Shown: positions 1 to 64,000 of the stretch, in pieces
Numbering within the stretch: the stretch's first letter is position 1
Layout of the letters: each line of letters begins with the position of its first letter
Assembly: GCA_028279185.1 (NCBI GenBank)
Contig: JANQSS010000099.1
Location: 124,001 to 188,000 of the forward strand
Direction: 5' to 3'
DNA: 64,000 bases
Source: Saprospiraceae bacterium
GTDB taxonomy: Bacteria > Bacteroidota > Bacteroidia > Chitinophagales > Saprospiraceae
Program-made: the position numbers and the translations under genes
Notes under the pieces: generated by a model
What the model saw: the letters and a program-made list of their open reading frames with translations, nothing else
Database searches by the model: none
Told to the model about the DNA's origin: nothing

Positions 1-645
1 GGTAGTTTAGGTATCGACCCGGTGACCGGGGCAAACGTCACACTAAACACAAATATGAACACTTACACTTTGGCCGAAACAGAGCCCGGAACATATGAAC
101 TACCAACTTCCTGGGACCCAGTGCTAGGCGCTGACTACACCCTACGCGTTGAAGCCGAAGGAGAATCATTTACCAGTGTGCACAAGCTACGACCCTGCCC
201 TGAGATAGAAAATCTCCGCCAGCAAATCGACGACGACGTTGATGAAGAAGATAGCACATTCATCTATCAAACCTTGTTTGATTTTCAAGAAATTCCAGGA
301 GAAGGTGACGCCTATTATGGCATCGATTATAAGAAAGGACATATTGCCGGAGATTCATTATTGAACGGAGGATTCACCAACGACGAATTTATAGATGGAC
401 AATATATCGAAGACGTTGAGCTCACTGAAGACGACCGCCTTTATCAAATCGGAGACACCGCTGTAGTCGAAATATACTCTATCGGTAATCAGACGCAAAA
501 GTTTTTGGTGGACATAGAGCTTGAAGTTTACAGAGGAGGTCCTTTTGACCCTCCACCTGCTAACGTTCGAACCAATATATCTGGAGGAGCAATTGGCTAT
601 TTTATTATCGCAGATGCACGTAGGGAAGAGATCGTGATACGCTAG
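1..645 (+). CDS. DUF4249-type lipoprotein, C-terminal part (5' partial)
   Basis: The reading frame is open from base 1, so the true start lies outside the window; the in-frame GTG at 22 is internal. About 214 residues are visible. The sequence has the layout of the C-terminal half of DUF4249 proteins: an immunoglobulin-like segment of beta strands, then a strand-rich domain ending in GGAIGYF shortly before the C terminus, a hallmark of that family. DUF4249 proteins are outer-membrane-associated lipoproteins of Bacteroidota, usually encoded next to a TonB-dependent receptor with a carboxypeptidase-like domain. If so, the receptor should lie just upstream of this window. The substrate is unknown. 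The family call is by recognition of the C-terminal motif only. Confidence 0.7.
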   Translation, partial: GSLGIDPVTGANVTLNTNMNTYTLAETEPGTYELPTSWDPVLGADYTLRVEAEGESFTSVHKLRPCPEIENLRQQIDDDVDEEDSTFIYQTLFDFQEIPGEGDAYYGIDYKKGHIAGDSLLNGGFTNDEFIDGQYIEDVELTEDDRLYQIGDTAVVEIYSIGNQTQKFLVDIELEVYRGGPFDPPPANVRTNISGGAIGYFIIADARREEIVIR

Positions 646-669
646 CATATAAATTTGGAACCTTTTGTG

Positions 670-687
670 GCCGTCAGGCATGACGGC
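670..687 (+). terminator. Hairpin after the DUF4249 gene, weak terminator candidate
   Basis: A perfect 7-bp stem (GCCGTCA/TGACGGC) with a GGCA tetraloop lies 25 bases after the stop codon. No run of T follows on either strand, so intrinsic termination is only a possibility. Confidence 0.3.
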
Positions 688-791
688 TTCATGAAACATT
701 TGCGTCATCGGCTTTATTGGAGGCGTATCAACGAAGCCGTGGTCGCATCGGATGACAAGTACAGCTCCTGATTTACACACAAATATTTAAA

Positions 792-1613
792 ATGAGGTTT
801 TTAATTATTCTGGCATTGTTTAGTCTTGCCATGCCCATGCGGGGACAGTTCGAAATTAGCGGCTACGTAGTCGATGCCAAATCCGACAAACCGTTGGCTT
901 TCGTGAACATTGGTATAATCAACAAAAACACAGGCACTGTATCTGATATAGCAGGCAGGTTTACCTTCATTGCAACCAGTTCGGATTTGCAAGACAGCAT
1001 CCGATTTTCGATGATAGGTTACACGGAGTATACGCTAGACATAAAATCGTATATGGCCCAACATGGGGCGGAATCACGTATTGCCTTACTTCCAATGACC
1101 GAACAGCTACCTTCAATTGTTATTAGTGGTAAAAGACTCCGCGAACAATTAATAGGTAGTACATCTAATTCAAAAATTTTCACTTGTGGATTCGCTTCCG
1201 ACAATTTGGGTAATGAAGTTGGTCAGTTAATAAAAATTAAGAACGAAAACAATATTTTAAAAAAAATACACATTCATATTGCTTCAGTCACTCATGATAC
1301 AATTCGATTTAGAATAAATTTATACGAATACGATAATGACCGTCCGGGAAGAAACCTATTAAATAATAATATAATTTTTTCAGTGGTGGATCCGAAGGAT
1401 GGGTGGATGACAATCGATGTTCAAAAATATAATATTGTGCTAGGTCGTCATACAATTGTTGCATTGGAATGGATAGAAGATTTTGGAGCCGGAGAAATCC
1501 GCTTTTCATATCGACCATTAGGTCCTCCGTTATTCTATCGAAAAGCGAGTCAAGGAAACTGGGAACGAGAAAAACGAGGGAGCATCAGTATGGCAGTCAC
1601 GGTTATTAATTGA
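792..1613 (+). CDS. Secreted protein with carboxypeptidase-like regulatory domain
   Basis: The 273-residue protein starts with a short signal peptide ending near residue 19 (RGQ). Residues about 20-100 form a carboxypeptidase-like regulatory (CarboxypepD_reg-like) beta-sandwich: ISGYVVDAKSDKPLAFVNI followed by the typical GTVSDIAGRF turn and an FSMIGY strand. In Bacteroidota this domain is common at the N terminus of TonB-dependent receptors and of small secreted proteins. There is no receptor plug or barrel here, so this is a stand-alone form. The C-terminal 150 residues are strand-rich and not recognised. Base composition in 1200-1480 is noticeably AT-rich compared with the first third. Function unknown; an envelope role is likely. 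Confidence 0.75.
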   Translation: MRFLIILALFSLAMPMRGQFEISGYVVDAKSDKPLAFVNIGIINKNTGTVSDIAGRFTFIATSSDLQDSIRFSMIGYTEYTLDIKSYMAQHGAESRIALLPMTEQLPSIVISGKRLREQLIGSTSNSKIFTCGFASDNLGNEVGQLIKIKNENNILKKIHIHIASVTHDTIRFRINLYEYDNDRPGRNLLNNNIIFSVVDPKDGWMTIDVQKYNIVLGRHTIVALEWIEDFGAGEIRFSYRPLGPPLFYRKASQGNWEREKRGSISMAVTVIN

Positions 1614-1698
1614 ATCAAACACGTTTAAGCTATCTTTTCCCAGAACAATACTTTGGATTTCTGCCCTTCTGTTCCTTATTCCGTGCTCATTACTGCAT

Positions 1699-2286
1699 TC
1701 AATTTCCGCTTTTTCGCTTACAGAAAATACGCCATGTGGGATACGCAAAGGTTTCATCCTTAGTCGTCCACTCGCCGACCCAGTGAAAACCTTTGTCCGA
1801 CATATCAGAAAAGGTAAGCCTATACCACCCTTCCATACCATTTGGTGCCTTTTGATCCCGATATAGGACGATATTTCCGTCTTCATTTTTATTTCCTTCC
1901 CAGGTCGATAACGTCGTAGTTGGAGTGGCAGAGGAATAATAATGAACATACCACTTTGAGCTATCAGCTATGAATTGTCGAATACTACCTGAGTGCTTTC
2001 CATCGGATTTAAGTGTCTCATCCTGCACAGCCATTCCATCCATTATGTATTTGAAAGTCCATGTCATATCAACACTGTCCGCCCAAGTGTCTTTATCCAA
2101 TCGAGTTATAGATTTACAAGTGCAAGTGCCAATCAACTCACTGAAGTCTTTAATCTGTTCCGGTGCATTGGGGTGAGGTTGACCAAAAGGATTCTTTTCC
2201 GATGGCTCATTTAAATACTGTATACCCTGCGCCCGGATTAGCTGAAAGCAAAAAAGAAGTCCCATCAGAATAATCAGTCGTTTCAT
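1699..2286 (-). CDS. Secreted DUF1579-like protein
   Basis: The 195-residue product has a clear signal peptide (MKRLIILMGLLFCFQLIRAQ) cleaved near residue 20. The mature part has alternating strands with several Trp-containing motifs (DMTWTFKYIMDGMAVQDE, STWEGNKNEDGNI, FHWVGEWT), resembling lipocalin-like DUF1579-type proteins that score a sample against a reference state. The gene is convergent with the preceding plus-strand gene and ends 85 bases from it. Substrate and role are unknown. The DUF1579 resemblance is by motif impression, not by search. Confidence 0.6.
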   Translation of the reverse strand: MKRLIILMGLLFCFQLIRAQGIQYLNEPSEKNPFGQPHPNAPEQIKDFSELIGTCTCKSITRLDKDTWADSVDMTWTFKYIMDGMAVQDETLKSDGKHSGSIRQFIADSSKWYVHYYSSATPTTTLSTWEGNKNEDGNIVLYRDQKAPNGMEGWYRLTFSDMSDKGFHWVGEWTTKDETFAYPTWRIFCKRKSGN

Positions 2287-2376
2287 CCCAGGTATGATTT
2301 TAATTTTACAAAATCAAAACGAATTGAATATGCCTATTGTGCATGTCAATGAAGTTCAAAAAGAACGTCAAGCCAA

Positions 2377-4470
2377 TTAACTACCCTCCTTTTGAGAAAG
2401 TAAAATTGCACTAATACTTTTTTGATCCAGTCGCTGGCAATGATTGGCAGCAGCATCTATCGCAAATAATATTTTGTCAAACTGACCATTCTCAAACATA
2501 CGCCGCGTCCCTTTTTGGAATGTTCCTTCTTTAACTATAGCTGCTAACAATTCATCACGTGACGCAATATTAGGAAGTGGAATGAAGCTTTGAAGAGTCA
2601 ATTTGTCAATTTTGGCATTTAGTTCATCAATGCTCTTATTTACATCGTCAGCGAAGAACGATACGTGCGCTTCCGTTACATCACTTCGATTTTGCAATTC
2701 TTCGAGCTTTCCGTATATAAAATTTTTGGTCGACATGATAGTCTTAAAAAAATCAGTAATTTCTCGATGTTGCTCTAATCGCTTGAGGAGTTCTTCGCTT
2801 CTACCATTTTTCTTTGCTAACTTTAATTGATAAAAACAAAAATCTGCATCCCACCCTTCAAATGACTCCTGAAATAACTTTTCCCGTTTTTGCATGATGG
2901 CCATATATGCTTGTTGCATCTGCTTAGGCCTATACTCCTGGCCATCCAATTCGATAGACTTTAGCTTCGATGTCCCTTGAGCTATTTGCGAAACGATATT
3001 GGCCTTTTCGTTCAGGTCATTAATAGGTTTCATGAGTATCTTCAAGTCCGATTTCAATTTTGCTAAATCTCCATTAGTGGGTTCAAGTCCATGTGAAACG
3101 GCCCGCTGCAAGTCATCTTTTGGTGGAATGGACAAAAAGCGGTCGTGAAACGTGTTTTCATATTCTTCTAATATCTCTGCACCTTCTGTTTCTGCCCTGA
3201 CAAACTCCTCAAATGTCGAACTGGATACATAGTCATCCGGATTTTTATTCAAATACGTTTTATAAATCAACGCGGACATGCGTTGCTGTAATATTTCATC
3301 CGCGTTGAATAATATCCAAGGAGATCGTTCATCCTCGACACAATGAATAAATGGAATTTTTGCGTTTTCTTCTCTCAAATTGTTGGGTGGATGGCTAGCG
3401 TACATTCCGACCTTAGCCTGAGCATTTGTTGAAAAATACCGTCTTCCTCCTCGTATATCTTCAGGCAGTCTATTCTTTAATTCGCGTTGCTCTGCCGAAT
3501 TACGATATAGGGCATGATCATATGCCTTGTAAATATTCTTTGTGTACACTGATTTTTGGCCGGCGACGTAAGCATGGTTTATTGTATTATTCCAATGTGT
3601 AAATCCATTGTCTAATTTCCAAAGGGCAGAAATAATACCTTCGCTTCCTGTAATACTAACAGCCACCTTATCGGCATTAAATTCCATTTCTCTCGACAAA
3701 GAGGCATACATAATATTTAAAAATTGATAAAACAAATTCAGCAGCTGCCGAATCACCCAGACTACAGGAGTAATGAGCCATGCCGCAAAAGATATCCGAA
3801 TATCTGATCCTCGCCACTGTGCCAGCATTTCATCCCATTTGTCCCGCTGAAATATCATATCATGAATTATAGTATTTGCCGACATAATGTAACTACCGAT
3901 CTTCATGCTTCGTTGAGCAAAGTGACCAAATTCATGCGCGATTACTGCTTTAAATTCAGATAAATTTAAACAACTGACGAGTCCTAATCCTATTGTTAAT
4001 TCCTTTCGAACAGGCAAAAACAAACTAAGCCAGGAATTACTATAAGCGACATATGCGTTAACGTCCGGGTCGACGTAAATAGCTTTTGGTCTTGGTGCTC
4101 CTGTCTCAGCACAAATCCTATCCACGAATGCGAATAAATTTTCGTGATCTCCTTTAACCAGTTTAATACGGTTCTCGGGTTTGTGATTTTTTAATTTTAA
4201 AATAAACTTTAACGTGAAAACAAAAAGCATAGCCGACCCCGCTATAGCACCGATTTTTCCAAGGATCGTTAGTTTATTCACATTTTCAATTGGATACACA
4301 ATTGCATAATATGTTAAAAATGCTAATCCTACAACAAGCGCTAAATAAAGAACAAAAAAAACAATGATCGCCAAAATAGCGAATATAGCTTTCCACTGGT
4401 AAGAAGTTGGTAGTTTAGTCAGTCCTGGATCAACCGACTTTGGGCTCGCTGGATAAAACGAAAGTGACAT
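2377..4470 (-). CDS. M48 family membrane metallopeptidase with long C-terminal extension
   Basis: The 697-residue product has two N-terminal membrane segments (about residues 28-55 and 68-92). The zinc-binding helix HEFGH is at residues 179-183 and a third ligand region (SREMEFNADKVAV) follows after a further hydrophobic stretch near 235-265. This is the HtpX/Ste24-like M48 arrangement, which degrades or processes membrane proteins at the cytoplasmic membrane. The enzyme core takes only about half the length. Residues from about 400 on are charged and helical, without motifs I recognise, so the protein is roughly twice the size of HtpX. It stands alone, with a 153-base divergent intergenic region to the methylase gene. 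Confidence 0.85.
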   Translation of the reverse strand: MSLSFYPASPKSVDPGLTKLPTSYQWKAIFAILAIIVFFVLYLALVVGLAFLTYYAIVYPIENVNKLTILGKIGAIAGSAMLFVFTLKFILKLKNHKPENRIKLVKGDHENLFAFVDRICAETGAPRPKAIYVDPDVNAYVAYSNSWLSLFLPVRKELTIGLGLVSCLNLSEFKAVIAHEFGHFAQRSMKIGSYIMSANTIIHDMIFQRDKWDEMLAQWRGSDIRISFAAWLITPVVWVIRQLLNLFYQFLNIMYASLSREMEFNADKVAVSITGSEGIISALWKLDNGFTHWNNTINHAYVAGQKSVYTKNIYKAYDHALYRNSAEQRELKNRLPEDIRGGRRYFSTNAQAKVGMYASHPPNNLREENAKIPFIHCVEDERSPWILFNADEILQQRMSALIYKTYLNKNPDDYVSSSTFEEFVRAETEGAEILEEYENTFHDRFLSIPPKDDLQRAVSHGLEPTNGDLAKLKSDLKILMKPINDLNEKANIVSQIAQGTSKLKSIELDGQEYRPKQMQQAYMAIMQKREKLFQESFEGWDADFCFYQLKLAKKNGRSEELLKRLEQHREITDFFKTIMSTKNFIYGKLEELQNRSDVTEAHVSFFADDVNKSIDELNAKIDKLTLQSFIPLPNIASRDELLAAIVKEGTFQKGTRRMFENGQFDKILFAIDAAANHCQRLDQKSISAILLSQKEGS

Positions 4471-4623
4471 AGTTCGTGTTTCTGAATGTAAAATAAAGGA
4501 TTAAATATAATATCGATAATCGAATATTTCAACAAGTAGATTTAGCCTGGTCCGAAGGTAATGGACTGAGGTTTGCCATGTTCACCTGCCTATTTCACTA
4601 CTTACGTTATATTTATCAATTGA

Positions 4624-5349
4624 ATGAAGAAGAATGTTGGAAATAGTAATGGCGTCATTCATTTAATACCCATGCCCATTGCGGCATCCGAGAAATGGCA
4701 GTTTTCCGATACCATTTTCTCAGCACTAATGACGTGCCATGTTCTTGTGTGCGAGCGAATTCGAACCGTACGCAGACAAATCAGAAAGTTTTTTACTGAA
4801 GAGCAGTTTGACCGTCTCCTATTTCTTGAAATGGATAAACATGCAGGAGCGGATTACATTCGCCAGGCCTCGAAATACCTTCAGGACGGTCTGAATGTCG
4901 GTGTTTTGTCCGAAGCGGGAATGCCATGTATTGCCGACCCCGGTTATCAATTAGTTGATGCCGCACATCGTCTGAATGTTCAGGTTATTCCCCATGTCGG
5001 ACCATCGTCGTTTTTTCTAGCACTGATGGCATCCGGTCTTTCCGGCCAGTCTTTCTGTTTTCATGGCTACTTACCAAGAGATAAAAATGAACTGGAAAGA
5101 TCGCTACGCCAATTGACACAATCCGTTGTAAAGAACGGAGGCAGTCAATTGTTTATGGAAACTCCTTATCGTAACCAAAAACTGTTCGACGCCATCATGC
5201 GTTATGTTTCAAAGGACACAAAACTAAATGTTTCGATCGATATTAGTGGACCGAATGAATTCATTCAAACAAGGACTGTTCAGGACTGGAAAAAAGTAAC
5301 TTTTAAATTTAACGAAAAAAAACCAGCGGTTTTTATTTTGGGTCGATGA
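4624..5349 (+). CDS. SAM-dependent methyltransferase of the tetrapyrrole methylase/RsmI-like family
   Basis: The 241-residue protein has the signature of the tetrapyrrole (corrin/porphyrin) methylase fold. [20 protein letters not shown] near residue 98 corresponds to the SDAGTPGISDPG motif of RsmI, and [20 protein letters not shown] is the second SAM-binding loop. RsmI 2'-O-methylates C1402 of 16S rRNA. Bacteroidota commonly carry a divergent RsmI paralogue of this size whose target is not established, so I do not assign rsmI. nadA follows after 25 bases on the same strand, so the two may be co-transcribed. Confidence 0.8.
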
Positions 5350-5374
5350 CAATACTAAAAAAAATAGACGAATT

Positions 5375-6379
5375 ATGGCAACAACATCTTCAGCTCAGCA
5401 AACACTCGACACATTCGGATTTCTAAATATCGAAGTGGACCCGACACTCGATCTTGTAGAAGAAATCAGTAGATTAAAGAAGGAAAAGAACGCCATTATT
5501 TTGGCCCATTATTATCAAGAATCGGAAATTCAGGATATTGCTGATTATATTGGTGATAGTCTAGGTCTATCTCAAAAGGCAGCTTCGACTGACGCAGATA
5601 TTATAGTTTTTGCTGGCGTACATTTCATGGCAGAGACGGCAAAGATGTTGAGCCCCCACAAAAAAGTTCTTTTACCGGATTTAAAAGCAGGGTGTAGCTT
5701 AGCCGACTCATGTCCGCCCCATATATTTTCGAAATTTAAGGATAAATACCCCAACGCCGTTGTTGTTTCTTATATCAATTGTACAGCTGAATTAAAAACC
5801 CTAACAGACATCTGTTGCACATCGTCAAATGCAGTTCAGGTAATTGAAAGTATCCCAAAAGAAAAACAGATAATATTTGCTCCCGATCGTAATTTAGGCG
5901 CCTATTTAGAAAAAAAGACAGGCCGTGATTTAATTATATGGAATGGTACGTGCATGGTACATGAAATATTTTCACATGAAAAAATCACAAAGCTGCAAAT
6001 GCGTCATCCAGACGCAAAATTTATAGCTCACCCCGAATGTGAAGCACACCTTCTTGAAAAAGCGGACTATATCGGTTCGACCAGCGGATTATTGAAATAC
6101 ACGCAAGAGAATCCTGCGACCGAGTTTATCGTAGCAACAGAATCCGGAATTATACATCAAATGGAATTGGCCTCTCCTCAAAAGACCTTCATCCCAGCTC
6201 CACCAAATAACACTTGTGCCTGCAATGAATGCCCACACATGAAGCGTAATACAATGGAAAAATTATTTGTATGTATGCAATACGAATTACCGGAAATTAC
6301 GTTGCCGGACTGGGTAATAAAAAAAGGTGTTGCCAGCATCGATAGAATGCTTGAGATTTCTGCCAGAGCCGGGTTGTAA
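5375..6379 (+). CDS. nadA: Quinolinate synthase
   Basis: NadA condenses iminoaspartate with dihydroxyacetone phosphate to quinolinate, the first committed pyridine intermediate of de novo NAD synthesis. The 334-residue protein carries the family motifs in order: [33 protein letters not shown], the cysteine motif [34 protein letters not shown] and the C-terminal [17 protein letters not shown]. The conserved cysteines bind the [4Fe-4S] cluster. The length matches the longer family members. It follows the methylase gene by 25 bases. nadB and nadC are not visible in the window. Confidence 0.96.
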
Positions 6380-6826
6380 TGGCGTGCCCATCTTTCTTGT
6401 CAAGGTCTCATTGATTTCAGTTTGCCAGCTCTACTTCTAACGCACTTAAAAATTCGTCTCGTCAGTCTGTACAAATCGGTCCTCCTGCCTAACCTTGTAA
6501 TGCCAAACATTGAAGGAACTATGTTAAATCTAAATTGATGGAGCATCAGATTTCATCACCCCATCAAAACTCGACTTGTATGTCAACATTCCAAAATTTA
6601 AGTAGGTATACAGATTCTAGTGCTTGTACTTTTCAAAAATTGGTTCGCATAACGCTCAGATGACTGTGCACCTTAGGCTCCGGGCATCTATTCAGATGCC
6701 AGAACCTAAGTGAAACAACGTGTTTCCTGCCCGGGCCATAAGCCTTTCAAGACCTTCGGAACTTTTTCAAGACCCAATTCCTTATCTTTACAGGCTTTTT
6801 GCGCATTATCGCATAATTTTTCAATC
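6380..6826. other. 447-base intergenic region upstream of adk
   Basis: No coding frame with family features is visible. The annotated adk start at 6827 leaves the preceding in-frame codons from 6710 untranslated, because adenylate kinases start directly with the MxxIILFGPPGSGKGT strand. The region holds one strong inverted repeat at 6672-6710 and otherwise nothing I can identify. The adk promoter presumably lies here. Confidence 0.5.
6672..6710 (+). repeat. Imperfect inverted repeat in the adk leader region
   Basis: Two stem segments, CTTAGG/CCTAAG and GGCATCT/AGATGCC, are separated by a small internal loop and closed by an ATTC loop. No T tract follows on the plus strand, so a terminator for nadA is unlikely. 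A leader-RNA structure or a protein-binding dyad is possible. Confidence 0.45.
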
Positions 6827-7432
6827 ATGATAAACATCATTCTATTCGGCCCTCCGGGGTCTGGTAAAGGAACGCAAGCTCAGATACTTGTTGACAAGTA
6901 TGGGCTCGAACATATAAGCACAGGCGATCTCTTTCGCTACAATCTGAAGCACAACACGGACTTGGGCAAAGAAGCGCGCACGTATATTGACAAAGGTGAA
7001 CTTGTCCCTGATAACGTCACGATTAACATGCTCAAGCAGCGGGTTGAAGAATCTCCTGAGGCTGAGGGATTCATATTCGATGGATTTCCGCGTACTATAG
7101 CCCAAGCCGAAGCGCTCATGAAATTGATGGAAGTGGAAAATACTCAGATAAACGCGTTGATCAAATTGGAGGTCAGTCGTGAAGCCATCGTGGAACGTCT
7201 GCTCGAACGAGGTAAAACAAGCGGTCGATCCGATGATCAAAACGAAACCACGATAAGCAAACGTATAGATGTCTATCTAGATGAGACTTCGCCAGTGTTC
7301 GACTACTACCAAAACCTTGACAAGAGTTATGGTGTCAATGGCCTCGGTACGATCGAGGAAATAGCGAATAGGTTACACGCTGTTATAGATCACCTTTATG
7401 CTATTCAAAGGGAGACAATAGAAAAAGGATAG
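6827..7432 (+). CDS. adk: Adenylate kinase
   Basis: Adk interconverts ATP + AMP and 2 ADP. The 201-residue protein starts with the P-loop strand MINIILFGPPGSGKGTQAQ (Walker A at residues 7-15). It continues with STGDLFR (AMP binding), GFIFDGFPRTIAQAEAL, and the LID arginines in ERLLERGKTSGRSDDQ. The LID is the short form without a zinc site. The upstream in-frame extension to 6710 was rejected because it is not family-like and would bury the P-loop strand. obg starts 12 bases after the stop, so the two are probably one operon. Confidence 0.95.
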   Translation: MINIILFGPPGSGKGTQAQILVDKYGLEHISTGDLFRYNLKHNTDLGKEARTYIDKGELVPDNVTINMLKQRVEESPEAEGFIFDGFPRTIAQAEALMKLMEVENTQINALIKLEVSREAIVERLLERGKTSGRSDDQNETTISKRIDVYLDETSPVFDYYQNLDKSYGVNGLGTIEEIANRLHAVIDHLYAIQRETIEKG

Positions 7433-7444
7433 CTGCCATCGTCT

Positions 7445-8446
7445 ATGAGCTCATCTAATTTCATAGATTATGTAAAAATTTGCAGTAGGTCCGGCAGAGG
7501 TGGCGGTGGATCTACACATCTGCGAAGAGACCGACTGACCCCAAAAGGCGGACCTGATGGAGGAGATGGTGGAAGAGGTGGACACGTCATCGTCAGGGGA
7601 AATGCCCAATATTGGACGCTTCTTCATCTCAAGTATAAAAAACATGTAATTGCAGGCCATGGAGAGCATGGATCCGGAAGCAGAAGCTCAGGTGCTAGTG
7701 GAGAAGACGTCGTTCTGGATGTACCATTGGGAACCGTCATACGGGATGTCGCAACACAGAGCATACAAGGCGAAATAACCGAAGATGGGCAAGAATTGAT
7801 AATTACAGCCGGTGGCCGAGGTGGTCAAGGAAATTTTCACTTCAAGTCGGCAACCAATCAGACACCACGTTATGCGCAGCCCGGGGAGGAAGGACGGGAA
7901 GAGTGGAAGATTCTCGAACTAAAAATTTTGGCTGATGTAGGTCTTGTCGGTTTTCCTAATGCTGGTAAATCCACCTTATTGGCCGCCGTGTCCGCAGCTA
8001 AACCCAAAATTGCCAATTATGCCTTCACCACATTGACACCAAATTTGGGAATTGTCGGATACCGTGATCACAAGAGTTTTGTAATGGCTGACATACCTGG
8101 AATTATCGAAGGTGCTCACAAAGGAAAGGGGCTTGGACATCAGTTTTTACGTCACATTGAGCGAAATAGCGTATTACTATTTGTAATTCCTGCGGATAGT
8201 GACGATCATTTGGCTACATATCGTATTTTACTAGCTGAGCTAGAGGCCTACGATAAAGCCATGTTGGATAAACCGCGAATAATTGGATTTAGTAAAGCAG
8301 ATTTAGTTGACGAGGAATTGAAAAAATTAATTTCTTCTGAACTACCTGACGATTTTGATCATCTGTATTTTTCTGCGATAACGGGTGAAGGAATCAGAGC
8401 GTTAAAAGATAATTTATGGGCCGCCCTCAACTTAGAAATAAATTGA
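7445..8446 (+). CDS. obg: GTPase Obg
   Basis: Obg (CgtA) is an essential GTPase that binds the 50S ribosomal subunit and links ribosome maturation to growth control. The 333-residue protein has the glycine-rich Obg fold (residues about 5-160, with [14 protein letters not shown] and [13 protein letters not shown]). The G domain follows: G1 GFPNAGKST at 169, G3 [17 protein letters not shown]4-like FSKADL and G5 FSAITGEG. The C-terminal OCT domain of longer homologues is absent, as is common in Bacteroidota. It sits 12 bases after adk. Confidence 0.96.
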
Positions 8447-8538
8447 GAAAAAAACTTTAAGGCCGTCGGCCATTCATTATAAAAAACACTTTCATCGACC
8501 AACTCAATAGATATAAAATAGTTACAATAGCAGTTTTT

Positions 8539-9012
8539 ATGGCTCTGCATGTAATGTGCTCGCATTCGAACTATGCCCAATCTCAAGCCAACGGAATCGA
8601 TGAAAAGCTATCGAAGGTGTTTGTAATTGGCGACTACCAGGAAGCATACGAAGATTGTTTTACCATATATCCCGATATATTAATTACAGTATGTGACAAT
8701 AACATCGATACGGCTCATCAGCGATGGAACGTCTACATAAAAGAGATGGAGGCCTATAGCAAAGAAATAGACTTTGACCTTGAAGGTATCGTCATGTGGA
8801 TACACTTCTTTTGGAACCCGAACGGCAAGGTTCAACATGTGGCCTACCACCTTCAGCCACAATCCCGATTTGTCAAGGACGATATGATACAGGCGTTTTT
8901 GCGTTCGTTCATTAAAAATCACAACATAGATATTGAGGCGACAAGAGGCTTCAACCATTACGGCAGTGTTGCCTTTCCACTGTATTACGAATTCAATTCT
9001 CCGAGGAGGTGA
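8539..9012 (+). CDS. Small secreted protein of unknown function
   Basis: The frame from the first ATG (8539) gives 157 residues beginning MALHVMCSHSNYAQSQ, which ends in a plausible signal-peptidase site (YAQS) but has a very short hydrophobic stretch. The same frame is open back to a TAA at 8458-8460, and the upstream codons encode a basic-plus-hydrophobic segment (NRYKIVTIAVF) that would complete a normal signal peptide. No ATG, GTG or TTG occurs in that extension, so a rare start (for example ATT 8476 or ATA 8518) would be required. The mature part (about 140 residues, YxEAYEDCFTIYPD, FFWNPNGKVQHVAYHLQPQ) is not recognised. Confidence 0.65.
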   Translation: MALHVMCSHSNYAQSQANGIDEKLSKVFVIGDYQEAYEDCFTIYPDILITVCDNNIDTAHQRWNVYIKEMEAYSKEIDFDLEGIVMWIHFFWNPNGKVQHVAYHLQPQSRFVKDDMIQAFLRSFIKNHNIDIEATRGFNHYGSVAFPLYYEFNSPRR

Positions 9013-9144
9013 CCAGCCCTGCTCGGCAAGAAGACATTTGCACTTTGAATACCTTACAATCAACTACTTACACTTCAATCAATAATTTGATGTGTATTTC
9101 TATCTTCGCATGTACACAAATACTTTTGGACAGACAATAAGCAT

Positions 9145-11022
9145 ATGTCAACAGCAACTTACACAGAAGACAACATAATATCCCTTGACTGGAAGGAGCA
9201 CATTCGCATGCGACCGGGCATGTATATTGGTAAACTTGGAGATGGGTCGGCAGCGGATGATGGTATTTATATTTTATTAAAGGAAGTTCTAGACAATGCC
9301 ATCGACGAGTATACAATGGGCTTTGGAAAAGAGATCGAAATATTCGAAGACAATGGGCTTATCAGTGTTCGTGATTTTGGTAGAGGAATTCCGCTTGGAA
9401 AAGTGGTGGAATGTGTATCCAAAATTAACACCGGTGGCAAATACGACTCAAAAGCTTTTAAGAAATCCGTTGGATTAAATGGTGTGGGAACCAAAGCGGT
9501 AAACGCACTTTCCGATCATTTTGTCGTCGTTTCTTGTCGCGATAAAAAAATGAAAGAGGCTTCGTTTTCCAGGGGTGAATTGCTTAAAGAAGAACGTATA
9601 TCTAAAACGGATGAACCGAATGGAACCTATGTCGAATTTACAGCTGACGAAACTATTTTTAATAATTATAGGTATCAATCCGAATATATTGAAAGGCTTC
9701 TATGGAATTATGCCTATTTAAATGCCGGATTAAAACTACGATTTAACGGCAAGACAATTGTCAGTAAAAATGGTCTTCTCGATTTACTTAATAAAAATAC
9801 CAATGCTGACGAAATTCGATATCCGGTTATTCATTTAAAAGGAGAGGATATCGAAATAGCCATGACGCATGGCCAACAATATGGTGAATTGTATTATTCA
9901 TTCGTCAATGGACAACATACAACACAGGGTGGTACACATCAAAACGCATTTCGGGAAGCCGTCGTCAAGACAGTTCGCGACTTTTATAATAAAAATTTTG
10001 ATGTCAAAGATATTCGATCAGCCATCGTTGCAGCAGTAAGCCTTCGTGTTGAGGAACCTGTATTCGAATCTCAAACAAAGACCAAGTTAGGTTCGCTTAA
10101 AATGGGTCCGAAGTCCCCGGCGATTAAGTCTTTTGTCATGGAATTTATGACGCGAGAACTGGATAATTATTTGCATAAAAATTCTGATGTAGCCGATGCT
10201 TTACTTAAACGAATACAACAGTCAGAAAGAGAACGAAAAGAAATTGCTGGCATAAAAAAAATAGCCAATCAACGCGCTAAAAAAGCCAAAATTCATAATA
10301 AAAAATTGCGCGATTGTCGAATTCACTATGATGACAAACGCGGAAATGTCGAAACAAAGGAAGCAACTTCCATATTTATTACAGAGGGTGATTCGGCAAG
10401 TGGTTCATTGACAAAGGCACGAGACGTGCAAACACAGGCGGTTTTTAGCTTACGTGGCAAGCCACTAAATTGTTTTGGCATGACGCGCAAAGTCGTCTAT
10501 CAAAATGAGGAGCTTAATTTATTGCAACATGCCTTGAACATTGAAGACGGCATAGAATATTTGCGATATAATAAAGTCATTATCGCCACAGATGCTGATG
10601 TTGACGGCATGCATATCCGATTATTGCTATTGACGTTTTTTCTTCAATTTTTTCCCGACTTAGTTCATGAAGGGCATCTCTACATATTAGAAACACCATT
10701 ATTTCGTGTAAGGGATAAAAAAGAAACATACTATTGTTATACGCAGAAGGAAAAGCAAGCCGCCATCGAAAAACTTCGCGGAAAGGCAGAAATTACAAGG
10801 TTTAAAGGCTTGGGAGAAATTTCACCCGACGAATTTGAAGATTTCATCGGGAGTCGAATGCACCTTGACCAAGTCTATGCACCTGAAGGGATGACCATCG
10901 ATCAAACGCTCTCCTACTTTATGGGTAAGAACACCATGCAACGCCAGGAATTTATTATCGAAAACCTGAAAGTAGAGTTAGATGAGGTAACACCCGGAGT
11001 AGAAGTGAATGCCACTCTATAA
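9145..11022 (+). CDS. parE: DNA topoisomerase IV subunit B (type IIA topoisomerase ATPase subunit)
   Basis: The 625-residue subunit has a GHKL ATPase domain: [15 protein letters not shown] near residue 50, [11 protein letters not shown], and [20 protein letters not shown] as the ATP lid. Next come the transducer domain and the TOPRIM domain with EGDSASGS at 414 and DADVDGMHI from 483, whose acidic residues bind magnesium. With ParC it decatenates chromosomes. The length and absence of a TOPRIM insertion fit Bacteroidota ParE rather than proteobacterial GyrB, though GyrB and ParE are close enough that this is not certain. No ParC/GyrA gene follows; the next gene is lon, 175 bases on. Confidence 0.85.
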
Positions 11023-11197
11023 CTACTCCAATCGTTCAAATCATCCGAAAGAGACAATTTCTACTGCCGTAATGGCATGAATCACGCGATTTCGTGCCAA
11101 TTCGTCTATAAAAGCCCCAGTCTTTGTAATGGCACATAAATTGGCAAAGTAGGACAATGCACCGTACAATCTGTATGGTGACAAAATGAGATAAACT

Positions 11198-13603
11198 ATG
11201 TTTGACGATTTGCATTTTCAGTTGGCTTCAGAGGAAGAAGTGGATATGGGGCCAATCTTTTCTATAAATGAGGAGGACTTTGATGAGTCTCAAGTGAGCG
11301 ATGGTCCTCAAGTTGTGCCAATACTGGCATTGAAAAACACGGTCTTGTTCCCCGGAATTGTGATTCCTATTACAGTTGGTCGTGATCGATCACTCAAAGC
11401 CATTCAAAGGGCTTATGAAGGAAACAAGATGATAGGTGTACTTGCCCAACGTGAAATTGAAACAGAGTATCCGGGACCAGGAGATATATTCGAAATTGGC
11501 ACTGTTGCGCGAATACTTAAACTGCTTAAAATGCCGGATGGTAGTTCTACTGCTATCATCCAAGGGCGCAATCGATTTCGGCTTGAGCAACTGACACAAG
11601 AGGAGCCTTATCTAGAAGGTCGTATAACCTATCAGTCGATGGCCGCCGCTCCCGAAGACATGGAACAAAAGGCCCTGATATCCACTATACGGGACAAAGC
11701 CACCCGCATCATCGAACTTTCTCCTAATATTCCCAATGAGGCCGTGATGATGCTGAAGAACATTAAGAAAGAAGCATATCTAATTAATTTTATCGCTTCA
11801 AATTTAAGTGCCGGAGTTCCGGTCAAACAAGAAATATTAAAAGAAAACAATCCTGTCGCGAAAGCCTCGAATGTATTGCAGTATATCGATAAGGAATTGC
11901 AATTGTTAGAATTGAAAAATCAGATCGAAAATAAAGTACGATCCGATATTGAAAAACAACAGCGAGACTATTTTCTCAATCAGCAACTCAAAACAATCCA
12001 ACAAGAGCTTGGCCAGAATCCGAATGAAGAGGATATTAAAAAATTAATCGAGCGTTCTAAGGATAAGGATTGGCCGGAATATGCGGCAAAAGCCTTTGAC
12101 CAAAATATTGAAAAATTAAAGCGCATCAATCCACAAATTGCCGAATATTCCATTACAATGAATTATTTGGAGGTTTTATTGGATTTGCCATGGAATGAAA
12201 AAAGCGATGATGCCATTGATCTAAAATATGTTCAAAAGGTATTGGACGAAGATCACTTTGGCCTGGAAAAAGTAAAAGAGCGAATCATGGAACACCTGGC
12301 CGTCCTCAAGCTGAAAGGCGATATGAAGTCCCCGATTCTTTGTCTTGTTGGACCTCCAGGAGTCGGTAAAACCAGTCTTGGGAAATCCATTGCTCGTGCC
12401 TTGAACAGAGAATATGTCCGTATGTCTCTGGGTGGCATGCACGATGAATCAGAAATTAGAGGACATCGCAAGACATATATAGGTGCAATGCCGGGCCGTA
12501 TTGTTCAGTCCATTAAGAAAGTCGGAAAGTCCAACCCGGTTTTCATGCTTGACGAAATTGATAAAATGGGACGCGATTTTCGTGGAGACCCTGCATCCGC
12601 TTTGCTCGAAGTCCTGGACCCCGAACAGAATACAACTTTTTATGATAACTACCTGGAAATGGAATATGATCTATCAAATATTCTATTTATCGCAACTTCC
12701 AATTCGTTGCAAACGATTCAAAAACCATTATTGGATCGTATGGAAATAATTCAAATCAGTGGGTACAGTACAGAGGAAAAAATTGAAATAGCCAAGCGAC
12801 ATTTAATCAAAAAGCAGCGTGAAGCACATGGCCTAAAGGGTAAAAATATTCGCATTACAAAACCTGCAATTGCACATTTAATTGAAAATTATACACGAGA
12901 AAGTGGTGTTCGAAATCTCGATCGCGCACTAGCGAAAGTGATGCGAAAGGTCGCAAAAAATGTAGCACTCGGTATTGACTACAAAAAGACGTTGGTCATC
13001 GACGATATTAAGGAATTTATGGGACCATCTATCCATACACCTGATCTCTACGACGAATCCAGCGTACCCGGAGTGGCCATTGGGCTCGCTTGGACCAGTA
13101 CCGGCGGAGATATCTTGTTTATCGAATCATCGTTGAGTAAGGGAAAAGGGAAAATTACCTTAACCGGAAATTTAGGGGATGTCATGAAAGAGTCGGCAAC
13201 AACAGCCATGAGCTTCGTCAAGGCGCACAGCGAGGAGTTGGGTATAAATCACACAATGTTCGAAGAGTACGATGTTCATATACACGTACCAGAGGGCGCC
13301 ATTCCAAAAGATGGCCCGTCTGCAGGGATCACAATGCTTTCGACACTTGCATCTGTTTACACAGGTAAAAAAGTTAAGCCTTTTACTGCCCTTACAGGTG
13401 AAATTACACTTCGTGGAAAAGTTCTACCGGTTGGTGGAATTAAGGAGAAAGTATTAGCCGCCAGACGTGCTGGCATAAAAGAGGTTATTCTTTGCGAAGA
13501 AAACCGAAAACATGTCGCAGAAATAAATCCGGATTATATAAAGGACATGGATTTTATTTATGTACAGAAAATGGGAGATGTACTGGACTTTGTGCTAACG
13601 TAG
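11198..13603 (+). CDS. lon: ATP-dependent Lon protease
   Basis: Lon degrades misfolded and regulatory proteins in the cytosol as a hexameric AAA+ serine protease. The 801-residue chain has the N-terminal substrate-binding domain (from [20 protein letters not shown]), a helical linker ([19 protein letters not shown]), and the AAA+ module with Walker [10 protein letters not shown] at about 385 and Walker [12 protein letters not shown]. The protease domain holds the catalytic serine in [11 protein letters not shown] (S708) and the partner lysine in GGIKEKV. All key residues are present. The gene appears monocistronic and is convergent with the next gene, with 24 bases between stops. Confidence 0.97.
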
Positions 13604-13627
13604 TTGTTTATTATTCCATTGATTTAT

Positions 13628-14299
13628 TTAATGAATCTGACTCAATATTTCTTCTACAACATCAGCCAATGTATGAAGTCCTGTTGCGGCACGCATTTCC
13701 TGTTTTGAGCCTACTAAGTGCACATAGTCTGGATATTTATTTAAAATAAAATCCTTAAAATGCTTAAAACTCTTTACTACCCTAAATTTCTTTAGATGCT
13801 CAACAAATATAATTGGTTTGACCTGGCGCGTTGCTGCAACCGCAATCAACCCTCCCATAAACGCGGCATTGGCTGGTGTAATATTATCTTCCATGAATAA
13901 ATATTGCCCGACAACTTTTGCCTTTATAAAGTACGGGCCTCCGTCCCAAGATTGCCCATAACTATCGTGAGTCGTATTTCGTAACATCATCTTTGTTTGA
14001 AAAAATACCTTGCCGTCCATAACAACGCAGAAAGCCCTTTTAATTTTTTTGTTCTTCTTTCCATGATAAAAGTTAAACTTAGCTCCACCGTCGGATACTT
14101 TTTTTGTTAATTCTGTATCACTAGAGGGGCGTTTATTCTTGAAGGCATCAAAAGATTCATATAAGCCATCAGGAAGATCTTTAACCAATTCGCTTGCACT
14201 CTCCTTTTCATAAAGCTCAATCGATGCCAATCCTGCAAAGTCTTGCGCTAGTACAATATGGACACAAAGCAAGAAGGAAATTAGCTGTAATATTCTCAT
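13628..14299 (-). CDS. Secreted hypothetical protein
   Basis: The 223-residue product has a signal peptide ending near residue 19 (VHIVLAQ). I do not recognise the mature sequence. It has an N-terminal segment DLPDGLYESFDAFKNKRPS of a type seen in several uncharacterised Bacteroidota secreted proteins. A small hydrophobic Gly/Ala patch (NAAFMGGLIAVAATRQ) and a basic C-terminal half follow. It stands alone between lon (convergent) and a lipoprotein gene on the same strand, 129 bases away. Confidence 0.65.
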   Translation of the reverse strand: MRILQLISFLLCVHIVLAQDFAGLASIELYEKESASELVKDLPDGLYESFDAFKNKRPSSDTELTKKVSDGGAKFNFYHGKKNKKIKRAFCVVMDGKVFFQTKMMLRNTTHDSYGQSWDGGPYFIKAKVVGQYLFMEDNITPANAAFMGGLIAVAATRQVKPIIFVEHLKKFRVVKSFKHFKDFILNKYPDYVHLVGSKQEMRAATGLHTLADVVEEILSQIH

Positions 14300-14428
14300 A
14301 ATTTTCTATTTAGGGTATAAGTATATAAGCTTAATGAAACACCGATCGTCAAAGATGTTTTCAATTAACTATCAGGGTCGGATTACAAATGTATATTAAT
14401 TACGTTACATCTCCTAATAACCGATAAT

Positions 14429-15640
14429 CTACTTTTTATAGGCTGTAAAATATTCCTGATACATCCCATTTCGCAATTCTGCATTGAAGGCATCACCTAT
14501 AGATTTTATTAGAGCATTTAATTCTTCACTCACCTTTTCTGTAAAATGGTCTGAAAAATAAACTGTCCCATCTTCATCGAAGTAGCTGACCTCAAGCCGA
14601 TACCCTTTATAGTTCAAACTATACTCATATTGACCATGACTGTCCTTTGTGAGGCTGTCGTCCGTACCAAAGTCCAAATGCTTATTTAAGAAATCAGCAA
14701 ATACGGCTACCATTTCGGGTTTCACTGGGCTAATTGAGTATCCTGTGCTGCTTGTCATCATTCCCTCCCATAACGGTAGGGTATCAAATGTTTTACATTG
14801 CAAACGATGACTGCCATCCTCCGATTTGATCCACTCAAAAAATTCCATAAACCAACTTCGCGGCATATTAAATGGCTCATGTAAACGTGTTTCATTCCGA
14901 TCAAAATGCACATTGTATATATCGTGCGTGCGATAATCGTGTACAATATGAGCGTATTGATAGGTTTGACCATCATATTTTCTTGCCATAAAAACAATCT
15001 TACTTTTATCTGGTGAAAAACCAATTACATGTTTTGAATGAAAACCGTTATTCTCCTTTTCTATTCTCGGAAAAGGGAACAAGGATAAATCAGAAATGCG
15101 TAAAACGACACGTTCATTGACAAAAATGTAATCTCCCCCTTCCAATACATGATCGGACTCCGTGTCATCCGAGGCATATAATTTCCATTTTTCACCCGGT
15201 TGTCCATCTTCTACATCTAACCATTGCAGACTGGCAAAGTCCGACGTTTGTTCGTGCACAGGAATTATTTTCATCTTATCATTTTCTTCCGTTAGTAAAT
15301 AAACGCTTTGACTTCCAACCAATAAGGTAGGCTGTGGTGCATCTGTTACCATATATACTTTCCAGATACCACTAACTCCAGTGCTTTTTTCCAGGTTGGA
15401 AGGCAATATAACTTCCTCATCGTTGTAGTATATGTTGTACTTTGTTCGTGCCGATTTTCTTCTTGAAGCTGTATTTACATCGTACCAACTCGACTTCGTT
15501 AGCTTCTTTTTAATTGTAAACTTTTCATAAACAAATGGTGCGGTTTTTTTCGATCGCTGAAAATCGCAACCAAAAAAAGAAAGTATACCCAGAATACCCA
15601 TATTGACAAAGATTAGCCGTGATAAATTTATTTTTGACAT
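14429..15640 (-). CDS. Putative lipoprotein of unknown function
   Basis: The 403-residue product begins with a basic N terminus, a hydrophobic core and a cysteine (ILGILSFFGC at about residue 24). This fits a lipoprotein signal with an atypical lipobox (FFGC). The mature region is strand-rich and polar, with segments such as YYNDEEVILPSNLEKSTGV and GFSPDKSKIVFMARKYDG. The latter resembles WD/TolB-like propeller blades that report state, but the repeats are not regular enough to claim a propeller. Function unknown. No operon partner is obvious. Confidence 0.6.
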   Translation of the reverse strand: MSKINLSRLIFVNMGILGILSFFGCDFQRSKKTAPFVYEKFTIKKKLTKSSWYDVNTASRRKSARTKYNIYYNDEEVILPSNLEKSTGVSGIWKVYMVTDAPQPTLLVGSQSVYLLTEENDKMKIIPVHEQTSDFASLQWLDVEDGQPGEKWKLYASDDTESDHVLEGGDYIFVNERVVLRISDLSLFPFPRIEKENNGFHSKHVIGFSPDKSKIVFMARKYDGQTYQYAHIVHDYRTHDIYNVHFDRNETRLHEPFNMPRSWFMEFFEWIKSEDGSHRLQCKTFDTLPLWEGMMTSSTGYSISPVKPEMVAVFADFLNKHLDFGTDDSLTKDSHGQYEYSLNYKGYRLEVSYFDEDGTVYFSDHFTEKVSEELNALIKSIGDAFNAELRNGMYQEYFTAYKK

Positions 15641-15918
15641 GACGCTCTGATACTTACTTTAGCATAACATTACTACCTATATGTGACCAATTAAATATAA
15701 GCGAAATTATTTATTCTGAACGTTTAGGCAGATTGACTAAGATAATAAATTTAGCCACAAAACTTCTTGGATAAATTGTCAAAAAAACGCGTATCAGGCC
15801 AAATATTATGTTGAGGCGTCCTATTGTTGCGTTATTGGCAAACCCAATTCTTCCTTCAAGGTGCATCTGGCCTGACTCTCAATTTCTTGCAGGCTACATG
15901 TCCGGAACAAGGTATGTT

Positions 15919-18900
15919 TTATTCGTTACTGGTAACTTGTTTTCGTCTCAGCTGCCGCAGTCGCTTACGCTCTCTGCGATTGATACGTTTGTATGCGCGG
16001 AATTGTTTTGCTTTAAATCGTTCTTGATAAAATTTCTTTTTGCGCAGTCGCAATTTCATTTTACCATCATCTTCATCCTGACTTGTTATCCATTCCAGGT
16101 AGACTTTTTTACCTGCGGCCTCATAACCCGTTTTATCAGGCACTTTATCGAGGTTGGGGCGTTTGAGATTACTGATGGGTACAGAAATCCATAGGTTCTC
16201 GATGGAATTTTTGTCCAGTGCACCCTCAACAAAAGCATGAATTGCGTTTGACTGAATTTCTGTTTGATAAATTTCTACGCGATTACCTTTAATTTTGATT
16301 TTTGAATTTATTGGAGCAAATCGCAAGACCTCAAATCGTTTCTCCATATTAATCCCTTCGGTAATAGTGTCAATTGTATGTAAGTCTTCAATGACTACAT
16401 GTTCAAGGTCAGCCAAAATAACCGCTTCGGTTTGGTCCGTATTAAATCCGTTTTTTACCAAATTCATTTCTCCACTGAGGTCAACATCAAGCCAAACATT
16501 CCCCTCCAGTTGTTTTGCCTCACGCAATTCGTCGACATTGAAATAATCAAAGTGCGCTAGTGTTTGGCCGATATCAATATTTGTTAGTAGTAATTGTAAA
16601 TCAAAGGGAAGTTTGTCAGCGTGCCCCATATCAGCAACAATACTTGCTTTGATCTGACTATCACCATACCCAACATTTGCACTATCGATCTTTAATTTAT
16701 TCTCTTCGAAATAAGCATGGGCAAAAATGTTTTCAAAAGAAACTTGATCAGAATACTCAAGCTCATTAACATTCAATGTGATATTTGGGTTGAAATCGTC
16801 CAATACCTGCACAAGACTTTCTTTCAATGTTTTACCATCAGTATCTGAGGACTGATTTTTAAAAGCAACCACACCTAATACCTCTTTCCAAACAATTCGT
16901 GGCGATGAAATTTCCAATTCCACTTCATACGGCGTATCCGTATCCTTAAAAGCAAAGTGTCTTATATTGTCGACGACACCATTAAAGGTAATTTCCTGAT
17001 CAAGCGTATCACTGCGTAGTAATATATGATAGTAGGCTTTGTTATATATTGATGCTAATTCAATTCGAGTTAAGGGCACTGTTACGCCCAACTCTGAAAT
17101 AAAGACTTCAGCATCGTCAATTGTCAAATTAAATTTTGAGTTCTCAACCATTTGCGCGATGGACTCATAGTTGTCATCAAACTGAAAGGACACGGTGTAC
17201 CACCCTTTATCAAATCGATACGCGTCGGACTCGATTAAATGATTGAAACTTCTTGGATGACCAGAATGTCCAAATATAACATCAACCTTCTTTGTACCAG
17301 GGTTTGCGCTTAAACTTATTCGCCCAGAAAACTTATCTTCTGCAAAACTCTCGTACGTTATATATGCATCAATTGACTCCGGCTTCAACCCACTCTCATC
17401 ATCCAATTCACCCGTCAATTCGATTTGCATTGAGAGGTTATCCGGTTGATCGTGAATATTTTTAATAAGATGGATCCCGAAATAATCAAATTTTGGCATC
17501 AACGCATCAAAATCTAAATTATTAAGCTCAATATCAAAATCAAAGCGTGTAAAATCCAACTCATTAATTATTACCTCCCCATTAAGTGTGACATTTGATT
17601 TGTCAATTTTGAAGCTTGTTTCATCCAGTACTAAGGTCTTTTCATCATTAAATTTTAAACCGGTATTAAACTGGTACAATTGAATATCTTTTCCGTACAA
17701 AACAGTATCGATCATAATAGTCACAACAGGTTGAAAACTTCTTTGAATACCCGACAGTGTTTGCTTCATCGATTGTTTGGGCTTATTGGGATTCGCTTGT
17801 TTAACACTTGACAACAATCCCTCTTTTCCAAATAGCGTTACGATCCCTTCCCAACTGACTGAACTTGCGCGAATTGTAGCTTCCGTTCGTAAATTACCGG
17901 CTTTACCCGGAAATAGAATTGACTCTACGCGGTCCACTTCACCACGGATATGAAATGGGCGTTTATAATTTTCTGTATAGCCCTCTATATGGAAATGCGT
18001 TTTTTCTCCTTGCTTGTTGAGCTCGAGTATTTTAAACGGAAAAACTGAATTTCCTTCGGGGTGGTGTACTTCCAGGTCATCCATTGAGAGGTTTAAATTT
18101 GTGCCTGCAATTAAATCGTCCAAGCTATTCAGTGATCCATTGATATCTGTGTTCAGCAAAAACTTTCCATCTTGGAAGTAAAAATTATCATGCTTTAAAT
18201 ATTGACTAGCTGCTGAAGCATCACCTGTAATCCTCGCTTTGGCAATCAGCCGATCACCTGAACTTGGTGTCGAAGTAATTAATGCATCTTCTGACTCGAT
18301 TAAAAGATCATTATAATATCCTCGAACACGATGTACTTTAAAACGAACATGTCGTTTGTCTTCATTAAACTGCCGCGCATCATCAAACAATCTGTTTACA
18401 AATGTGGCCGAAACGTCTGCATTTTTAATGACCTGCCCTCTTACATCGATAGTTTTGTCATCGATTCGTAAACCGACTTCAACTCTAGGATCTTTTTTTC
18501 CAGGGGTGAATACCACATTCGCATTCGCATAAAATGGACCAGACACATCATACGACCGAATGCTTTGACGAATTCCTGCCGTTAAGATGGGCCGGATATT
18601 CTTTGCTACAGCGTCCGGTTTTGTAATAGATAAGGTTGATTGTGTAGTTCCGTCAAAGAACAATGCTGCGCGTACGTCAAACTGATCTCCGTTGATCAAA
18701 AGCTCCGGAGAGTTCATTAGAATTTCTTTTTCTGATACATGGATGTCAACGCGGCCATTAACTTCACTATTTTTTAAATAGGCGCCTTTCTTCGTATTAA
18801 ATGCCAATTGGTCTACGGCAAGCGCTACATCAATGACGGCCATGGTATCAGTATCCATTTGAACGGTTGTTTCGGCATTTTTAATTGTGACTTGAAGGTT

Positions 18901-19830
18901 TTTATTTTTAATATGATCAATTATTCCGGCTTCAATATTATTCAATTGTACATGGGCATTATGTAGATCGAATTGCATTGTATTTTTTTCGTTGGCAGGT
19001 GTGTTTGAGACTTGTGTTCCATCCCCGGTTAATGCGCTAATATTTGATAACCCCAAAGAATCCGTACGTAATTTAATGTGTCCATTTTTTAACAATAAGT
19101 CCTTCAATGAAAAACGAGTAAACGTTTGATTTGCGGACAATGATGTAGCCACATTTTGGAAATGCATGGGTGCATGCTTCGGATCGCGATTCGAAAGCTC
19201 AGCCAACGACACATCTCTTAACGAAATCGAAATATCATTATCTCCCGTATTTGCCTGATTATTAATCTGACCATTGCCGACCTGCACCAGCGCCCTTTGA
19301 TTAGATTTTTCATCAATTTTTTTAAGGATTAAATTCGAAATATCAATGGTCGATGTGGCGTATACTACTTTTGGTCCATTTTTATTTGATGCGTTCTTTT
19401 CAATTTCCTTTTTAATCAGAGAGGTAATATTTGAGTATCCATTGGTATCGTCGAATATATGCATCGTTAATCCATTCATTGATACTTTTCTAATTTCAAA
19501 CGCTTTTTCACCTAAGTCGAGCACTCGAGCTCGAACATCTAATTCATCAATTTTAAGGGGTGGGTATTTATGCAGGTCTGCCATCGAATCTCGAATGGTC
19601 AGGCCTTCTAATTTTATGGATAAATTAGGAAAGGTGTTGAATAGTCGAACGGTTGCTCTGTCGTAGGAAACCAATCCATTTATGGGTAGATATTTCGTGA
19701 TATCTTTTCGATGTTCAGTATTGAGATATCGCTCAACTGCAAAGTTACCAAGAGTATAAACTAGTATAGCCACAATCAGTATCGCTAAAAGTGTAAAGGC
19801 TACAATTCGAATAACTTTGTGCACCTGCAT
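15919..19830 (-). CDS. AsmA-like family protein (TamB/AsmA superfamily)
   Basis: The 1303-residue product has an N-terminal membrane anchor at about residues 9-32 (VAFTLLAILIVAILVYTLGN). Long stretches of alternating beta strands follow, characteristic of AsmA-like repeating beta-groove proteins, and the first domain (SYDRATVRLFNTFPNLSIKLEGLTI) matches the AsmA N-terminal pattern. Family members bridge the periplasm and are implicated in phospholipid transport and outer-membrane assembly. The C terminus is strongly basic (RRERKRLRQLRRKQ). Residues between about 650 and 700 include a Lys/Gln-rich linker. The gene is separated from the secreted-protein cluster upstream by an intrinsic terminator at 19952-19982. 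Confidence 0.85.
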   Translation of the reverse strand: MQVHKVIRIVAFTLLAILIVAILVYTLGNFAVERYLNTEHRKDITKYLPINGLVSYDRATVRLFNTFPNLSIKLEGLTIRDSMADLHKYPPLKIDELDVRARVLDLGEKAFEIRKVSMNGLTMHIFDDTNGYSNITSLIKKEIEKNASNKNGPKVVYATSTIDISNLILKKIDEKSNQRALVQVGNGQINNQANTGDNDISISLRDVSLAELSNRDPKHAPMHFQNVATSLSANQTFTRFSLKDLLLKNGHIKLRTDSLGLSNISALTGDGTQVSNTPANEKNTMQFDLHNAHVQLNNIEAGIIDHIKNKNLQVTIKNAETTVQMDTDTMAVIDVALAVDQLAFNTKKGAYLKNSEVNGRVDIHVSEKEILMNSPELLINGDQFDVRAALFFDGTTQSTLSITKPDAVAKNIRPILTAGIRQSIRSYDVSGPFYANANVVFTPGKKDPRVEVGLRIDDKTIDVRGQVIKNADVSATFVNRLFDDARQFNEDKRHVRFKVHRVRGYYNDLLIESEDALITSTPSSGDRLIAKARITGDASAASQYLKHDNFYFQDGKFLLNTDINGSLNSLDDLIAGTNLNLSMDDLEVHHPEGNSVFPFKILELNKQGEKTHFHIEGYTENYKRPFHIRGEVDRVESILFPGKAGNLRTEATIRASSVSWEGIVTLFGKEGLLSSVKQANPNKPKQSMKQTLSGIQRSFQPVVTIMIDTVLYGKDIQLYQFNTGLKFNDEKTLVLDETSFKIDKSNVTLNGEVIINELDFTRFDFDIELNNLDFDALMPKFDYFGIHLIKNIHDQPDNLSMQIELTGELDDESGLKPESIDAYITYESFAEDKFSGRISLSANPGTKKVDVIFGHSGHPRSFNHLIESDAYRFDKGWYTVSFQFDDNYESIAQMVENSKFNLTIDDAEVFISELGVTVPLTRIELASIYNKAYYHILLRSDTLDQEITFNGVVDNIRHFAFKDTDTPYEVELEISSPRIVWKEVLGVVAFKNQSSDTDGKTLKESLVQVLDDFNPNITLNVNELEYSDQVSFENIFAHAYFEENKLKIDSANVGYGDSQIKASIVADMGHADKLPFDLQLLLTNIDIGQTLAHFDYFNVDELREAKQLEGNVWLDVDLSGEMNLVKNGFNTDQTEAVILADLEHVVIEDLHTIDTITEGINMEKRFEVLRFAPINSKIKIKGNRVEIYQTEIQSNAIHAFVEGALDKNSIENLWISVPISNLKRPNLDKVPDKTGYEAAGKKVYLEWITSQDEDDGKMKLRLRKKKFYQERFKAKQFRAYKRINRRERKRLRQLRRKQVTSNE

Positions 19831-19951
19831 TTACCATAAAGATGAAAAGAATATGGAAAATGGGCAAAGCGTATCGCAACGCTGGAGAGTTAAGGACCGA
19901 ACGATTAACCCGCGGACGAGATGAATTTCACCTATTGATGACAAAACATTG

Positions 19952-19982
19952 AAAAAAACGAATGGCCTTTACAGGCCACTCG
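19952..19982 (-). terminator. Intrinsic terminator of the secreted-protein cluster
   Basis: On the minus strand a 9-bp stem (CGAGTGGCC/GGCCATTCG, with one G-U pair) closes a six-base loop and is followed directly by seven T. The G-U pair is a C-A mismatch on the plus strand, so the structure is oriented for minus-strand transcripts. It lies about 70 bases after the stop at 20053. A second, weaker hairpin (CCTTTGG/ATCAAAGG type) is at 20026-20046. Confidence 0.8.
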
Positions 19983-20052
19983 CATCCCCTTTATAAACCT
20001 AAAAAACCTAATTTGTACAAAAACTCCTTTGATATTTATCCAAAGGATTCAA

Positions 20053-21294
20053 TCAATTCATTTCAATAAGTGTGTTGGTCATTAATAGCCTCGCCCCAAT
20101 CTCTGTGTTCAACACCAAGCCTGCTGCGGAAATATTCGCATTTCCAATTGTTGAATTTCGCAACTCAACATCCGCGGAAATTCCAATAATCGACATTGCG
20201 GATCCGAAGCCTAAACTATTATTATCTTCAATAAATACGTCATCAAGTACAATTTTACCTTCACTAAGTACTCCTCCTCCTTGATTGTGAACAAGTGCGC
20301 CATCTGCAAAACCATCTTTAATAGACAACCCGTGCAATTGCACTCCGCTGCTTGTTGGCGGTACGTAAACAACGTGATAAATATTATCCGAATTTGAATT
20401 TGGGTTTCCTCTGTCTCCACTCAAAATTGTCTGAAAAATAGCTGGATTTCGTGAAGCACCTCCGATACTATATCCACCAATTACGACCACGCTATCAGGA
20501 AAAACAAATGACTCCTCACGAGTAGCGGCTGCGGTAATATACTTACCTTCTGCAATTAATATTGTATCAAATTTTAGAAAGCAAGTACTGTTTAATGCAT
20601 CAGTCACTGAAAGAAAGGCATCAGCCCATGATAAGCCCGTGCCAGAACCCGTGGCACCTGCGTCAACATATATTACTTTTTGATTAGGATTTGGGCAATC
20701 CGTACATAACTGAGTAGGATCAGCAGAAAATGCAATGAACGAGGGAAATTCTGTAATAAAACCACCCCCATCCAAACTAACCGAAACGGATAAATCTGTA
20801 AAATGATCTTCGCTAATATCAATTGTTTCATTTACAGGAATTTCAAGGCAGATTTGATGTAAGAAAACGGGAACGCCGACTACAACGTCGTTAGCAGGCG
20901 CGCTACCAGAATTTCCAGAGCTATTAAATAACACCATTGAGGAGCCGCTACAGTCGTCGACCAGATTACTATTGTCTGTCATGACACATGTAGTATTGGA
21001 AATAATTGGATTTCCATTGGAATTACAAGTAGCGAAGAAGCCGGTAGTATAACTAGTTGCGACTCCAGAGACAGTCGGTGTGTAGCGCAATCCAAAGCAA
21101 TACGTATTGGCATCGCAATCCGTATCCACTGTACATCCAATAACAGATGTAGAATCCGTTGGAATGAAAACCCATTCCATTGTTTGGGCATTTGATTCAC
21201 CTTTTTGAATCACTAAAAATAAGATGAGAAAAATAATGAAAATACTCTCCTTCGCATATTGTATTATCAATTTATTATTCAATAAGCTGTGCAT
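20053..21294 (-). CDS. Secreted protein: seven-Cys shared domain plus short beta-helix-like region
   Basis: The 413-residue product has a signal peptide (hydrophobic core 18-30, cleavage near NAQT 38). Residues about 39-190 are the cysteine-rich domain shared with the next three genes upstream (Cys 54, 60, 66, 90, 103, 115, 149). From about residue 205 it has the opening of a parallel beta-helix surface protein (KVIYVDAGATGSGTGLSWAD, TILIAEGKY, VVVIGGYS, ISGDRGN-type turn). Such helices usually run for hundreds of residues and end in a sorting domain. Here the chain stops after about 180 residues (LLMTNTLIEMN) with no T9SS signal, and the frame beyond the TGA closes quickly. It may therefore be a truncated gene, although a good terminator follows. 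Confidence 0.75.
   Translation of the reverse strand: MHSLLNNKLIIQYAKESIFIIFLILFLVIQKGESNAQTMEWVFIPTDSTSVIGCTVDTDCDANTYCFGLRYTPTVSGVATSYTTGFFATCNSNGNPIISNTTCVMTDNSNLVDDCSGSSMVLFNSSGNSGSAPANDVVVGVPVFLHQICLEIPVNETIDISEDHFTDLSVSVSLDGGGFITEFPSFIAFSADPTQLCTDCPNPNQKVIYVDAGATGSGTGLSWADAFLSVTDALNSTCFLKFDTILIAEGKYITAAATREESFVFPDSVVVIGGYSIGGASRNPAIFQTILSGDRGNPNSNSDNIYHVVYVPPTSSGVQLHGLSIKDGFADGALVHNQGGGVLSEGKIVLDDVFIEDNNSLGFGSAMSIIGISADVELRNSTIGNANISAAGLVLNTEIGARLLMTNTLIEMN
20725..21180 (-). other. Seven-Cys shared domain, copy in the 413-residue protein
   Basis: Residues about 39-190. It starts MEWVF and contains YTPTVSGVATSYTTGFF, a second Cys motif SNTTCVMTDNS, SSGNSGS and VPVFLHQICLEIP. Cys spacings are 6, 6, 24, 13, 12 and 34 residues, identical to those of the 358-residue neighbour. 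Boundaries are approximate. Confidence 0.75.
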
Positions 21295-21330
21295 AATGGA
21301 TATATGTAATTAGTTATTGACTATTTTCTA

Positions 21331-21882
21331 CTATTTAATTTTTGAACCCACTGAGGTGATTTGCGGTGCAATATTCTGATTGCTAAAAGACGGCCTCTCA
21401 AATATGTAATTGCCATCGTTCCTTGAAATCAAACTCACGGTTAACCCGGTAATTTCGTCTGTGGATATTTCAAGCTGGTTACCAGGAGTTAACTCAAAGC
21501 AGACCATATGGAGTAGCACTGGTATATTTTGGATAATTTCTACGGCGCCAGAATTTCCAGAGCAGTTCATCAGTATTTTGGAAGCCTCATCACAACCATT
21601 TATTTCTGTACTATTATCAGAGATCAGGCACGACGAATTGGACAGAATCGGATTCTCCCCATCAATACAATTGATAAAAAAACCAGTCGTATAATTTGCA
21701 AGCTGCCCTGACTCTGCGGCTGTATATCGTAACGCATAACATAACATATTGGCCTCCGCATCGGTATTATTATCGCAGTTTTCATAGGAAGAATCAGGAT
21801 GCATGAAAGTCCATTCCATTTGCTGAGCATACAACGCCAATGACGAAAATAACAATGCAATAAAAGTTAGGTATCGGATCAT
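21331..21882 (-). CDS. Small secreted protein made of one seven-Cys-type shared domain
   Basis: The 183-residue product has a signal peptide (FIALLFSSLALYAQ, cleavage near residue 20). Essentially one domain follows (about residues 22-168), homologous to those of its three neighbours: MEWTF, YTTGFFINC, LSNSSCLISDNS, NCSGNSG, IPVLLHMVCFEL. The second cysteine of the set is missing (Ala in its place), and the spacing before the last cysteine is 31 rather than 34. There is no C-terminal sorting domain. Its ATG overlaps the stop of the 358-residue gene by four bases (ATGA), which indicates translational coupling and one operon. Function unknown. Confidence 0.8.
   Translation of the reverse strand: MIRYLTFIALLFSSLALYAQQMEWTFMHPDSSYENCDNNTDAEANMLCYALRYTAAESGQLANYTTGFFINCIDGENPILSNSSCLISDNSTEINGCDEASKILMNCSGNSGAVEIIQNIPVLLHMVCFELTPGNQLEISTDEITGLTVSLISRNDGNYIFERPSFSNQNIAPQITSVGSKIK
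21379..21819 (-). other. Seven-Cys shared domain, copy in the 183-residue protein
   Basis: Residues about 22-168 with Cys 36, 48, 72, 85, 97, 128 (plus an extra Cys 107). The position equivalent to the second conserved Cys is not cysteine. The motif order matches the other three copies. Confidence 0.75.
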
Positions 21883-22955
21883 CTTGCATCAGATTTTAAA
21901 ACAACAAATTTTAACGCGCGAATTCCATCCGTACAATTTAATCGTATTGTGTATAATCCTGTCTGATATGTTCTAACGTCAATTTGAATTTCACTTGACA
22001 TGGCAGGCAAAGACTGTCGCGTCACTACATTTCCTTTCATATCTAAAATTGAAATTACTTGCAGTGGAGTAATTGAATTGACATATAAAAAATCAGAAGT
22101 TGGATTGGGATATAGTCGTATGTCATCCAATTCATTGCCCAAGGCTACGCGTACCATATTTGATTTAATGCGCCGACTTTTTTGATCGACATATTCTACT
22201 TTATAGAAGTATATTCCTTGTTCAACTTGTTTATCAAAGTACATTAATTCAACCTGTCCCTCATTTTCGAACGCCCCTATTTCCTCAAAATCAATACTAT
22301 TCGTAGAACGGTAAATTTTATATACGCCTTCTGCAAATTCCCCTACACCATCCCAATATATTCGCGTTAAGTATTCATCGTATTTTGCAACATCAAGGTC
22401 AATTACCTCATCAATTTGTTCGTCCAGGCAATCTTTTATCCATTTAACAATATATTCTTCACATTTTGGAAAATCCGTAGTAGATCGATTCCCGGACCCA
22501 CTTATGCTGATAGTCGCTCCTGTCGTTTCATCAAGTGACATCTTTATTGGAGCATGAGGAGGAACTTGAAAACATACTTGGTGTAAAATAGTCGGCACAC
22601 CAGCTTCTACAGCACTTAGTTGAGAGGAGCCCGAATGACCGGAGCAATTAATCAACACCTTGTTTTCGCTTTCACAATAAACTCTTGATTCACTATTGTC
22701 CGGAAGAAGGCAAGATTGATTGTAGACAACCCTGCTGACTCCATCTAGGCAGTCCGCAAAGTATCCCGTTGTATAGCTTGTAATTATTCCAGTTTTTTCC
22801 GGCGTATATAATAAATTAAAGCAGACAATATTTTCTTCACAAGAAGACAAATTAGCACAAGTAGGATTATTTACGTCATCGTAAGGAACCCAAGTCAATC
22901 CTTGAGAAAATGTTATCAGCGGTAGAATGGATAAAATTATTATTAGATATTTCAT
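21879..22955 (-). CDS. T9SS-exported protein with seven-Cys shared domain and type A sorting signal
   Basis: The 358-residue product has a signal peptide (MKYLIIILSILPLITFSQ). The shared cysteine-rich domain covers residues about 20-168 (Cys 33, 39, 45, 69, 82, 94, 128). A fibronectin-type-III-like segment follows at about 190-270 (YLTRIYWDGVGEFAEGVYKIYRS, IYFYKVEYVDQKSRRIKSN). The last 80 residues are a classic Por/type IX secretion C-terminal signal beginning LYPNPTSDFLYV and ending with GLYTIRLNCTDG and a K-rich end. The protein is thus predicted to cross the outer membrane through T9SS and be anchored or released there. It is coupled to the 183-residue gene by an ATGA overlap and lies 37 bases after the giant gene. 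Confidence 0.88.
   Translation of the reverse strand: MKYLIIILSILPLITFSQGLTWVPYDDVNNPTCANLSSCEENIVCFNLLYTPEKTGIITSYTTGYFADCLDGVSRVVYNQSCLLPDNSESRVYCESENKVLINCSGHSGSSQLSAVEAGVPTILHQVCFQVPPHAPIKMSLDETTGATISISGSGNRSTTDFPKCEEYIVKWIKDCLDEQIDEVIDLDVAKYDEYLTRIYWDGVGEFAEGVYKIYRSTNSIDFEEIGAFENEGQVELMYFDKQVEQGIYFYKVEYVDQKSRRIKSNMVRVALGNELDDIRLYPNPTSDFLYVNSITPLQVISILDMKGNVVTRQSLPAMSSEIQIDVRTYQTGLYTIRLNCTDGIRALKFVVLKSDAR
22446..22898 (-). other. Seven-Cys shared domain, copy in the 358-residue protein
   Basis: Residues about 20-170. All seven cysteines are offset by exactly 21 residues from those of the 413-residue protein, so there is no insertion or deletion between the first and last cysteine in this pair. 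An extra Cys 104 is present. Confidence 0.78.
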
Positions 22956-22992
22956 AATTATCTCTTTTTAAAATTAATTGTCTAATCTGAAA

Positions 22993-25900
22993 TTAATCGA
23001 GCAGTACACCAGTTGTTGTATTTTGATTTGTTTTCCAGATAGTTTCATCCTGCGAATTCGTCGAAACGTTCAAGTTTAAATCTCCAGGCAAATAGCCCAA
23101 TTGATTTTGCAATTGTTTCCAAATAGTTCGGTCGACCGAATTCACTACGTTGGCTGAATTTGATTGCTCGGCATTTGCGCTGAACATGGCCCATACACCG
23201 GGCTCCACTTCTTTTTGCCCGGATCTGAAAACAGGAGCATAGGAATTCTGCAATGTGAAATCCATAACGAGGTGCGTCCCATCATTGGATACCGCCGCTG
23301 TATCAAGCACAGGTAGATGATTTCGATGTTGAACCACGATGTAGTAGTCATTCGACGCACTGAATGTCGGTGTTGGCGTGCAAACTTCTGGGAATGACAC
23401 CTGTCCATCACTTCGAATCCATCCTGCACATTCATATATTTCATCGGCAGGTGTAATACCATTTTCACGAATACTCACCAGAACCCAGTCCACGACTGTG
23501 TTCGGATATTCAATCACAACACCGGGTGCAGATGGTGAAGTGGCATCTCCAAATTGATCACCTAAATTACCCGTAAAATTCCATGGTGCACCCTGATAAG
23601 GTTGACCAAATGGCGTATGGCTTGCTGACAACCTTACGGATAAATTATTGGATGAATCTTTATTCATCCCTGGCAGAAGATGATCATCATTTAATGTCGT
23701 TGCCATATTATCAGTTGCTGTGGAGTACGGCCCTTCTAAGAAGATTCGAAGCTGCATGAGTGCACAATCCAAATTGTACGTGTACGTCCAATCGATCGAT
23801 GACCCCGCACAATCGGTGTATGTATAGGTATACGTAATCGTCCCATCGCAATTTCCAGTTACATGTGTCCCACCGATGACCAGTCCAGTGGGCGTAAGCG
23901 TATTGCCACATGCATCCTGGATGACTGGCAGTACTTCAGGAGGCATCGTATCCAAAAGCGACTGAATCGTAACCGATGTAGATACCGGCCCACCAACTTC
24001 GGCCGGAGGAACATTGTTGGTAACCACCGTTGTGTAAGTCACTGCGGAAACATTACCGCAAGCATCTGTACCTGTCACAGTGATGGTTGTTGGACAATTA
24101 TTTGCATTACTTGCGGAAAGAGAGACGCTGGAGCAATTGTCAGCAGACGTCGTTGCCACTATTGCCGCGGCTTCAGCTTGCGCCATGGTGGCGTAACAAG
24201 GATCAATCGCTCCTGCGGTTAGTGTTGGATTGGTCATGTCATCAACATTGATCGTCTGATTTGCCGTGCTGGCATTGCCGCAGTCATCCGTAACTGTATA
24301 AGTACGTGTAATGACAATGGGGCATGTTCCAGTAGCATTGTCAGAGCTAGACACGGTCAAACTTCCATCCGCCGTACAGGCATCTGATATTGACAATCCA
24401 GCTGCTTCTAGCTGAGCAACAGTTGTGTGCGCTGCTGACGCATCACCTGTTGCGCATCCTTCTTCATTCAATGTCGAAAGAGATCCTGAGATAGCCGGTG
24501 CCGTGTTATCATCCACATTAATCGTTTGCGTAGCAGTATTCGAATTACCACATTCATCGGTAATCGTATATGTGCGCGTAATTAGGATAGGGCATGTACC
24601 TGTGACATTGTCGCTACTCGATACCGTCAAACTTCCATCTGCTGAGCAGGCATCAGCTATTGATAACCCAGCTACTTCCAATTGCGTCACCGTCGTATGT
24701 GGTGCTGATGCATCTCCTGCTACACAGCCCTCTTCATTCAATGTAGCAAGAGAACCTGTGATGGTTGGTGCCGTACTATCATCAACATTTATCGTCTGCG
24801 TAGCTGTGCTGGCATTGCTGCATGCGTCTGTGATCGTGTACGTGCGCGTAATGACTACAGGGCATGTACCTGTGGCATTGTCGCTACTCGATACCGTCAA
24901 ACTTTCATCTGCCGTGCAGGCATCTGATATCAACAAGCCGGCTGCTTCAAGCTGTGCAACTGTTGTATGGGCTGCAGATGCATCTCCTGCAACGCAACCC
25001 TCTTCATTCAACGTGGAAAGAGAACCTGTGATGACCGGTGCCGTATTATCATCAACATTGATCGTCTGTGTAGCCGTACTTGCATTTCCGCATGCATCTG
25101 TGATTGTATATGTCCGCGTTATGACTATCGGGCATGTACCCGTGGCATTATCGCTGCTCGATACGCTTAAACTTCCATCCACCGTGCAAGCATCAAAAAT
25201 TGATAAGCCAGCTGCTTCCAATTGTGCAACAGTTGTATGTGCTGTTGATGCATCTCCTGCCACACAGCCTTCTTCATTCAACGTCGAAAGCGATCCTGTG
25301 ATGGCTGGTGATGTATTGTCATCAACATTGATCGTCTGTGTTGCTGTACTAACATTGCCGCAAGCATCCGTAATGGTGTAGGTCCGCGTGATGACGATTG
25401 GGCACGTACCCGTGGCATTGTCACTACTCGAAACGCCTAAACTTCCATCTGCCGTACAGGCATCTGATATTGACAAGCCTGCTGCTTCCATTTGTGCAAC
25501 GGTTGTATGTGCTGCTGATGCATCTCCTGCCACACAGCCCTCTTCATTCAATGTAGAAAGTGATCCAGTGATGGTTGGTGCTGTATTGTCATCAACATTG
25601 ATCGTCTGTGTTGCTGTACTAATATTGCCGCAAGCATCTGTAATGGTGTAGGTCCGCGTGATGACAATTGGGCACGTACCCGTGGCATTGTCACTACTCG
25701 AAACGCCTAAACTTCCATCTGCCGTACAGGCATCCGATATTGACAAGCCGGCCGACTCCAATTGTGCCACCGTCGTATGTGGTGCTGATGCATCTCCTGC
25801 CACACAGCCCTCTTCATTCAACGTCGAAAGCGATCCTGTGATGGCTGGTGCTGTATTGTCATCAACATTGATCGTCTGTGTTGCTGTACTAACATTGCCG

Positions 25901-28900
25901 CAAGCATCTGTAATGGTATAGATCCGCGTGATGACGATTGGGCATGTACCCGTGGCATTGTCACTACTCGAAACGCCTAAACTTCCATCTGCCGTACAGG
26001 CATCTGATATTGACAACCCGGCTGCTTCCAATTGTGCAATGGTTGTATGTGCTGCTGTTGCATCTCCTGCCACACAGCCCTCTTCATTCAACGTGGAAAG
26101 CGATCCTGTGATGGCTGGTGCTGTATTGTCATCAACATTGATCGTTTGTGTCGCCGTACTCGCATTACCACAAGCGTCCGTAATCGTATATGTCCGGATT
26201 ATCACTACCGGACATGTACCGGTGACATTGTCGCCACTCGACACTATCAAACTTCCATCTGCCGTGCAGGCATCTGATATCGACAAGCCGGCTGCTTCAA
26301 GCTGAGCAACGGTGGTGTGTGCTGCGGACACATCACCTGCAACGCATCCTTCTTCATTCAATGTCGAAAGACTTCCGGTAATGGCCGGTGCTGTATTATC
26401 GTCTACATTGATCGTCTGTGTAGTTGTACTCTGCAAGCCGCATTCATCTGCAATGGTATACGTCCGTGTTATGATTACAGGGCAAGTACCTGTGGAATTG
26501 TCACTACTTGTCACAATTAAATTTTCATTAGACGTACAAGCATCTGATATCGACAAGCCAGCTGCTTCGAGTTGTGCGACAGACGTATGTGCTGCCGGTG
26601 CATCAGCTGCTGTGCATCCTTCTGTATTCAATGCTGAAAGGCTTCCCAAGATAACTGGGGCCTTGTTTCCTTCAAGGTTGGTAGTCGAGTAGGTTGGAAA
26701 TTCTGTTGTTGACCCGCCCGCCGGAAGATCTATACTAGCTGATAGATCCGTAACCGCATCTTCGACTAATGTTACAGTCTGGCCTGCCGGTATTGTCAGA
26801 CAAAGTTGATGAATTATAACGGGTACGCCAGCGACTACCGAAAGTGATCCACCATTACCAGAACTATTGATTAATGTCTGAGAAACAGAGGCACATCCAT
26901 CTATGTCAGAACTATTATCTGTCATAACACAAGATGAGTTAGAAACTACGGGTGAGGCGTCCAAAACACAGTCTGACAAAAACCCGGTTGTGTATGCAGC
27001 CAATGTTCCTGTAGTGGCAGGAGTGAATTCGAGTCCGAAACACAACGTGTTAGTGCAACAATCAGTCGTACTCGTACATGAACCGTTCGTCGAGGAAGCT
27101 GATTGCAATACCCAACGCATGGTTGATTCTTCGTCAATAGCATTGTCGCAATCGTCGTCAATAGAATTTCCGAGCACTTCAATAGCGCCGGGATTAACCG
27201 AATTCATTGTGTCGTCACAATCGGTACTGTCTGCTACGTAGTTGGCCGGTTGAGAGCAAGATTCTGTGGTATTATTTGGATCGCCATAGCCGTCGTTATC
27301 CGTATCGGCATACCAGGTAGTGGTTGTACCGGGGTTAGAAACCCAATTTGATGACGTACCATTTAACGCAAAATTAGATAGCGTCCCATCATGGTTATTC
27401 GATGTTTGATCGGCTACAGCAATTACTCCAGTATTGTCCATATCCGGAGTTGCATTCATGCTATTGAAATTATAATTTGCCACTAAACCTGGAACTGATC
27501 CCGGCAAGTTTACATCATGAATTTCATCAATTTCAGCAGGGTCCAATGCCACATCCCAAATGCGAAGGTTATCGATATCACCATTGAAGTGCGCATTACA
27601 AGGATTGTTTCCAATGCCAATCGCGGCACCATTATTAATATCTGTGTTCATTGTTCCTGTACCATCAAGTTGCCCGTCGATATAAATAGACAAGCTCCCA
27701 TTTGATCGGGTGATTGCCAAATGGTGCCAAGCGTTATCATTCACGACCGCATTACCGTTAATCACTGATCCATTTCCGCAAGAGCCATCCTCGTAGGCTT
27801 CCCAACGAATTTTACCGTCTGAAATGATTTGAATATTCCACAAGTTATCGCATCCACAGGTCGGTCTTTTTGAAAGTAGGAATATGTTAGACGCAGTCGT
27901 TTTGAATCGCATATCAATAGAAAAGTCAGCTGTGCCAAAGTTTCCCAGCGACGTGGTGAAATTTAATTGATCATCAGAACCATCAAAATTAAGAGCCATC
28001 GCATTTTCATCAGCAGTGCCATCGCAATTTTCATCTACTCCGTTACCACAAATGTCAATAGCTGCCGGATGCACTGCATTACTGTTGTCCTGGCAGTCCA
28101 GATTTAGTGATGACGTGGCATCAGTACTTCCGCAGGTCCAGATGGTAGCACCAGCATATCCGTCCATGTCCTGATCGATATATCGTGTTTCAATGCTTCT
28201 GCCTAAGATCCAATTGGATGCTGATCCTGAATTTGCAAAATTGTTAAGCGTCCCATGATTTGCTCCAGCATGTGCGTCAAGTAGAGGCAGTTGTCCATTA
28301 GTCATAGCCGGTTTGCCTTGATCGAATCTATAATATCGAACCAAGTTGGTTTCATCACCATCCAGACGAGCGTCCATTCGCTGGATGATTTGTGCTTGTG
28401 TGAGGGCCGAGTCCCAATACCGGACGTCATCAAAAGCTCCATGGAATGGGTTGTTGCCATTCACGTCAGCGCCGAAAGCGCAAGCTGTAGCGGTTACCAC
28501 AGTGGAGAAAGGAAATGTTCTATGAACGACTCCATCGATATAGAGCACCACATTATTCCCGCTATAGCCATTATGTGTTACGGCGATATGATGCCATTGA
28601 TCATCTCGAAGATCCTGGCCACCATGGTTAAAACCTCCTCCGTTTTCGCGATAGGTCAAGACACCACCAGTGATAAGTCGCAAGTCTGCCCGATTAGTGC
28701 CATTCCATTCATTGATAATTTGGAAATCAGGACTTCCTGAAGCTACTTTTATCCAGGCTTCAAACGTAAAGGCTGAGGTGTGCGCTACTGCAGGTATAGA
28801 CACGTAGTCACTTGCGCCCGTCATATCGAGCGCACGATTTACCTCCAGATCCATGTTTCCATCGCAATCATCATCTATAGAATTTCCGCAAATTTCAAAG

Positions 28901-31900
28901 ACGCCTGGATTTACGTTGGCATCCATGTCATTGCAATCGACGTTATTATCAACAAAGTTTGACATCGATCCGCATGTCCAAACTGTTGAATTTCCATATC
29001 CGTCAGAATCAACGTCGTGGTAAAGAGTTGGGTATGCTCGACTTGCAACCCAGTTGGAGTTTGCACCATTTAATGTGAATCCGACTAAATTTCCTTGAGC
29101 GCCTGAAGATGTTTTATCAATCGCCGTATTTATCAGTTCATTGTTGCCACTGACGATTCCTTGATCAAGCGGAAAATAGCGCACTAAGTTTGCTTCGTTT
29201 CCATCGAGTCGAACGTTCATGCGACTGCGAATTTGCTCTTCTGTGAGTGCTATTTCCCATATACGTACTTCATCGACGACGCCATTGAAAGATTGAAACC
29301 CGCTGCTAAATCCACCTATAGTCAATCTATCAGTTGTCAATGTTTTCGAAATAGAAACATTTAAGCGTCTGATCCCATCTACGTATGATTGCATAGAGGT
29401 CGGTGTGCGAACGATTGCCACATGATGCCATTGATCGTCCACGATAGAAGGGCCACCGTGCCATCCACTCCAAACACCATCACTTTCGCCATACGCTAGA
29501 AGTCCGGCACCTGATATATACATTTGTCCGGTATGTGGCCCTTGCCAGTTCATGATTTGTGTACCTGCGGTAGAGGTTTTAATCCAAGCTTCTAATGTAA
29601 ACGTCGTTTGATGTGGCCAAAAGGGCTCAACTGTCACTCTGTCATCAGTGCCATCAAAATCCAGTGCTTTGTTGATTTCTATATCGGTATTGCCATCACA
29701 ATCGTCGTCTTCGGAATTACCGCATACTTCTGAGGCCAACGGGTTGATGGCACTGTTTGTATCGTCGCAATCGAGATTGTTATGAGCAAAATTACTCGTT
29801 GCGCACAGGTTAGTTATCGGAGTGGCCGGGTCACCGAAATTGTCCATATCAGTATCCGCATAGACTGTAATATTCAAACCGGAAGTAATATTAGAAGCCG
29901 ATCCATTGAGCGTAAAGCCTTCCAGGCTATGTGCATGATTAAAGGTACTATGATCATTGAAACTCGTGAGCGCTGTGTTGTCGCCGTTTGAAGTACCTTG
30001 ATCGATCGGTATGTAACTCACGAGATTTTCATCGCGGCAGGAATTTACACATCGCATATCCGTGTCTACCTGGGTGACCGACCTGGCTGTATTCCAAATT
30101 TTTATTTCATCAAGCGTACCGCCGAAATACTGGCTGAGTGATTCTCCAATGCGCAAACTACCCACTCCATTGTAATTGCCAGTGGCGCGATCGCTGGCAA
30201 CCAAGACCCCATCCCGATAAATAAAGCGATTATGCGCCGGAGCTACGATGCTGTGATCATAAACACAGGCCCAATGATGCCAATCTGTATCGGTATATGT
30301 AGCCGTGGTGCTTAAGTCATTTCCATAAAATGCAAAAGTGAATGTATTGTCGGATCGAAAGCCTATGGTCAGCCCCATATTTGTACTTGCCCACCCTTGA
30401 CCTATTATGTAATCCGCCGACCCGATCGCATCGCGCTTGACCCAAAATTCAGTTGTGAACGAGGTTGCGCGCAAATCAATTGACCCATTGCTAATAACAA
30501 TTCGATCATCTGATCCATCGAAATGTATTCCTTGGCCCGTGTTGATAGTGGGATCTGTGTATAAATTTACATGAAAGATTTGGCTTAAATAGCCATCACA
30601 TACGTTCGCACCATCCGCATACTGCGCTCGATATTCCCCGGACATTGTAGCATTCAGCGCAGTGCCCGTCTCACCGGCTAGTTCGCTGCCATCCTTAAAC
30701 CACTTGATCGAATATCCAGTGGGTGTGCTCGATGAAATGGTCAATGTAGCCGTCGTTTCACATACCTGACTTGAAATTGTTGGTGCTTGAGGAGGATCAC
30801 AAGGCATTACCGAATTGGCGTACGTATCACCCTCCCATGGCCCTCTACCCCATGTTGAAATTCGCAATTTATTTATGTGGGGCAAGACTTCGATAGCGCG
30901 AATGCGAACATGAGGCAATCCTTGATTGTGCAGTACCCAGTCAGGTAATGTGTTGTCTTTGTAATAAATCAAACCGCGTTCACCCGCCACATAAAGAGCG
31001 TCATTGGCCCCTTCCTGGTAAGCGATACTTGACTCATTGATACCGACTGGTATTGTACCCGATATATTGGTCCATGTCATACCGCCGTCAGTCGTTTGCA
31101 TGACTACATTGCTACGGCAGACCCAAAATCGGTCGGCGTCATTAGGATCGAATACCAGACACTGCCGGGTCGTTAGATAAATTCCAGGGTAAGTCAAGGT
31201 CGTCCAGGTCTGCCCTTCATCCGTACTCTTTAATAAATCTGCACCGTAGGCGGTAATAATGGTATTTGGGTCAGACGGCGCTATATAAAAAAATCGAAGA
31301 GCTGTGCTGCCGTTTCCAATATTTCCGTTTGTAAGATTGGTCCAGGATTGTCCTTGGTCGGTGGACTTAAAAATATCAAAGTATAAGGTATAAATGGTGT
31401 TCTTGTCAGTTGGATGCAATACCATTTTATGATGAAATGTAGCCACGCCACCACCTACGCTTTGATTCATAATTTGAATGGATACGTCGCTTTGATTTTC
31501 ATCGTTGTGAATAATTTTATTGATACTGATTCCTTGTTGGATCGTCGTATAATACAACTCTTCATTCGTTGGATCCATTTGGGTAAATTCACCATCTCCT
31601 CCTATTGGTCTTGTCCATGTACCATTCATATCCGTATGAATTCCAGCATCTTGTAGGCCGAACGTTTTACGCGTACCTGTTTTATTAGATGAAAGATGAT
31701 TTAATTGGGTGACGGGCAGATTTTCGATAGTTGTCCAGGTGGCCCCATCGTCTCTACTAAATCCAAGACCACCGTCATCGGCGATCCAAAATTTGTTGTT
31801 TGCCGTAGTTTGAATCTTAAAATCGTGTACATCGGCGTGTAATGACGGGATTCGATTGAAAGTGGTGCCGCCATCGAATGATTGGAAATTGAATACACAT

Positions 31901-33153
31901 CCATAGAAGATACGATTCGCATTAGTTGGATCTAATTCAATACGAAAATCCCATGCCCCGCCGACTGCGGCTCCCATATTCACAGATGGGTCAAGTACTG
32001 TAGTTAATGCGTCTGTGCTTTGCGTGTATTTTATGATAATGCCACCAGTATTTAGATAACTTCCATGCGGATAGACTCCAATCATCGCGATATCAGGGTT
32101 AGCGGGAGATACGGCAACCTGAGTCGTACGGCCTTCGCTGTCAATCGAGAGTGTCTTTTGGGTAAATGTGGTTCCGCCATTAGTTGAAACATAGAAATAT
32201 CCAAAATTAGGCGAACCATTGCCACGCACAGAAGCGTACATTATGTTGCTGTTTGTAGGATGAAATTCCACGTCATTGACATCGGTTGGCAATGCATTGT
32301 TTTTAATCCAGGTAACTCCACCATCTGACGAGCTAAACAACCCTTGATTGGTACATGCCAACAGTGTGCTACCATCAGGATGCAACATGAGTTTATGCAC
32401 ATTTTGTGCATCCATAAAGAGTAGACCAACGATATTCCATGTAATACCTCCATCGACTGATTTGAGTACGCCTCGATTAGGATTAAACCAGGAATCATGA
32501 TCATCGGTTGCCACGTAAATAATGTTGTGGTTGTTCAAGTCGTAGATTAAATCACCAACACTTTGGTGTTCCCAAAAATCGTCAATGACCGTCCAGGTAT
32601 CACCGCCATCATTGGATCGCCAAAGGCCTCCTTCAGGCGCACTAGCCCACACAATATTTGAGTCTGTGGGGTGAAAATTTATTCGTTCAATTCTTCCATT
32701 GTTTGAGCTAAATACTGAATTTGTTTGTCCGATATATTGAAAGTTGGCTGCTCCAGGCGCACGCGATATTGATTTGTGAGTGCTTACACTTTTTACATCA
32801 TCGTCATAAAACTGAAACGGGCGTTCCCCATTTCCATGGTACGATTTCAATTCTTTGTATCGTTGCCAACGTTTGTAGAGTTTGCCATAATCACCTAAGT
32901 CACGGTTGCCGAGTTTTTCGATAAATAGGGTTTCGACTGACTGATAGCTCAACAAAGCATCGTTGAAAAGAACCAGCCAGGGAATTTTATCAAAGTCGGC
33001 ATTGGTGTAGCTACCTATCGTTTTTACTTCGTACCGCTGTCGTACCAATTCTCGCCCAGTCGTAGATTGCGCTTGGCTATCAATGGGTCCGCTCGCGAAA
33101 AGCATCAGTAAAAGTAATTGAAAGGCGATTTGAGTTATCAGTTTCGTTTTCAT
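22993..33153 (-). CDS. Giant modular surface protein (propeller, LamG, MopE, repeats)
   Basis: The 3386-residue chain has a signal peptide (about 1-29). A beta-propeller of BNR/Asp-box type (about 135-780) carries repeated SxDGGxTW motifs such as WRSNDGGDTW and LKSVDGGITW, as in sortilin-like or GH74-like propellers. An Ig-like segment sits at about 785-850. Four alternations of LamG-type lectin domain (DFDGxDD starts near 870, 1160, 1440, 1715) and MopE-type metal-binding motif (DxDxDGYG...DCDD...DDDCDG, about 1091, 1374, 1651, 1941) follow. Then come the seven-Cys shared domain (about 2012-2160), nine 90-residue repeats (2165-2974), a divergent tenth repeat, and a tail ending in a dockerin-like GDLNLNVSTNSQDETIWK segment. 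No type A sorting domain is visible. It is likely an adhesin or matrix protein outside the cell. Three more secreted-protein genes follow on the same strand. Confidence 0.9.
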   Translation of the reverse strand: MKTKLITQIAFQLLLLMLFASGPIDSQAQSTTGRELVRQRYEVKTIGSYTNADFDKIPWLVLFNDALLSYQSVETLFIEKLGNRDLGDYGKLYKRWQRYKELKSYHGNGERPFQFYDDDVKSVSTHKSISRAPGAANFQYIGQTNSVFSSNNGRIERINFHPTDSNIVWASAPEGGLWRSNDGGDTWTVIDDFWEHQSVGDLIYDLNNHNIIYVATDDHDSWFNPNRGVLKSVDGGITWNIVGLLFMDAQNVHKLMLHPDGSTLLACTNQGLFSSSDGGVTWIKNNALPTDVNDVEFHPTNSNIMYASVRGNGSPNFGYFYVSTNGGTTFTQKTLSIDSEGRTTQVAVSPANPDIAMIGVYPHGSYLNTGGIIIKYTQSTDALTTVLDPSVNMGAAVGGAWDFRIELDPTNANRIFYGCVFNFQSFDGGTTFNRIPSLHADVHDFKIQTTANNKFWIADDGGLGFSRDDGATWTTIENLPVTQLNHLSSNKTGTRKTFGLQDAGIHTDMNGTWTRPIGGDGEFTQMDPTNEELYYTTIQQGISINKIIHNDENQSDVSIQIMNQSVGGGVATFHHKMVLHPTDKNTIYTLYFDIFKSTDQGQSWTNLTNGNIGNGSTALRFFYIAPSDPNTIITAYGADLLKSTDEGQTWTTLTYPGIYLTTRQCLVFDPNDADRFWVCRSNVVMQTTDGGMTWTNISGTIPVGINESSIAYQEGANDALYVAGERGLIYYKDNTLPDWVLHNQGLPHVRIRAIEVLPHINKLRISTWGRGPWEGDTYANSVMPCDPPQAPTISSQVCETTATLTISSSTPTGYSIKWFKDGSELAGETGTALNATMSGEYRAQYADGANVCDGYLSQIFHVNLYTDPTINTGQGIHFDGSDDRIVISNGSIDLRATSFTTEFWVKRDAIGSADYIIGQGWASTNMGLTIGFRSDNTFTFAFYGNDLSTTATYTDTDWHHWACVYDHSIVAPAHNRFIYRDGVLVASDRATGNYNGVGSLRIGESLSQYFGGTLDEIKIWNTARSVTQVDTDMRCVNSCRDENLVSYIPIDQGTSNGDNTALTSFNDHSTFNHAHSLEGFTLNGSASNITSGLNITVYADTDMDNFGDPATPITNLCATSNFAHNNLDCDDTNSAINPLASEVCGNSEDDDCDGNTDIEINKALDFDGTDDRVTVEPFWPHQTTFTLEAWIKTSTAGTQIMNWQGPHTGQMYISGAGLLAYGESDGVWSGWHGGPSIVDDQWHHVAIVRTPTSMQSYVDGIRRLNVSISKTLTTDRLTIGGFSSGFQSFNGVVDEVRIWEIALTEEQIRSRMNVRLDGNEANLVRYFPLDQGIVSGNNELINTAIDKTSSGAQGNLVGFTLNGANSNWVASRAYPTLYHDVDSDGYGNSTVWTCGSMSNFVDNNVDCNDMDANVNPGVFEICGNSIDDDCDGNMDLEVNRALDMTGASDYVSIPAVAHTSAFTFEAWIKVASGSPDFQIINEWNGTNRADLRLITGGVLTYRENGGGFNHGGQDLRDDQWHHIAVTHNGYSGNNVVLYIDGVVHRTFPFSTVVTATACAFGADVNGNNPFHGAFDDVRYWDSALTQAQIIQRMDARLDGDETNLVRYYRFDQGKPAMTNGQLPLLDAHAGANHGTLNNFANSGSASNWILGRSIETRYIDQDMDGYAGATIWTCGSTDATSSLNLDCQDNSNAVHPAAIDICGNGVDENCDGTADENAMALNFDGSDDQLNFTTSLGNFGTADFSIDMRFKTTASNIFLLSKRPTCGCDNLWNIQIISDGKIRWEAYEDGSCGNGSVINGNAVVNDNAWHHLAITRSNGSLSIYIDGQLDGTGTMNTDINNGAAIGIGNNPCNAHFNGDIDNLRIWDVALDPAEIDEIHDVNLPGSVPGLVANYNFNSMNATPDMDNTGVIAVADQTSNNHDGTLSNFALNGTSSNWVSNPGTTTTWYADTDNDGYGDPNNTTESCSQPANYVADSTDCDDTMNSVNPGAIEVLGNSIDDDCDNAIDEESTMRWVLQSASSTNGSCTSTTDCCTNTLCFGLEFTPATTGTLAAYTTGFLSDCVLDASPVVSNSSCVMTDNSSDIDGCASVSQTLINSSGNGGSLSVVAGVPVIIHQLCLTIPAGQTVTLVEDAVTDLSASIDLPAGGSTTEFPTYSTTNLEGNKAPVILGSLSALNTEGCTAADAPAAHTSVAQLEAAGLSISDACTSNENLIVTSSDNSTGTCPVIITRTYTIADECGLQSTTTQTINVDDNTAPAITGSLSTLNEEGCVAGDVSAAHTTVAQLEAAGLSISDACTADGSLIVSSGDNVTGTCPVVIIRTYTITDACGNASTATQTINVDDNTAPAITGSLSTLNEEGCVAGDATAAHTTIAQLEAAGLSISDACTADGSLGVSSSDNATGTCPIVITRIYTITDACGNVSTATQTINVDDNTAPAITGSLSTLNEEGCVAGDASAPHTTVAQLESAGLSISDACTADGSLGVSSSDNATGTCPIVITRTYTITDACGNISTATQTINVDDNTAPTITGSLSTLNEEGCVAGDASAAHTTVAQMEAAGLSISDACTADGSLGVSSSDNATGTCPIVITRTYTITDACGNVSTATQTINVDDNTSPAITGSLSTLNEEGCVAGDASTAHTTVAQLEAAGLSIFDACTVDGSLSVSSSDNATGTCPIVITRTYTITDACGNASTATQTINVDDNTAPVITGSLSTLNEEGCVAGDASAAHTTVAQLEAAGLLISDACTADESLTVSSSDNATGTCPVVITRTYTITDACSNASTATQTINVDDSTAPTITGSLATLNEEGCVAGDASAPHTTVTQLEVAGLSIADACSADGSLTVSSSDNVTGTCPILITRTYTITDECGNSNTATQTINVDDNTAPAISGSLSTLNEEGCATGDASAAHTTVAQLEAAGLSISDACTADGSLTVSSSDNATGTCPIVITRTYTVTDDCGNASTANQTINVDDMTNPTLTAGAIDPCYATMAQAEAAAIVATTSADNCSSVSLSASNANNCPTTITVTGTDACGNVSAVTYTTVVTNNVPPAEVGGPVSTSVTIQSLLDTMPPEVLPVIQDACGNTLTPTGLVIGGTHVTGNCDGTITYTYTYTDCAGSSIDWTYTYNLDCALMQLRIFLEGPYSTATDNMATTLNDDHLLPGMNKDSSNNLSVRLSASHTPFGQPYQGAPWNFTGNLGDQFGDATSPSAPGVVIEYPNTVVDWVLVSIRENGITPADEIYECAGWIRSDGQVSFPEVCTPTPTFSASNDYYIVVQHRNHLPVLDTAAVSNDGTHLVMDFTLQNSYAPVFRSGQKEVEPGVWAMFSANAEQSNSANVVNSVDRTIWKQLQNQLGYLPGDLNLNVSTNSQDETIWKTNQNTTTGVLLD
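24232..26661 (-). repeat. Nine tandem 270-bp coding repeats in the giant gene
   Basis: Nine consecutive units of exactly 270 bp (90 codons) fill this interval. Each unit encodes the order GSLSTLNEEGC, HTTVAQLEAAGLSISDAC, TGTCPIVITRTYTITDACG, TQTINVDDNT. The frame is preserved and no unit has an insertion or deletion. Units 2-9 are very similar at DNA level, while the first (26392-26661) is the most divergent. A tenth, degenerate and shorter unit follows before the tail. Each unit has four cysteines, in HYR/Ig-like sequence typical of Bacteroidota surface proteins. Confidence 0.95.
26674..27120 (-). other. Seven-Cys shared domain, copy in the giant protein
   Basis: Residues about 2012-2160, placed between the fourth MopE motif and the repeat array. 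Starts MRWVLQ; Cys spacings are 6, 6, 24, 13, 12 and 31, with one additional Cys next to the second. YTTGFLSDC, SNSSCVMTDNS, NSSGNGGS and VPVIIHQLCLTIP match the neighbours. Confidence 0.78.
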
Positions 33154-33383
33154 GAGAAGAACTTTCTGTTGATTAAATTGATCGTATTGTTATTTAATTG
33201 ACTTGAATATGGCTTCACTTGGCTTGAGGAAATGGCAACGTGATAGTCAGATTCGGCGAATTTACAACTGGAGTTATAGGTCATTTGGGACATAATTATA
33301 TTCAGCCGCTTTTTTGTTAATTGCTGTTTCACTCTTTTTACAGCATTTTATTTCTTGAATTCCGTCTCGGTGATCAGTTCAGG

Positions 33384-33839
33384 TCAACATTTTTTATTTT
33401 TTTCAATAAAACTTGAGGGAAGCCGGCCAAATCGAATTTTAAACTGCTCTGAAAAATGTGCAACATCCTTATAACCAACAGCATGTGCAGCTGACTTAAC
33501 CGACTTGACTTGGTGTGTTACCAGCAGCTTTTGCGCCAGACTAAACTTTTGTTCTCTGATAAACATCGAGGGTGTAAGACCGTAAATCCTGTATACCCTC
33601 CGTTGCAATTGTCTTCGGCTGAGATAGAGTTCTTTACTCAGGAATGAAACCGTCAGGCGCGAATCGGAAATGTGTTTCTTCACGACTGTATTAAGTCTGT
33701 CAATCCAATCTACTTCCACCGCAGACTGATCTTGATTCAACTTGCTTGGTATTAATTCAGCTCTAAAATTCATCGAATGCATGGCGTTTATAAATGCAGG
33801 TACACGTATTAATTTCTGCTGACTAAAAAAAGTGATCAC
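33384..33839 (-). CDS. Short AraC-type DNA-binding protein
   Basis: The frame gives 151 residues from a GTG at 33839; an ATG at 33782 would give 132. Residues about 50-147 are a complete AraC/XylS double helix-turn-helix: FLSKELYLSRRQLQRRVYRIYGLTPSMFI, then VKSAAHAVGYKDVAHFSEQFKIRFGRLPSSF. There is no ligand-binding or receiver domain, only about 45 preceding residues. Free-standing forms of this size exist in Bacteroidota, but loss of an N-terminal domain cannot be excluded; a stop lies six codons upstream. It is 230 bases upstream of the giant surface gene on the same strand and diverges from the TPR-CHAT gene, so it could regulate either. Confidence 0.8.
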   Translation of the reverse strand: MITFFSQQKLIRVPAFINAMHSMNFRAELIPSKLNQDQSAVEVDWIDRLNTVVKKHISDSRLTVSFLSKELYLSRRQLQRRVYRIYGLTPSMFIREQKFSLAQKLLVTHQVKSVKSAAHAVGYKDVAHFSEQFKIRFGRLPSSFIEKNKKC

Positions 33840-33940
33840 TTTTGCCTTAATTATTTATTGATCGATTTTCTGTGGAAAATGACGTCGGTAATAAAATTTG
33901 GAAATAAGCTGGAGAACTAACTACTTTTGCGTGTGTGAAA

Positions 33941-36900
33941 ATGTTTCACACCATTTCTTTGCCAATTGCCAATCCGATGAATCAATTAAAATTTAAATCG
34001 TTTAACAGAATTGTGTTTTTCGTTATGTGGTTATTTTGTACGAACGGATGCATTTCATTTAGCCTATCAGCTCAAGTCTTAGAAATTTCCTTTGAAATGT
34101 GTGCGCACGAGTCAAACGCATCTATCTCGGCTACATCGATTGACAGTCTGATTGAATTGCGAGATTTTGAACATGCAGAAAAAGCGATCAAAAAACACAT
34201 AAATTATTTTAAAAACGCAAAACAGTGGGACTGCTATTTTAAGTCAGGTATGCAATTGGTGACCCTGCAGATGCAAATCCAGGATTCAAGTTGTATAACG
34301 GAAGCAACCAAGATGCTGCGCATGTATGATTCGCTGGCATACGATCAACCACGAATTGTAAACAATTTGTACATGGACATGGGAAATTACTATGCCGAAG
34401 ATCGAAGTTTTACTGCGGCTACCCATATTTATGATCGCGCCCTGAAATTTGCGAACGAACATTTGTCACATGACACGGCTTCACTGGCCAAGTTGTACAA
34501 TAATATTGGCAGTTTTTACATGTATATCGGCAACTATGAAGAATCAGCTAATTTTCTAGAAAATGCGTTGTCATTTAATATGTCATTACCGAAGACAGCT
34601 GCCTCCATAGAGGCTAGTGTCAATAACTATATTAATCTAGGCATTATATTTAAAGAACTCGGAAAGTATGACGAAGCCGTAGACTACTATTTAAATGCAC
34701 TTAAAATTAATCAACAGGGAGATAGTAGTATCGTCGTAGGTAAGATTCATTATAATTTGGCATATGCCTACTATTATAAGGGCGATTATTTCGTAGGGAT
34801 TACGAGCGCATTGTTGGCAGAAAATGTATTTAAATATGTACTGGGAGAAGAACATGGGTTCTTGGTTGTGTCGTATAATTTAATTTCACAATTTTACGAG
34901 CAGCTGCAAGATGATCGTGCCGCCGTGTATATGCAAAAGGCATTGGATCTAAGTCTGCGTCTCTATGGGTCATCACATACGAGAGTTGCCATTCAACATC
35001 TACGGATAGGGGGCTACCACAACAACGAGAATAATCATTCGCCAGCCATACAGCATTTAACAGAAGCTGTTCGAATTTTTCGGCTCGATCAGGCGGCAAA
35101 TACGCGATTTTTAATTGAGTCGTATCAGAAATTAATGGATGTCTATGGATCGCAAGGCACAGCAGTGGATAGCATTAAAAAATATGCTGATTTATCGCTA
35201 GAATTTGAAAAATTAATTTTTGGTGAACGCAATCATCGCTATAGTGATACATACGATGCGTTGATAGTATTTTTAATTACTTCTGGCAAATATGCCGCCG
35301 CAGAACATTACTTAAAGCAATCTTTTTATAACAATACTTCAGTCTATGACACCCTCGGAAGCCTGAATTTGTCAGAAACTGATGAGTATATTGATCAAGC
35401 GATGGCTGTAAAAACATTGTTGCGATGCGCAGAATTGGAAAAAAGTCGCATGAAAAAAAACGGATTTAATATTGATCGGTGGAATCAGGCGCAAGCTTAC
35501 CTCGATCAAGCCGTTCAAATGAAACGCGAAATGACCCATTATTTTAATAATAATATTCGAGAGGAAGGGGAGCACTCCATGGACATCGAACTAACCAAAA
35601 TTGAATTATATCTGAGGTTTCTCCAAGATTTACCGCCGGACAAATTGGAATCCCAAGTGTTCCATGCATTTGAACTCTATAAAGGTACAAAACTGTTGCA
35701 ATCGAGGCTCACACAAGAGGTCTGGTCAAATATGGGACTACCAGATAGTTTGATAAATGTGGATGATCAATATGCAGCAACTATCGATTCGATAGAGCAA
35801 AACCTAACCTATGAACGAACGTCAGATTTGATAGAACGCCTGTCAACGAAAAGAAATGAACGCGCCGCGTTCAACGATCAAATGGCACAAGAATATCCGG
35901 AATACAAAGTGGCAATCAGCGACTCCAATTTAGTAGGTTTGGAAACCATTCAGCATACCTTAAATGAAGAGGAAGTGATCTTTCAATACATATTTGATGA
36001 ATTTACCGAAAGCTATTATACGCTTGTAGTCGACAAGCAGGATGTAGAAGCGTATGTTTATCCAATTCCTACTTCGTTTAATACGCAGGTAGAAGAATTA
36101 CATACCTTGCTCGGTTCGCTGTCACTAAATAGAAAGGCAAAAAGAGATCGATTTATCGATTTGTCAAATGAACTTTATACAATCTTAATCGCTCCTTTTG
36201 AGGCTCATCTTCAAAACAAACAAAAAATAATTGTTCTGGGAGATCAGCTAACTCATTTTATTCCTTTTGAGGTTTTGCTAAAAGAAAATAGCAAGGTAGG
36301 ATTTCAAGACCTCGAATACCTGTTGCGTCAATATGAAATAAGTTATCACTATTCTGCCACGATGTATTATCAATCTGTGAAAAATGAGGTAGATATTCAG
36401 CATGTTTTTGCGTTTGCTCCGGTTTTCGACAATGTGCAAAATGAAAAAGAAATAATAGATCATACTGTGAATGAGGTTGCCGCATTGCGTGCTACGGACG
36501 CGTCTGGCGAATACTTTCCATTGAAATTTTCAAGGCAGGAAGTACAATCCATCGCTCAACTATTTAATTCTGCAGAAAGGACAAGTGATGTGGCATTATA
36601 CGAGCAAGCCGATAAACGCAGATTGATACATGCATTACAAAGCGACTACGATGTGATCCATATCGCCTCGCATAGTTTCGTCAATGAATTGTATTCAGGA
36701 GCATCAGGTATTGCTTGTTTTCAAGCAGATACAACGTCAAAATTCAATGATTTACAATTAAGTGAATTACAAAATTTACGCGTAAATGCCGATTTGGTCA
36801 CCTTGAGTAGCTGCGAGAGTGGAATTGGAAAAATGGTTTTGGGAGAAGGCCTTATTGGTTTAAACCGAGGTCTTATATTTTCTGGTGCTAACAATGTCAT

Positions 36901-37081
36901 TTTTTCTCAATGGAAAGTATATGACAAATTTACAAGTGAATTTATGCGTGAATTTTATAAACACTTTCTGAATGGCAAGACGTATTCCGCAGCATTACAA
37001 TCAACAAAGCTTGACATGATAAAAAAGTCGTCTACTACCTCACCGCAATATTGGTCTGCCTTTTTATTGATTGGTAGATAA
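33941..37081 (+). CDS. TPR-CHAT protein (caspase-fold peptidase)
   Basis: About 1046 residues. A hydrophobic segment near the N terminus (RIVFFVMWLF...SLSAQ) looks like a signal peptide; the start may be ATG 33941 or, better for a signal peptide, ATG 33977. Residues about 80-480 hold tetratricopeptide repeats (for example AKLYNNIGSFYMYIGNYEES and NLGIIFKELGKYDEAVDYYL). The C-terminal 300 residues are a CHAT domain with the catalytic His in IHIASHSF (H911 from 33941) and Cys in LSSCESG (C958), then GLNRGLIFSGANNVIFSQW. CHAT domains are caspase-like proteases activated through their TPR partner. It converges with a sigma/anti-sigma pair, suggesting a proteolytic signalling module. Export to the periplasm is inferred. 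The target is unknown. Confidence 0.9.
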   Translation: MFHTISLPIANPMNQLKFKSFNRIVFFVMWLFCTNGCISFSLSAQVLEISFEMCAHESNASISATSIDSLIELRDFEHAEKAIKKHINYFKNAKQWDCYFKSGMQLVTLQMQIQDSSCITEATKMLRMYDSLAYDQPRIVNNLYMDMGNYYAEDRSFTAATHIYDRALKFANEHLSHDTASLAKLYNNIGSFYMYIGNYEESANFLENALSFNMSLPKTAASIEASVNNYINLGIIFKELGKYDEAVDYYLNALKINQQGDSSIVVGKIHYNLAYAYYYKGDYFVGITSALLAENVFKYVLGEEHGFLVVSYNLISQFYEQLQDDRAAVYMQKALDLSLRLYGSSHTRVAIQHLRIGGYHNNENNHSPAIQHLTEAVRIFRLDQAANTRFLIESYQKLMDVYGSQGTAVDSIKKYADLSLEFEKLIFGERNHRYSDTYDALIVFLITSGKYAAAEHYLKQSFYNNTSVYDTLGSLNLSETDEYIDQAMAVKTLLRCAELEKSRMKKNGFNIDRWNQAQAYLDQAVQMKREMTHYFNNNIREEGEHSMDIELTKIELYLRFLQDLPPDKLESQVFHAFELYKGTKLLQSRLTQEVWSNMGLPDSLINVDDQYAATIDSIEQNLTYERTSDLIERLSTKRNERAAFNDQMAQEYPEYKVAISDSNLVGLETIQHTLNEEEVIFQYIFDEFTESYYTLVVDKQDVEAYVYPIPTSFNTQVEELHTLLGSLSLNRKAKRDRFIDLSNELYTILIAPFEAHLQNKQKIIVLGDQLTHFIPFEVLLKENSKVGFQDLEYLLRQYEISYHYSATMYYQSVKNEVDIQHVFAFAPVFDNVQNEKEIIDHTVNEVAALRATDASGEYFPLKFSRQEVQSIAQLFNSAERTSDVALYEQADKRRLIHALQSDYDVIHIASHSFVNELYSGASGIACFQADTTSKFNDLQLSELQNLRVNADLVTLSSCESGIGKMVLGEGLIGLNRGLIFSGANNVIFSQWKVYDKFTSEFMREFYKHFLNGKTYSAALQSTKLDMIKKSSTTSPQYWSAFLLIGR

Positions 37082-37084
37082 CGC

Positions 37085-37252
37085 CTAGTGCAAGGGGCAG
37101 GGGTTAAAAGGAGATATAAAACGCAGGATTTTTTTGTCTGATCAAGGCGAAGTTTCGCTTTCATAGCCTTAGCTATAGAAGGGGTTCTTCAACGCAGAGC
37201 AGGCGAAAAAAGACAAGTTTAATACCCTGCCAACCTATTCCCATTGCACTAG
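37085..37252. repeat. Structured inverted-repeat element between convergent genes
   Basis: The interval begins CTAGTGCAA and ends with its exact inverse TTGCACTAG. Inside, the arms match again (GGCAGGGGTTAAA against TTTAATACCCTGCC). Each arm contains a CTTC...CAG...AAAAAA...TTT/ATA pattern in inverted orientation. The centre has small hairpins (GCGAA/TTCGC, ATAGC/GCTAT, GAAG/CTTC). The right end overlaps the TAG stop of the anti-sigma-like gene. The layout is that of a REP doublet or a MITE; bidirectional termination is an alternative. No other copy was noticed in the window. Confidence 0.6.
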
Positions 37253-38139
37253 TTTAATTTAATAGCAAACTTATCAACGTAGTAGGGACGTTCGGAATAG
37301 GCATCTTCTATTACATAATAATATAGACCTGGCTCAAGCGCCGCCTGAAATGAAAGGATAAACGTCGCTTTCTCATTGTTAAGGTCAACGTCAATTGCTT
37401 TTTTTATCAAATATTCAAAATTATCGTATGCCGTCAGGTTGTTTGAAAATATGTATAAGTTCAAATCGGGATGATCTTGATCGGAAGAATGTACGTCGCC
37501 GGCTAAATTGAAGTTGATTAGATCTGAACTGTTGGCAATCTGACTATCTGGCTGTTTGGAAGTCACGACTACCTCGAAGTCGCTTGACCTTAATTGCGAG
37601 CCGATCATCTGTTCAAGTTGTGGATTGATTGAATAGTCCACCAGTGCTATTGGGTCGGGGTCTTCCGCAACTGGCGTATCTTCATCGACATCTGGCAAGC
37701 TTTCCACTTGAGTCGCCGGCACCTGAGGAATAATCTTTTGCCTTGACGACGAATCGAATTGAACTTCAGATTGATCCGAATTTTCACGAGAAGGTTCATT
37801 CACCAAAATTTCTTCTTCCTTATCGGGCTTCTCGGAGGAGAGGAAGAAATTCGCGACACCAATTAATGCCAAAAGCAAAATGGCCAGGAGAATATAGATT
37901 AATGAATTATTCTTTCTGGATTCAGTAACAGGCATATCGCGCAAGGAGTCAAGTGTCTCCAAAAATTCAAGCTTGTCCTTGTCCGCAAGAAGTTTATCCA
38001 AGTCATCGTGTAATTGGAGTTGCTGGCGAATTTCTTCATTCGTGCTTGCTGCCGCTTCGAATTCGGATATTTCGGATTCGCTCATGTCACCCAACCTGTA
38101 GCGCTCAATTTGCTGTAATATTTCTTCTGATAGGGCCAT
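37249..38139 (-). CDS. Membrane-anchored anti-sigma-like protein
   Basis: The 296-residue product has a cytoplasmic N-terminal region (1-78). It is helical, with ERYRLGDMSESEISEFEAAA as seen in anti-sigma/zinc-finger-like regulators that count a small layer of cells' regulatory proteins, but with no His-Cys zinc site. One membrane segment (about 79-101) follows, then an acidic Ser/Asp/Pro-rich linker and a periplasmic domain of about 120 residues that ends in a strand pattern (LEPGLYYYVIEDAYSERPYYVDKFAIKL). Its ATG directly abuts the stop of the sigma-factor gene, so they are one operon. By analogy it should hold the sigma factor at the membrane. The linker and periplasmic part could be cut by a protease, and the neighbouring CHAT protein is a candidate. 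Function inferred from context. Confidence 0.7.
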   Translation of the reverse strand: MALSEEILQQIERYRLGDMSESEISEFEAAASTNEEIRQQLQLHDDLDKLLADKDKLEFLETLDSLRDMPVTESRKNNSLIYILLAILLLALIGVANFFLSSEKPDKEEEILVNEPSRENSDQSEVQFDSSSRQKIIPQVPATQVESLPDVDEDTPVAEDPDPIALVDYSINPQLEQMIGSQLRSSDFEVVVTSKQPDSQIANSSDLINFNLAGDVHSSDQDHPDLNLYIFSNNLTAYDNFEYLIKKAIDVDLNNEKATFILSFQAALEPGLYYYVIEDAYSERPYYVDKFAIKLN

Positions 38140-38712
38140 TTATTTATTTATTGCCTCATAAACAATATGAAAAGCAGTGTCGTTTTGGATTTTATTAATT
38201 AATGCAGTTTTGCATCGATGTCTTTTACGTTTTACGAATTCGACTGAATAGTTCATGGCTTGAGCGATTTCTTTGCCGCTCTTTCCTTTCCAGGAAAGCT
38301 GTAGCAAACGCTGGCACTCTTCCGATAGTACGTTCAGTTTGGACCAGAACAATCGTTGCTTTCTTTCTTCGATCAGCATGTCGGCCCATTCAGCCTTGTT
38401 ATCGATTAATGACTCGTCAAAGTCAGAAGTGATCACTTCGCGACGATTCTTTTTTAGTTTATTGAGCCAAACAAAACGGGCAACAGAGAAAAGAAAGGTT
38501 TGAAAAGAAGAAGTCAGTGTGAATTGATTTGATCTCGCTTTTTCAAAAATGATGATTAAGGCATCCTGGAATACATCAAATGCATCTTCCTTGCTTCCTG
38601 AGTTATCCAGCACATGACCCTGAATCATCGGAAAAAATCTGGCATAGATTTCCTGAATCTTCTGTCGGTCATTGTGCACGATGGCCTCAATGAATTCATT
38701 TGATTTGTTCAA
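38140..38712 (-). CDS. ECF-type RNA polymerase sigma factor
   Basis: The 190-residue protein has a sigma-70 region 2 (RFFPMIQGHVLDNSGSKEDAFDVFQDALIIIFEKA, then SFQTFLFSVARFVWLNKLKK). It also has a region 4 helix-turn-helix (LSEECQRLLQLSWKGKSGKEIAQAMNYSVEFVKRKRHRCK). This matches alternative sigma factors of the ECF class. The start is a TTG at 38712; no ATG or GTG occurs between it and the upstream stop, and later ATGs would cut region 2. It is translationally adjacent to the anti-sigma-like gene (zero bases between). Its regulon is unknown. Confidence 0.88.
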   Translation of the reverse strand: MNKSNEFIEAIVHNDRQKIQEIYARFFPMIQGHVLDNSGSKEDAFDVFQDALIIIFEKARSNQFTLTSSFQTFLFSVARFVWLNKLKKNRREVITSDFDESLIDNKAEWADMLIEERKQRLFWSKLNVLSEECQRLLQLSWKGKSGKEIAQAMNYSVEFVKRKRHRCKTALINKIQNDTAFHIVYEAINK

Positions 38713-38923
38713 GGTTGAAACAACTTGATGAGGATCAAATCTATAAAATCAATATCACATGGAGGAAAACGGGAAGTGGCCATCACTTTTTAGGTAAATT
38801 TTCCTACTTGTATTCATGCATACTGTCCACCACTCCTTGCTATTAAGTGGCGGTTGCACTGCCTGAATGCTGCCTTTCGCTCGTTACAAAAAACTCTCGT
38901 AAAAGAATTAATCAATGGAGGTC

Positions 38924-39883
38924 TTAGTTCGGTGGATGATTGGTCGTCTCCTGGTCTGATGATCTTTTAAAGAAACGCTTAAATCCAGCAAAAAAAGCAA
39001 TCACACCGATAGCAATTAATTTCCAAAATTTTGCCAGTATAATTCCGATTTTGGCAAGAATTCCTGCCTTCGCCAAGACTTTTCCGGCTATCAACCCTCC
39101 AATACCGTAGGCTGCTACCTTGTCAAGATTAGGATCGAAATCCCCATATGTATTGCCATCAGTAAAATTAACATTTGAGAGTATGTCGTTGAGATTTCGT
39201 TTTACGTCATTGAGTACAAACATCTCGCCAATAGCATTAAGCTCCAAGTAACCTTTACGGCCCAGAATGCGAATATTATAATTCAACGTGTTCATAGGTG
39301 CTTCGCCAAACTTTAGCTCTTTGGCCCAGTGTAATTTTTTGTTTTCCGCGTCATAAAACGGTGGAGACGCCCAACCAACTAATTGGATAGGCTCATACCC
39401 CTGCTCAACTCTGAATTCATTTGCCGCAACTGCATCTTCCTGCATGCTTTTCAGTAAATCATCGTAGTCGATGTCTTTCGCATCTTCATCATCTACATAG
39501 CCGTCTTCCGTGTATGTTATATTTATGGCAAAAGATGAATCGTTAAACGGTGAACTTTCCAATGGAAGCAACATGCCAAGCGATCGATCTTTTTCATCAC
39601 GGGGTGGATTGCCCCATATGTCGACTATGATCATGTCGCTTGTTTCTCCGTTAAGATATTTATACCCTTTTGGAACATTGATGGATGCAATACCATCTCC
39701 AATTTCGACTGCGTCATATTGATAAGCAAAGGTCCCCTCAACGCTATCTGTAAACTGTTGGTACAGTTGGGCGAACAGGGCCTGTTCATATGCTTCTTTC
39801 ACGGCTGTTGAGTCCGAAGCTTGTGCAACAGTTTGTACAATTAAAAACAAGCAAAGGGAATGGAAGAATCTCGTAGTGTTCAT
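38924..39883 (-). CDS. DUF2167 family membrane protein
   Basis: The 319-residue product has a signal peptide (LCLFLIVQTVAQA). A DUF2167 domain follows with the family motifs ASINVPKGYKYLNGE, VDIWGNPP, LGMLLP, ITYTEDGYVDDEDAKDIDYDDLL, GYEPIQLVGWASPPFYD and KKLHWAKEL. One or two hydrophobic segments lie near the C terminus (about 255-305), then a basic tail. DUF2167 proteins are uncharacterised membrane proteins, widespread in Bacteroidota and Proteobacteria. No operon partner is seen. The tRNA-Gln gene lies 53 bases upstream on the same strand. Confidence 0.88.
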   Translation of the reverse strand: MNTTRFFHSLCLFLIVQTVAQASDSTAVKEAYEQALFAQLYQQFTDSVEGTFAYQYDAVEIGDGIASINVPKGYKYLNGETSDMIIVDIWGNPPRDEKDRSLGMLLPLESSPFNDSSFAINITYTEDGYVDDEDAKDIDYDDLLKSMQEDAVAANEFRVEQGYEPIQLVGWASPPFYDAENKKLHWAKELKFGEAPMNTLNYNIRILGRKGYLELNAIGEMFVLNDVKRNLNDILSNVNFTDGNTYGDFDPNLDKVAAYGIGGLIAGKVLAKAGILAKIGIILAKFWKLIAIGVIAFFAGFKRFFKRSSDQETTNHPPN

Positions 39884-39936
39884 TTGTGTTAATATTCTAA
39901 TACTAGAAAGTACAGACTCTCACCTGCAACAAGTAG

Positions 39937-40007
39937 TAGACCTACTAGGACTCGAACCTAGAACGACTGGACCAAAACCAGCTGTGTTACCATTACACCA
40001 TAGGTCT
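39937..40007 (-). tRNA. tRNA-Gln (anticodon TTG)
   Basis: The minus strand folds into a complete cloverleaf. It has a 7-bp acceptor AGACCTA/TAGGTCT, a D stem GTGT/ACAC and an anticodon stem GCTGG/CCAGT (one G-U pair). The seven-base loop TTTTGGT gives anticodon TTG, and the T arm is CTAGG-TTCGAGT-CCTAG. The discriminator base is A. CCA is not encoded and would be added enzymatically. Confidence 0.95.
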
Positions 40008-40137
40008 GGCCCAAAGGTACGGCAAGATTTAGTCTTGATGAAGCATTATCAGCGATTTTTATTTCCCGTTCGTCGGGTTTGATAATCCAGTTCTACTTTC
40101 AAACACGTATATTAATTGTCACACAAAAACTGCTGAT

Positions 40138-41370
40138 ATGATAAAGCGATTCGTAGTACTAAGCCCTCTTTTTCTCTGGCTTTGTGCGGCCATGGAAGGC
40201 CAGGTCATTATAAATGAGCTCCGTTTGGACAATAACTGGGTCGAACTCTATAATGCCGCAGACACTGCTGTAGATGTTGCCTCTTGGGAACTATGCAATC
40301 GCCCAGCCTATGCAACGATAAGTGGGCTCACGATCATTTCGGGTAATACAAATATGCCTGGAAAGAGTTACCTGGTTTTGGAATGGGCCCAGATTACCAG
40401 TGGTACAAATGAGTTGGGTCTATATGCGCAATCGGGATTTGGTGACCCCGCTAATATTCGTGACTATGTTATGTACGGCGGTGTACCTGGTTCAAGCAGA
40501 GCTTCAGTGGCCGTGACAGCAGGAGTATGGTCCTCTACCACTGATTTTGTCCCTTTGCCTCCGTTGGACAGACACGTCCTGGAATGCATCAACTTTGTAG
40601 CAGAAGACGGCACAGATACGGACCTGGATGATTGGGCAGCCGGATTTCGGACTATTGGAGCCAGTAATCACGATAATGTCATCATTAATGAAATCAATCT
40701 GGATGGCCAGTGGGTTGAATTGAAAAATACCGGTAATGCGCCAATTGATGTAAGCACATGGGAACTTTGCGATCGGCCTTCGTATGCCGAAATTGGCAAT
40801 TTAACGGTGTTGTCCGGATCGACGACGATTCCCGCTGACAGTTTTCTTGTCGTGATGTGGGGTCCTATCAGCGATGCAGTCGGTGAATTGGCCCTGTATA
40901 TTTCCGGGCCTTTTGGTTCGACAGGGAATATCAGAGATTACACCGTTTATGGCGGCTTGCCCGGCTCTAGTCGAATTGGTACTGCGGTAAACGCCGGTGT
41001 CTGGGATTCCACGACACAGTTTATTCCATTCCCTGTAGTCGATACAAACTCAATACAAAATAACGACATGGAGGCCGTCTCCGGCATTCAAACCAATCTC
41101 GATGATTGGACGGAGGATATTCCCACCTTGGGCACTACAAACAACGTATCAGACTGTCCTCCAGAATACACTTCAGCCAATGGAAATGCACTGACTGGTA
41201 CGGAAGCTGGAATGATTCAGTATGCAACCGATGGGGCCATAGAAAGTGATCAATTGCTGCTATCGACTGCTATGGTAATTTATAATGCAGCTGGTGGAAT
41301 CGACTTGAATCCGGAGTTCGAAGTGGAGCTAGGGGGAATATTGGATGCGTTACTCGATGGGTGTCCATAG
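40138..41370 (+). CDS. Secreted protein with two lamin-tail domains
   Basis: The 410-residue product has a signal peptide (FLWLCAAMEGQ). Two tandem lamin-tail-type domains of about 165 residues follow. They share VIINELRLDNNWVELYN and VIINEINLDGQWVELKN as first strands, and both contain WELC(N/D)RP, NIRDY, YGG.PGSSR and a DLDDW-type end. Lamin-tail domains in bacterial secreted proteins are thought to mediate surface or ligand attachment. The last 70 residues (ESDQLLLSTAMVIYNAAGGIDLNPEFEVELGG...DGC) resemble the short Bacteroidota C-terminal stack region with hydrophobic repeats and a Gly-Cys near the end, probably for surface sorting. Function unknown. Confidence 0.85.
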   Translation: MIKRFVVLSPLFLWLCAAMEGQVIINELRLDNNWVELYNAADTAVDVASWELCNRPAYATISGLTIISGNTNMPGKSYLVLEWAQITSGTNELGLYAQSGFGDPANIRDYVMYGGVPGSSRASVAVTAGVWSSTTDFVPLPPLDRHVLECINFVAEDGTDTDLDDWAAGFRTIGASNHDNVIINEINLDGQWVELKNTGNAPIDVSTWELCDRPSYAEIGNLTVLSGSTTIPADSFLVVMWGPISDAVGELALYISGPFGSTGNIRDYTVYGGLPGSSRIGTAVNAGVWDSTTQFIPFPVVDTNSIQNNDMEAVSGIQTNLDDWTEDIPTLGTTNNVSDCPPEYTSANGNALTGTEAGMIQYATDGAIESDQLLLSTAMVIYNAAGGIDLNPEFEVELGGILDALLDGCP

Positions 41371-41409
41371 GGAGGGTAGTCCAAAGGTATTCGTCAATTA
41401 CTAATTTAA

Positions 41410-42525
41410 TTATTTCTGTTTTCCCAGATATTGCGAAACAAAACCGTTAGGAAGCCTCGGTTTAAAAAAAGTACTTTTAGGAGGAAGCGTTTTCCCTAAA
41501 TCAGCTTGTTTTTGTAATTCCGTTATTCTAACCGGGTAAAGGCAAAAGGCAACACTCCCAACTTGTCGATCAACTTTAGTTTCAATTTCATGAAATGATA
41601 AATTACCCGGAAGGTATTTAATATGCTGATCAGATTCTACATTTTTAATACCCAGTGTTTTCTTTAATAATATATCATTTAGAATAGTAGCATCAAGTAC
41701 GACTTTAGACTTATAGCTTGCAATAATTTTCTTCTTCCACTCCAGCTTAAACCATGTATTATCCATGTAAAGCGTAATCTCGAACTTCTTGCCAGGTTTT
41801 TGTGCATCCGTCAATGGAGTAATTGTCGCTGATTGACTCAGTAAGGCCATGAGTTCGAGAGCCGACATGTTATCTGCGTAATCAACCAACCGATTATAAT
41901 CCAAAATTTCAAGATTATCAAAGTCGAAGAATGCAGAAATCACCGTACCATATTTCATCGATTTTTTATGCTTTTTATTTCCATATAGTCGTTGTAAAAC
42001 CGCAACGCGATGATGGCCGTCAGCGATATATACTTTTTTAATTTCACTTTTAAATGCAGAACGAATTTGCTTTTCGACCTCTTTGTCTTTAATTGGCCAA
42101 ATACTATGTCGTTCTTTTATAGTTGAGTAAAAAAAAGATTGGAGAGGTCGAGCATTGTCCGCAATTTCATTAATTAATTTATGAATTTGTTTCACGGGTT
42201 TATGCGTTAAAAACAAGGGTTTAATAATCGCGCCTCTATCTAATATGAGTTGCATGCTTGTTTGCTCCTTGTGGTGCAGCGTGTTTTCGTGAGGAAGCAC
42301 CTTACCTTTAATAATATCATCGATATCCAGAGTCGCTAAGACTCCTCTGAAGGTTTTGTCCTTTGATTTAATTTGATAAGCAAAATACGTTTCTCGTTTG
42401 TATGTATTGATATATCCTGTATCGATATAATTGCGAAAGTGCATTTTTACATCTGTAGCGAACGAAGATGGAGATGCAATAATTGATTTATCTGGAAGTA
42501 GGGCGTGAAATGGATGAATTTTCAT
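41410..42525 (-). CDS. DUF1015 family protein
   Basis: The 371-residue cytoplasmic protein shows the DUF1015 pattern: an N-terminal IHPFHALLPDK, TYFAYQI, then the central IADGHHRVAVLQ motif and a C-terminal NLSFHEIETKVDRQVGSVAFCLYPV region. In many genomes DUF1015 genes sit beside serA/serC in serine biosynthesis, though their biochemical role is unsettled. Here the neighbours are a GbsR-type regulator and gcvT (glycine cleavage), a partial match to that context. It is 46 bases downstream of the regulator on the same strand, so an operon is plausible. Confidence 0.85.
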   Translation of the reverse strand: MKIHPFHALLPDKSIIASPSSFATDVKMHFRNYIDTGYINTYKRETYFAYQIKSKDKTFRGVLATLDIDDIIKGKVLPHENTLHHKEQTSMQLILDRGAIIKPLFLTHKPVKQIHKLINEIADNARPLQSFFYSTIKERHSIWPIKDKEVEKQIRSAFKSEIKKVYIADGHHRVAVLQRLYGNKKHKKSMKYGTVISAFFDFDNLEILDYNRLVDYADNMSALELMALLSQSATITPLTDAQKPGKKFEITLYMDNTWFKLEWKKKIIASYKSKVVLDATILNDILLKKTLGIKNVESDQHIKYLPGNLSFHEIETKVDRQVGSVAFCLYPVRITELQKQADLGKTLPPKSTFFKPRLPNGFVSQYLGKQK

Positions 42526-42571
42526 CTGCTTTTTTCGACAATATACGCTGATATCATCATTTAATTACAGC

Positions 42572-43078
42572 TTATTCCAATCCCGTTGTTGTAAACATGC
42601 GCTTTACAATTTCGTCCGACTCTAAACTGATGACAGCATCGAGTGTTTGATTCGCTTTGGTGCTGAAGCGATGAAGTTGTTGAATTAGATTACAAAAGGC
42701 ATCCGATTCCGGGCATTGTGCTTTTACATCTCCAACATCTTCAAGAACCCGGATCAGGGGTAACAATTCTTTGTTTTTTCGCTTGGCTATGATAGATCGC
42801 AAAATTGTCCACATATCCTTTTCGGCGACAAAATAATCTTTCCGTTGGCCTTCTTTTTCCAATTTATGTGCCAACCCCCAATCGACAAGCGCCCTAATAT
42901 TTTGGTTCGCATTTCCGCGACTAATATTTAGCACTTCCATAACTTGATCACCGCATAGTGGACGAGAGCTAACGAGTAGAAGGCCATGTATTTGACCCAT
43001 AGTGCGGCTTACTCCCCACTCAGAAGCCAATTGGCCCCAAGATTGAATAAACTTCATCCTACCTTCTGTGTACTTCAT
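42572..43078 (-). CDS. GbsR/MarR-type transcriptional regulator
   Basis: The 168-residue protein has a winged-helix of GbsR/MarR type (residues about 10-80: SWGQLASEWGVSRTMGQIHGLLLVS, PLCGDQVMEVLNISRGNANQNIRALVDWGL, then the wing KEGQRKDYFVAE). GbsR-type proteins sense small osmolytes or act as repressors in envelope operons. The C-terminal helical part probably dimerises. The gene lies between gcvT (59 bases upstream) and the DUF1015 gene. Targets are not visible. Confidence 0.85.
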   Translation of the reverse strand: MKYTEGRMKFIQSWGQLASEWGVSRTMGQIHGLLLVSSRPLCGDQVMEVLNISRGNANQNIRALVDWGLAHKLEKEGQRKDYFVAEKDMWTILRSIIAKRKNKELLPLIRVLEDVGDVKAQCPESDAFCNLIQQLHRFSTKANQTLDAVISLESDEIVKRMFTTTGLE

Positions 43079-43137
43079 TGAATTTGCCTACTAATAAAAA
43101 GACTACATCCTTATAAGTGAATAATGGGCAACAGGGT

Positions 43138-44253
43138 TCAATCCTTTTTGTAAAAAGGGAATTTAACGACTTCTGCCTCAACGACTTTTTTTCCAATTTC
43201 AATAAAGACTTTCGTTCCTGATTCTTTATGTGATGAGGCCACATAGCCCATTCCGATGGCTCTTCCAAGCGATGGTGATGATGTACCGCTTGTCACATGA
43301 CCAATTGGTTTCTGTTGATCATCGAGTATTCGATAGCCATGTCGCGGAACACGCCGACCTTCAACCAACATGCCTACAAGTTGGCGGTTTCGCGGTTGGC
43401 TTCGAATATCCGTCAATATGTCACGCGCTAGAAAATCTCCTTTCTTCACTTTAGTGATCCAGCCCAGTCCTGCTTCATAAGGATTTGTCGTATCGTCGAT
43501 ATCGTTACCATATAGGCAATATCCCATTTCTAATCGAAGTGTGTCACGCGCCCCTAAGCCTGCAGGTAGTAAGCCGTTATCGGCACCGGCCACCATTAAG
43601 GCTTTCCACAGTGGCTCGAGTTGGTCATTTCTCACATATAGCTCAAATCCACCCGCTCCCGTATATCCGGTAGCTGATATAAGCACATTTTCCAAGTCTG
43701 CCACCCTACCCTTCGTAAAATGATAATAGTCAATTTCACCAACCGCAACGTCGGTGAGTTTGCTCAAAATATTTACTGCTTCTGGGCCTTGTAAGGCTAA
43801 CAGTCCGCAGTCATCTGAAATATCTATAACACGCGTATCGAAGGAGTTGTGCTTATTAATCCAGGCAAGGTCTTTTTCCGCATTGGATGCATTTACAACC
43901 AACATGTAAGCACGCTCCCCTTCCGCACATTGATCTTCATCCAGGCGATAGACAAGCATATCATCGACGATACCCCCTTGTAAATTTGGAATGCAGGAAT
44001 ACTGAACATCACCTATCTCGAGTTTTGCGGCGTTGTTTGAACTAATGTGTTGCACAAGTTCAAGAGCTTGCTTCCCCCTAACAATAAATTCACCCATGTG
44101 AGACACATCAAATAATCCTGCTTTTTCTCGAACAGCCGTATGCTCAGCGGAAATTCCTGTGTAACTCACTGGCATAATATATCCTGCGAACGGCACCATT
44201 TTTGCCCTTAACTCTTCGTGAACATCATGTAATATCACATTTCTTTCTTCCAT
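43138..44253 (-). CDS. gcvT: Aminomethyltransferase (glycine cleavage T protein)
   Basis: GcvT transfers the methylene group from the aminomethyl-lipoyl H protein to tetrahydrofolate, releasing ammonia. The 371-residue protein has the folate-binding and catalytic motifs: FDVSHMGEFIVRG, NNAAKLEIGDVQYSC, LALQGPEAV, SATGYTGAGGFELYV, GARDTLRLEMGYCLYGNDID and GHVTSGTSSPSLGRAIGMGYV. The length matches the family. gcvH and gcvP are not nearby, as is common in Bacteroidota. Confidence 0.96.
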   Translation of the reverse strand: MEERNVILHDVHEELRAKMVPFAGYIMPVSYTGISAEHTAVREKAGLFDVSHMGEFIVRGKQALELVQHISSNNAAKLEIGDVQYSCIPNLQGGIVDDMLVYRLDEDQCAEGERAYMLVVNASNAEKDLAWINKHNSFDTRVIDISDDCGLLALQGPEAVNILSKLTDVAVGEIDYYHFTKGRVADLENVLISATGYTGAGGFELYVRNDQLEPLWKALMVAGADNGLLPAGLGARDTLRLEMGYCLYGNDIDDTTNPYEAGLGWITKVKKGDFLARDILTDIRSQPRNRQLVGMLVEGRRVPRHGYRILDDQQKPIGHVTSGTSSPSLGRAIGMGYVASSHKESGTKVFIEIGKKVVEAEVVKFPFYKKD

Positions 44254-44325
44254 ATTAAATCTGCTGTTTTAATACTATAATCACTACATTTTTTAGCTTT
44301 ATGCTACGATAGTTTTTATTATTTA

Positions 44326-46353
44326 TCAGTAGTTTATTTTAATCGATATTATTTTATCACCTACGTTTATTTTATTCACTACATCCATCCCATTTACTAT
44401 GTGTGCAAATATGGTGTAGCGACCATCTAAGTGAAAAACCGGAATATGTGTGACAAACCATTGACTACTCTCGGTATCGATTCCGGCGGACGCCATCCCG
44501 ACCTGGCCTGCTTTTTCATAATGTAGTGGCCCTAATTCTGATCGAATAACATATTCCTGACTTCCATAACCATCGCCTCTATGGCATCCTGTTTGAATTA
44601 CGAAATTTGGCACTACACGATGAAATATTTTATCATTATAATAACCAGCTTCGGCTAGAGAAATAAAATTTGACACACTGATCGGACTTTCGTCGATATA
44701 AAATTTGATTTCAAAAGTCCCCGCTGTAGTCTCGACTATAGCCGACGTGGTGGATGACAATTTTTGGAATAGAGATTGATCAAAAGACTTAAACGTCGAG
44801 GCCTTTACTACCGAAACTGTTTTATCTCCATAACTATTCAAGAGCATGGCAATCTCATTGTAGGTTTCCAGTTCAGCCGGAAGCGATAAACTGTCAAGTA
44901 TTGGCTTTAAGCGGTGAGCTCGTCTAAATTGTTGGTGCAAATTGGTTGCGGCTGTGTCCCTTAGAACATATGCCATGGCCGCCAGCGCACCAATATCCTT
45001 ATCTTGAATTATTTTATCAAATAGGCGCAACGCATTTGTGTTTGCTGTATTTACGTACTTTCTGTCTTTATTTGCTACCTGAACAGCTTTTTGAATCGAA
45101 AAAACAGTTTGTGATTTAATGACCGGATGAGCATCTGACTTATAATGTTCGACTATATTTTTTGAATACTCCGGCAATTCTGCAAGCACCTGCAAGAGTT
45201 GTGCTTTTTCATAAGGATCCGCACTGGTGCGTAACTTACTTAGTATTTTATTGATTGCCGCGTTACGTGTAAGAGCGTAGTAAAATGGCAAATTTTTCGC
45301 TGTTGCCGCCGCAAAGTTAGCCGTAGTAATATTATCCAGATTTTGATTTTTGACCTTATCCCAAAATTCCGCTGCATCTTCTTGCTGCCCATTTAGCAGA
45401 AAAAACCTCGCTGCCATCCTGCTTATTTGCACATTTGGATTTCTAATTTCTTTGTACACATCATTTTTTACACGACTGTAGGGCATCTTATACATTGCCC
45501 GGAGAATATTTAACTTGACTTGATCGTTTTGCTCTCTCCCGAGTTGTTCCTTTAAAGCGTTTACGTATTTATTACTTCCCGAATTTGCCATTACACCCGC
45601 CGCGTAAGTGCGCAACGTATAATGCTCATCTGATCGTAATATTTTTCCCAAAGCGAATTCGTATTTATCCAGATTCAATGACTTTCCGCGTAATAGATAA
45701 TAACCTGCAAGTTGCCGGATTGACAGTGGATATTGCGGACTGAAGAAGTAGGTACTAATTTTTTCGACTGCATCTTCGCTATGTATACCTTTAAGCAACA
45801 ATTGAAACATGCCCCTGACCTGACCTAAAATTAGTGTCGAATCAGCAATATCGAAGGTTTTAATCGAAGCCAGTTGGTCCAATTGCGGTCGGGCTCCGCA
45901 TTTCCCAATGGCCTCAAGAATCAGCGAATTAGCGCGAACATTCACTTTGAATGAATCCCATGCGTGGTAAGCCAGTTGTAGGTGTTCAATGGCATTTTTA
46001 TCTGCACTCTGCCCGACTGCATAAATAGCCTGTCTCCGTACTTCAGGAATTGTATCTTGAAGTAAAGGAAACAGATTGGCTACTCTTTCCTGATATCGTG
46101 GAGTCGTATAAGGATGAACAGCTTGATATCTAAAAGCTGGATTATTATGAAAAAGATATTGATCTGTTTTATCAATGTCGCCTACCTGCTCCCAGGCTAT
46201 CATTTTTTGAATTGTGGTGTCGGTAAGCGGCGCGTATTGATACGGAATGGCAACTTTTTTAGGAACGACCTTTTTCTTTTCGCAGCCGATAGTTAAGAGA
46301 ACGATACAGCTCACTAAGAGGATGATTACCTTACCGATGAAACGTCTTACCAC
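44326..46353 (-). CDS. Lipoprotein with HEAT repeats and a C-terminal cyclophilin domain
   Basis: The 675-residue product starts at GTG 46353; no better start exists in the frame. Its lipobox is LTIGC (Cys at about 24), predicting a lipoprotein in the periplasm. Residues about 50-470 are HEAT-like helical repeats (VRRQAIYAVGQSADKNAIEHL, IRQLAGYYLLRG, LRTYAAGVMANSGS). Residues about 525-675 are a cyclophilin-type peptidyl-prolyl isomerase (FEIKFYIDESPISVSNFISL, FHRVVPNFVIQTG, then QVGMAS and SSQWFVT). The active-site Arg (FHRVVPNFV) is present. It is a likely folding factor for secreted or outer-membrane proteins. Confidence 0.9.
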   Translation of the reverse strand: MVRRFIGKVIILLVSCIVLLTIGCEKKKVVPKKVAIPYQYAPLTDTTIQKMIAWEQVGDIDKTDQYLFHNNPAFRYQAVHPYTTPRYQERVANLFPLLQDTIPEVRRQAIYAVGQSADKNAIEHLQLAYHAWDSFKVNVRANSLILEAIGKCGARPQLDQLASIKTFDIADSTLILGQVRGMFQLLLKGIHSEDAVEKISTYFFSPQYPLSIRQLAGYYLLRGKSLNLDKYEFALGKILRSDEHYTLRTYAAGVMANSGSNKYVNALKEQLGREQNDQVKLNILRAMYKMPYSRVKNDVYKEIRNPNVQISRMAARFFLLNGQQEDAAEFWDKVKNQNLDNITTANFAAATAKNLPFYYALTRNAAINKILSKLRTSADPYEKAQLLQVLAELPEYSKNIVEHYKSDAHPVIKSQTVFSIQKAVQVANKDRKYVNTANTNALRLFDKIIQDKDIGALAAMAYVLRDTAATNLHQQFRRAHRLKPILDSLSLPAELETYNEIAMLLNSYGDKTVSVVKASTFKSFDQSLFQKLSSTTSAIVETTAGTFEIKFYIDESPISVSNFISLAEAGYYNDKIFHRVVPNFVIQTGCHRGDGYGSQEYVIRSELGPLHYEKAGQVGMASAGIDTESSQWFVTHIPVFHLDGRYTIFAHIVNGMDVVNKINVGDKIISIKINY

Positions 46354-46424
46354 GGCGGCAAAAGTAAGAAGACTTATTAGGTTTTCCTGTTGGAAAAAAA
46401 CGTGTTAACGCAACAAATTATACG

Positions 46425-47342
46425 TTACGGCTCTTTGCTCAGACGGCGCAGCGCAGCCAGCTGTTTGAATTTATCCTTTACTTCTTCGGCGGGATATCCA
46501 AAATAGGTTTTTCCGGATTCAAGGTTTTTTGAAACACCTGACTTGGCGAGAACAATAATGTTGTTTTCGAGCACAAGATTCTGTGCAACACCCACTTGAC
46601 CATACAGAATGACATGATCACCTATTATCGTCTTGCCTCCAATGCCAACTTGTGCTGCAAATAGGCAGTGTTTTCCAATTACTGCACCATGACCTATATG
46701 AATTTGACAATCGAGTTTAGTGCCTTCTCCTACTACCGTATCACCGGAAACACCTTTATCCACGGTGCATCCGGCTCCAATGACAACGTCATCGTGAATG
46801 ACTACACGTCCACATGATGTCCATTGTTCAAAATGCGTCGGATATCGCTTAAAATAAAAGGCGTCTGAGCCTATGATCGAGTTTGGTTGAATGCTCACAC
46901 GTTCACCAATCTCCGTGTAGCTTCCAATATAGGTATTGGCCTGTATGTGCGAATTCGCTCCAATTTTTACATGTTTTCCAACTACTACATTGGGTTCTAA
47001 TATGGCCGTGGGGTGAATCTCGGCCGTATCATCGATGTCTGCCGATATAGGAGAAAAAGGTCTAAATCGGTTTACAATACTATTATAAGCTTGAAAAGGA
47101 TGACTGCTCAGTAGTAAAGCCTTACCGGCGGGAGGGTCAATCAACTTATCTATAATGATAATGCTGGCATTCGAATTAATGGACCGATCATAGTATTTGT
47201 CTAAATCGACAAAAGTAATGTCACCTGGCTCGACTTTGTGTATTTCGTTGATTCCCAGGGCCATAATACTTTGATCACCGCGGATTTCGCAGTTCGTCCA
47301 TTCGGCAATTGTGGTCACTGGAATCGGTACTTCAAACTTCAT
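46425..47342 (-). CDS. LpxD-like UDP-3-O-acylglucosamine N-acyltransferase
   Basis: The 305-residue protein has an N-terminal uridine-binding-like domain (residues 1-100). A left-handed beta-helix of hexapeptide repeats follows (HPTAILEPNVVVGKHVKIG through IHIGHGAVIGKHCLFAAQVG), with the likely catalytic His in the IGHGAVIG strand. LpxD adds the second acyl chain in lipid A synthesis. The protein is shorter than standard LpxD (about 340) and Bacteroidota often have a second, LpxD-like paralogue. I therefore give no symbol. Its start overlaps the ABC-transporter ATPase stop by 11 bases, so they are co-translated. Confidence 0.85.
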   Translation of the reverse strand: MKFEVPIPVTTIAEWTNCEIRGDQSIMALGINEIHKVEPGDITFVDLDKYYDRSINSNASIIIIDKLIDPPAGKALLLSSHPFQAYNSIVNRFRPFSPISADIDDTAEIHPTAILEPNVVVGKHVKIGANSHIQANTYIGSYTEIGERVSIQPNSIIGSDAFYFKRYPTHFEQWTSCGRVVIHDDVVIGAGCTVDKGVSGDTVVGEGTKLDCQIHIGHGAVIGKHCLFAAQVGIGGKTIIGDHVILYGQVGVAQNLVLENNIIVLAKSGVSKNLESGKTYFGYPAEEVKDKFKQLAALRRLSKEP

Positions 47343-48042
47343 TTAGATCGGATTTAGCCGCAAAATATGATTTTAATTCGACGGTCGTGTTCGCATTGGA
47401 CTCTAAATCTTTAACAATTTTACCATTTTCCAATATAATAACACGTTTGCAAACCTCCCCGATGTGCGTCAAATCATGACTCGAAACAAAGATAGTCATG
47501 TCTTCGGGCTGTCCCGCTATTATTCTTTGCAGTAAAATTTGTGAACTGGGGTCTAAATTTGCAAACGGCTCATCTAGAAATAAAATTTTAGGATTCGCCA
47601 ACAAGGCTCCCGCTATTCCGACTTTCTTCTTGTTCCCTTTTGACAGATCACGGATATACTTTTTTTGATCTCTAATCTGCCCGTTAAAAAATTGTGTCAG
47701 AGATGAGAGCCGTTCCTCAACCAGGCTCTCTTCGATATTCCGAACTTTTGCGATGAACTTAAAGTATTCATCGGGAGTGAGATAATCAATGACAAAAGTC
47801 TCATCTAAAAAAGCGCTTATTTGGCTTTTCCAATTTTCCGAAACGGTAACATTATCGCCAAGCATTATGACTTCTCCTGCATCAGCTTTAATCAAATCGA
47901 GCATCAAGGAAATAAGGGTGGTTTTACCGGCTCCGTTGTTACCTACCAACCCTATTCGTTCACCGGGATGAATGACGAGTGATTCAATCTCGGTCGCCAC
48001 AGTTCTTCCGTATCGCTTGACTAAATTTTTAATTTCTATCAT
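47332..48042 (-). CDS. ABC transporter ATP-binding protein
   Basis: The 236-residue protein has Walker A GLVGNNGAGKTT (about 33-44), a signature-region LSKGNKKKVGIAGAL, Walker B ILFLDEPFANLDP and the H-loop SSHD. It pairs with the DUF5687 membrane protein encoded 8 bases upstream. The pair resembles ABC-2-type exporters of unknown substrate. Its 3' end overlaps the lpxD-like gene by 11 bases, tying an envelope-lipid enzyme to the transporter. Confidence 0.93.
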   Translation of the reverse strand: MIEIKNLVKRYGRTVATEIESLVIHPGERIGLVGNNGAGKTTLISLMLDLIKADAGEVIMLGDNVTVSENWKSQISAFLDETFVIDYLTPDEYFKFIAKVRNIEESLVEERLSSLTQFFNGQIRDQKKYIRDLSKGNKKKVGIAGALLANPKILFLDEPFANLDPSSQILLQRIIAGQPEDMTIFVSSHDLTHIGEVCKRVIILENGKIVKDLESNANTTVELKSYFAAKSDLNEV

Positions 48043-48050
48043 AATTTTAA

Positions 48051-49520
48051 TTAATTCGATCTATACCCCTCGGTAAGCGCATATTTCTTTTCATTAAATA
48101 AAGCCGTAATCCCCCGTATTGTAAGTGGCTTGAATAGCAACCCAAGTAGTCCGATTCCGCCTACAATTAAAAGACCCAAGTCTTTATATCCAAGCACGGA
48201 AAACGGTAAATAAATGAATACTGGTGCAAGCAACACAATAAAAATAAACATAAACTGCGCCCCATTGACACCTTGCATATTGAAAGTACCTGCCGTGTTC
48301 GTTTCAAGTTTGCGCTTATTGTAGGTGGCAGCCATCAGTAAAAAAGGAATATTCACACCTACATTAAAGAAAAAAGCAGCTGTATTGATTTTTGGAATAT
48401 CAGGGTTCATAAAATAATACAGCATAGATGGAATTGTAGTAACAAGACAAGCAACAATTAGAAATGTATACTGTGCATTTAGGTATTGCTTCGTTGACAT
48501 TGGCAACGTATTCAGCAATTCAAAATATGACCCTTGGTAACTCCATATGTATTGAGCAAAAGACAAAACAATAATTCCTGTCATGTACAATCCCCAGAAC
48601 AGTAAAAAAGTAGGCCCATATCGGTCGCCTGAATATAAAAAGAGACCATAGAGTAAAAACAATAACCCAAATATTACCTGTGTTCGAATGCGCTTATTTC
48701 GAAACATGAGTTGCATATTCAATTGTGCAACAGTCCCAAAAAAACCATATGTGCTTAATCCACTGAAATTCAATTTTTCAAACAATGAGGCTGAAGACTT
48801 TAAGCTTCCTGATACATAGGCCTGATTCAGCATACGTTTTTCGACCAAATAATAAATTCCAATAGTCAATGCTAGTACAATTATTAACGGCCATAGGTAG
48901 GTTGTTAATACTATGAATGCATTGAAGAACCAGGTAGAAAAGGGAATAATTCCAAGACTGTCAAGGAAATAGATCAGCCCTGCTAATCCAGCGGAAACTA
49001 CATAGAACAAAGGGTTTCCGGAAATAAAGTGTTTGATCTGTAACGCTAAAAAATTATTGAACAACAGTACAGCAAACATCCCGACCAGCCATATTATACT
49101 CGGCAGCAATCCGTATTCGGGTTTCATCGTACTAAGCGCTACCGGTAGTAAAAAAACCAATGGAAGTATATTAAATAAACTAAACACTGAGCCGCCTAAA
49201 ATGTATTGTACGATTTTTCTTTTGCGAATTGGAAGTAGTGCAAGTTGACGAAATTTGACCTCAGACACTTCCTGAAAAATAACACGTAATACAATATCCA
49301 GTAGCAAGTAATAAAATACAAATTTATGGAGGGCAAACAATGGTCTGTCGGCAAGGTCCGACTCATCAATTGCTTCGGTAAAGAACAACCCAAGTACTAA
49401 AAATATTGCACCAAAATAGAGAATGAAAAAGCCCATAAAGATTCGAGCCGCTATACCTGTCCCCAGTCGTTGGCTGCGCCAAAGGTTTTTCCATTGTAAG
49501 TATTGAATATTTTTCCACAT
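48051..49520 (-). CDS. DUF5687 family membrane protein (ABC permease-like)
   Basis: The protein of about 489 residues begins MWKNIQYLQWKNLWRSQRLG at ATG 49520; a TTG at 49556 would overlap polA and is less likely. It has about ten to twelve hydrophobic segments (for example IFMGFFILYFGAIFLVLGLFF near the start and a Gly-rich pair near the C terminus, LGLLIVGGIGLLGLLF). DUF5687 proteins are presumed permease components, and the ATPase gene follows at 8 bases. The substrate is unknown. It lies immediately downstream of polA. Confidence 0.8.
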   Translation of the reverse strand: MWKNIQYLQWKNLWRSQRLGTGIAARIFMGFFILYFGAIFLVLGLFFTEAIDESDLADRPLFALHKFVFYYLLLDIVLRVIFQEVSEVKFRQLALLPIRKRKIVQYILGGSVFSLFNILPLVFLLPVALSTMKPEYGLLPSIIWLVGMFAVLLFNNFLALQIKHFISGNPLFYVVSAGLAGLIYFLDSLGIIPFSTWFFNAFIVLTTYLWPLIIVLALTIGIYYLVEKRMLNQAYVSGSLKSSASLFEKLNFSGLSTYGFFGTVAQLNMQLMFRNKRIRTQVIFGLLFLLYGLFLYSGDRYGPTFLLFWGLYMTGIIVLSFAQYIWSYQGSYFELLNTLPMSTKQYLNAQYTFLIVACLVTTIPSMLYYFMNPDIPKINTAAFFFNVGVNIPFLLMAATYNKRKLETNTAGTFNMQGVNGAQFMFIFIVLLAPVFIYLPFSVLGYKDLGLLIVGGIGLLGLLFKPLTIRGITALFNEKKYALTEGYRSN

Positions 49521-49537
49521 GCTACGCTTCACTATGT

Positions 49538-52321
49538 TTAATGAGCCTCTAACCAATTCTGTCCGCGGCCCATAGATACCTTTATTGGGACGGTTAGACC
49601 AGGTATTGCGTTCGCCATTTTTTCCTCAATAACCGGACTTAAGCTTTCCAGTTCGTCTTTATGCATGTCGAATACCAGCTCATCGTGTACTTGTAAGACA
49701 AGCCTGGATTTAACCTTGTTGTCGCGCATGTACTTATGGATATCGATCATAGCTAGTTTAATCAGATCAGCTGCCGTACCCTGTATTGGTGTATTGATTG
49801 CAATGCGCTCGGCTCCGGATCGGGCTAAATTGTTTTTACTATTAATGTCACGTAGTTTTCGCTTGCGCCCCTTCATTGTGCGCACGTATCCATTCGTACG
49901 TGCAAAATTCACTGTCTCCTCCATGTACTTTTTCAACCCCAAATATTCCTTAAAGTATTGGTCTATTAGGCGACGAGCTTCGTCTCGTTTAATATTTAAT
50001 TGCCTGGAAAGGTTTTGTGCTCCGGCTCCATAGATAATACTAAAGTTAACAGTTTTTGCCGCGCGTCTTTGGTCGTCTGTTACTTCATCATATGGCACTG
50101 CATACACGCGTGCTGCGGTTGCTCTATGTATATCCTGATTTTGGACAAAAGCCTCTTGCATGGCCTTATCACCACTTATTTCGGCAATAAGTCGAAGTTC
50201 TATTTGCGAATAATCCGCCGCTAGTAAAATATGATTTTCGTCGGCCGGAATGAAAGCTTCGCGAATACGACGTCCCTCTGGTCTTCTAATGGGAATATTC
50301 TGCAAATTCGGATTATTTGAACTTAATCGACCTGTGGCGGCAAGGGCCTGGTTAAAGGAACTGTGAATGCGGCCGGTTGACGGGTGGACCATCTTCGGAA
50401 GCGCGTCAACATATGTAGACTTCAATTTAGTGAGTACTCGATAGTTTAAAATATCCGCGATGATGTCATGATGCTTACTCAGTTCGGTTAATTTCTCTTC
50501 ACTTGTTGAATATTGCCCTGAGCTCGTTTTACGCCACCTGTATGGAATCTTTAGCTTTTCAAACAACACTTCTCCTACCTGTTTTGGGGAAGAAATATTA
50601 AACGGATCTCCAGCCTTCTTATAAATATTCTTTTCCTGGCTTGTTATCTGTTGTTGAAGTTCCTTTGAATATTCCATTAAATAGTTTTCATCCAAATTAA
50701 TTCCATTATTCTCCATATCGGCCAGCACACGTATAAGCGGCCCATCAATATTATCGTAAACTTCTCGCACATGCTCATCGGTAACTTCGGGTGCTATAAT
50801 AGTGTGGAGCTGAAGCGTGATATCAGCATCCTCTGCTGCATACTCTGCGACCTTTGAAATGTCCACTTCGCGCATACTTAATTGTTGCTTACCTTTTTTG
50901 CCTATAAGCTCTGTGATCGAAACCGGCTTATATTTCAGATAAGTCTCACTCAAATAATCCATATTATGCCGTAATTCGGGCTCGATTAAATAATGCAGGA
51001 TCATGGTGTCCTCTAATTGGCCCTTTATGTGAATACCATATCGTCTTAAAATGTTATAATCATATTTAATATTCTGGGCAATAAACATTTTTGATTCATC
51101 GTGAAAAACGACCGCAAATTCTTGTACAATTTCCAAGGCTTCATTCTGATCTTTTGGCACGGGAACGTACCAGGCATGATGCGCTTTAACAGCAAACGAC
51201 ATACCAACGAGTTCGGCATCTAACACATCGAGCCCTGTCGTCTCCGTGTCAAAACAAATTGCTTCTTGTTTTTTTAAGGTTTCAATTAGTTTCTTTCTTT
51301 TGGCACTTGTATCGGCAATTTGGTAATCATGTTTAACCGTCTCGATAGTATTTTCGGCGATATCGTGCGCCTGCAATCGATCACCTATTGGTGTGGCGAG
51401 AACGGGTTCGCCGAACAATGCCGCCTGGGTTCCTTCTGCTCCTTCTGATCCGCCCAATATTTGAGTCGACAACGATCTGAACTCAAGCTCTTTAAACACC
51501 TCGCTCAATGCTGGTTTATTAAAAGCTTCAAGTCGAAATGATTTTTCATCGAATGTTACAGGTGAGTCAATATTTATAGTTGCCAGCTTTTTAGATAGAA
51601 TGGCTTGTTCACCAAATTCTAAGACACGTTCTTTTAATTTACCTTTTAGTTCTTCTGCATGCGCAAGAATTCCGTCTACATTATCATATTCCTTCAATAA
51701 TTTTACTGCCGTCTTTGGTCCGACTCCAGGAATACCAGGAATATTATCAACGCTATCTCCTTGTAGTCCAAGTACGTCGATGACTTGATCGATACGTGCA
51801 ATATCCCATTTTTCCAAAATTTCCTTTTCTCCTAAAATCTCAACACCATTGCCTTGTCGAGAGGGTTTCCACATTTTAATGTGTTTAGAAACCAATTGTG
51901 CATAATCCTTATCGGGGGTTACCATATATACAGTAAATCCTTCTTTTTCGGCTTGCTTGGCAAGCGTCCCAATAACATCATCAGCTTCATAGTTTTCGAG
52001 TGTCACTATAGGTATATTGAAACCTTCAACGATCTTTTTCACATAGGGAAATGCGATTCGAATATCTTCAGGTGTTTCATCCCGATTAGCTTTATATGCC
52101 GGATACATATCATTTCGGAAAGTTTTCTTTCCTACGTCAAATGAAACAGCAATATGACTTGGTTTTTCATTTTGAAGAATATCCCAAAGAGATCGCACAA
52201 AGCCCGTCACAGCCGACGTGTTCATGCCTTTAGAATTAATAAGGGGTCGTTTGATGAAAGCGTAATGGGCGCGAAAGATGAGTGCATGCCCATCTAGTAA
52301 AAAAAGCTTCTTCTCTGCCAT
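49538..52321 (-). CDS. polA: DNA polymerase I
   Basis: PolA fills gaps and removes RNA primers in replication and repair. The 927-residue protein has a 5'-3' exonuclease domain (LFLLDGHALIFRAHYAF, YEADDVIGTLA, VTPDKDYAQLVS, GDSVDNIPGIPGVGPKTA). The 3'-5' exonuclease domain has its DEDD residues present (CFDTETTGLDVLD, NIKYDYNIL, YAAEDADITL), so proofreading looks intact. The polymerase domain has LLAADYSQIELRLIAE, RRAAKTVNFSIIYGAG and the C-terminal LQVHDELVFD. It begins the minus-strand group polA, DUF5687, ABC ATPase, lpxD-like. Confidence 0.97.
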   Translation of the reverse strand: MAEKKLFLLDGHALIFRAHYAFIKRPLINSKGMNTSAVTGFVRSLWDILQNEKPSHIAVSFDVGKKTFRNDMYPAYKANRDETPEDIRIAFPYVKKIVEGFNIPIVTLENYEADDVIGTLAKQAEKEGFTVYMVTPDKDYAQLVSKHIKMWKPSRQGNGVEILGEKEILEKWDIARIDQVIDVLGLQGDSVDNIPGIPGVGPKTAVKLLKEYDNVDGILAHAEELKGKLKERVLEFGEQAILSKKLATINIDSPVTFDEKSFRLEAFNKPALSEVFKELEFRSLSTQILGGSEGAEGTQAALFGEPVLATPIGDRLQAHDIAENTIETVKHDYQIADTSAKRKKLIETLKKQEAICFDTETTGLDVLDAELVGMSFAVKAHHAWYVPVPKDQNEALEIVQEFAVVFHDESKMFIAQNIKYDYNILRRYGIHIKGQLEDTMILHYLIEPELRHNMDYLSETYLKYKPVSITELIGKKGKQQLSMREVDISKVAEYAAEDADITLQLHTIIAPEVTDEHVREVYDNIDGPLIRVLADMENNGINLDENYLMEYSKELQQQITSQEKNIYKKAGDPFNISSPKQVGEVLFEKLKIPYRWRKTSSGQYSTSEEKLTELSKHHDIIADILNYRVLTKLKSTYVDALPKMVHPSTGRIHSSFNQALAATGRLSSNNPNLQNIPIRRPEGRRIREAFIPADENHILLAADYSQIELRLIAEISGDKAMQEAFVQNQDIHRATAARVYAVPYDEVTDDQRRAAKTVNFSIIYGAGAQNLSRQLNIKRDEARRLIDQYFKEYLGLKKYMEETVNFARTNGYVRTMKGRKRKLRDINSKNNLARSGAERIAINTPIQGTAADLIKLAMIDIHKYMRDNKVKSRLVLQVHDELVFDMHKDELESLSPVIEEKMANAIPGLTVPIKVSMGRGQNWLEAH

Positions 52322-52467
52322 GAATAGATTTTAGAAAGGAAAGATACGACGCTGTATTTAGCCTTCAAAACGATATCGATAGACTGACAAAATATGTCGA
52401 AGAAAGCGCAAACAACCGATTAATCAACACCAGATAGTAGATTAGGGATAACCAAAACTTCTGTGTA

Positions 52468-53301
52468 TTATTCTTCCACTTGAGAATCAGATCGTTTGAT
52501 CAGGACGGTGTTTTTTGATATTTTATTCATAGGAACAACAGCTGTTCCATTCGGTGTGTCCAGAATGAGGTTTGAGCGTTCAATTTCAACAACGCGTCCA
52601 ATTACACCATCCACTTCTATTTCATCGCCGACATTGAATTTGTCTTTCCAATAAAATGCATTAATGATATTTCCGGCTATATCCTTCGAAGCCAGACCAT
52701 AACCTATTGCAAATGCAAGCACGACACCGCCGAGAATGATGCTAATATTTGATGCGATAAACTCTGTATTAATTTTGGCTTGTGTCAGTGCCCCGAGTAA
52801 TATATTTATTATTAAAAAATAAAATATGAAGCCAGCTATGAGTCCAGCTGATGGAATACCGAGAGATTGAAGTGTTGTGAGTACAAATTTTCGAGCAAGG
52901 TCAGCAAGAAATATGCCAAGAATCATGTAGACAAAAGCCACAAGAAGATTGGGAACATACTCTATTATGTTGTTCAACAATTCGGTAATAGCATCAACCC
53001 CTAAGACATCGGCCGCTGCAACCCATGTAAATAATAATAGAAAATAGTAAACGAACTTCGAGAGAATGGATGTCAGCGAAATTTTTACACCCCCTTCACC
53101 AAACAACTCCATGTCATTAATGTAGTTGCTCAGTCGATCTACACCTAGTTTATTAAGAATACGCTTTAATATTTTGGCCACAAATTTGGCAAGTATCCAC
53201 CCTATAATAACAACAACTATGGCACCGAGTAAATTAGGGAAAATATCGATGATCGAGTTGAACATTGTGCGGAGTACTTCGAAAAAATTAAAATCGTTCA
53301 T
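52468..53301 (-). CDS. Mechanosensitive ion channel (MscS) family protein
   Basis: The 277-residue protein has about five membrane helices (residues about 17-45, 72-95, 100-125, 140-165, 180-205). The last is the Gly/Ala-rich pore helix (FAIGYGLASKDIAGN). A small cytoplasmic beta domain follows (FNVGDEIEVDGVIGRVVEIE, then TPNGTAVVPMN). This is the MscS-superfamily core; the length is close to MscS itself. It would act as an osmotic release valve in the inner membrane. The next minus-strand genes upstream are the 71-residue protein and a sigma factor. Confidence 0.9.
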   Translation of the reverse strand: MNDFNFFEVLRTMFNSIIDIFPNLLGAIVVVIIGWILAKFVAKILKRILNKLGVDRLSNYINDMELFGEGGVKISLTSILSKFVYYFLLLFTWVAAADVLGVDAITELLNNIIEYVPNLLVAFVYMILGIFLADLARKFVLTTLQSLGIPSAGLIAGFIFYFLIINILLGALTQAKINTEFIASNISIILGGVVLAFAIGYGLASKDIAGNIINAFYWKDKFNVGDEIEVDGVIGRVVEIERSNLILDTPNGTAVVPMNKISKNTVLIKRSDSQVEE

Positions 53302-53365
53302 AATTGTTGGTTGAGGTTATATTGCTTGTTGTTTTCAATTTAGGGTGGTCATTTTGACCTGTCAT

Positions 53366-53581
53366 TTAAGGGCGATTGGGATATCTGGATGATTTAGCGG
53401 TTTTCGAATCACCGCCAAGCATCGTCGTAACATATCCAACGATTTTTGGAAAATAGAGATCAAATATATTTCCAACAAATCGATAGATATCCATCGTCTT
53501 GTCAACTCGTTTTTTTACATCCTTCGTCGAGTTTGGATACTCGTTCATCTTCTTCTCTTCTAACTGTTGAAAATTATTCAT
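53366..53581 (-). CDS. Small protein coupled to an ECF sigma factor
   Basis: The 71-residue product is unknown. It has a charged N terminus (QQLEEKKMNEYPNSTKDVKKRVDK) and one moderately hydrophobic stretch (FVGNIFDLYFPKIVGYVTTMLG), which could bind a membrane or form a helix hairpin. A second ATG lies at codon 12. Its start overlaps the end of the sigma-factor gene by eight bases, so translation is probably coupled. A role as a regulator of the sigma factor is a guess based only on that coupling. Confidence 0.6.
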   Translation of the reverse strand: MNNFQQLEEKKMNEYPNSTKDVKKRVDKTMDIYRFVGNIFDLYFPKIVGYVTTMLGGDSKTAKSSRYPNRP

Positions 53582-54116
53582 TGTATAATTCTTTATGTAT
53601 CTTTTTAAGTCGGTGTTTAGCTCGTAGAATACTCATCTTTATCGCACTTTCGGATCGGTTTAATGTCTCTGCCATTTCTTTGATAGACATGTTGTCCATA
53701 TACTTCATCATCAAAATGGCACGATCTTTTGCCTCGGCCCTTTCCATAATGATTTCCAGGCGTTCGATCTTAATCTCAAGGAGTTCCTTGTCTGAAACTT
53801 CTTCGATCATTTCGTCGGCCACGCTGGTTTCATCGCTAACTACCCGTCGCTTTTTTTGCTTTCGGATATAATCAATGCAATAGTTATAGGTAATGGAATA
53901 CAGCCATGTGGAGAATTTTGCCGTCCCTTTAAATTTGGAAATATTCAGAAGAATCTTCATAAATATCTCCTGCGTTGCGTCCTCCGCCAAAGCCCTTTCC
54001 TTCAATAAGCTAATGCACTTAGCGAACACTTTACTAGCATATCGGTCATAGAGCGAATCAAAGTAATGCCCTCGTTGAGAATCCTTATAGCACTCAATAA
54101 GTTCTTCATCCGTCAT
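53574..54116 (-). CDS. ECF-type RNA polymerase sigma factor
   Basis: From ATG 54116 the protein has 180 residues; a TTG at 54137 would add seven. Region 2 is clear (EDATQEIFMKILLNISKFKGTAKFSTWLYSITYNYCIDYIRK) and region 4 ends the protein (MMKYMDNMSIKEMAETLNRSESAIKMSILRAKHRL). The helices and length are those of an ECF (sigma-E-like) sigma factor. No membrane anti-sigma gene adjoins it; only the coupled 71-residue gene does. Confidence 0.92.
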   Translation of the reverse strand: MTDEELIECYKDSQRGHYFDSLYDRYASKVFAKCISLLKERALAEDATQEIFMKILLNISKFKGTAKFSTWLYSITYNYCIDYIRKQKKRRVVSDETSVADEMIEEVSDKELLEIKIERLEIIMERAEAKDRAILMMKYMDNMSIKEMAETLNRSESAIKMSILRAKHRLKKIHKELYNE

Positions 54117-54441
54117 TATGACGTGTTGGCTTTTCAATTGACTTTCTTACTTTACTTTGAGGCTGTTAATTAGAGACGTAAATTTTCCAATAAGTTACCT
54201 CTAAGATATGTTAAATCTGAGGATTTGTTACGAAGGAAAGAAGTGCATTGAACTCTGAACGTATGCACATTCGTCAATCTTCGCATGTTATCGTTCACAA
54301 AGGCAACGCACTATTCCAGATGACCAGGGCCACAATGATTGATTAAAATCGAGATTATCCGATACCGATTAAATGCGATCTTCAAATCCTATCTTCACAC
54401 CCTCAATTTTGATATATAGAATTACTTCTAAGAAGGTGCTC
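54117..54441. other. Intergenic region between divergent sigma and M28 peptidase genes
   Basis: About 325 bases without a coding frame of interest. An AAGAAGGTG stretch just before ATG 54442 looks like an unusually good Shine-Dalgarno site for this genome. The in-frame ATG at 54373 would disrupt a normal signal peptide. No repeat or RNA gene was recognised. Confidence 0.5.
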
Positions 54442-55857
54442 ATGATTAAATCATCATTATACTTCCTCTTTTGCATCGCGGCCCTTTATTCTAGCCCATT
54501 TGCACGATGCCAATCCGTACATTCAAGCTTGGAAGTCGAGCAAGAAAAAGATGCCTTTTTCATTAAAAGAATTCATGAAGAAGCCTTAGCTTCCAATGGA
54601 GCATATGATCTTCTTACAAACCTCATTAAGGCCAGTGGCGGTCACAGGCTATCAGGGACCTCAAATTATGATCGCGGAGCAGCCTTCGTCGAAGAGGCAT
54701 TATCAAAAATTGGCTTTGAACACATCAGCACGCAACCATGTGATGTTGTCAGATGGGCACGTGGAGAAGATGATGCTGTTCATATCATTCATGCCAACGG
54801 AGCGCACGAATCCATACCGGCTGTAGCTTTGGGAAATAGCGGGCACTCCGACGATAAGGCCGTCGAAGGAGAAGTTGTCATTTTTTACCATATCGATAGT
54901 GTCGACACGTACAAGGGCGACTTGACTGGCAAAATAGCCTTCTTTGCACGGCCATTCGATCAAAAGCTGATCAATACATTTCGCGCGTATAGCGGCGCAG
55001 TTGCACAGCGGGTTTTTGGGCCAAATAAGGCTGCAAAAAGAGGAGCTATTGCAACAATTGTGCGGTCAATGGCTAGCAACCTGGACGATCACCCGCATAC
55101 CGGAGTCACGATTTTTGAAGATGGGGTGGATCCCATCCCCGCCATGGCCATCAGCACATTAGCAGCAGAAAGACTCGAACATATGATTACAGAAGGTCTG
55201 TTAAGAGTAAGCGTAAAATCGTCCTCCGGAGAAATAGGTATTACATCTGATGACAATGTCATTGGCGAACTCTCCGGATCGGATTATCCAGATGAAATTA
55301 TTCTCGCAGGAGGACATCTCGACAGTTGGGATATTGGTGATGGTGCGCATGACGATGGTTCAGGTTGTGCGCACGTTATGGAAGCATTCAGACTACTTCT
55401 CGATACGGGTTACAAGCCAAAACGAACGTGGCGTTGCGTCTTATTTGCTAATGAAGAAAATGGTTTGGCCGGGGGATTAGAATATGCCCGTCTTTCGAAC
55501 GAAAGAAAAGAATTCCACCTCGCTGCCATTGAGTCCGATGCAGGCGGATTTACGCCTAAGGCATTTTCATTTGTAGCCCAAGACTCGCTGGTAAATTACA
55601 TGAAGGCCATCAACCGTATTTGGCCATTGTTAGAGGCATACAGTTTGGATATTCAATTTACCGGTTCCGGCGCCGATATTTCACCACTTAAAAGTCAAGG
55701 TGGTTTACTAATAGGATTTCGACCCGACCCACAACGATATTTTGACTTTCATCATAGCACAAATGACAATTTATCCAATGTGAACCCTCGTGAGCTAAAT
55801 TTAGGTGCCGCAGCGATTGCTTCACTCATTTACCTGATCGATAAATATGGGCTTTAA
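54442..55857 (+). CDS. Secreted M28 family peptidase
   Basis: The 471-residue protein starts at ATG 54442, with a ribosome-binding-like AAGGTG and a signal peptide (LYFLFCIAALYSSPFARCQS). Zinc-aminopeptidase motifs of family M28 follow: GGHLDSWDIGDGAHDDGSG (His and bridging Asp), FANEENGLAGG (catalytic and metal Glu), AIESDAGGFTP (Asp) and DFHHSTND (last His). A PA-like insert (VDTYKGDLTGKIAFFARPF) precedes the catalytic part. The architecture is that of carboxypeptidase-Q-like dipeptidases, which release amino acids from peptides outside the cytoplasm. It is monocistronic. Confidence 0.92.
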   Translation: MIKSSLYFLFCIAALYSSPFARCQSVHSSLEVEQEKDAFFIKRIHEEALASNGAYDLLTNLIKASGGHRLSGTSNYDRGAAFVEEALSKIGFEHISTQPCDVVRWARGEDDAVHIIHANGAHESIPAVALGNSGHSDDKAVEGEVVIFYHIDSVDTYKGDLTGKIAFFARPFDQKLINTFRAYSGAVAQRVFGPNKAAKRGAIATIVRSMASNLDDHPHTGVTIFEDGVDPIPAMAISTLAAERLEHMITEGLLRVSVKSSSGEIGITSDDNVIGELSGSDYPDEIILAGGHLDSWDIGDGAHDDGSGCAHVMEAFRLLLDTGYKPKRTWRCVLFANEENGLAGGLEYARLSNERKEFHLAAIESDAGGFTPKAFSFVAQDSLVNYMKAINRIWPLLEAYSLDIQFTGSGADISPLKSQGGLLIGFRPDPQRYFDFHHSTNDNLSNVNPRELNLGAAAIASLIYLIDKYGL

Positions 55858-55917
55858 GGTTTTTCACAATTAGAAAACCATAATTTGCCAGATTACCAAT
55901 TCACTATAATCCCTTAG

Positions 55918-56460
55918 ATGGAATTAAAAAAAATCAAAATACACGATTTACAATTTGAAGAATGGATCACCAAGGATCAAATTGATACTGCCGTTAACCG
56001 CCTTGCGAAGGAGATTCGACCAAAGTATCAGAGCTTGGATTTGCTGATTATAGGTGTATTAAATGGTGCCGTGTTTTTTACAATTGACCTTATACGGAAA
56101 CTGGAAATACCTTATCGGTTGGATTTCATTCAAGCCACATCATATAAAGGCACTCAATCCACTGGTCAGGTTTCGGTAACCGCTATTAAAGAAAAAATAG
56201 AACATAGCCACGTATTAATTGTGGAAGATATCGTGGATACAGGCAGAACAATTGATGTTATAAAGAAGACCATCGAATTAAAAAACCCTAAATCAATACG
56301 CATTGCCTCGCTTTTTTATAAGCCCGAGGCTGACGAAAAAAATAATCCGCCCGACTTCGTCGGTTTTTCAATTCCAAATCACTTTATTCTCGGTTATGGC
56401 CTGGATTACAACGGGCTGGGGCGCGAACTGGAAGATGTTTATAAAATCGTCCAGGAATAG
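55918..56460 (+). CDS. hpt: Hypoxanthine phosphoribosyltransferase
   Basis: Hpt salvages hypoxanthine/guanine to IMP/GMP using PRPP. The 180-residue protein has LLIIGVLNGAVFFTIDLIRKL, the flexible-loop YKGTQSTGQV, the PRPP-binding motif VLIVEDIVDTGRTIDV near residue 100, and the purine-contact DFVGFSIPNHFILGYGLDYNG. The length fits the family. The amidohydrolase gene starts 33 bases after the stop, on the same strand. Confidence 0.94.
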   Translation: MELKKIKIHDLQFEEWITKDQIDTAVNRLAKEIRPKYQSLDLLIIGVLNGAVFFTIDLIRKLEIPYRLDFIQATSYKGTQSTGQVSVTAIKEKIEHSHVLIVEDIVDTGRTIDVIKKTIELKNPKSIRIASLFYKPEADEKNNPPDFVGFSIPNHFILGYGLDYNGLGRELEDVYKIVQE

Positions 56461-56493
56461 AATACTTAATTCATTTTTTAATTGATCATTATC

Positions 56494-57669
56494 ATGGAAC
56501 GAAAAATAAGCGCAGATTATATAATACCCGTAACTGGAGAAGTACTTCGTGACAAGGTTTTAGTGCTAGATGAAAATGGTAAAATAGAGGCCATCGTTGC
56601 ATCAGAATCAGTTGATGCTTCTGATGTTGAGTATTTCAAAGGATGTTTGATTCCTGGGTTTGTGAATACCCATTGTCATTTGGAACTGTCTCATATGAAG
56701 GCAATGATTAACACGGGAACAGGGCTTATCCCATTTATTAGCGAAGTAGTCACAAAACGAGGAGCTCAAACCGAAGTTATACAAGAGGCAATTCAAGCTG
56801 CCGATGCTGCCATGTGGCAAAACGGTATAATGGCAGTAGGCGATATCTCCAATACCGTTGATTCTTTCCAAACAAAAGCGCTTAGCAAAATCCAGTATTA
56901 TACGTTCGTAGAAGCCTTTGATTTAATGCAATCGAATGATACCGAGCGCGCTTTTAATGATGCACTGCAAGTATTTGAATTAGCCCCTGGCAAAAAGTCA
57001 CTCGTTCCGCACGCACCCTATTCGTGTACACCGGCTTTGATTCAAAAAATTAATGCTGCCAATTCGAAAACCAACTCCACCATCAGTATTCACAATCAAG
57101 AAACCGTTTACGAAAATGATTTTTTCATATCAAAAACAGGTCAACTTATTGAATTCTACGAAGGATTCGGGTTGTCGTTGGATCAATTTCATCATAATGG
57201 GAAACCGAGTATCCATTATTTACTCGAGCACATAGACATCAATCAGCCCACGCTTTTTGTTCACAATACCATGTCAACTCAAAGTGATTTCAGAGCAGCC
57301 TATGAAAAAATAAACAAGTTGTATTGGGCCACCTGCGCCAACGCTAACTTATTTATTGAAAATCGACTTCCAGCATATGATATGTTTTTGAACATGCATG
57401 CTCAAATGACGATAGGCACAGACAGTCTAGCTTCAAATTGGCAGCTTTCAATTTGGGATGAAATGTGTACGATTAAAAAATACAATTCTTACATTCCAAA
57501 TGAGACTCTATTGAAATGGGCGACAATCAATGGCGCGCGTGCATTACAAATGGATGATGATTTGGGAAGCATATCACCTGGTAAATCACCAGGACTCTTG
57601 CATATCAAATGTACTGTTCCCTTCGATCAGTTGAATATCGAAAAGGTTCGACCAATACGAGTAGTTTGA
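56494..57669 (+). CDS. Amidohydrolase family protein
   Basis: The 391-residue protein from ATG 56494 (TTG 56482 would add four residues) is a metal-dependent deaminase/hydrolase of the amidohydrolase superfamily. It has the metal motif [23 protein letters not shown] (His), SIHNQET (His) and [10 protein letters not shown] (Asp). The arrangement is like MtaD/SsnA and cytosine or guanine deaminases. The substrate is not evident. Proximity to hpt suggests, weakly, a nucleobase or purine-related substrate. It is convergent with the membrane-protein gene, stops abutting. Confidence 0.85.
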
Positions 57670-58680
57670 TTATTGCAAAGAAATAAGTCGCTCACGAAAA
57701 GCCTTCGCATCGTCCATATGCAAAGCGATTGCATCAGCTTTTCGTTTCATCCCATATGGGCCTGTTATTTTAATTTCTTCATTCAAGTAAATAATCACAT
57801 TGTGGCTTTCTAGATCACCTAATGGTGATAGTTTTTTAATGTTGGGCATGCTTGAAATGTCCTTTCTTGTAAGAGCGACCTCGCGCACAACCTGTAATGG
57901 AATATCTACTTCAGCCAAAATACCGTATCGCAATTTTAATGACGTCCGTGTAAGTTGAATGGGCCTACGCGCAATTGACTTGGCAAAACCATAAAACTGA
58001 AATCCCGTATACACACTCAATCCAGTAACAATCCACGCCAGGGTTGAAAAATAATTCGCTATAAAAATATGCAACGCAACTGTTTCAACCATTATAATGA
58101 GAATAAGCAATGCAAAAAGAGCTTGTGACGCATTTCGCTTATGGTAGGTATATTCACCTTCATTAATTGGATGTTTTCCCCACGCAAATACGACGTAGTA
58201 AACCATAATTAATTCTGAGGCAACCAGGATTGAAAGACGTGGCGGCAGTATATCACGGCATACGTTCTTAATAGCTGTGTATAAATCGAGCGAGTCATTT
58301 TTCCTGGTCAATATTTGTTTACGTAGTTTAAAAATTCGACGGACAACGTAAAAAGCCAGACCTATCTCGATTATGGGTAATATAAAAATCTTAAACAACG
58401 TAATATAATGTTGGCTTTGCGGTGGCAACACAAACGACCCTACAGCAAAACAAATCAATAGTATCGGAACGATTGACGTAATTGGAATAGTTGTATTCCG
58501 AATTTGCATATAGTATAAGAAAGGAATAGTCAACAGTAAATCTATAGTGATGCAGAAAGATAAAATTTGAGAGTCCGGTCGAAAGAAGGAAGACTGCACC
58601 AGCGTCACCAAAAAAATTAAAACAACCAATGGTATTCCAAAAATTGCAATGCGCTTCCGAAAAGAAATCGTACGAGTCAT
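57670..58680 (-). CDS. Multi-pass membrane protein of unknown function
   Basis: The 336-residue product has six or more hydrophobic segments (for example FGIPLVVLIFLVTLVQS, IVPILLICFAVGSFVL, FALLILIIMVETVALHIFIA, TLAWIVTGLSVYTGFQFYG). A cytoplasmic C-terminal domain follows whose strands (LKLRYGILAEVDIPLQVVREV, HNVIIYLNEEIKITGPYG) resemble a bacterial PH-like (YdbT/DUF304-type) fold. I do not recognise a named family. No operon partner is evident. Confidence 0.6.
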   Translation of the reverse strand: MTRTISFRKRIAIFGIPLVVLIFLVTLVQSSFFRPDSQILSFCITIDLLLTIPFLYYMQIRNTTIPITSIVPILLICFAVGSFVLPPQSQHYITLFKIFILPIIEIGLAFYVVRRIFKLRKQILTRKNDSLDLYTAIKNVCRDILPPRLSILVASELIMVYYVVFAWGKHPINEGEYTYHKRNASQALFALLILIIMVETVALHIFIANYFSTLAWIVTGLSVYTGFQFYGFAKSIARRPIQLTRTSLKLRYGILAEVDIPLQVVREVALTRKDISSMPNIKKLSPLGDLESHNVIIYLNEEIKITGPYGMKRKADAIALHMDDAKAFRERLISLQ

Positions 58681-58961
58681 ATATGGAAGAATTTAGTTTC
58701 GCCCTATCCGTTTCAGACTAATATTATTCGCACATTGTTAGCTCTCATCAGTACGCATAGATGGAATAAATTGATATGCGAACTCTGATTAATCTCACCT
58801 CTATTACCTGTGTTTGAAGATACAAAAAATAACCCGAATTATTGAATTTTTGAACCTTAAAACTGACCATAAAAAATGTGAAAAAATAACTAAAACGAAC
58901 CGACTTATTTCACAAAAGCACAGGTCAATTCATTAACCCTAAGCGCTGAACACACTTGGGT

Positions 58962-59360
58962 TCAGACGGGCCTATCTGCCACGCGATAGACAAATTTCAA
59001 TCCACTCCAATAATAGTCTATCGAAGCTACTTTCACATCAACCAAGCCGTGTAAAAGGCCATATTCTCGGATAACATCGCGATTAATGTCGCTTGACTTT
59101 TGTCCTTTTGGCCAACTGATCCATAACTTACCATCGTATGCCAAAGCACTTTTAGACTTCGCGTAATACCGCTCAAGTTCGGCTACATTTCGAACGAAAA
59201 GGTGAACAAAGGGAACTTGAAACCGGGGTTTTCTTTGCCGTACGCGCACGGGAAAAGGGATATCACCAAAAAGCGCTAGATAATCATCATTATAATTTAC
59301 AACGTAGACGTCCTGCCCGTCTTCCAGTCCAAGTTTTCGATACAGTGGTGTCACTCGCAA
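58962..59360 (-). CDS. DUF3052 family protein
   Basis: The 132-residue cytoplasmic protein has the compact DUF3052 pattern: TPLYRKLGLEDGQDVYVVN, VPFVHLFVRN, ALAYDGKLWISWPKGQKSSDINRDVIREYGLLHGLVDVKVASI and a final YYWSGLKFVYR. The start is uncertain: a TTG at 59360 immediately follows the stop of the thioredoxin-fold gene, and a GTG at 59354 is the next option. It is tightly linked to the two thioredoxin-fold genes. Function unknown. Confidence 0.8.
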   Translation of the reverse strand: MRVTPLYRKLGLEDGQDVYVVNYNDDYLALFGDIPFPVRVRQRKPRFQVPFVHLFVRNVAELERYYAKSKSALAYDGKLWISWPKGQKSSDINRDVIREYGLLHGLVDVKVASIDYYWSGLKFVYRVADRPV

Positions 59361-60536
59361 TTAGGCGTTTTGTTTCTTAACACGCTTTATTTCTTTCAGA
59401 AAATCTTTATATGGTCCTTGATCTTCACCGGCCTTTTTGGCCATTTTTTTTGCTTCTTTTGTCAGCAACCTGGCTTCGTCAAAATCGAAGTCAGCCAGAC
59501 TATAGCGTGCCAATGTCAATAGAGAGGCCGGTGTGCGATTAGCCCTTGCTCTCTCCTCGTGATAATTTCGGATATACGCTTTCGCCTCATCCGATTTCAA
59601 ATATTTTTCAAATAAGGGTATGTCTCGGTCGATACCCTCCATATCTTCCGGATCATATTCTGTATAGTAATAATATGCGACTTCGGCATACTTTTCTTCC
59701 TCTCCCATATCCAGGAACAACCCCATTTTATATTCGGTCATCATGCGATCAGCGATCCGGGGATAAGCAACTTCATATATCTCCGACCTTCGCTCGAGTG
59801 ATATTGGTTCTCCACCGTTATCCAATGCCTCTTTAATGAAATGATTGAATTTTTTGTTAAATGCTTCTGCTCCAACGACGTCGCTATACTCATATTTATT
59901 TTCGGCCATGTGCAGGAACATTTTGGAATCAAAAGTAGAAACATGATCGAAGACTAATTGCATCGTTTGACTTTTCATCCAATCCTTTTCTGAGTCCAGA
60001 TATAATGGTATAATATCCTTATATGATGGATCTTCTTTTTGTTTTCGAAACGAAATTAAATTATAAAGAAAGTCGGGAATTCGATCTCCGCCCTTAAACC
60101 GATCATTAAGTGCTCGCTCAAGTCTATATGGTTGTAATGCAATATTTCCCTGATCAATGAGTTTTTCTATATTCTGATATCCCTGTGTTTTATGCACAAG
60201 AGTACCATCCCAAGCCAGATATAGGTAAGCGGGATAAGACGTAACCCCATATCTTGATGCAAGTAAAGGGCCCATGCCTTTTTCCATATCCACTTTCAAA
60301 TTAATGAATTTAGAATTGTGCAAATCACCTGTCATCTCATGTGTAAACACATATTCATCCATGACTTTGCATGGTGCGCACCATGTTGTGTATCCATCGA
60401 CGAAGATCAACTTGTTTTCTGCTCTGGCCAATGCGACGGCTTCATCCCAGGTATTAGCTTGAAAATGAATGCCATTATTTTGGCAAAATAGTATTGCCGG
60501 AATTAATAAGAAAACGACTGCAAAATAATTTCTCAT
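59361..60536 (-). CDS. Secreted thioredoxin-fold protein, downstream copy
   Basis: The 391-residue protein has a signal peptide (FAVVFLLIPAILFCQ). An N-terminal thioredoxin fold follows with active-site Cys pair in TTWCAPCKVMDEYVF (about 52-55) and a cis-Pro region SYPAYLYLAWDG. A helical, highly charged C-terminal 250 residues is unlike classic thioredoxin. In Bacteroidota such proteins work in the periplasm on disulfides. Its ATG overlaps the stop of the paralogue by four bases (ATGA), and the DUF3052 gene follows with no gap, so three genes form one operon. Confidence 0.85.
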   Translation of the reverse strand: MRNYFAVVFLLIPAILFCQNNGIHFQANTWDEAVALARAENKLIFVDGYTTWCAPCKVMDEYVFTHEMTGDLHNSKFINLKVDMEKGMGPLLASRYGVTSYPAYLYLAWDGTLVHKTQGYQNIEKLIDQGNIALQPYRLERALNDRFKGGDRIPDFLYNLISFRKQKEDPSYKDIIPLYLDSEKDWMKSQTMQLVFDHVSTFDSKMFLHMAENKYEYSDVVGAEAFNKKFNHFIKEALDNGGEPISLERRSEIYEVAYPRIADRMMTEYKMGLFLDMGEEEKYAEVAYYYYTEYDPEDMEGIDRDIPLFEKYLKSDEAKAYIRNYHEERARANRTPASLLTLARYSLADFDFDEARLLTKEAKKMAKKAGEDQGPYKDFLKEIKRVKKQNA

Positions 60537-61693
60537 TGAGTTGTTGACTTCAGTTTTTTCAAATGATCGTTGTAAATTTTATATTCTCTCGTGTCAGGAG
60601 AGGTCAATGCCAGACAAGCTTCTAATGATTTAATAGCCTGAGGTATATTCTCTTGCTTTACATAAATCATGGCTAAAACATAATTCGAGGCGGCGTTCTT
60701 ATCTCGCTTTACATGAGCCTTTGCCCATTTTTCAGCCAGCTTTATCGCCTTTTCATTTTCATGGAAATTGTTCAAAATTACATGTATATATCCTCTTTGC
60801 TCCTCAACGTTTGTCACGTTCTTGGTATTGGCCAAAAATAGCTCTCCATCCTTGACACCGATAGCATAATCGAGTTCCGATGATGATTTATACGCTTTAG
60901 CATGTTTCGGGTAGACGGATGCAAACTTATCTTGCGCTTCAGTCAATAACTCGGGATACGAAAATTCGATGGCGTTGGCCACAGTTTTATCTGCTGCTTG
61001 TGTAATTTTATTTTTAATCTCTTCTTCAGAAAAATAAGCCTTAAGGGACTCCTTTTTGCGCACAAACAGGTCAAAAAGACGCGAATCAACCTGTGTCATT
61101 GCTTCAAATAAAAATTTTAAATTCTCTTCGGTTTCCATATCATCCTGCCCACGCAAATATTCATTGGCGTATTTTAAACTGGGCTTGCCTGACTTATTCA
61201 ATGTTTTGACAAGATTGTACATCGTTTCATAACTCCGATCTCCTGCATCGTATTTAATCCTATAGTTCTCGGATCGGTCGAATTTCCCGATTGCTTTATT
61301 TCCGAGGTCGATTAGAGCAGCAGTAGTTCGAGGAGCTCCTTTTGTCGATTGGACCAATTTTCCATCTGGTGCAATGAAGTATAAAGTCGGAAATGCCGAC
61401 ACGGGATACTTTTTTCTAAATTTCAACCCATCTCCTTTCTCCATGTCCATTTTAACATTGACAAAATTGGCATTGAAAAAATCGCCGACATCTTTTTTTG
61501 GAAATACGTCGCGCGCCAACCGTTTACAAGGGCCGCACCATTCGGCATAGCCGTCAACAAATATCATGCGATCCGAAGCTTTTGCTTTTTCCAAAACATC
61601 GTCCCAGCTACCTTTTTCAAATTCAATACCTTGTCCAAGCAGTGCACATGCAGAAACAGCAAAAGTCAATAGTAAGAGTAATCGTTGTTTCAT
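60533..61693 (-). CDS. Secreted thioredoxin-fold protein, upstream copy
   Basis: The 386-residue protein has a signal peptide (LLLLTFAVSACALLGQ). A thioredoxin fold with WCGPC (AEWCGPCKRLARDVF, about 51-55) and cis-Pro loop SAFPTLYFIAPDG follows. A helical C-terminal region ends in two or three TPR-like helices (NYVLAMIYVKQENIPQAIKSLEACL). It is a diverged paralogue of the next gene in the same operon (ATGA overlap). Likely a periplasmic oxidoreductase or isomerase; substrates unknown. Confidence 0.87.
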   Translation of the reverse strand: MKQRLLLLLTFAVSACALLGQGIEFEKGSWDDVLEKAKASDRMIFVDGYAEWCGPCKRLARDVFPKKDVGDFFNANFVNVKMDMEKGDGLKFRKKYPVSAFPTLYFIAPDGKLVQSTKGAPRTTAALIDLGNKAIGKFDRSENYRIKYDAGDRSYETMYNLVKTLNKSGKPSLKYANEYLRGQDDMETEENLKFLFEAMTQVDSRLFDLFVRKKESLKAYFSEEEIKNKITQAADKTVANAIEFSYPELLTEAQDKFASVYPKHAKAYKSSSELDYAIGVKDGELFLANTKNVTNVEEQRGYIHVILNNFHENEKAIKLAEKWAKAHVKRDKNAASNYVLAMIYVKQENIPQAIKSLEACLALTSPDTREYKIYNDHLKKLKSTTQ

Positions 61694-61837
61694 AAGTTAG
61701 TCATTTAACGATGCAAGTGTACGTGACCGTATAGCTCGCTCGTGTAAGCGTAATGCAAAAATGGCAAATAAGATCTATTTTGCATAAAATTTTTAAAATC
61801 AATACTATACACATATACATTTTCTAGCATACAATTT

Positions 61838-63025
61838 ATGAACGATAGAGAAAAATTTATTCATTTTGTTGGACAGACAAGTCCTAACCCGTTGTGTATA
61901 GAACCCGTGAAAGCAGAAGGTATTTACATAATAGATGTTCACGGAAAACGATATATCGACTTGATTGCCGGCATTAGCGTAAGTAATGTAGGTCATGGGC
62001 ATCCCATGGTCATTTCCGCCATCGAAAAGCAAGCTCAAGCCTATTTGCATAGCATGGTCTATGGTGAACATGCCCAGTCCCCACAAATTTCATTCGCTCA
62101 GGCATTGGTCGACAATTTGCCAGAAAACTTACAACAGGTCTATTTTGTGAATAGTGGTTCCGAAGCTGTAGAGGGAGCGATTAAACTGGCAAAACGGGTA
62201 ACAGGCCGGCATAAAGTTGTTGCGGTACGCGGTGGCTATCATGGCAACACCCAGGCCGCCATGGGCCTAATGGACAATGTCTATTATAATGAAGCCTTCC
62301 GGCCTTTGATGCCGGGCATCGGATTTATCGATGTCGATGATATCAGTGGGTTACAAAATGTTGGAGAAGATATCTCGTGCGTGATAATGGAAACAATTCA
62401 AGGCGCGGTTGGCTATCGAACACCTGAAGCTGCTTTTATGAAAGCATTGCGTATTCGCTGTAATGAAGTAGGCGCTCTATTAGTTCTGGATGAAATTCAG
62501 GCCGGGCTTGGACGAAGTGGTAAACTGTGGGGCTTCGAACATATAGGCATCACACCGGACATCCTTTGTCTTGCTAAAGCACTGGGTGGAGGCATGCCGC
62601 TTGGTGCCTTCATCGCATCCCGCGATCACATGACATTACTGACTCATGACCCTGTCCTGGGCCACATAACGACTTTCGGCGGTCACCCTGTAAGTTGTGC
62701 TGCCGGTAAAGCGGCTTTCGACATATTAACTACCCAAAAGTTGTGGAAACATGCACAAGCAAAAGGAAAACAGTTCATAGATTTATTAGGGCATGGAGCT
62801 ATAGAAAAAATAACGGGAGTCGGACTTATGCTAGCTGTACACCTAAAAAACGAGGAATGGGTGCGTCCGATTTTGGAGGACTGCCTGGACAAAGGCCTTA
62901 TAACGGATGGATTTTTACACAATGCGCACGCTATTCGCATCGCACCTCCTTTGACCATATCAGAAGCCGAAATATCCGAGAGCTGTGATATCCTGTTACA
63001 AGCTATAGAAGAGGTTGCAATATAG
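61838..63025 (+). CDS. Class III aminotransferase (acetylornithine/ornithine-type)
   Basis: The 395-residue PLP enzyme has the class III motifs: DVHGKRYIDLIAGISVSNVGHGHP, VNSGSEAVEGAIKLAKR (cofactor phosphate), RGGYHGNT, IMETIQGAVGYRTPE, LVLDEIQAGLGRSGKLWGFEH (Asp contacting PLP) and the Schiff-base lysine K247 in LAKALGGGMPLGAF. Members use acetylornithine, ornithine, 4-aminobutyrate or related omega-amino acids. The sequence does not decide among them for me. No arginine-pathway gene adjoins. Confidence 0.9.
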   Translation: MNDREKFIHFVGQTSPNPLCIEPVKAEGIYIIDVHGKRYIDLIAGISVSNVGHGHPMVISAIEKQAQAYLHSMVYGEHAQSPQISFAQALVDNLPENLQQVYFVNSGSEAVEGAIKLAKRVTGRHKVVAVRGGYHGNTQAAMGLMDNVYYNEAFRPLMPGIGFIDVDDISGLQNVGEDISCVIMETIQGAVGYRTPEAAFMKALRIRCNEVGALLVLDEIQAGLGRSGKLWGFEHIGITPDILCLAKALGGGMPLGAFIASRDHMTLLTHDPVLGHITTFGGHPVSCAAGKAAFDILTTQKLWKHAQAKGKQFIDLLGHGAIEKITGVGLMLAVHLKNEEWVRPILEDCLDKGLITDGFLHNAHAIRIAPPLTISEAEISESCDILLQAIEEVAI

Positions 63026-63379
63026 TGCTACCCTACATTACGCGGAATAAAAAAACCCCGCTGACAAGAGCCAGCGAGGCCGAACACACTATGAGAACAC
63101 CCTAAATTTTTGTAGATCCAGGGATCTAGATTTCTTAATTCGCTTTGTAAACGCCACTAAGATAGCTATTGTTTAGAACAAAGAAAAAAAATCGGCATTT
63201 TTTTCTTTTCAACACATCCGAAATTCTACGTAGTCCATAGCTTGACGAAAGCATACGTATGAAATTGCCCTTTGGCTTATGTGATTACAAGTGGATGGCC
63301 CACAGTTCGTATGATATGTTGATTTGCATCGTATTTCCATTCTTCTACCGCTTATATTTACACGTAAATTAAAATAGAT
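63026..63379. other. 354-base intergenic region with an orphan minus-strand terminator
   Basis: No coding frame of interest. It contains the terminator 63049-63079 oriented for minus-strand transcription, although no minus-strand gene precedes it (genes on both sides are plus strand). A TATCTTAG (similar to the Bacteroidota -7 element) lies on the minus strand at 63157-63164. The promoter of the protease gene must also lie in the right part. Confidence 0.5.
63049..63079 (-). terminator. Orphan minus-strand intrinsic terminator
   Basis: Read on the minus strand: stem CCTCGCTG/CAGCGGGG (8 bp including one G-U pair), loop GCTCTTGT, then seven T. On the plus strand the G-U pair becomes a C-A mismatch and no T tract follows, so the structure is oriented to the minus strand. 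It could end a small RNA beginning near 63150, or block antisense transcription into the aminotransferase gene. Confidence 0.7.
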
Positions 63380-64000
63380 ATGATGTACGCATTTCGGTCT
63401 TTAGCCTTGATAATATATTTGACATTCCTAATTTTATCGAATGTCATCGCGCAAAAAGCTCCTGAAGTTTCAAACCTGGAAATACTGCCAGAGGAGGCGG
63501 TTGATGTACACTTTTTTAAAGACAACATGCGCATCAACGAGCGTACTGGGCATCCAATCGCTTTATATCAGGTGAATTTTCCTACGGCCGGGGACGACTA
63601 TATCGAAAAGGCAAAGTCATATCTACGTGCAAATTATAAGCGTCTTGGTTTACAACACGCGGATTTGCGTGACTTAAAGCACCATGCAACTCGATCAACT
63701 AATGCGGGTACGGTTGTACGGTTTCGTCAACATATAAATGACGTACCCGTAAATAAAGGCGAATTGACAGTTAGTATGGATCCAAATAACATGGTACAAA
63801 TGGTCATGAATTCGTACGAAACTGACGTCAAATGGGAAGATACAAGTCCTCGGATTGCGAGCGATATCGCTTTGGCCTCCGCGATGAGCCATATCAATCC
63901 CGAACGTCTCATTGCACCAGCAAAAAATAACTTAATGATCTATACGAGCCGTTCCATGACGCGTCTGGCCTATGATGTCGTACTTGTCAGCGACTCACCT
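63380..64000 (+). CDS. Secreted metalloprotease, N-terminal part (3' partial)
   Basis: The frame from ATG 63380 is open to the window end (207 codons), so the gene is cut off. It begins with a signal peptide (ALIIYLTFLILSNVIAQ). The rest has the layout of a fungalysin/thermolysin-type propeptide (FTP): KSYLRANYKRLGL, then the strand VVRFRQHINDVPVNKGELTVSMD and a PepSY-like continuation (ALASAMSHINPERL). FTP propeptides precede M36 or M4 zinc-protease domains and act as inhibitors and chaperones. The catalytic HExxH domain would be downstream of the window. M36 is the likelier class in this phylum; not proven here. Confidence 0.75.
   Translation, partial: MMYAFRSLALIIYLTFLILSNVIAQKAPEVSNLEILPEEAVDVHFFKDNMRINERTGHPIALYQVNFPTAGDDYIEKAKSYLRANYKRLGLQHADLRDLKHHATRSTNAGTVVRFRQHINDVPVNKGELTVSMDPNNMVQMVMNSYETDVKWEDTSPRIASDIALASAMSHINPERLIAPAKNNLMIYTSRSMTRLAYDVVLVSDSP

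Follow-up and report, generated by a model that had tools for sequence, protein, structure and literature searches.

Dockerins are the natural partners of cohesins. In cellulosomes, whose pairs fall into types I–III (Pfam PF00963 and PF00404), the cohesin sits on a surface-anchored protein bound to peptidoglycan and the dockerin on its cargo, while adaptor scaffoldins bear both modules on one protein. Outside cellulosomes, the cohesin module of Clostridium perfringens (2jh2, GH84C) joins large secreted proteins; we know of no conserved disulfides in that module. A cellulosome-like complex has also been inferred in Cloacimonadota, where a cohesin protein would be attached to the surface by its C-terminal domain, which is of the T9SS type, and dockerins lie on other proteins, the modules being canonical, InterPro-detectable ones on a 3,755-residue scaffoldin (PMC8542988). 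Bacteroidetes genomes have been described as having neither cohesins nor dockerins (PMC5831590), and both were reported absent from two cellulolytic Bacteroidetes species (PMC6247017).

We analysed a locus of a Saprospiraceae bacterium, within a stretch of 64,000 nucleotides (the window), that resembles cellulosomal pairs in a predicted jelly-roll fold and a paired, loop-helix-like tail, in the proposed placing of the cohesin-like module on a surface-anchored protein and of the dockerin-like one on cargo, and, as in adaptor scaffoldins, in a protein (p3386) bearing both. Unlike cellulosomal pairs, its modules show no Pfam-level similarity to either family, have conserved cysteines with predicted disulfides and a non-canonical first loop, and are tied to a T9SS anchor rather than a peptidoglycan-bound one. 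Of what defines a cellulosome (plant-wall catalytic subunits, a multi-cohesin scaffoldin, a CBM), the operon contains no such enzymes, and the genome contains one dockerin-like tail. The C. perfringens module is the best structural match of our modelled domain, but its host is Gram-positive and it serves enzymes, whereas here the cargo would be a LamG/HYR giant. The layout of a T9SS-tailed cohesin-like protein with dockerin-like modules on other proteins is shared with Cloacimonadota; here, however, the families are undetected ones, and usually one cohesin-like domain lies beside one dockerin-like giant. We found no paper in the open-licence literature on cohesin-like/dockerin-like pairs in Saprospirales. 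Because Pfam calls neither cohesin nor dockerin at the locus, we do not file its modules under PF00963 or PF00404, although they probably work like members of those families.

The four-gene unit and its shared domain

Four adjacent minus-strand ORFs encode secreted proteins of 3386, 358, 183 and 413 residues (p3386, 22993..33153; p358, 21879..22955; p183, 21331..21882; p413, 20053..21294), exactly as an earlier sequence-only reading had placed them. The giant p3386 begins with a signal peptide, a Vps10/BNR-like propeller, and four LamG domains with four MopE motifs (Pfam/NCBIfam), continues with one seven-cysteine (7-Cys) domain (26668..27120) and ten HYR_4C repeats, and ends in a beta region with a dockerin-like module. 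In p358, the proposed surface anchor, a signal peptide is followed by the 7-Cys domain (22461..22901), a linker region and a T9SS type A sorting tail (21882..22115; Por_Secre_tail, E 5e-13, Pfam and NCBIfam). p183 consists of a signal peptide and one 7-Cys domain (21370..21819), and p413 has a signal peptide, the domain (20734..21183) and a beta-helix-like region. Of the partner regions named in the earlier reading, Pfam and NCBIfam give the MopE motifs of p3386 and the T9SS tail of p358; the beta-helix of p413 has no match in Pfam and stays a reading of its residues.

Only 37, −4 and 36 nt separate the four genes, and p413 is followed by a strong hairpin of 11 pairs that runs into TTTTTT (19958..19983, minus strand) and closes the unit like a terminator, so that one transcript is likely. 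Loss of a T9SS tail from p413 by frameshift was considered and rejected: the 222 nt downstream encode no such tail in any frame, and the terminator follows. Matches of p358 to the PCSK9 C-terminal domain (E 0.009, below cut-off) and of p413 to Nodulin_late (E 0.64) were attributed to chance. Most of the ten HYR_4C repeats of p3386 (window 23773-26646) are almost identical at the protein level, which may reflect recent expansion or gene conversion. By reading only, the ORF next upstream of the operon (33384-33839, minus strand) is AraC-type regulator-like, and the one divergent from it (33935-37081, plus strand) encodes a TPR/CHAT-like protein.

Each of the four proteins contains one domain of about 150 residues with the exact spacing C-x5-C-x5-C-x23-C-x12-C-x11-C-x30-33-C. 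The cysteines are at 54/60/66/90/103/115/149 in p413 and at 33/39/45/69/82/94/128 in p358, that is, offset by exactly 21 throughout with no indel, as had been claimed; those of p3386 are at 2026/2032/2038/2062/2075/2087/2118 and those of p183 at 36/-/48/72/85/97/128, where Ala replaces C2, the one loss noted before. The four copies are homologous, with pairwise identities of 37-49% and BLASTP E values of 5e-35 to 1e-53, far above chance. Seven cysteines are the common core but not the total, since p3386, p358 and p183 hold one extra each inside the domain: a vicinal CC at C2 in p3386 and an 'NCSG' motif in p358 and p183. The vicinal CC is found in 4/4 giant-borne copies and in none of 20 others; the 'NCSG' cysteine occurs in four of six p358-class copies in addition to p183.

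Among 24 copies compared, C3 and C7 are always kept. The same four copies, which represent two or more separate lineages, lack both C1 and C5 (Fisher 9e-5), one distant copy lacks both C4 and C6, and four lack C2 alone. Because these pairs are lost together, the alignment suggests disulfides C1-C5 and C4-C6 and, by exclusion, C3-C7. The earlier reading cautioned that an even number of disulfides is not guaranteed, one Cys being lost in one copy; the odd number of cysteines can be recast as three co-lost, predicted disulfide pairs plus a variable C2.

The predicted cohesin fold and the C terminus of the giant

No Pfam or NCBIfam family covers the 7-Cys domain, and a search of PDB sequences returned no relative. 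Cohesin (PF00963) stayed below its curated cut-off, the Pfam searches giving no match to it even with limits of E 1-10. An AlphaFold model of the p413 copy, built from ten sequences, was all beta with ten strands (pLDDT 87.7, pTM 0.81). When it was compared with the PDB by Foldseek, about 31 of the top 50 matches were cohesins by our count. The best was C. perfringens 2jh2 (E 8.5e-4, probability 1.00), with type I, II and III cohesins below it; the list includes 4ums (TMq 0.55, probability 1.00), 1ohz_A, 2ccl_A, 5lxv_A, 5nrm_A and 3ul4_A, and also the CBM3 structures 4b96 and 6xx1. The domain is therefore predicted to fold as a cohesin, and the model has the ~140-150-residue jelly-roll beta-sandwich of PF00963; as the TM-scores of the Foldseek list are only 0.4-0.55, the relation is distant and at the level of fold. 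The family is thus unrecognised, as first described, at the level of sequence but not of fold.

The C-terminal module of p3386 (22996..23700, minus strand), which we call family A4, joins a beta part to a dockerin-like tail. The beta part, with the pattern 'LEGPY...VDWVLV.IREN...HRNHL', spans ~150 residues (window 23220-23700) and makes up a separate conserved family, which is widespread in the order and has no Pfam match here. Type I dockerins are defined by two tandem repeats of ~22 residues, each a Ca-loop and a helix; the tail, the last 75 residues of p3386 (22996..23220), has two loop-helix-like repeats. The second contains the Ca-loop-like motif DLNLNVSTNSQD (23047..23082), with D, N, N, N and D at ligand positions 1, 3, 5, 9 and 12, and the first, ANAEQSNSANVVNSVD (23131..23178), is non-canonical. 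In 24 related tails, loop 2 has D at position 1 (24/24), N/D at 3 (23/24), D/N/S at 5 (24/24) and D at 12 (24/24), and the non-canonical loop 1 retains N9 and D12.

When a profile of the tail family was searched against PDB sequences, 15 of its 19 matches (up to E 10; best E 0.02) were dockerins, including 4fl4_A, 1ohz_B, 2ccl_B, 5k39_B, 5lxv_B, 5nrm_B and 3ul4_B. The seven named here are partner chains of cohesins that match the 7-Cys model. As sequence matches they are weak singly, but their concentration on dockerins is not. Dockerin_1 (PF00404) remained below cut-off (best E 0.0035, 2/24 tails), and the Pfam search gave no Dockerin_1 match for p3386 itself; matches of the tails to Peptidase_C23 and DUF3599 were dismissed as chance. 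The AlphaFold model of the C-terminal module (four sequences) had a pLDDT of 47, so its uninformative Foldseek result was not used. The tail of p3386 is the only one found in this genome.

Relatives and linkage of the two modules

A whole-genome search placed the 7-Cys domain at these four positions only. Relatives were found at three loci in GTDB contigs (by title Lewinella, Saprospiraceae and unclassified Bacteroidetes) and, within the order, in seven of 399 genomes, every one of them from the same family; the rest of the phylum sample added a single weak match (E 7e-4) and viral contigs none. The domains are clustered, one to four per cluster. A giant with the conserved C-terminal module lies upstream, and the next gene has the 7-Cys domain, at all three GTDB loci and in five genomes of the seven, the one studied here included; in the other two (G370, G245) no tail module is linked. 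At L035, L036 and L037 the giant also bears one 7-Cys copy. In the tree, the giant-borne copies form one group and the p358 class, encoded directly behind the giant, another (split 97/93), with one change each. Because each class groups across genomes, we take the two roles to be old and kept. Orphan 7-Cys proteins of 669 and 665 residues (L038 7989-9998, L039 7345-9342) have no tail module nearby.

A4 modules were found in 109 of the 399 genomes, with dozens of candidates in some. In the 20 A4 loci that we read for the downstream gene, this gene often starts with a secreted domain, 'VDC....CYDVQL...F.L.GQNYRLFYD...CFDV', that has no Pfam match. By sequence this general cohesin-like family is related to the 7-Cys domain: C2, C3 and C7 coincide, and hhalign gave 84.8% with a bridging copy from L040 and 60.7% without it. 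In the bridging protein (L040 8887-10008) the copy is distant (E 2.7e-7), contains AYNIWVTYDQSKL and retains only five of the seven cysteines. The tails most similar to that of p3386 come from five genomes, all of them 7-Cys genomes, and the 7-Cys domain therefore seems to take the place of the general form where the tail is of this class.

We collected 28 loci in which a secreted protein with a cohesin-like domain follows a dockerin-like C terminus at a distance of 93-338 nt. They comprise 25 among the 75 best tail modules, where the distance is 94-331 nt, and the three GTDB loci; for 50 of the 75, no cohesin-like partner was detected directly downstream. The cohesin-like family occurs in 49 of the 399 genomes, and a tail module is present in 46 of these (Fisher 2.5e-26, shared ancestry ignored), a figure to be read, like the others on co-occurrence, with the profile having been built from genes beside tail modules. 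Conversely, a strong tail match is present in 32 genomes, and all of these but G302 (31 of 32) have a cohesin-like or 7-Cys domain; both partners are absent from 59 of the 109 genomes with any A4 match, most such matches being weak and partial. In a chosen set of 50 genomes, none of the 20 tail-negative ones had the cohesin-like family. The distance (mirror-tree) correlation of the 28 pairs was 0.58 (0/2000 permutations), a value that descent alone can yield, and re-pairing within genomes failed to set the true pairs apart (32/96 equally good).

In three genomes (G003, G004, G387; with L074 5374-7560 and L075 1-15787), 73-188 candidate dockerin-like C termini accompany 15-19 cohesin-like domains, and most of them are unlinked. 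A single protein there combines three or more cohesin-like domains, and the tail bearers include CotH/LTD/cadherin giants in tandem; the set looks like a cellulosome-like network. Single proteins with a cohesin-like domain and a C-terminal dockerin-like module, laid out as in p3386, occur at G045:C145 and G019:C121 (L058).

A proposed socket and plug on the cell surface

The earlier reading proposed that the shared domain serves a single extracellular complex as a scaffold or interaction module. The cohesin-like predicted fold and the dockerin-like module at the end of the giant favour that proposal, and from them we infer the binding itself. Because a domain with this predicted fold is encoded next to a giant with a dockerin-like tail, we propose that giant proteins are clipped to the surface by socket and plug, probably a previously unnoticed clip-on system of these bacteria. 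For the locus itself, we hold it reasonably probable that disulfides stabilise the 7-Cys domain, a cohesin-like socket for a dockerin-like plug, that the four genes make up one surface-assembly transcription unit and that p358 anchors the tail-less giant. The T9SS tail of p358 would serve for its export and anchoring, and the single socket that p358 thus displays at the cell surface may capture the C-terminal plug of p3386, presumably with Ca bound in the loop of the plug. The internal socket of p3386 could, speculatively, take the plug of a second giant and so extend a chain, with p183 and p413 as possible chain caps or, equally speculatively, a beta-helix arm. p3386 itself has a signal peptide but lacks a T9SS sorting tail, and the model leaves its crossing of the outer membrane unexplained.

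The distribution of sorting tails bears on this proposal. Within the locus the T9SS type A sorting domain (PF18962, TIGR04183) is on p358 and not on p3386, p183 or p413; in relatives it is on most direct downstream partners. All six p358-class proteins and four of five complete general-family partners scanned have the tail, and none of 11 tail-module proteins scanned does. The tails are complementary: usually the cohesin-like neighbour has one and the dockerin-like protein does not. The same pattern could arise if the C-terminal module of the giants were itself an unrecognised T9SS-type sorting domain and the cohesin-like neighbour a dedicated export or retention partner, as SprF serves SprB; the module is indeed always at the extreme C terminus, where a sorting tail would be, and its partner gene is often directly downstream. 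We regard this as unlikely, because the tail resembles dockerins rather than Ig-like sorting domains, and because the neighbour is a T9SS-tailed secreted protein, not an outer-membrane protein of the PorP/SprF kind.

CBM2 and CBM3 belong to the same fold superfamily as cohesins, and LamG and C-type lectin domains are among the partners. The 7-Cys and cohesin-like domains might thus bind carbohydrate, in adhesin operons whose linkage stems from common use and involves no mutual binding. That possibility seems to us rather slim: cohesins outnumber the CBM3 structures by ~10:1 in the Foldseek list, and the linkage is specific to the dockerin-like tail, both in the 28 loci and in genome co-occurrence. 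Tandem duplication of one stable secreted domain into four paralogues that form no joint complex would fit the adjacency of the copies and the sister pairs at L013 and L037, but we give it little credence, as giant and p358-class copies each group across genomes and the dockerin-like partner is left unaccounted for.

Returning to the socket-and-plug reading, we put at about even the chances of its wider form: that Saprospirales-type Bacteroidota have a large undetected cohesin-like/dockerin-like family, with the 7-Cys domain as its disulfide-locked class, which holds tail-less giants on a T9SS-built surface and makes up a cellulosome-like network in G003, G004 and G387. If the pairing is true, it would offer a disulfide-stabilised protein pair for engineering and would assign a functional end module to many unannotated giants. 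It would also explain how giant secreted proteins with no type IX sorting tail are retained on the surface. The reported absence of cohesins and dockerins from Bacteroidetes would then be partly a failure of detection, and a whole order would have a plug-and-socket system.
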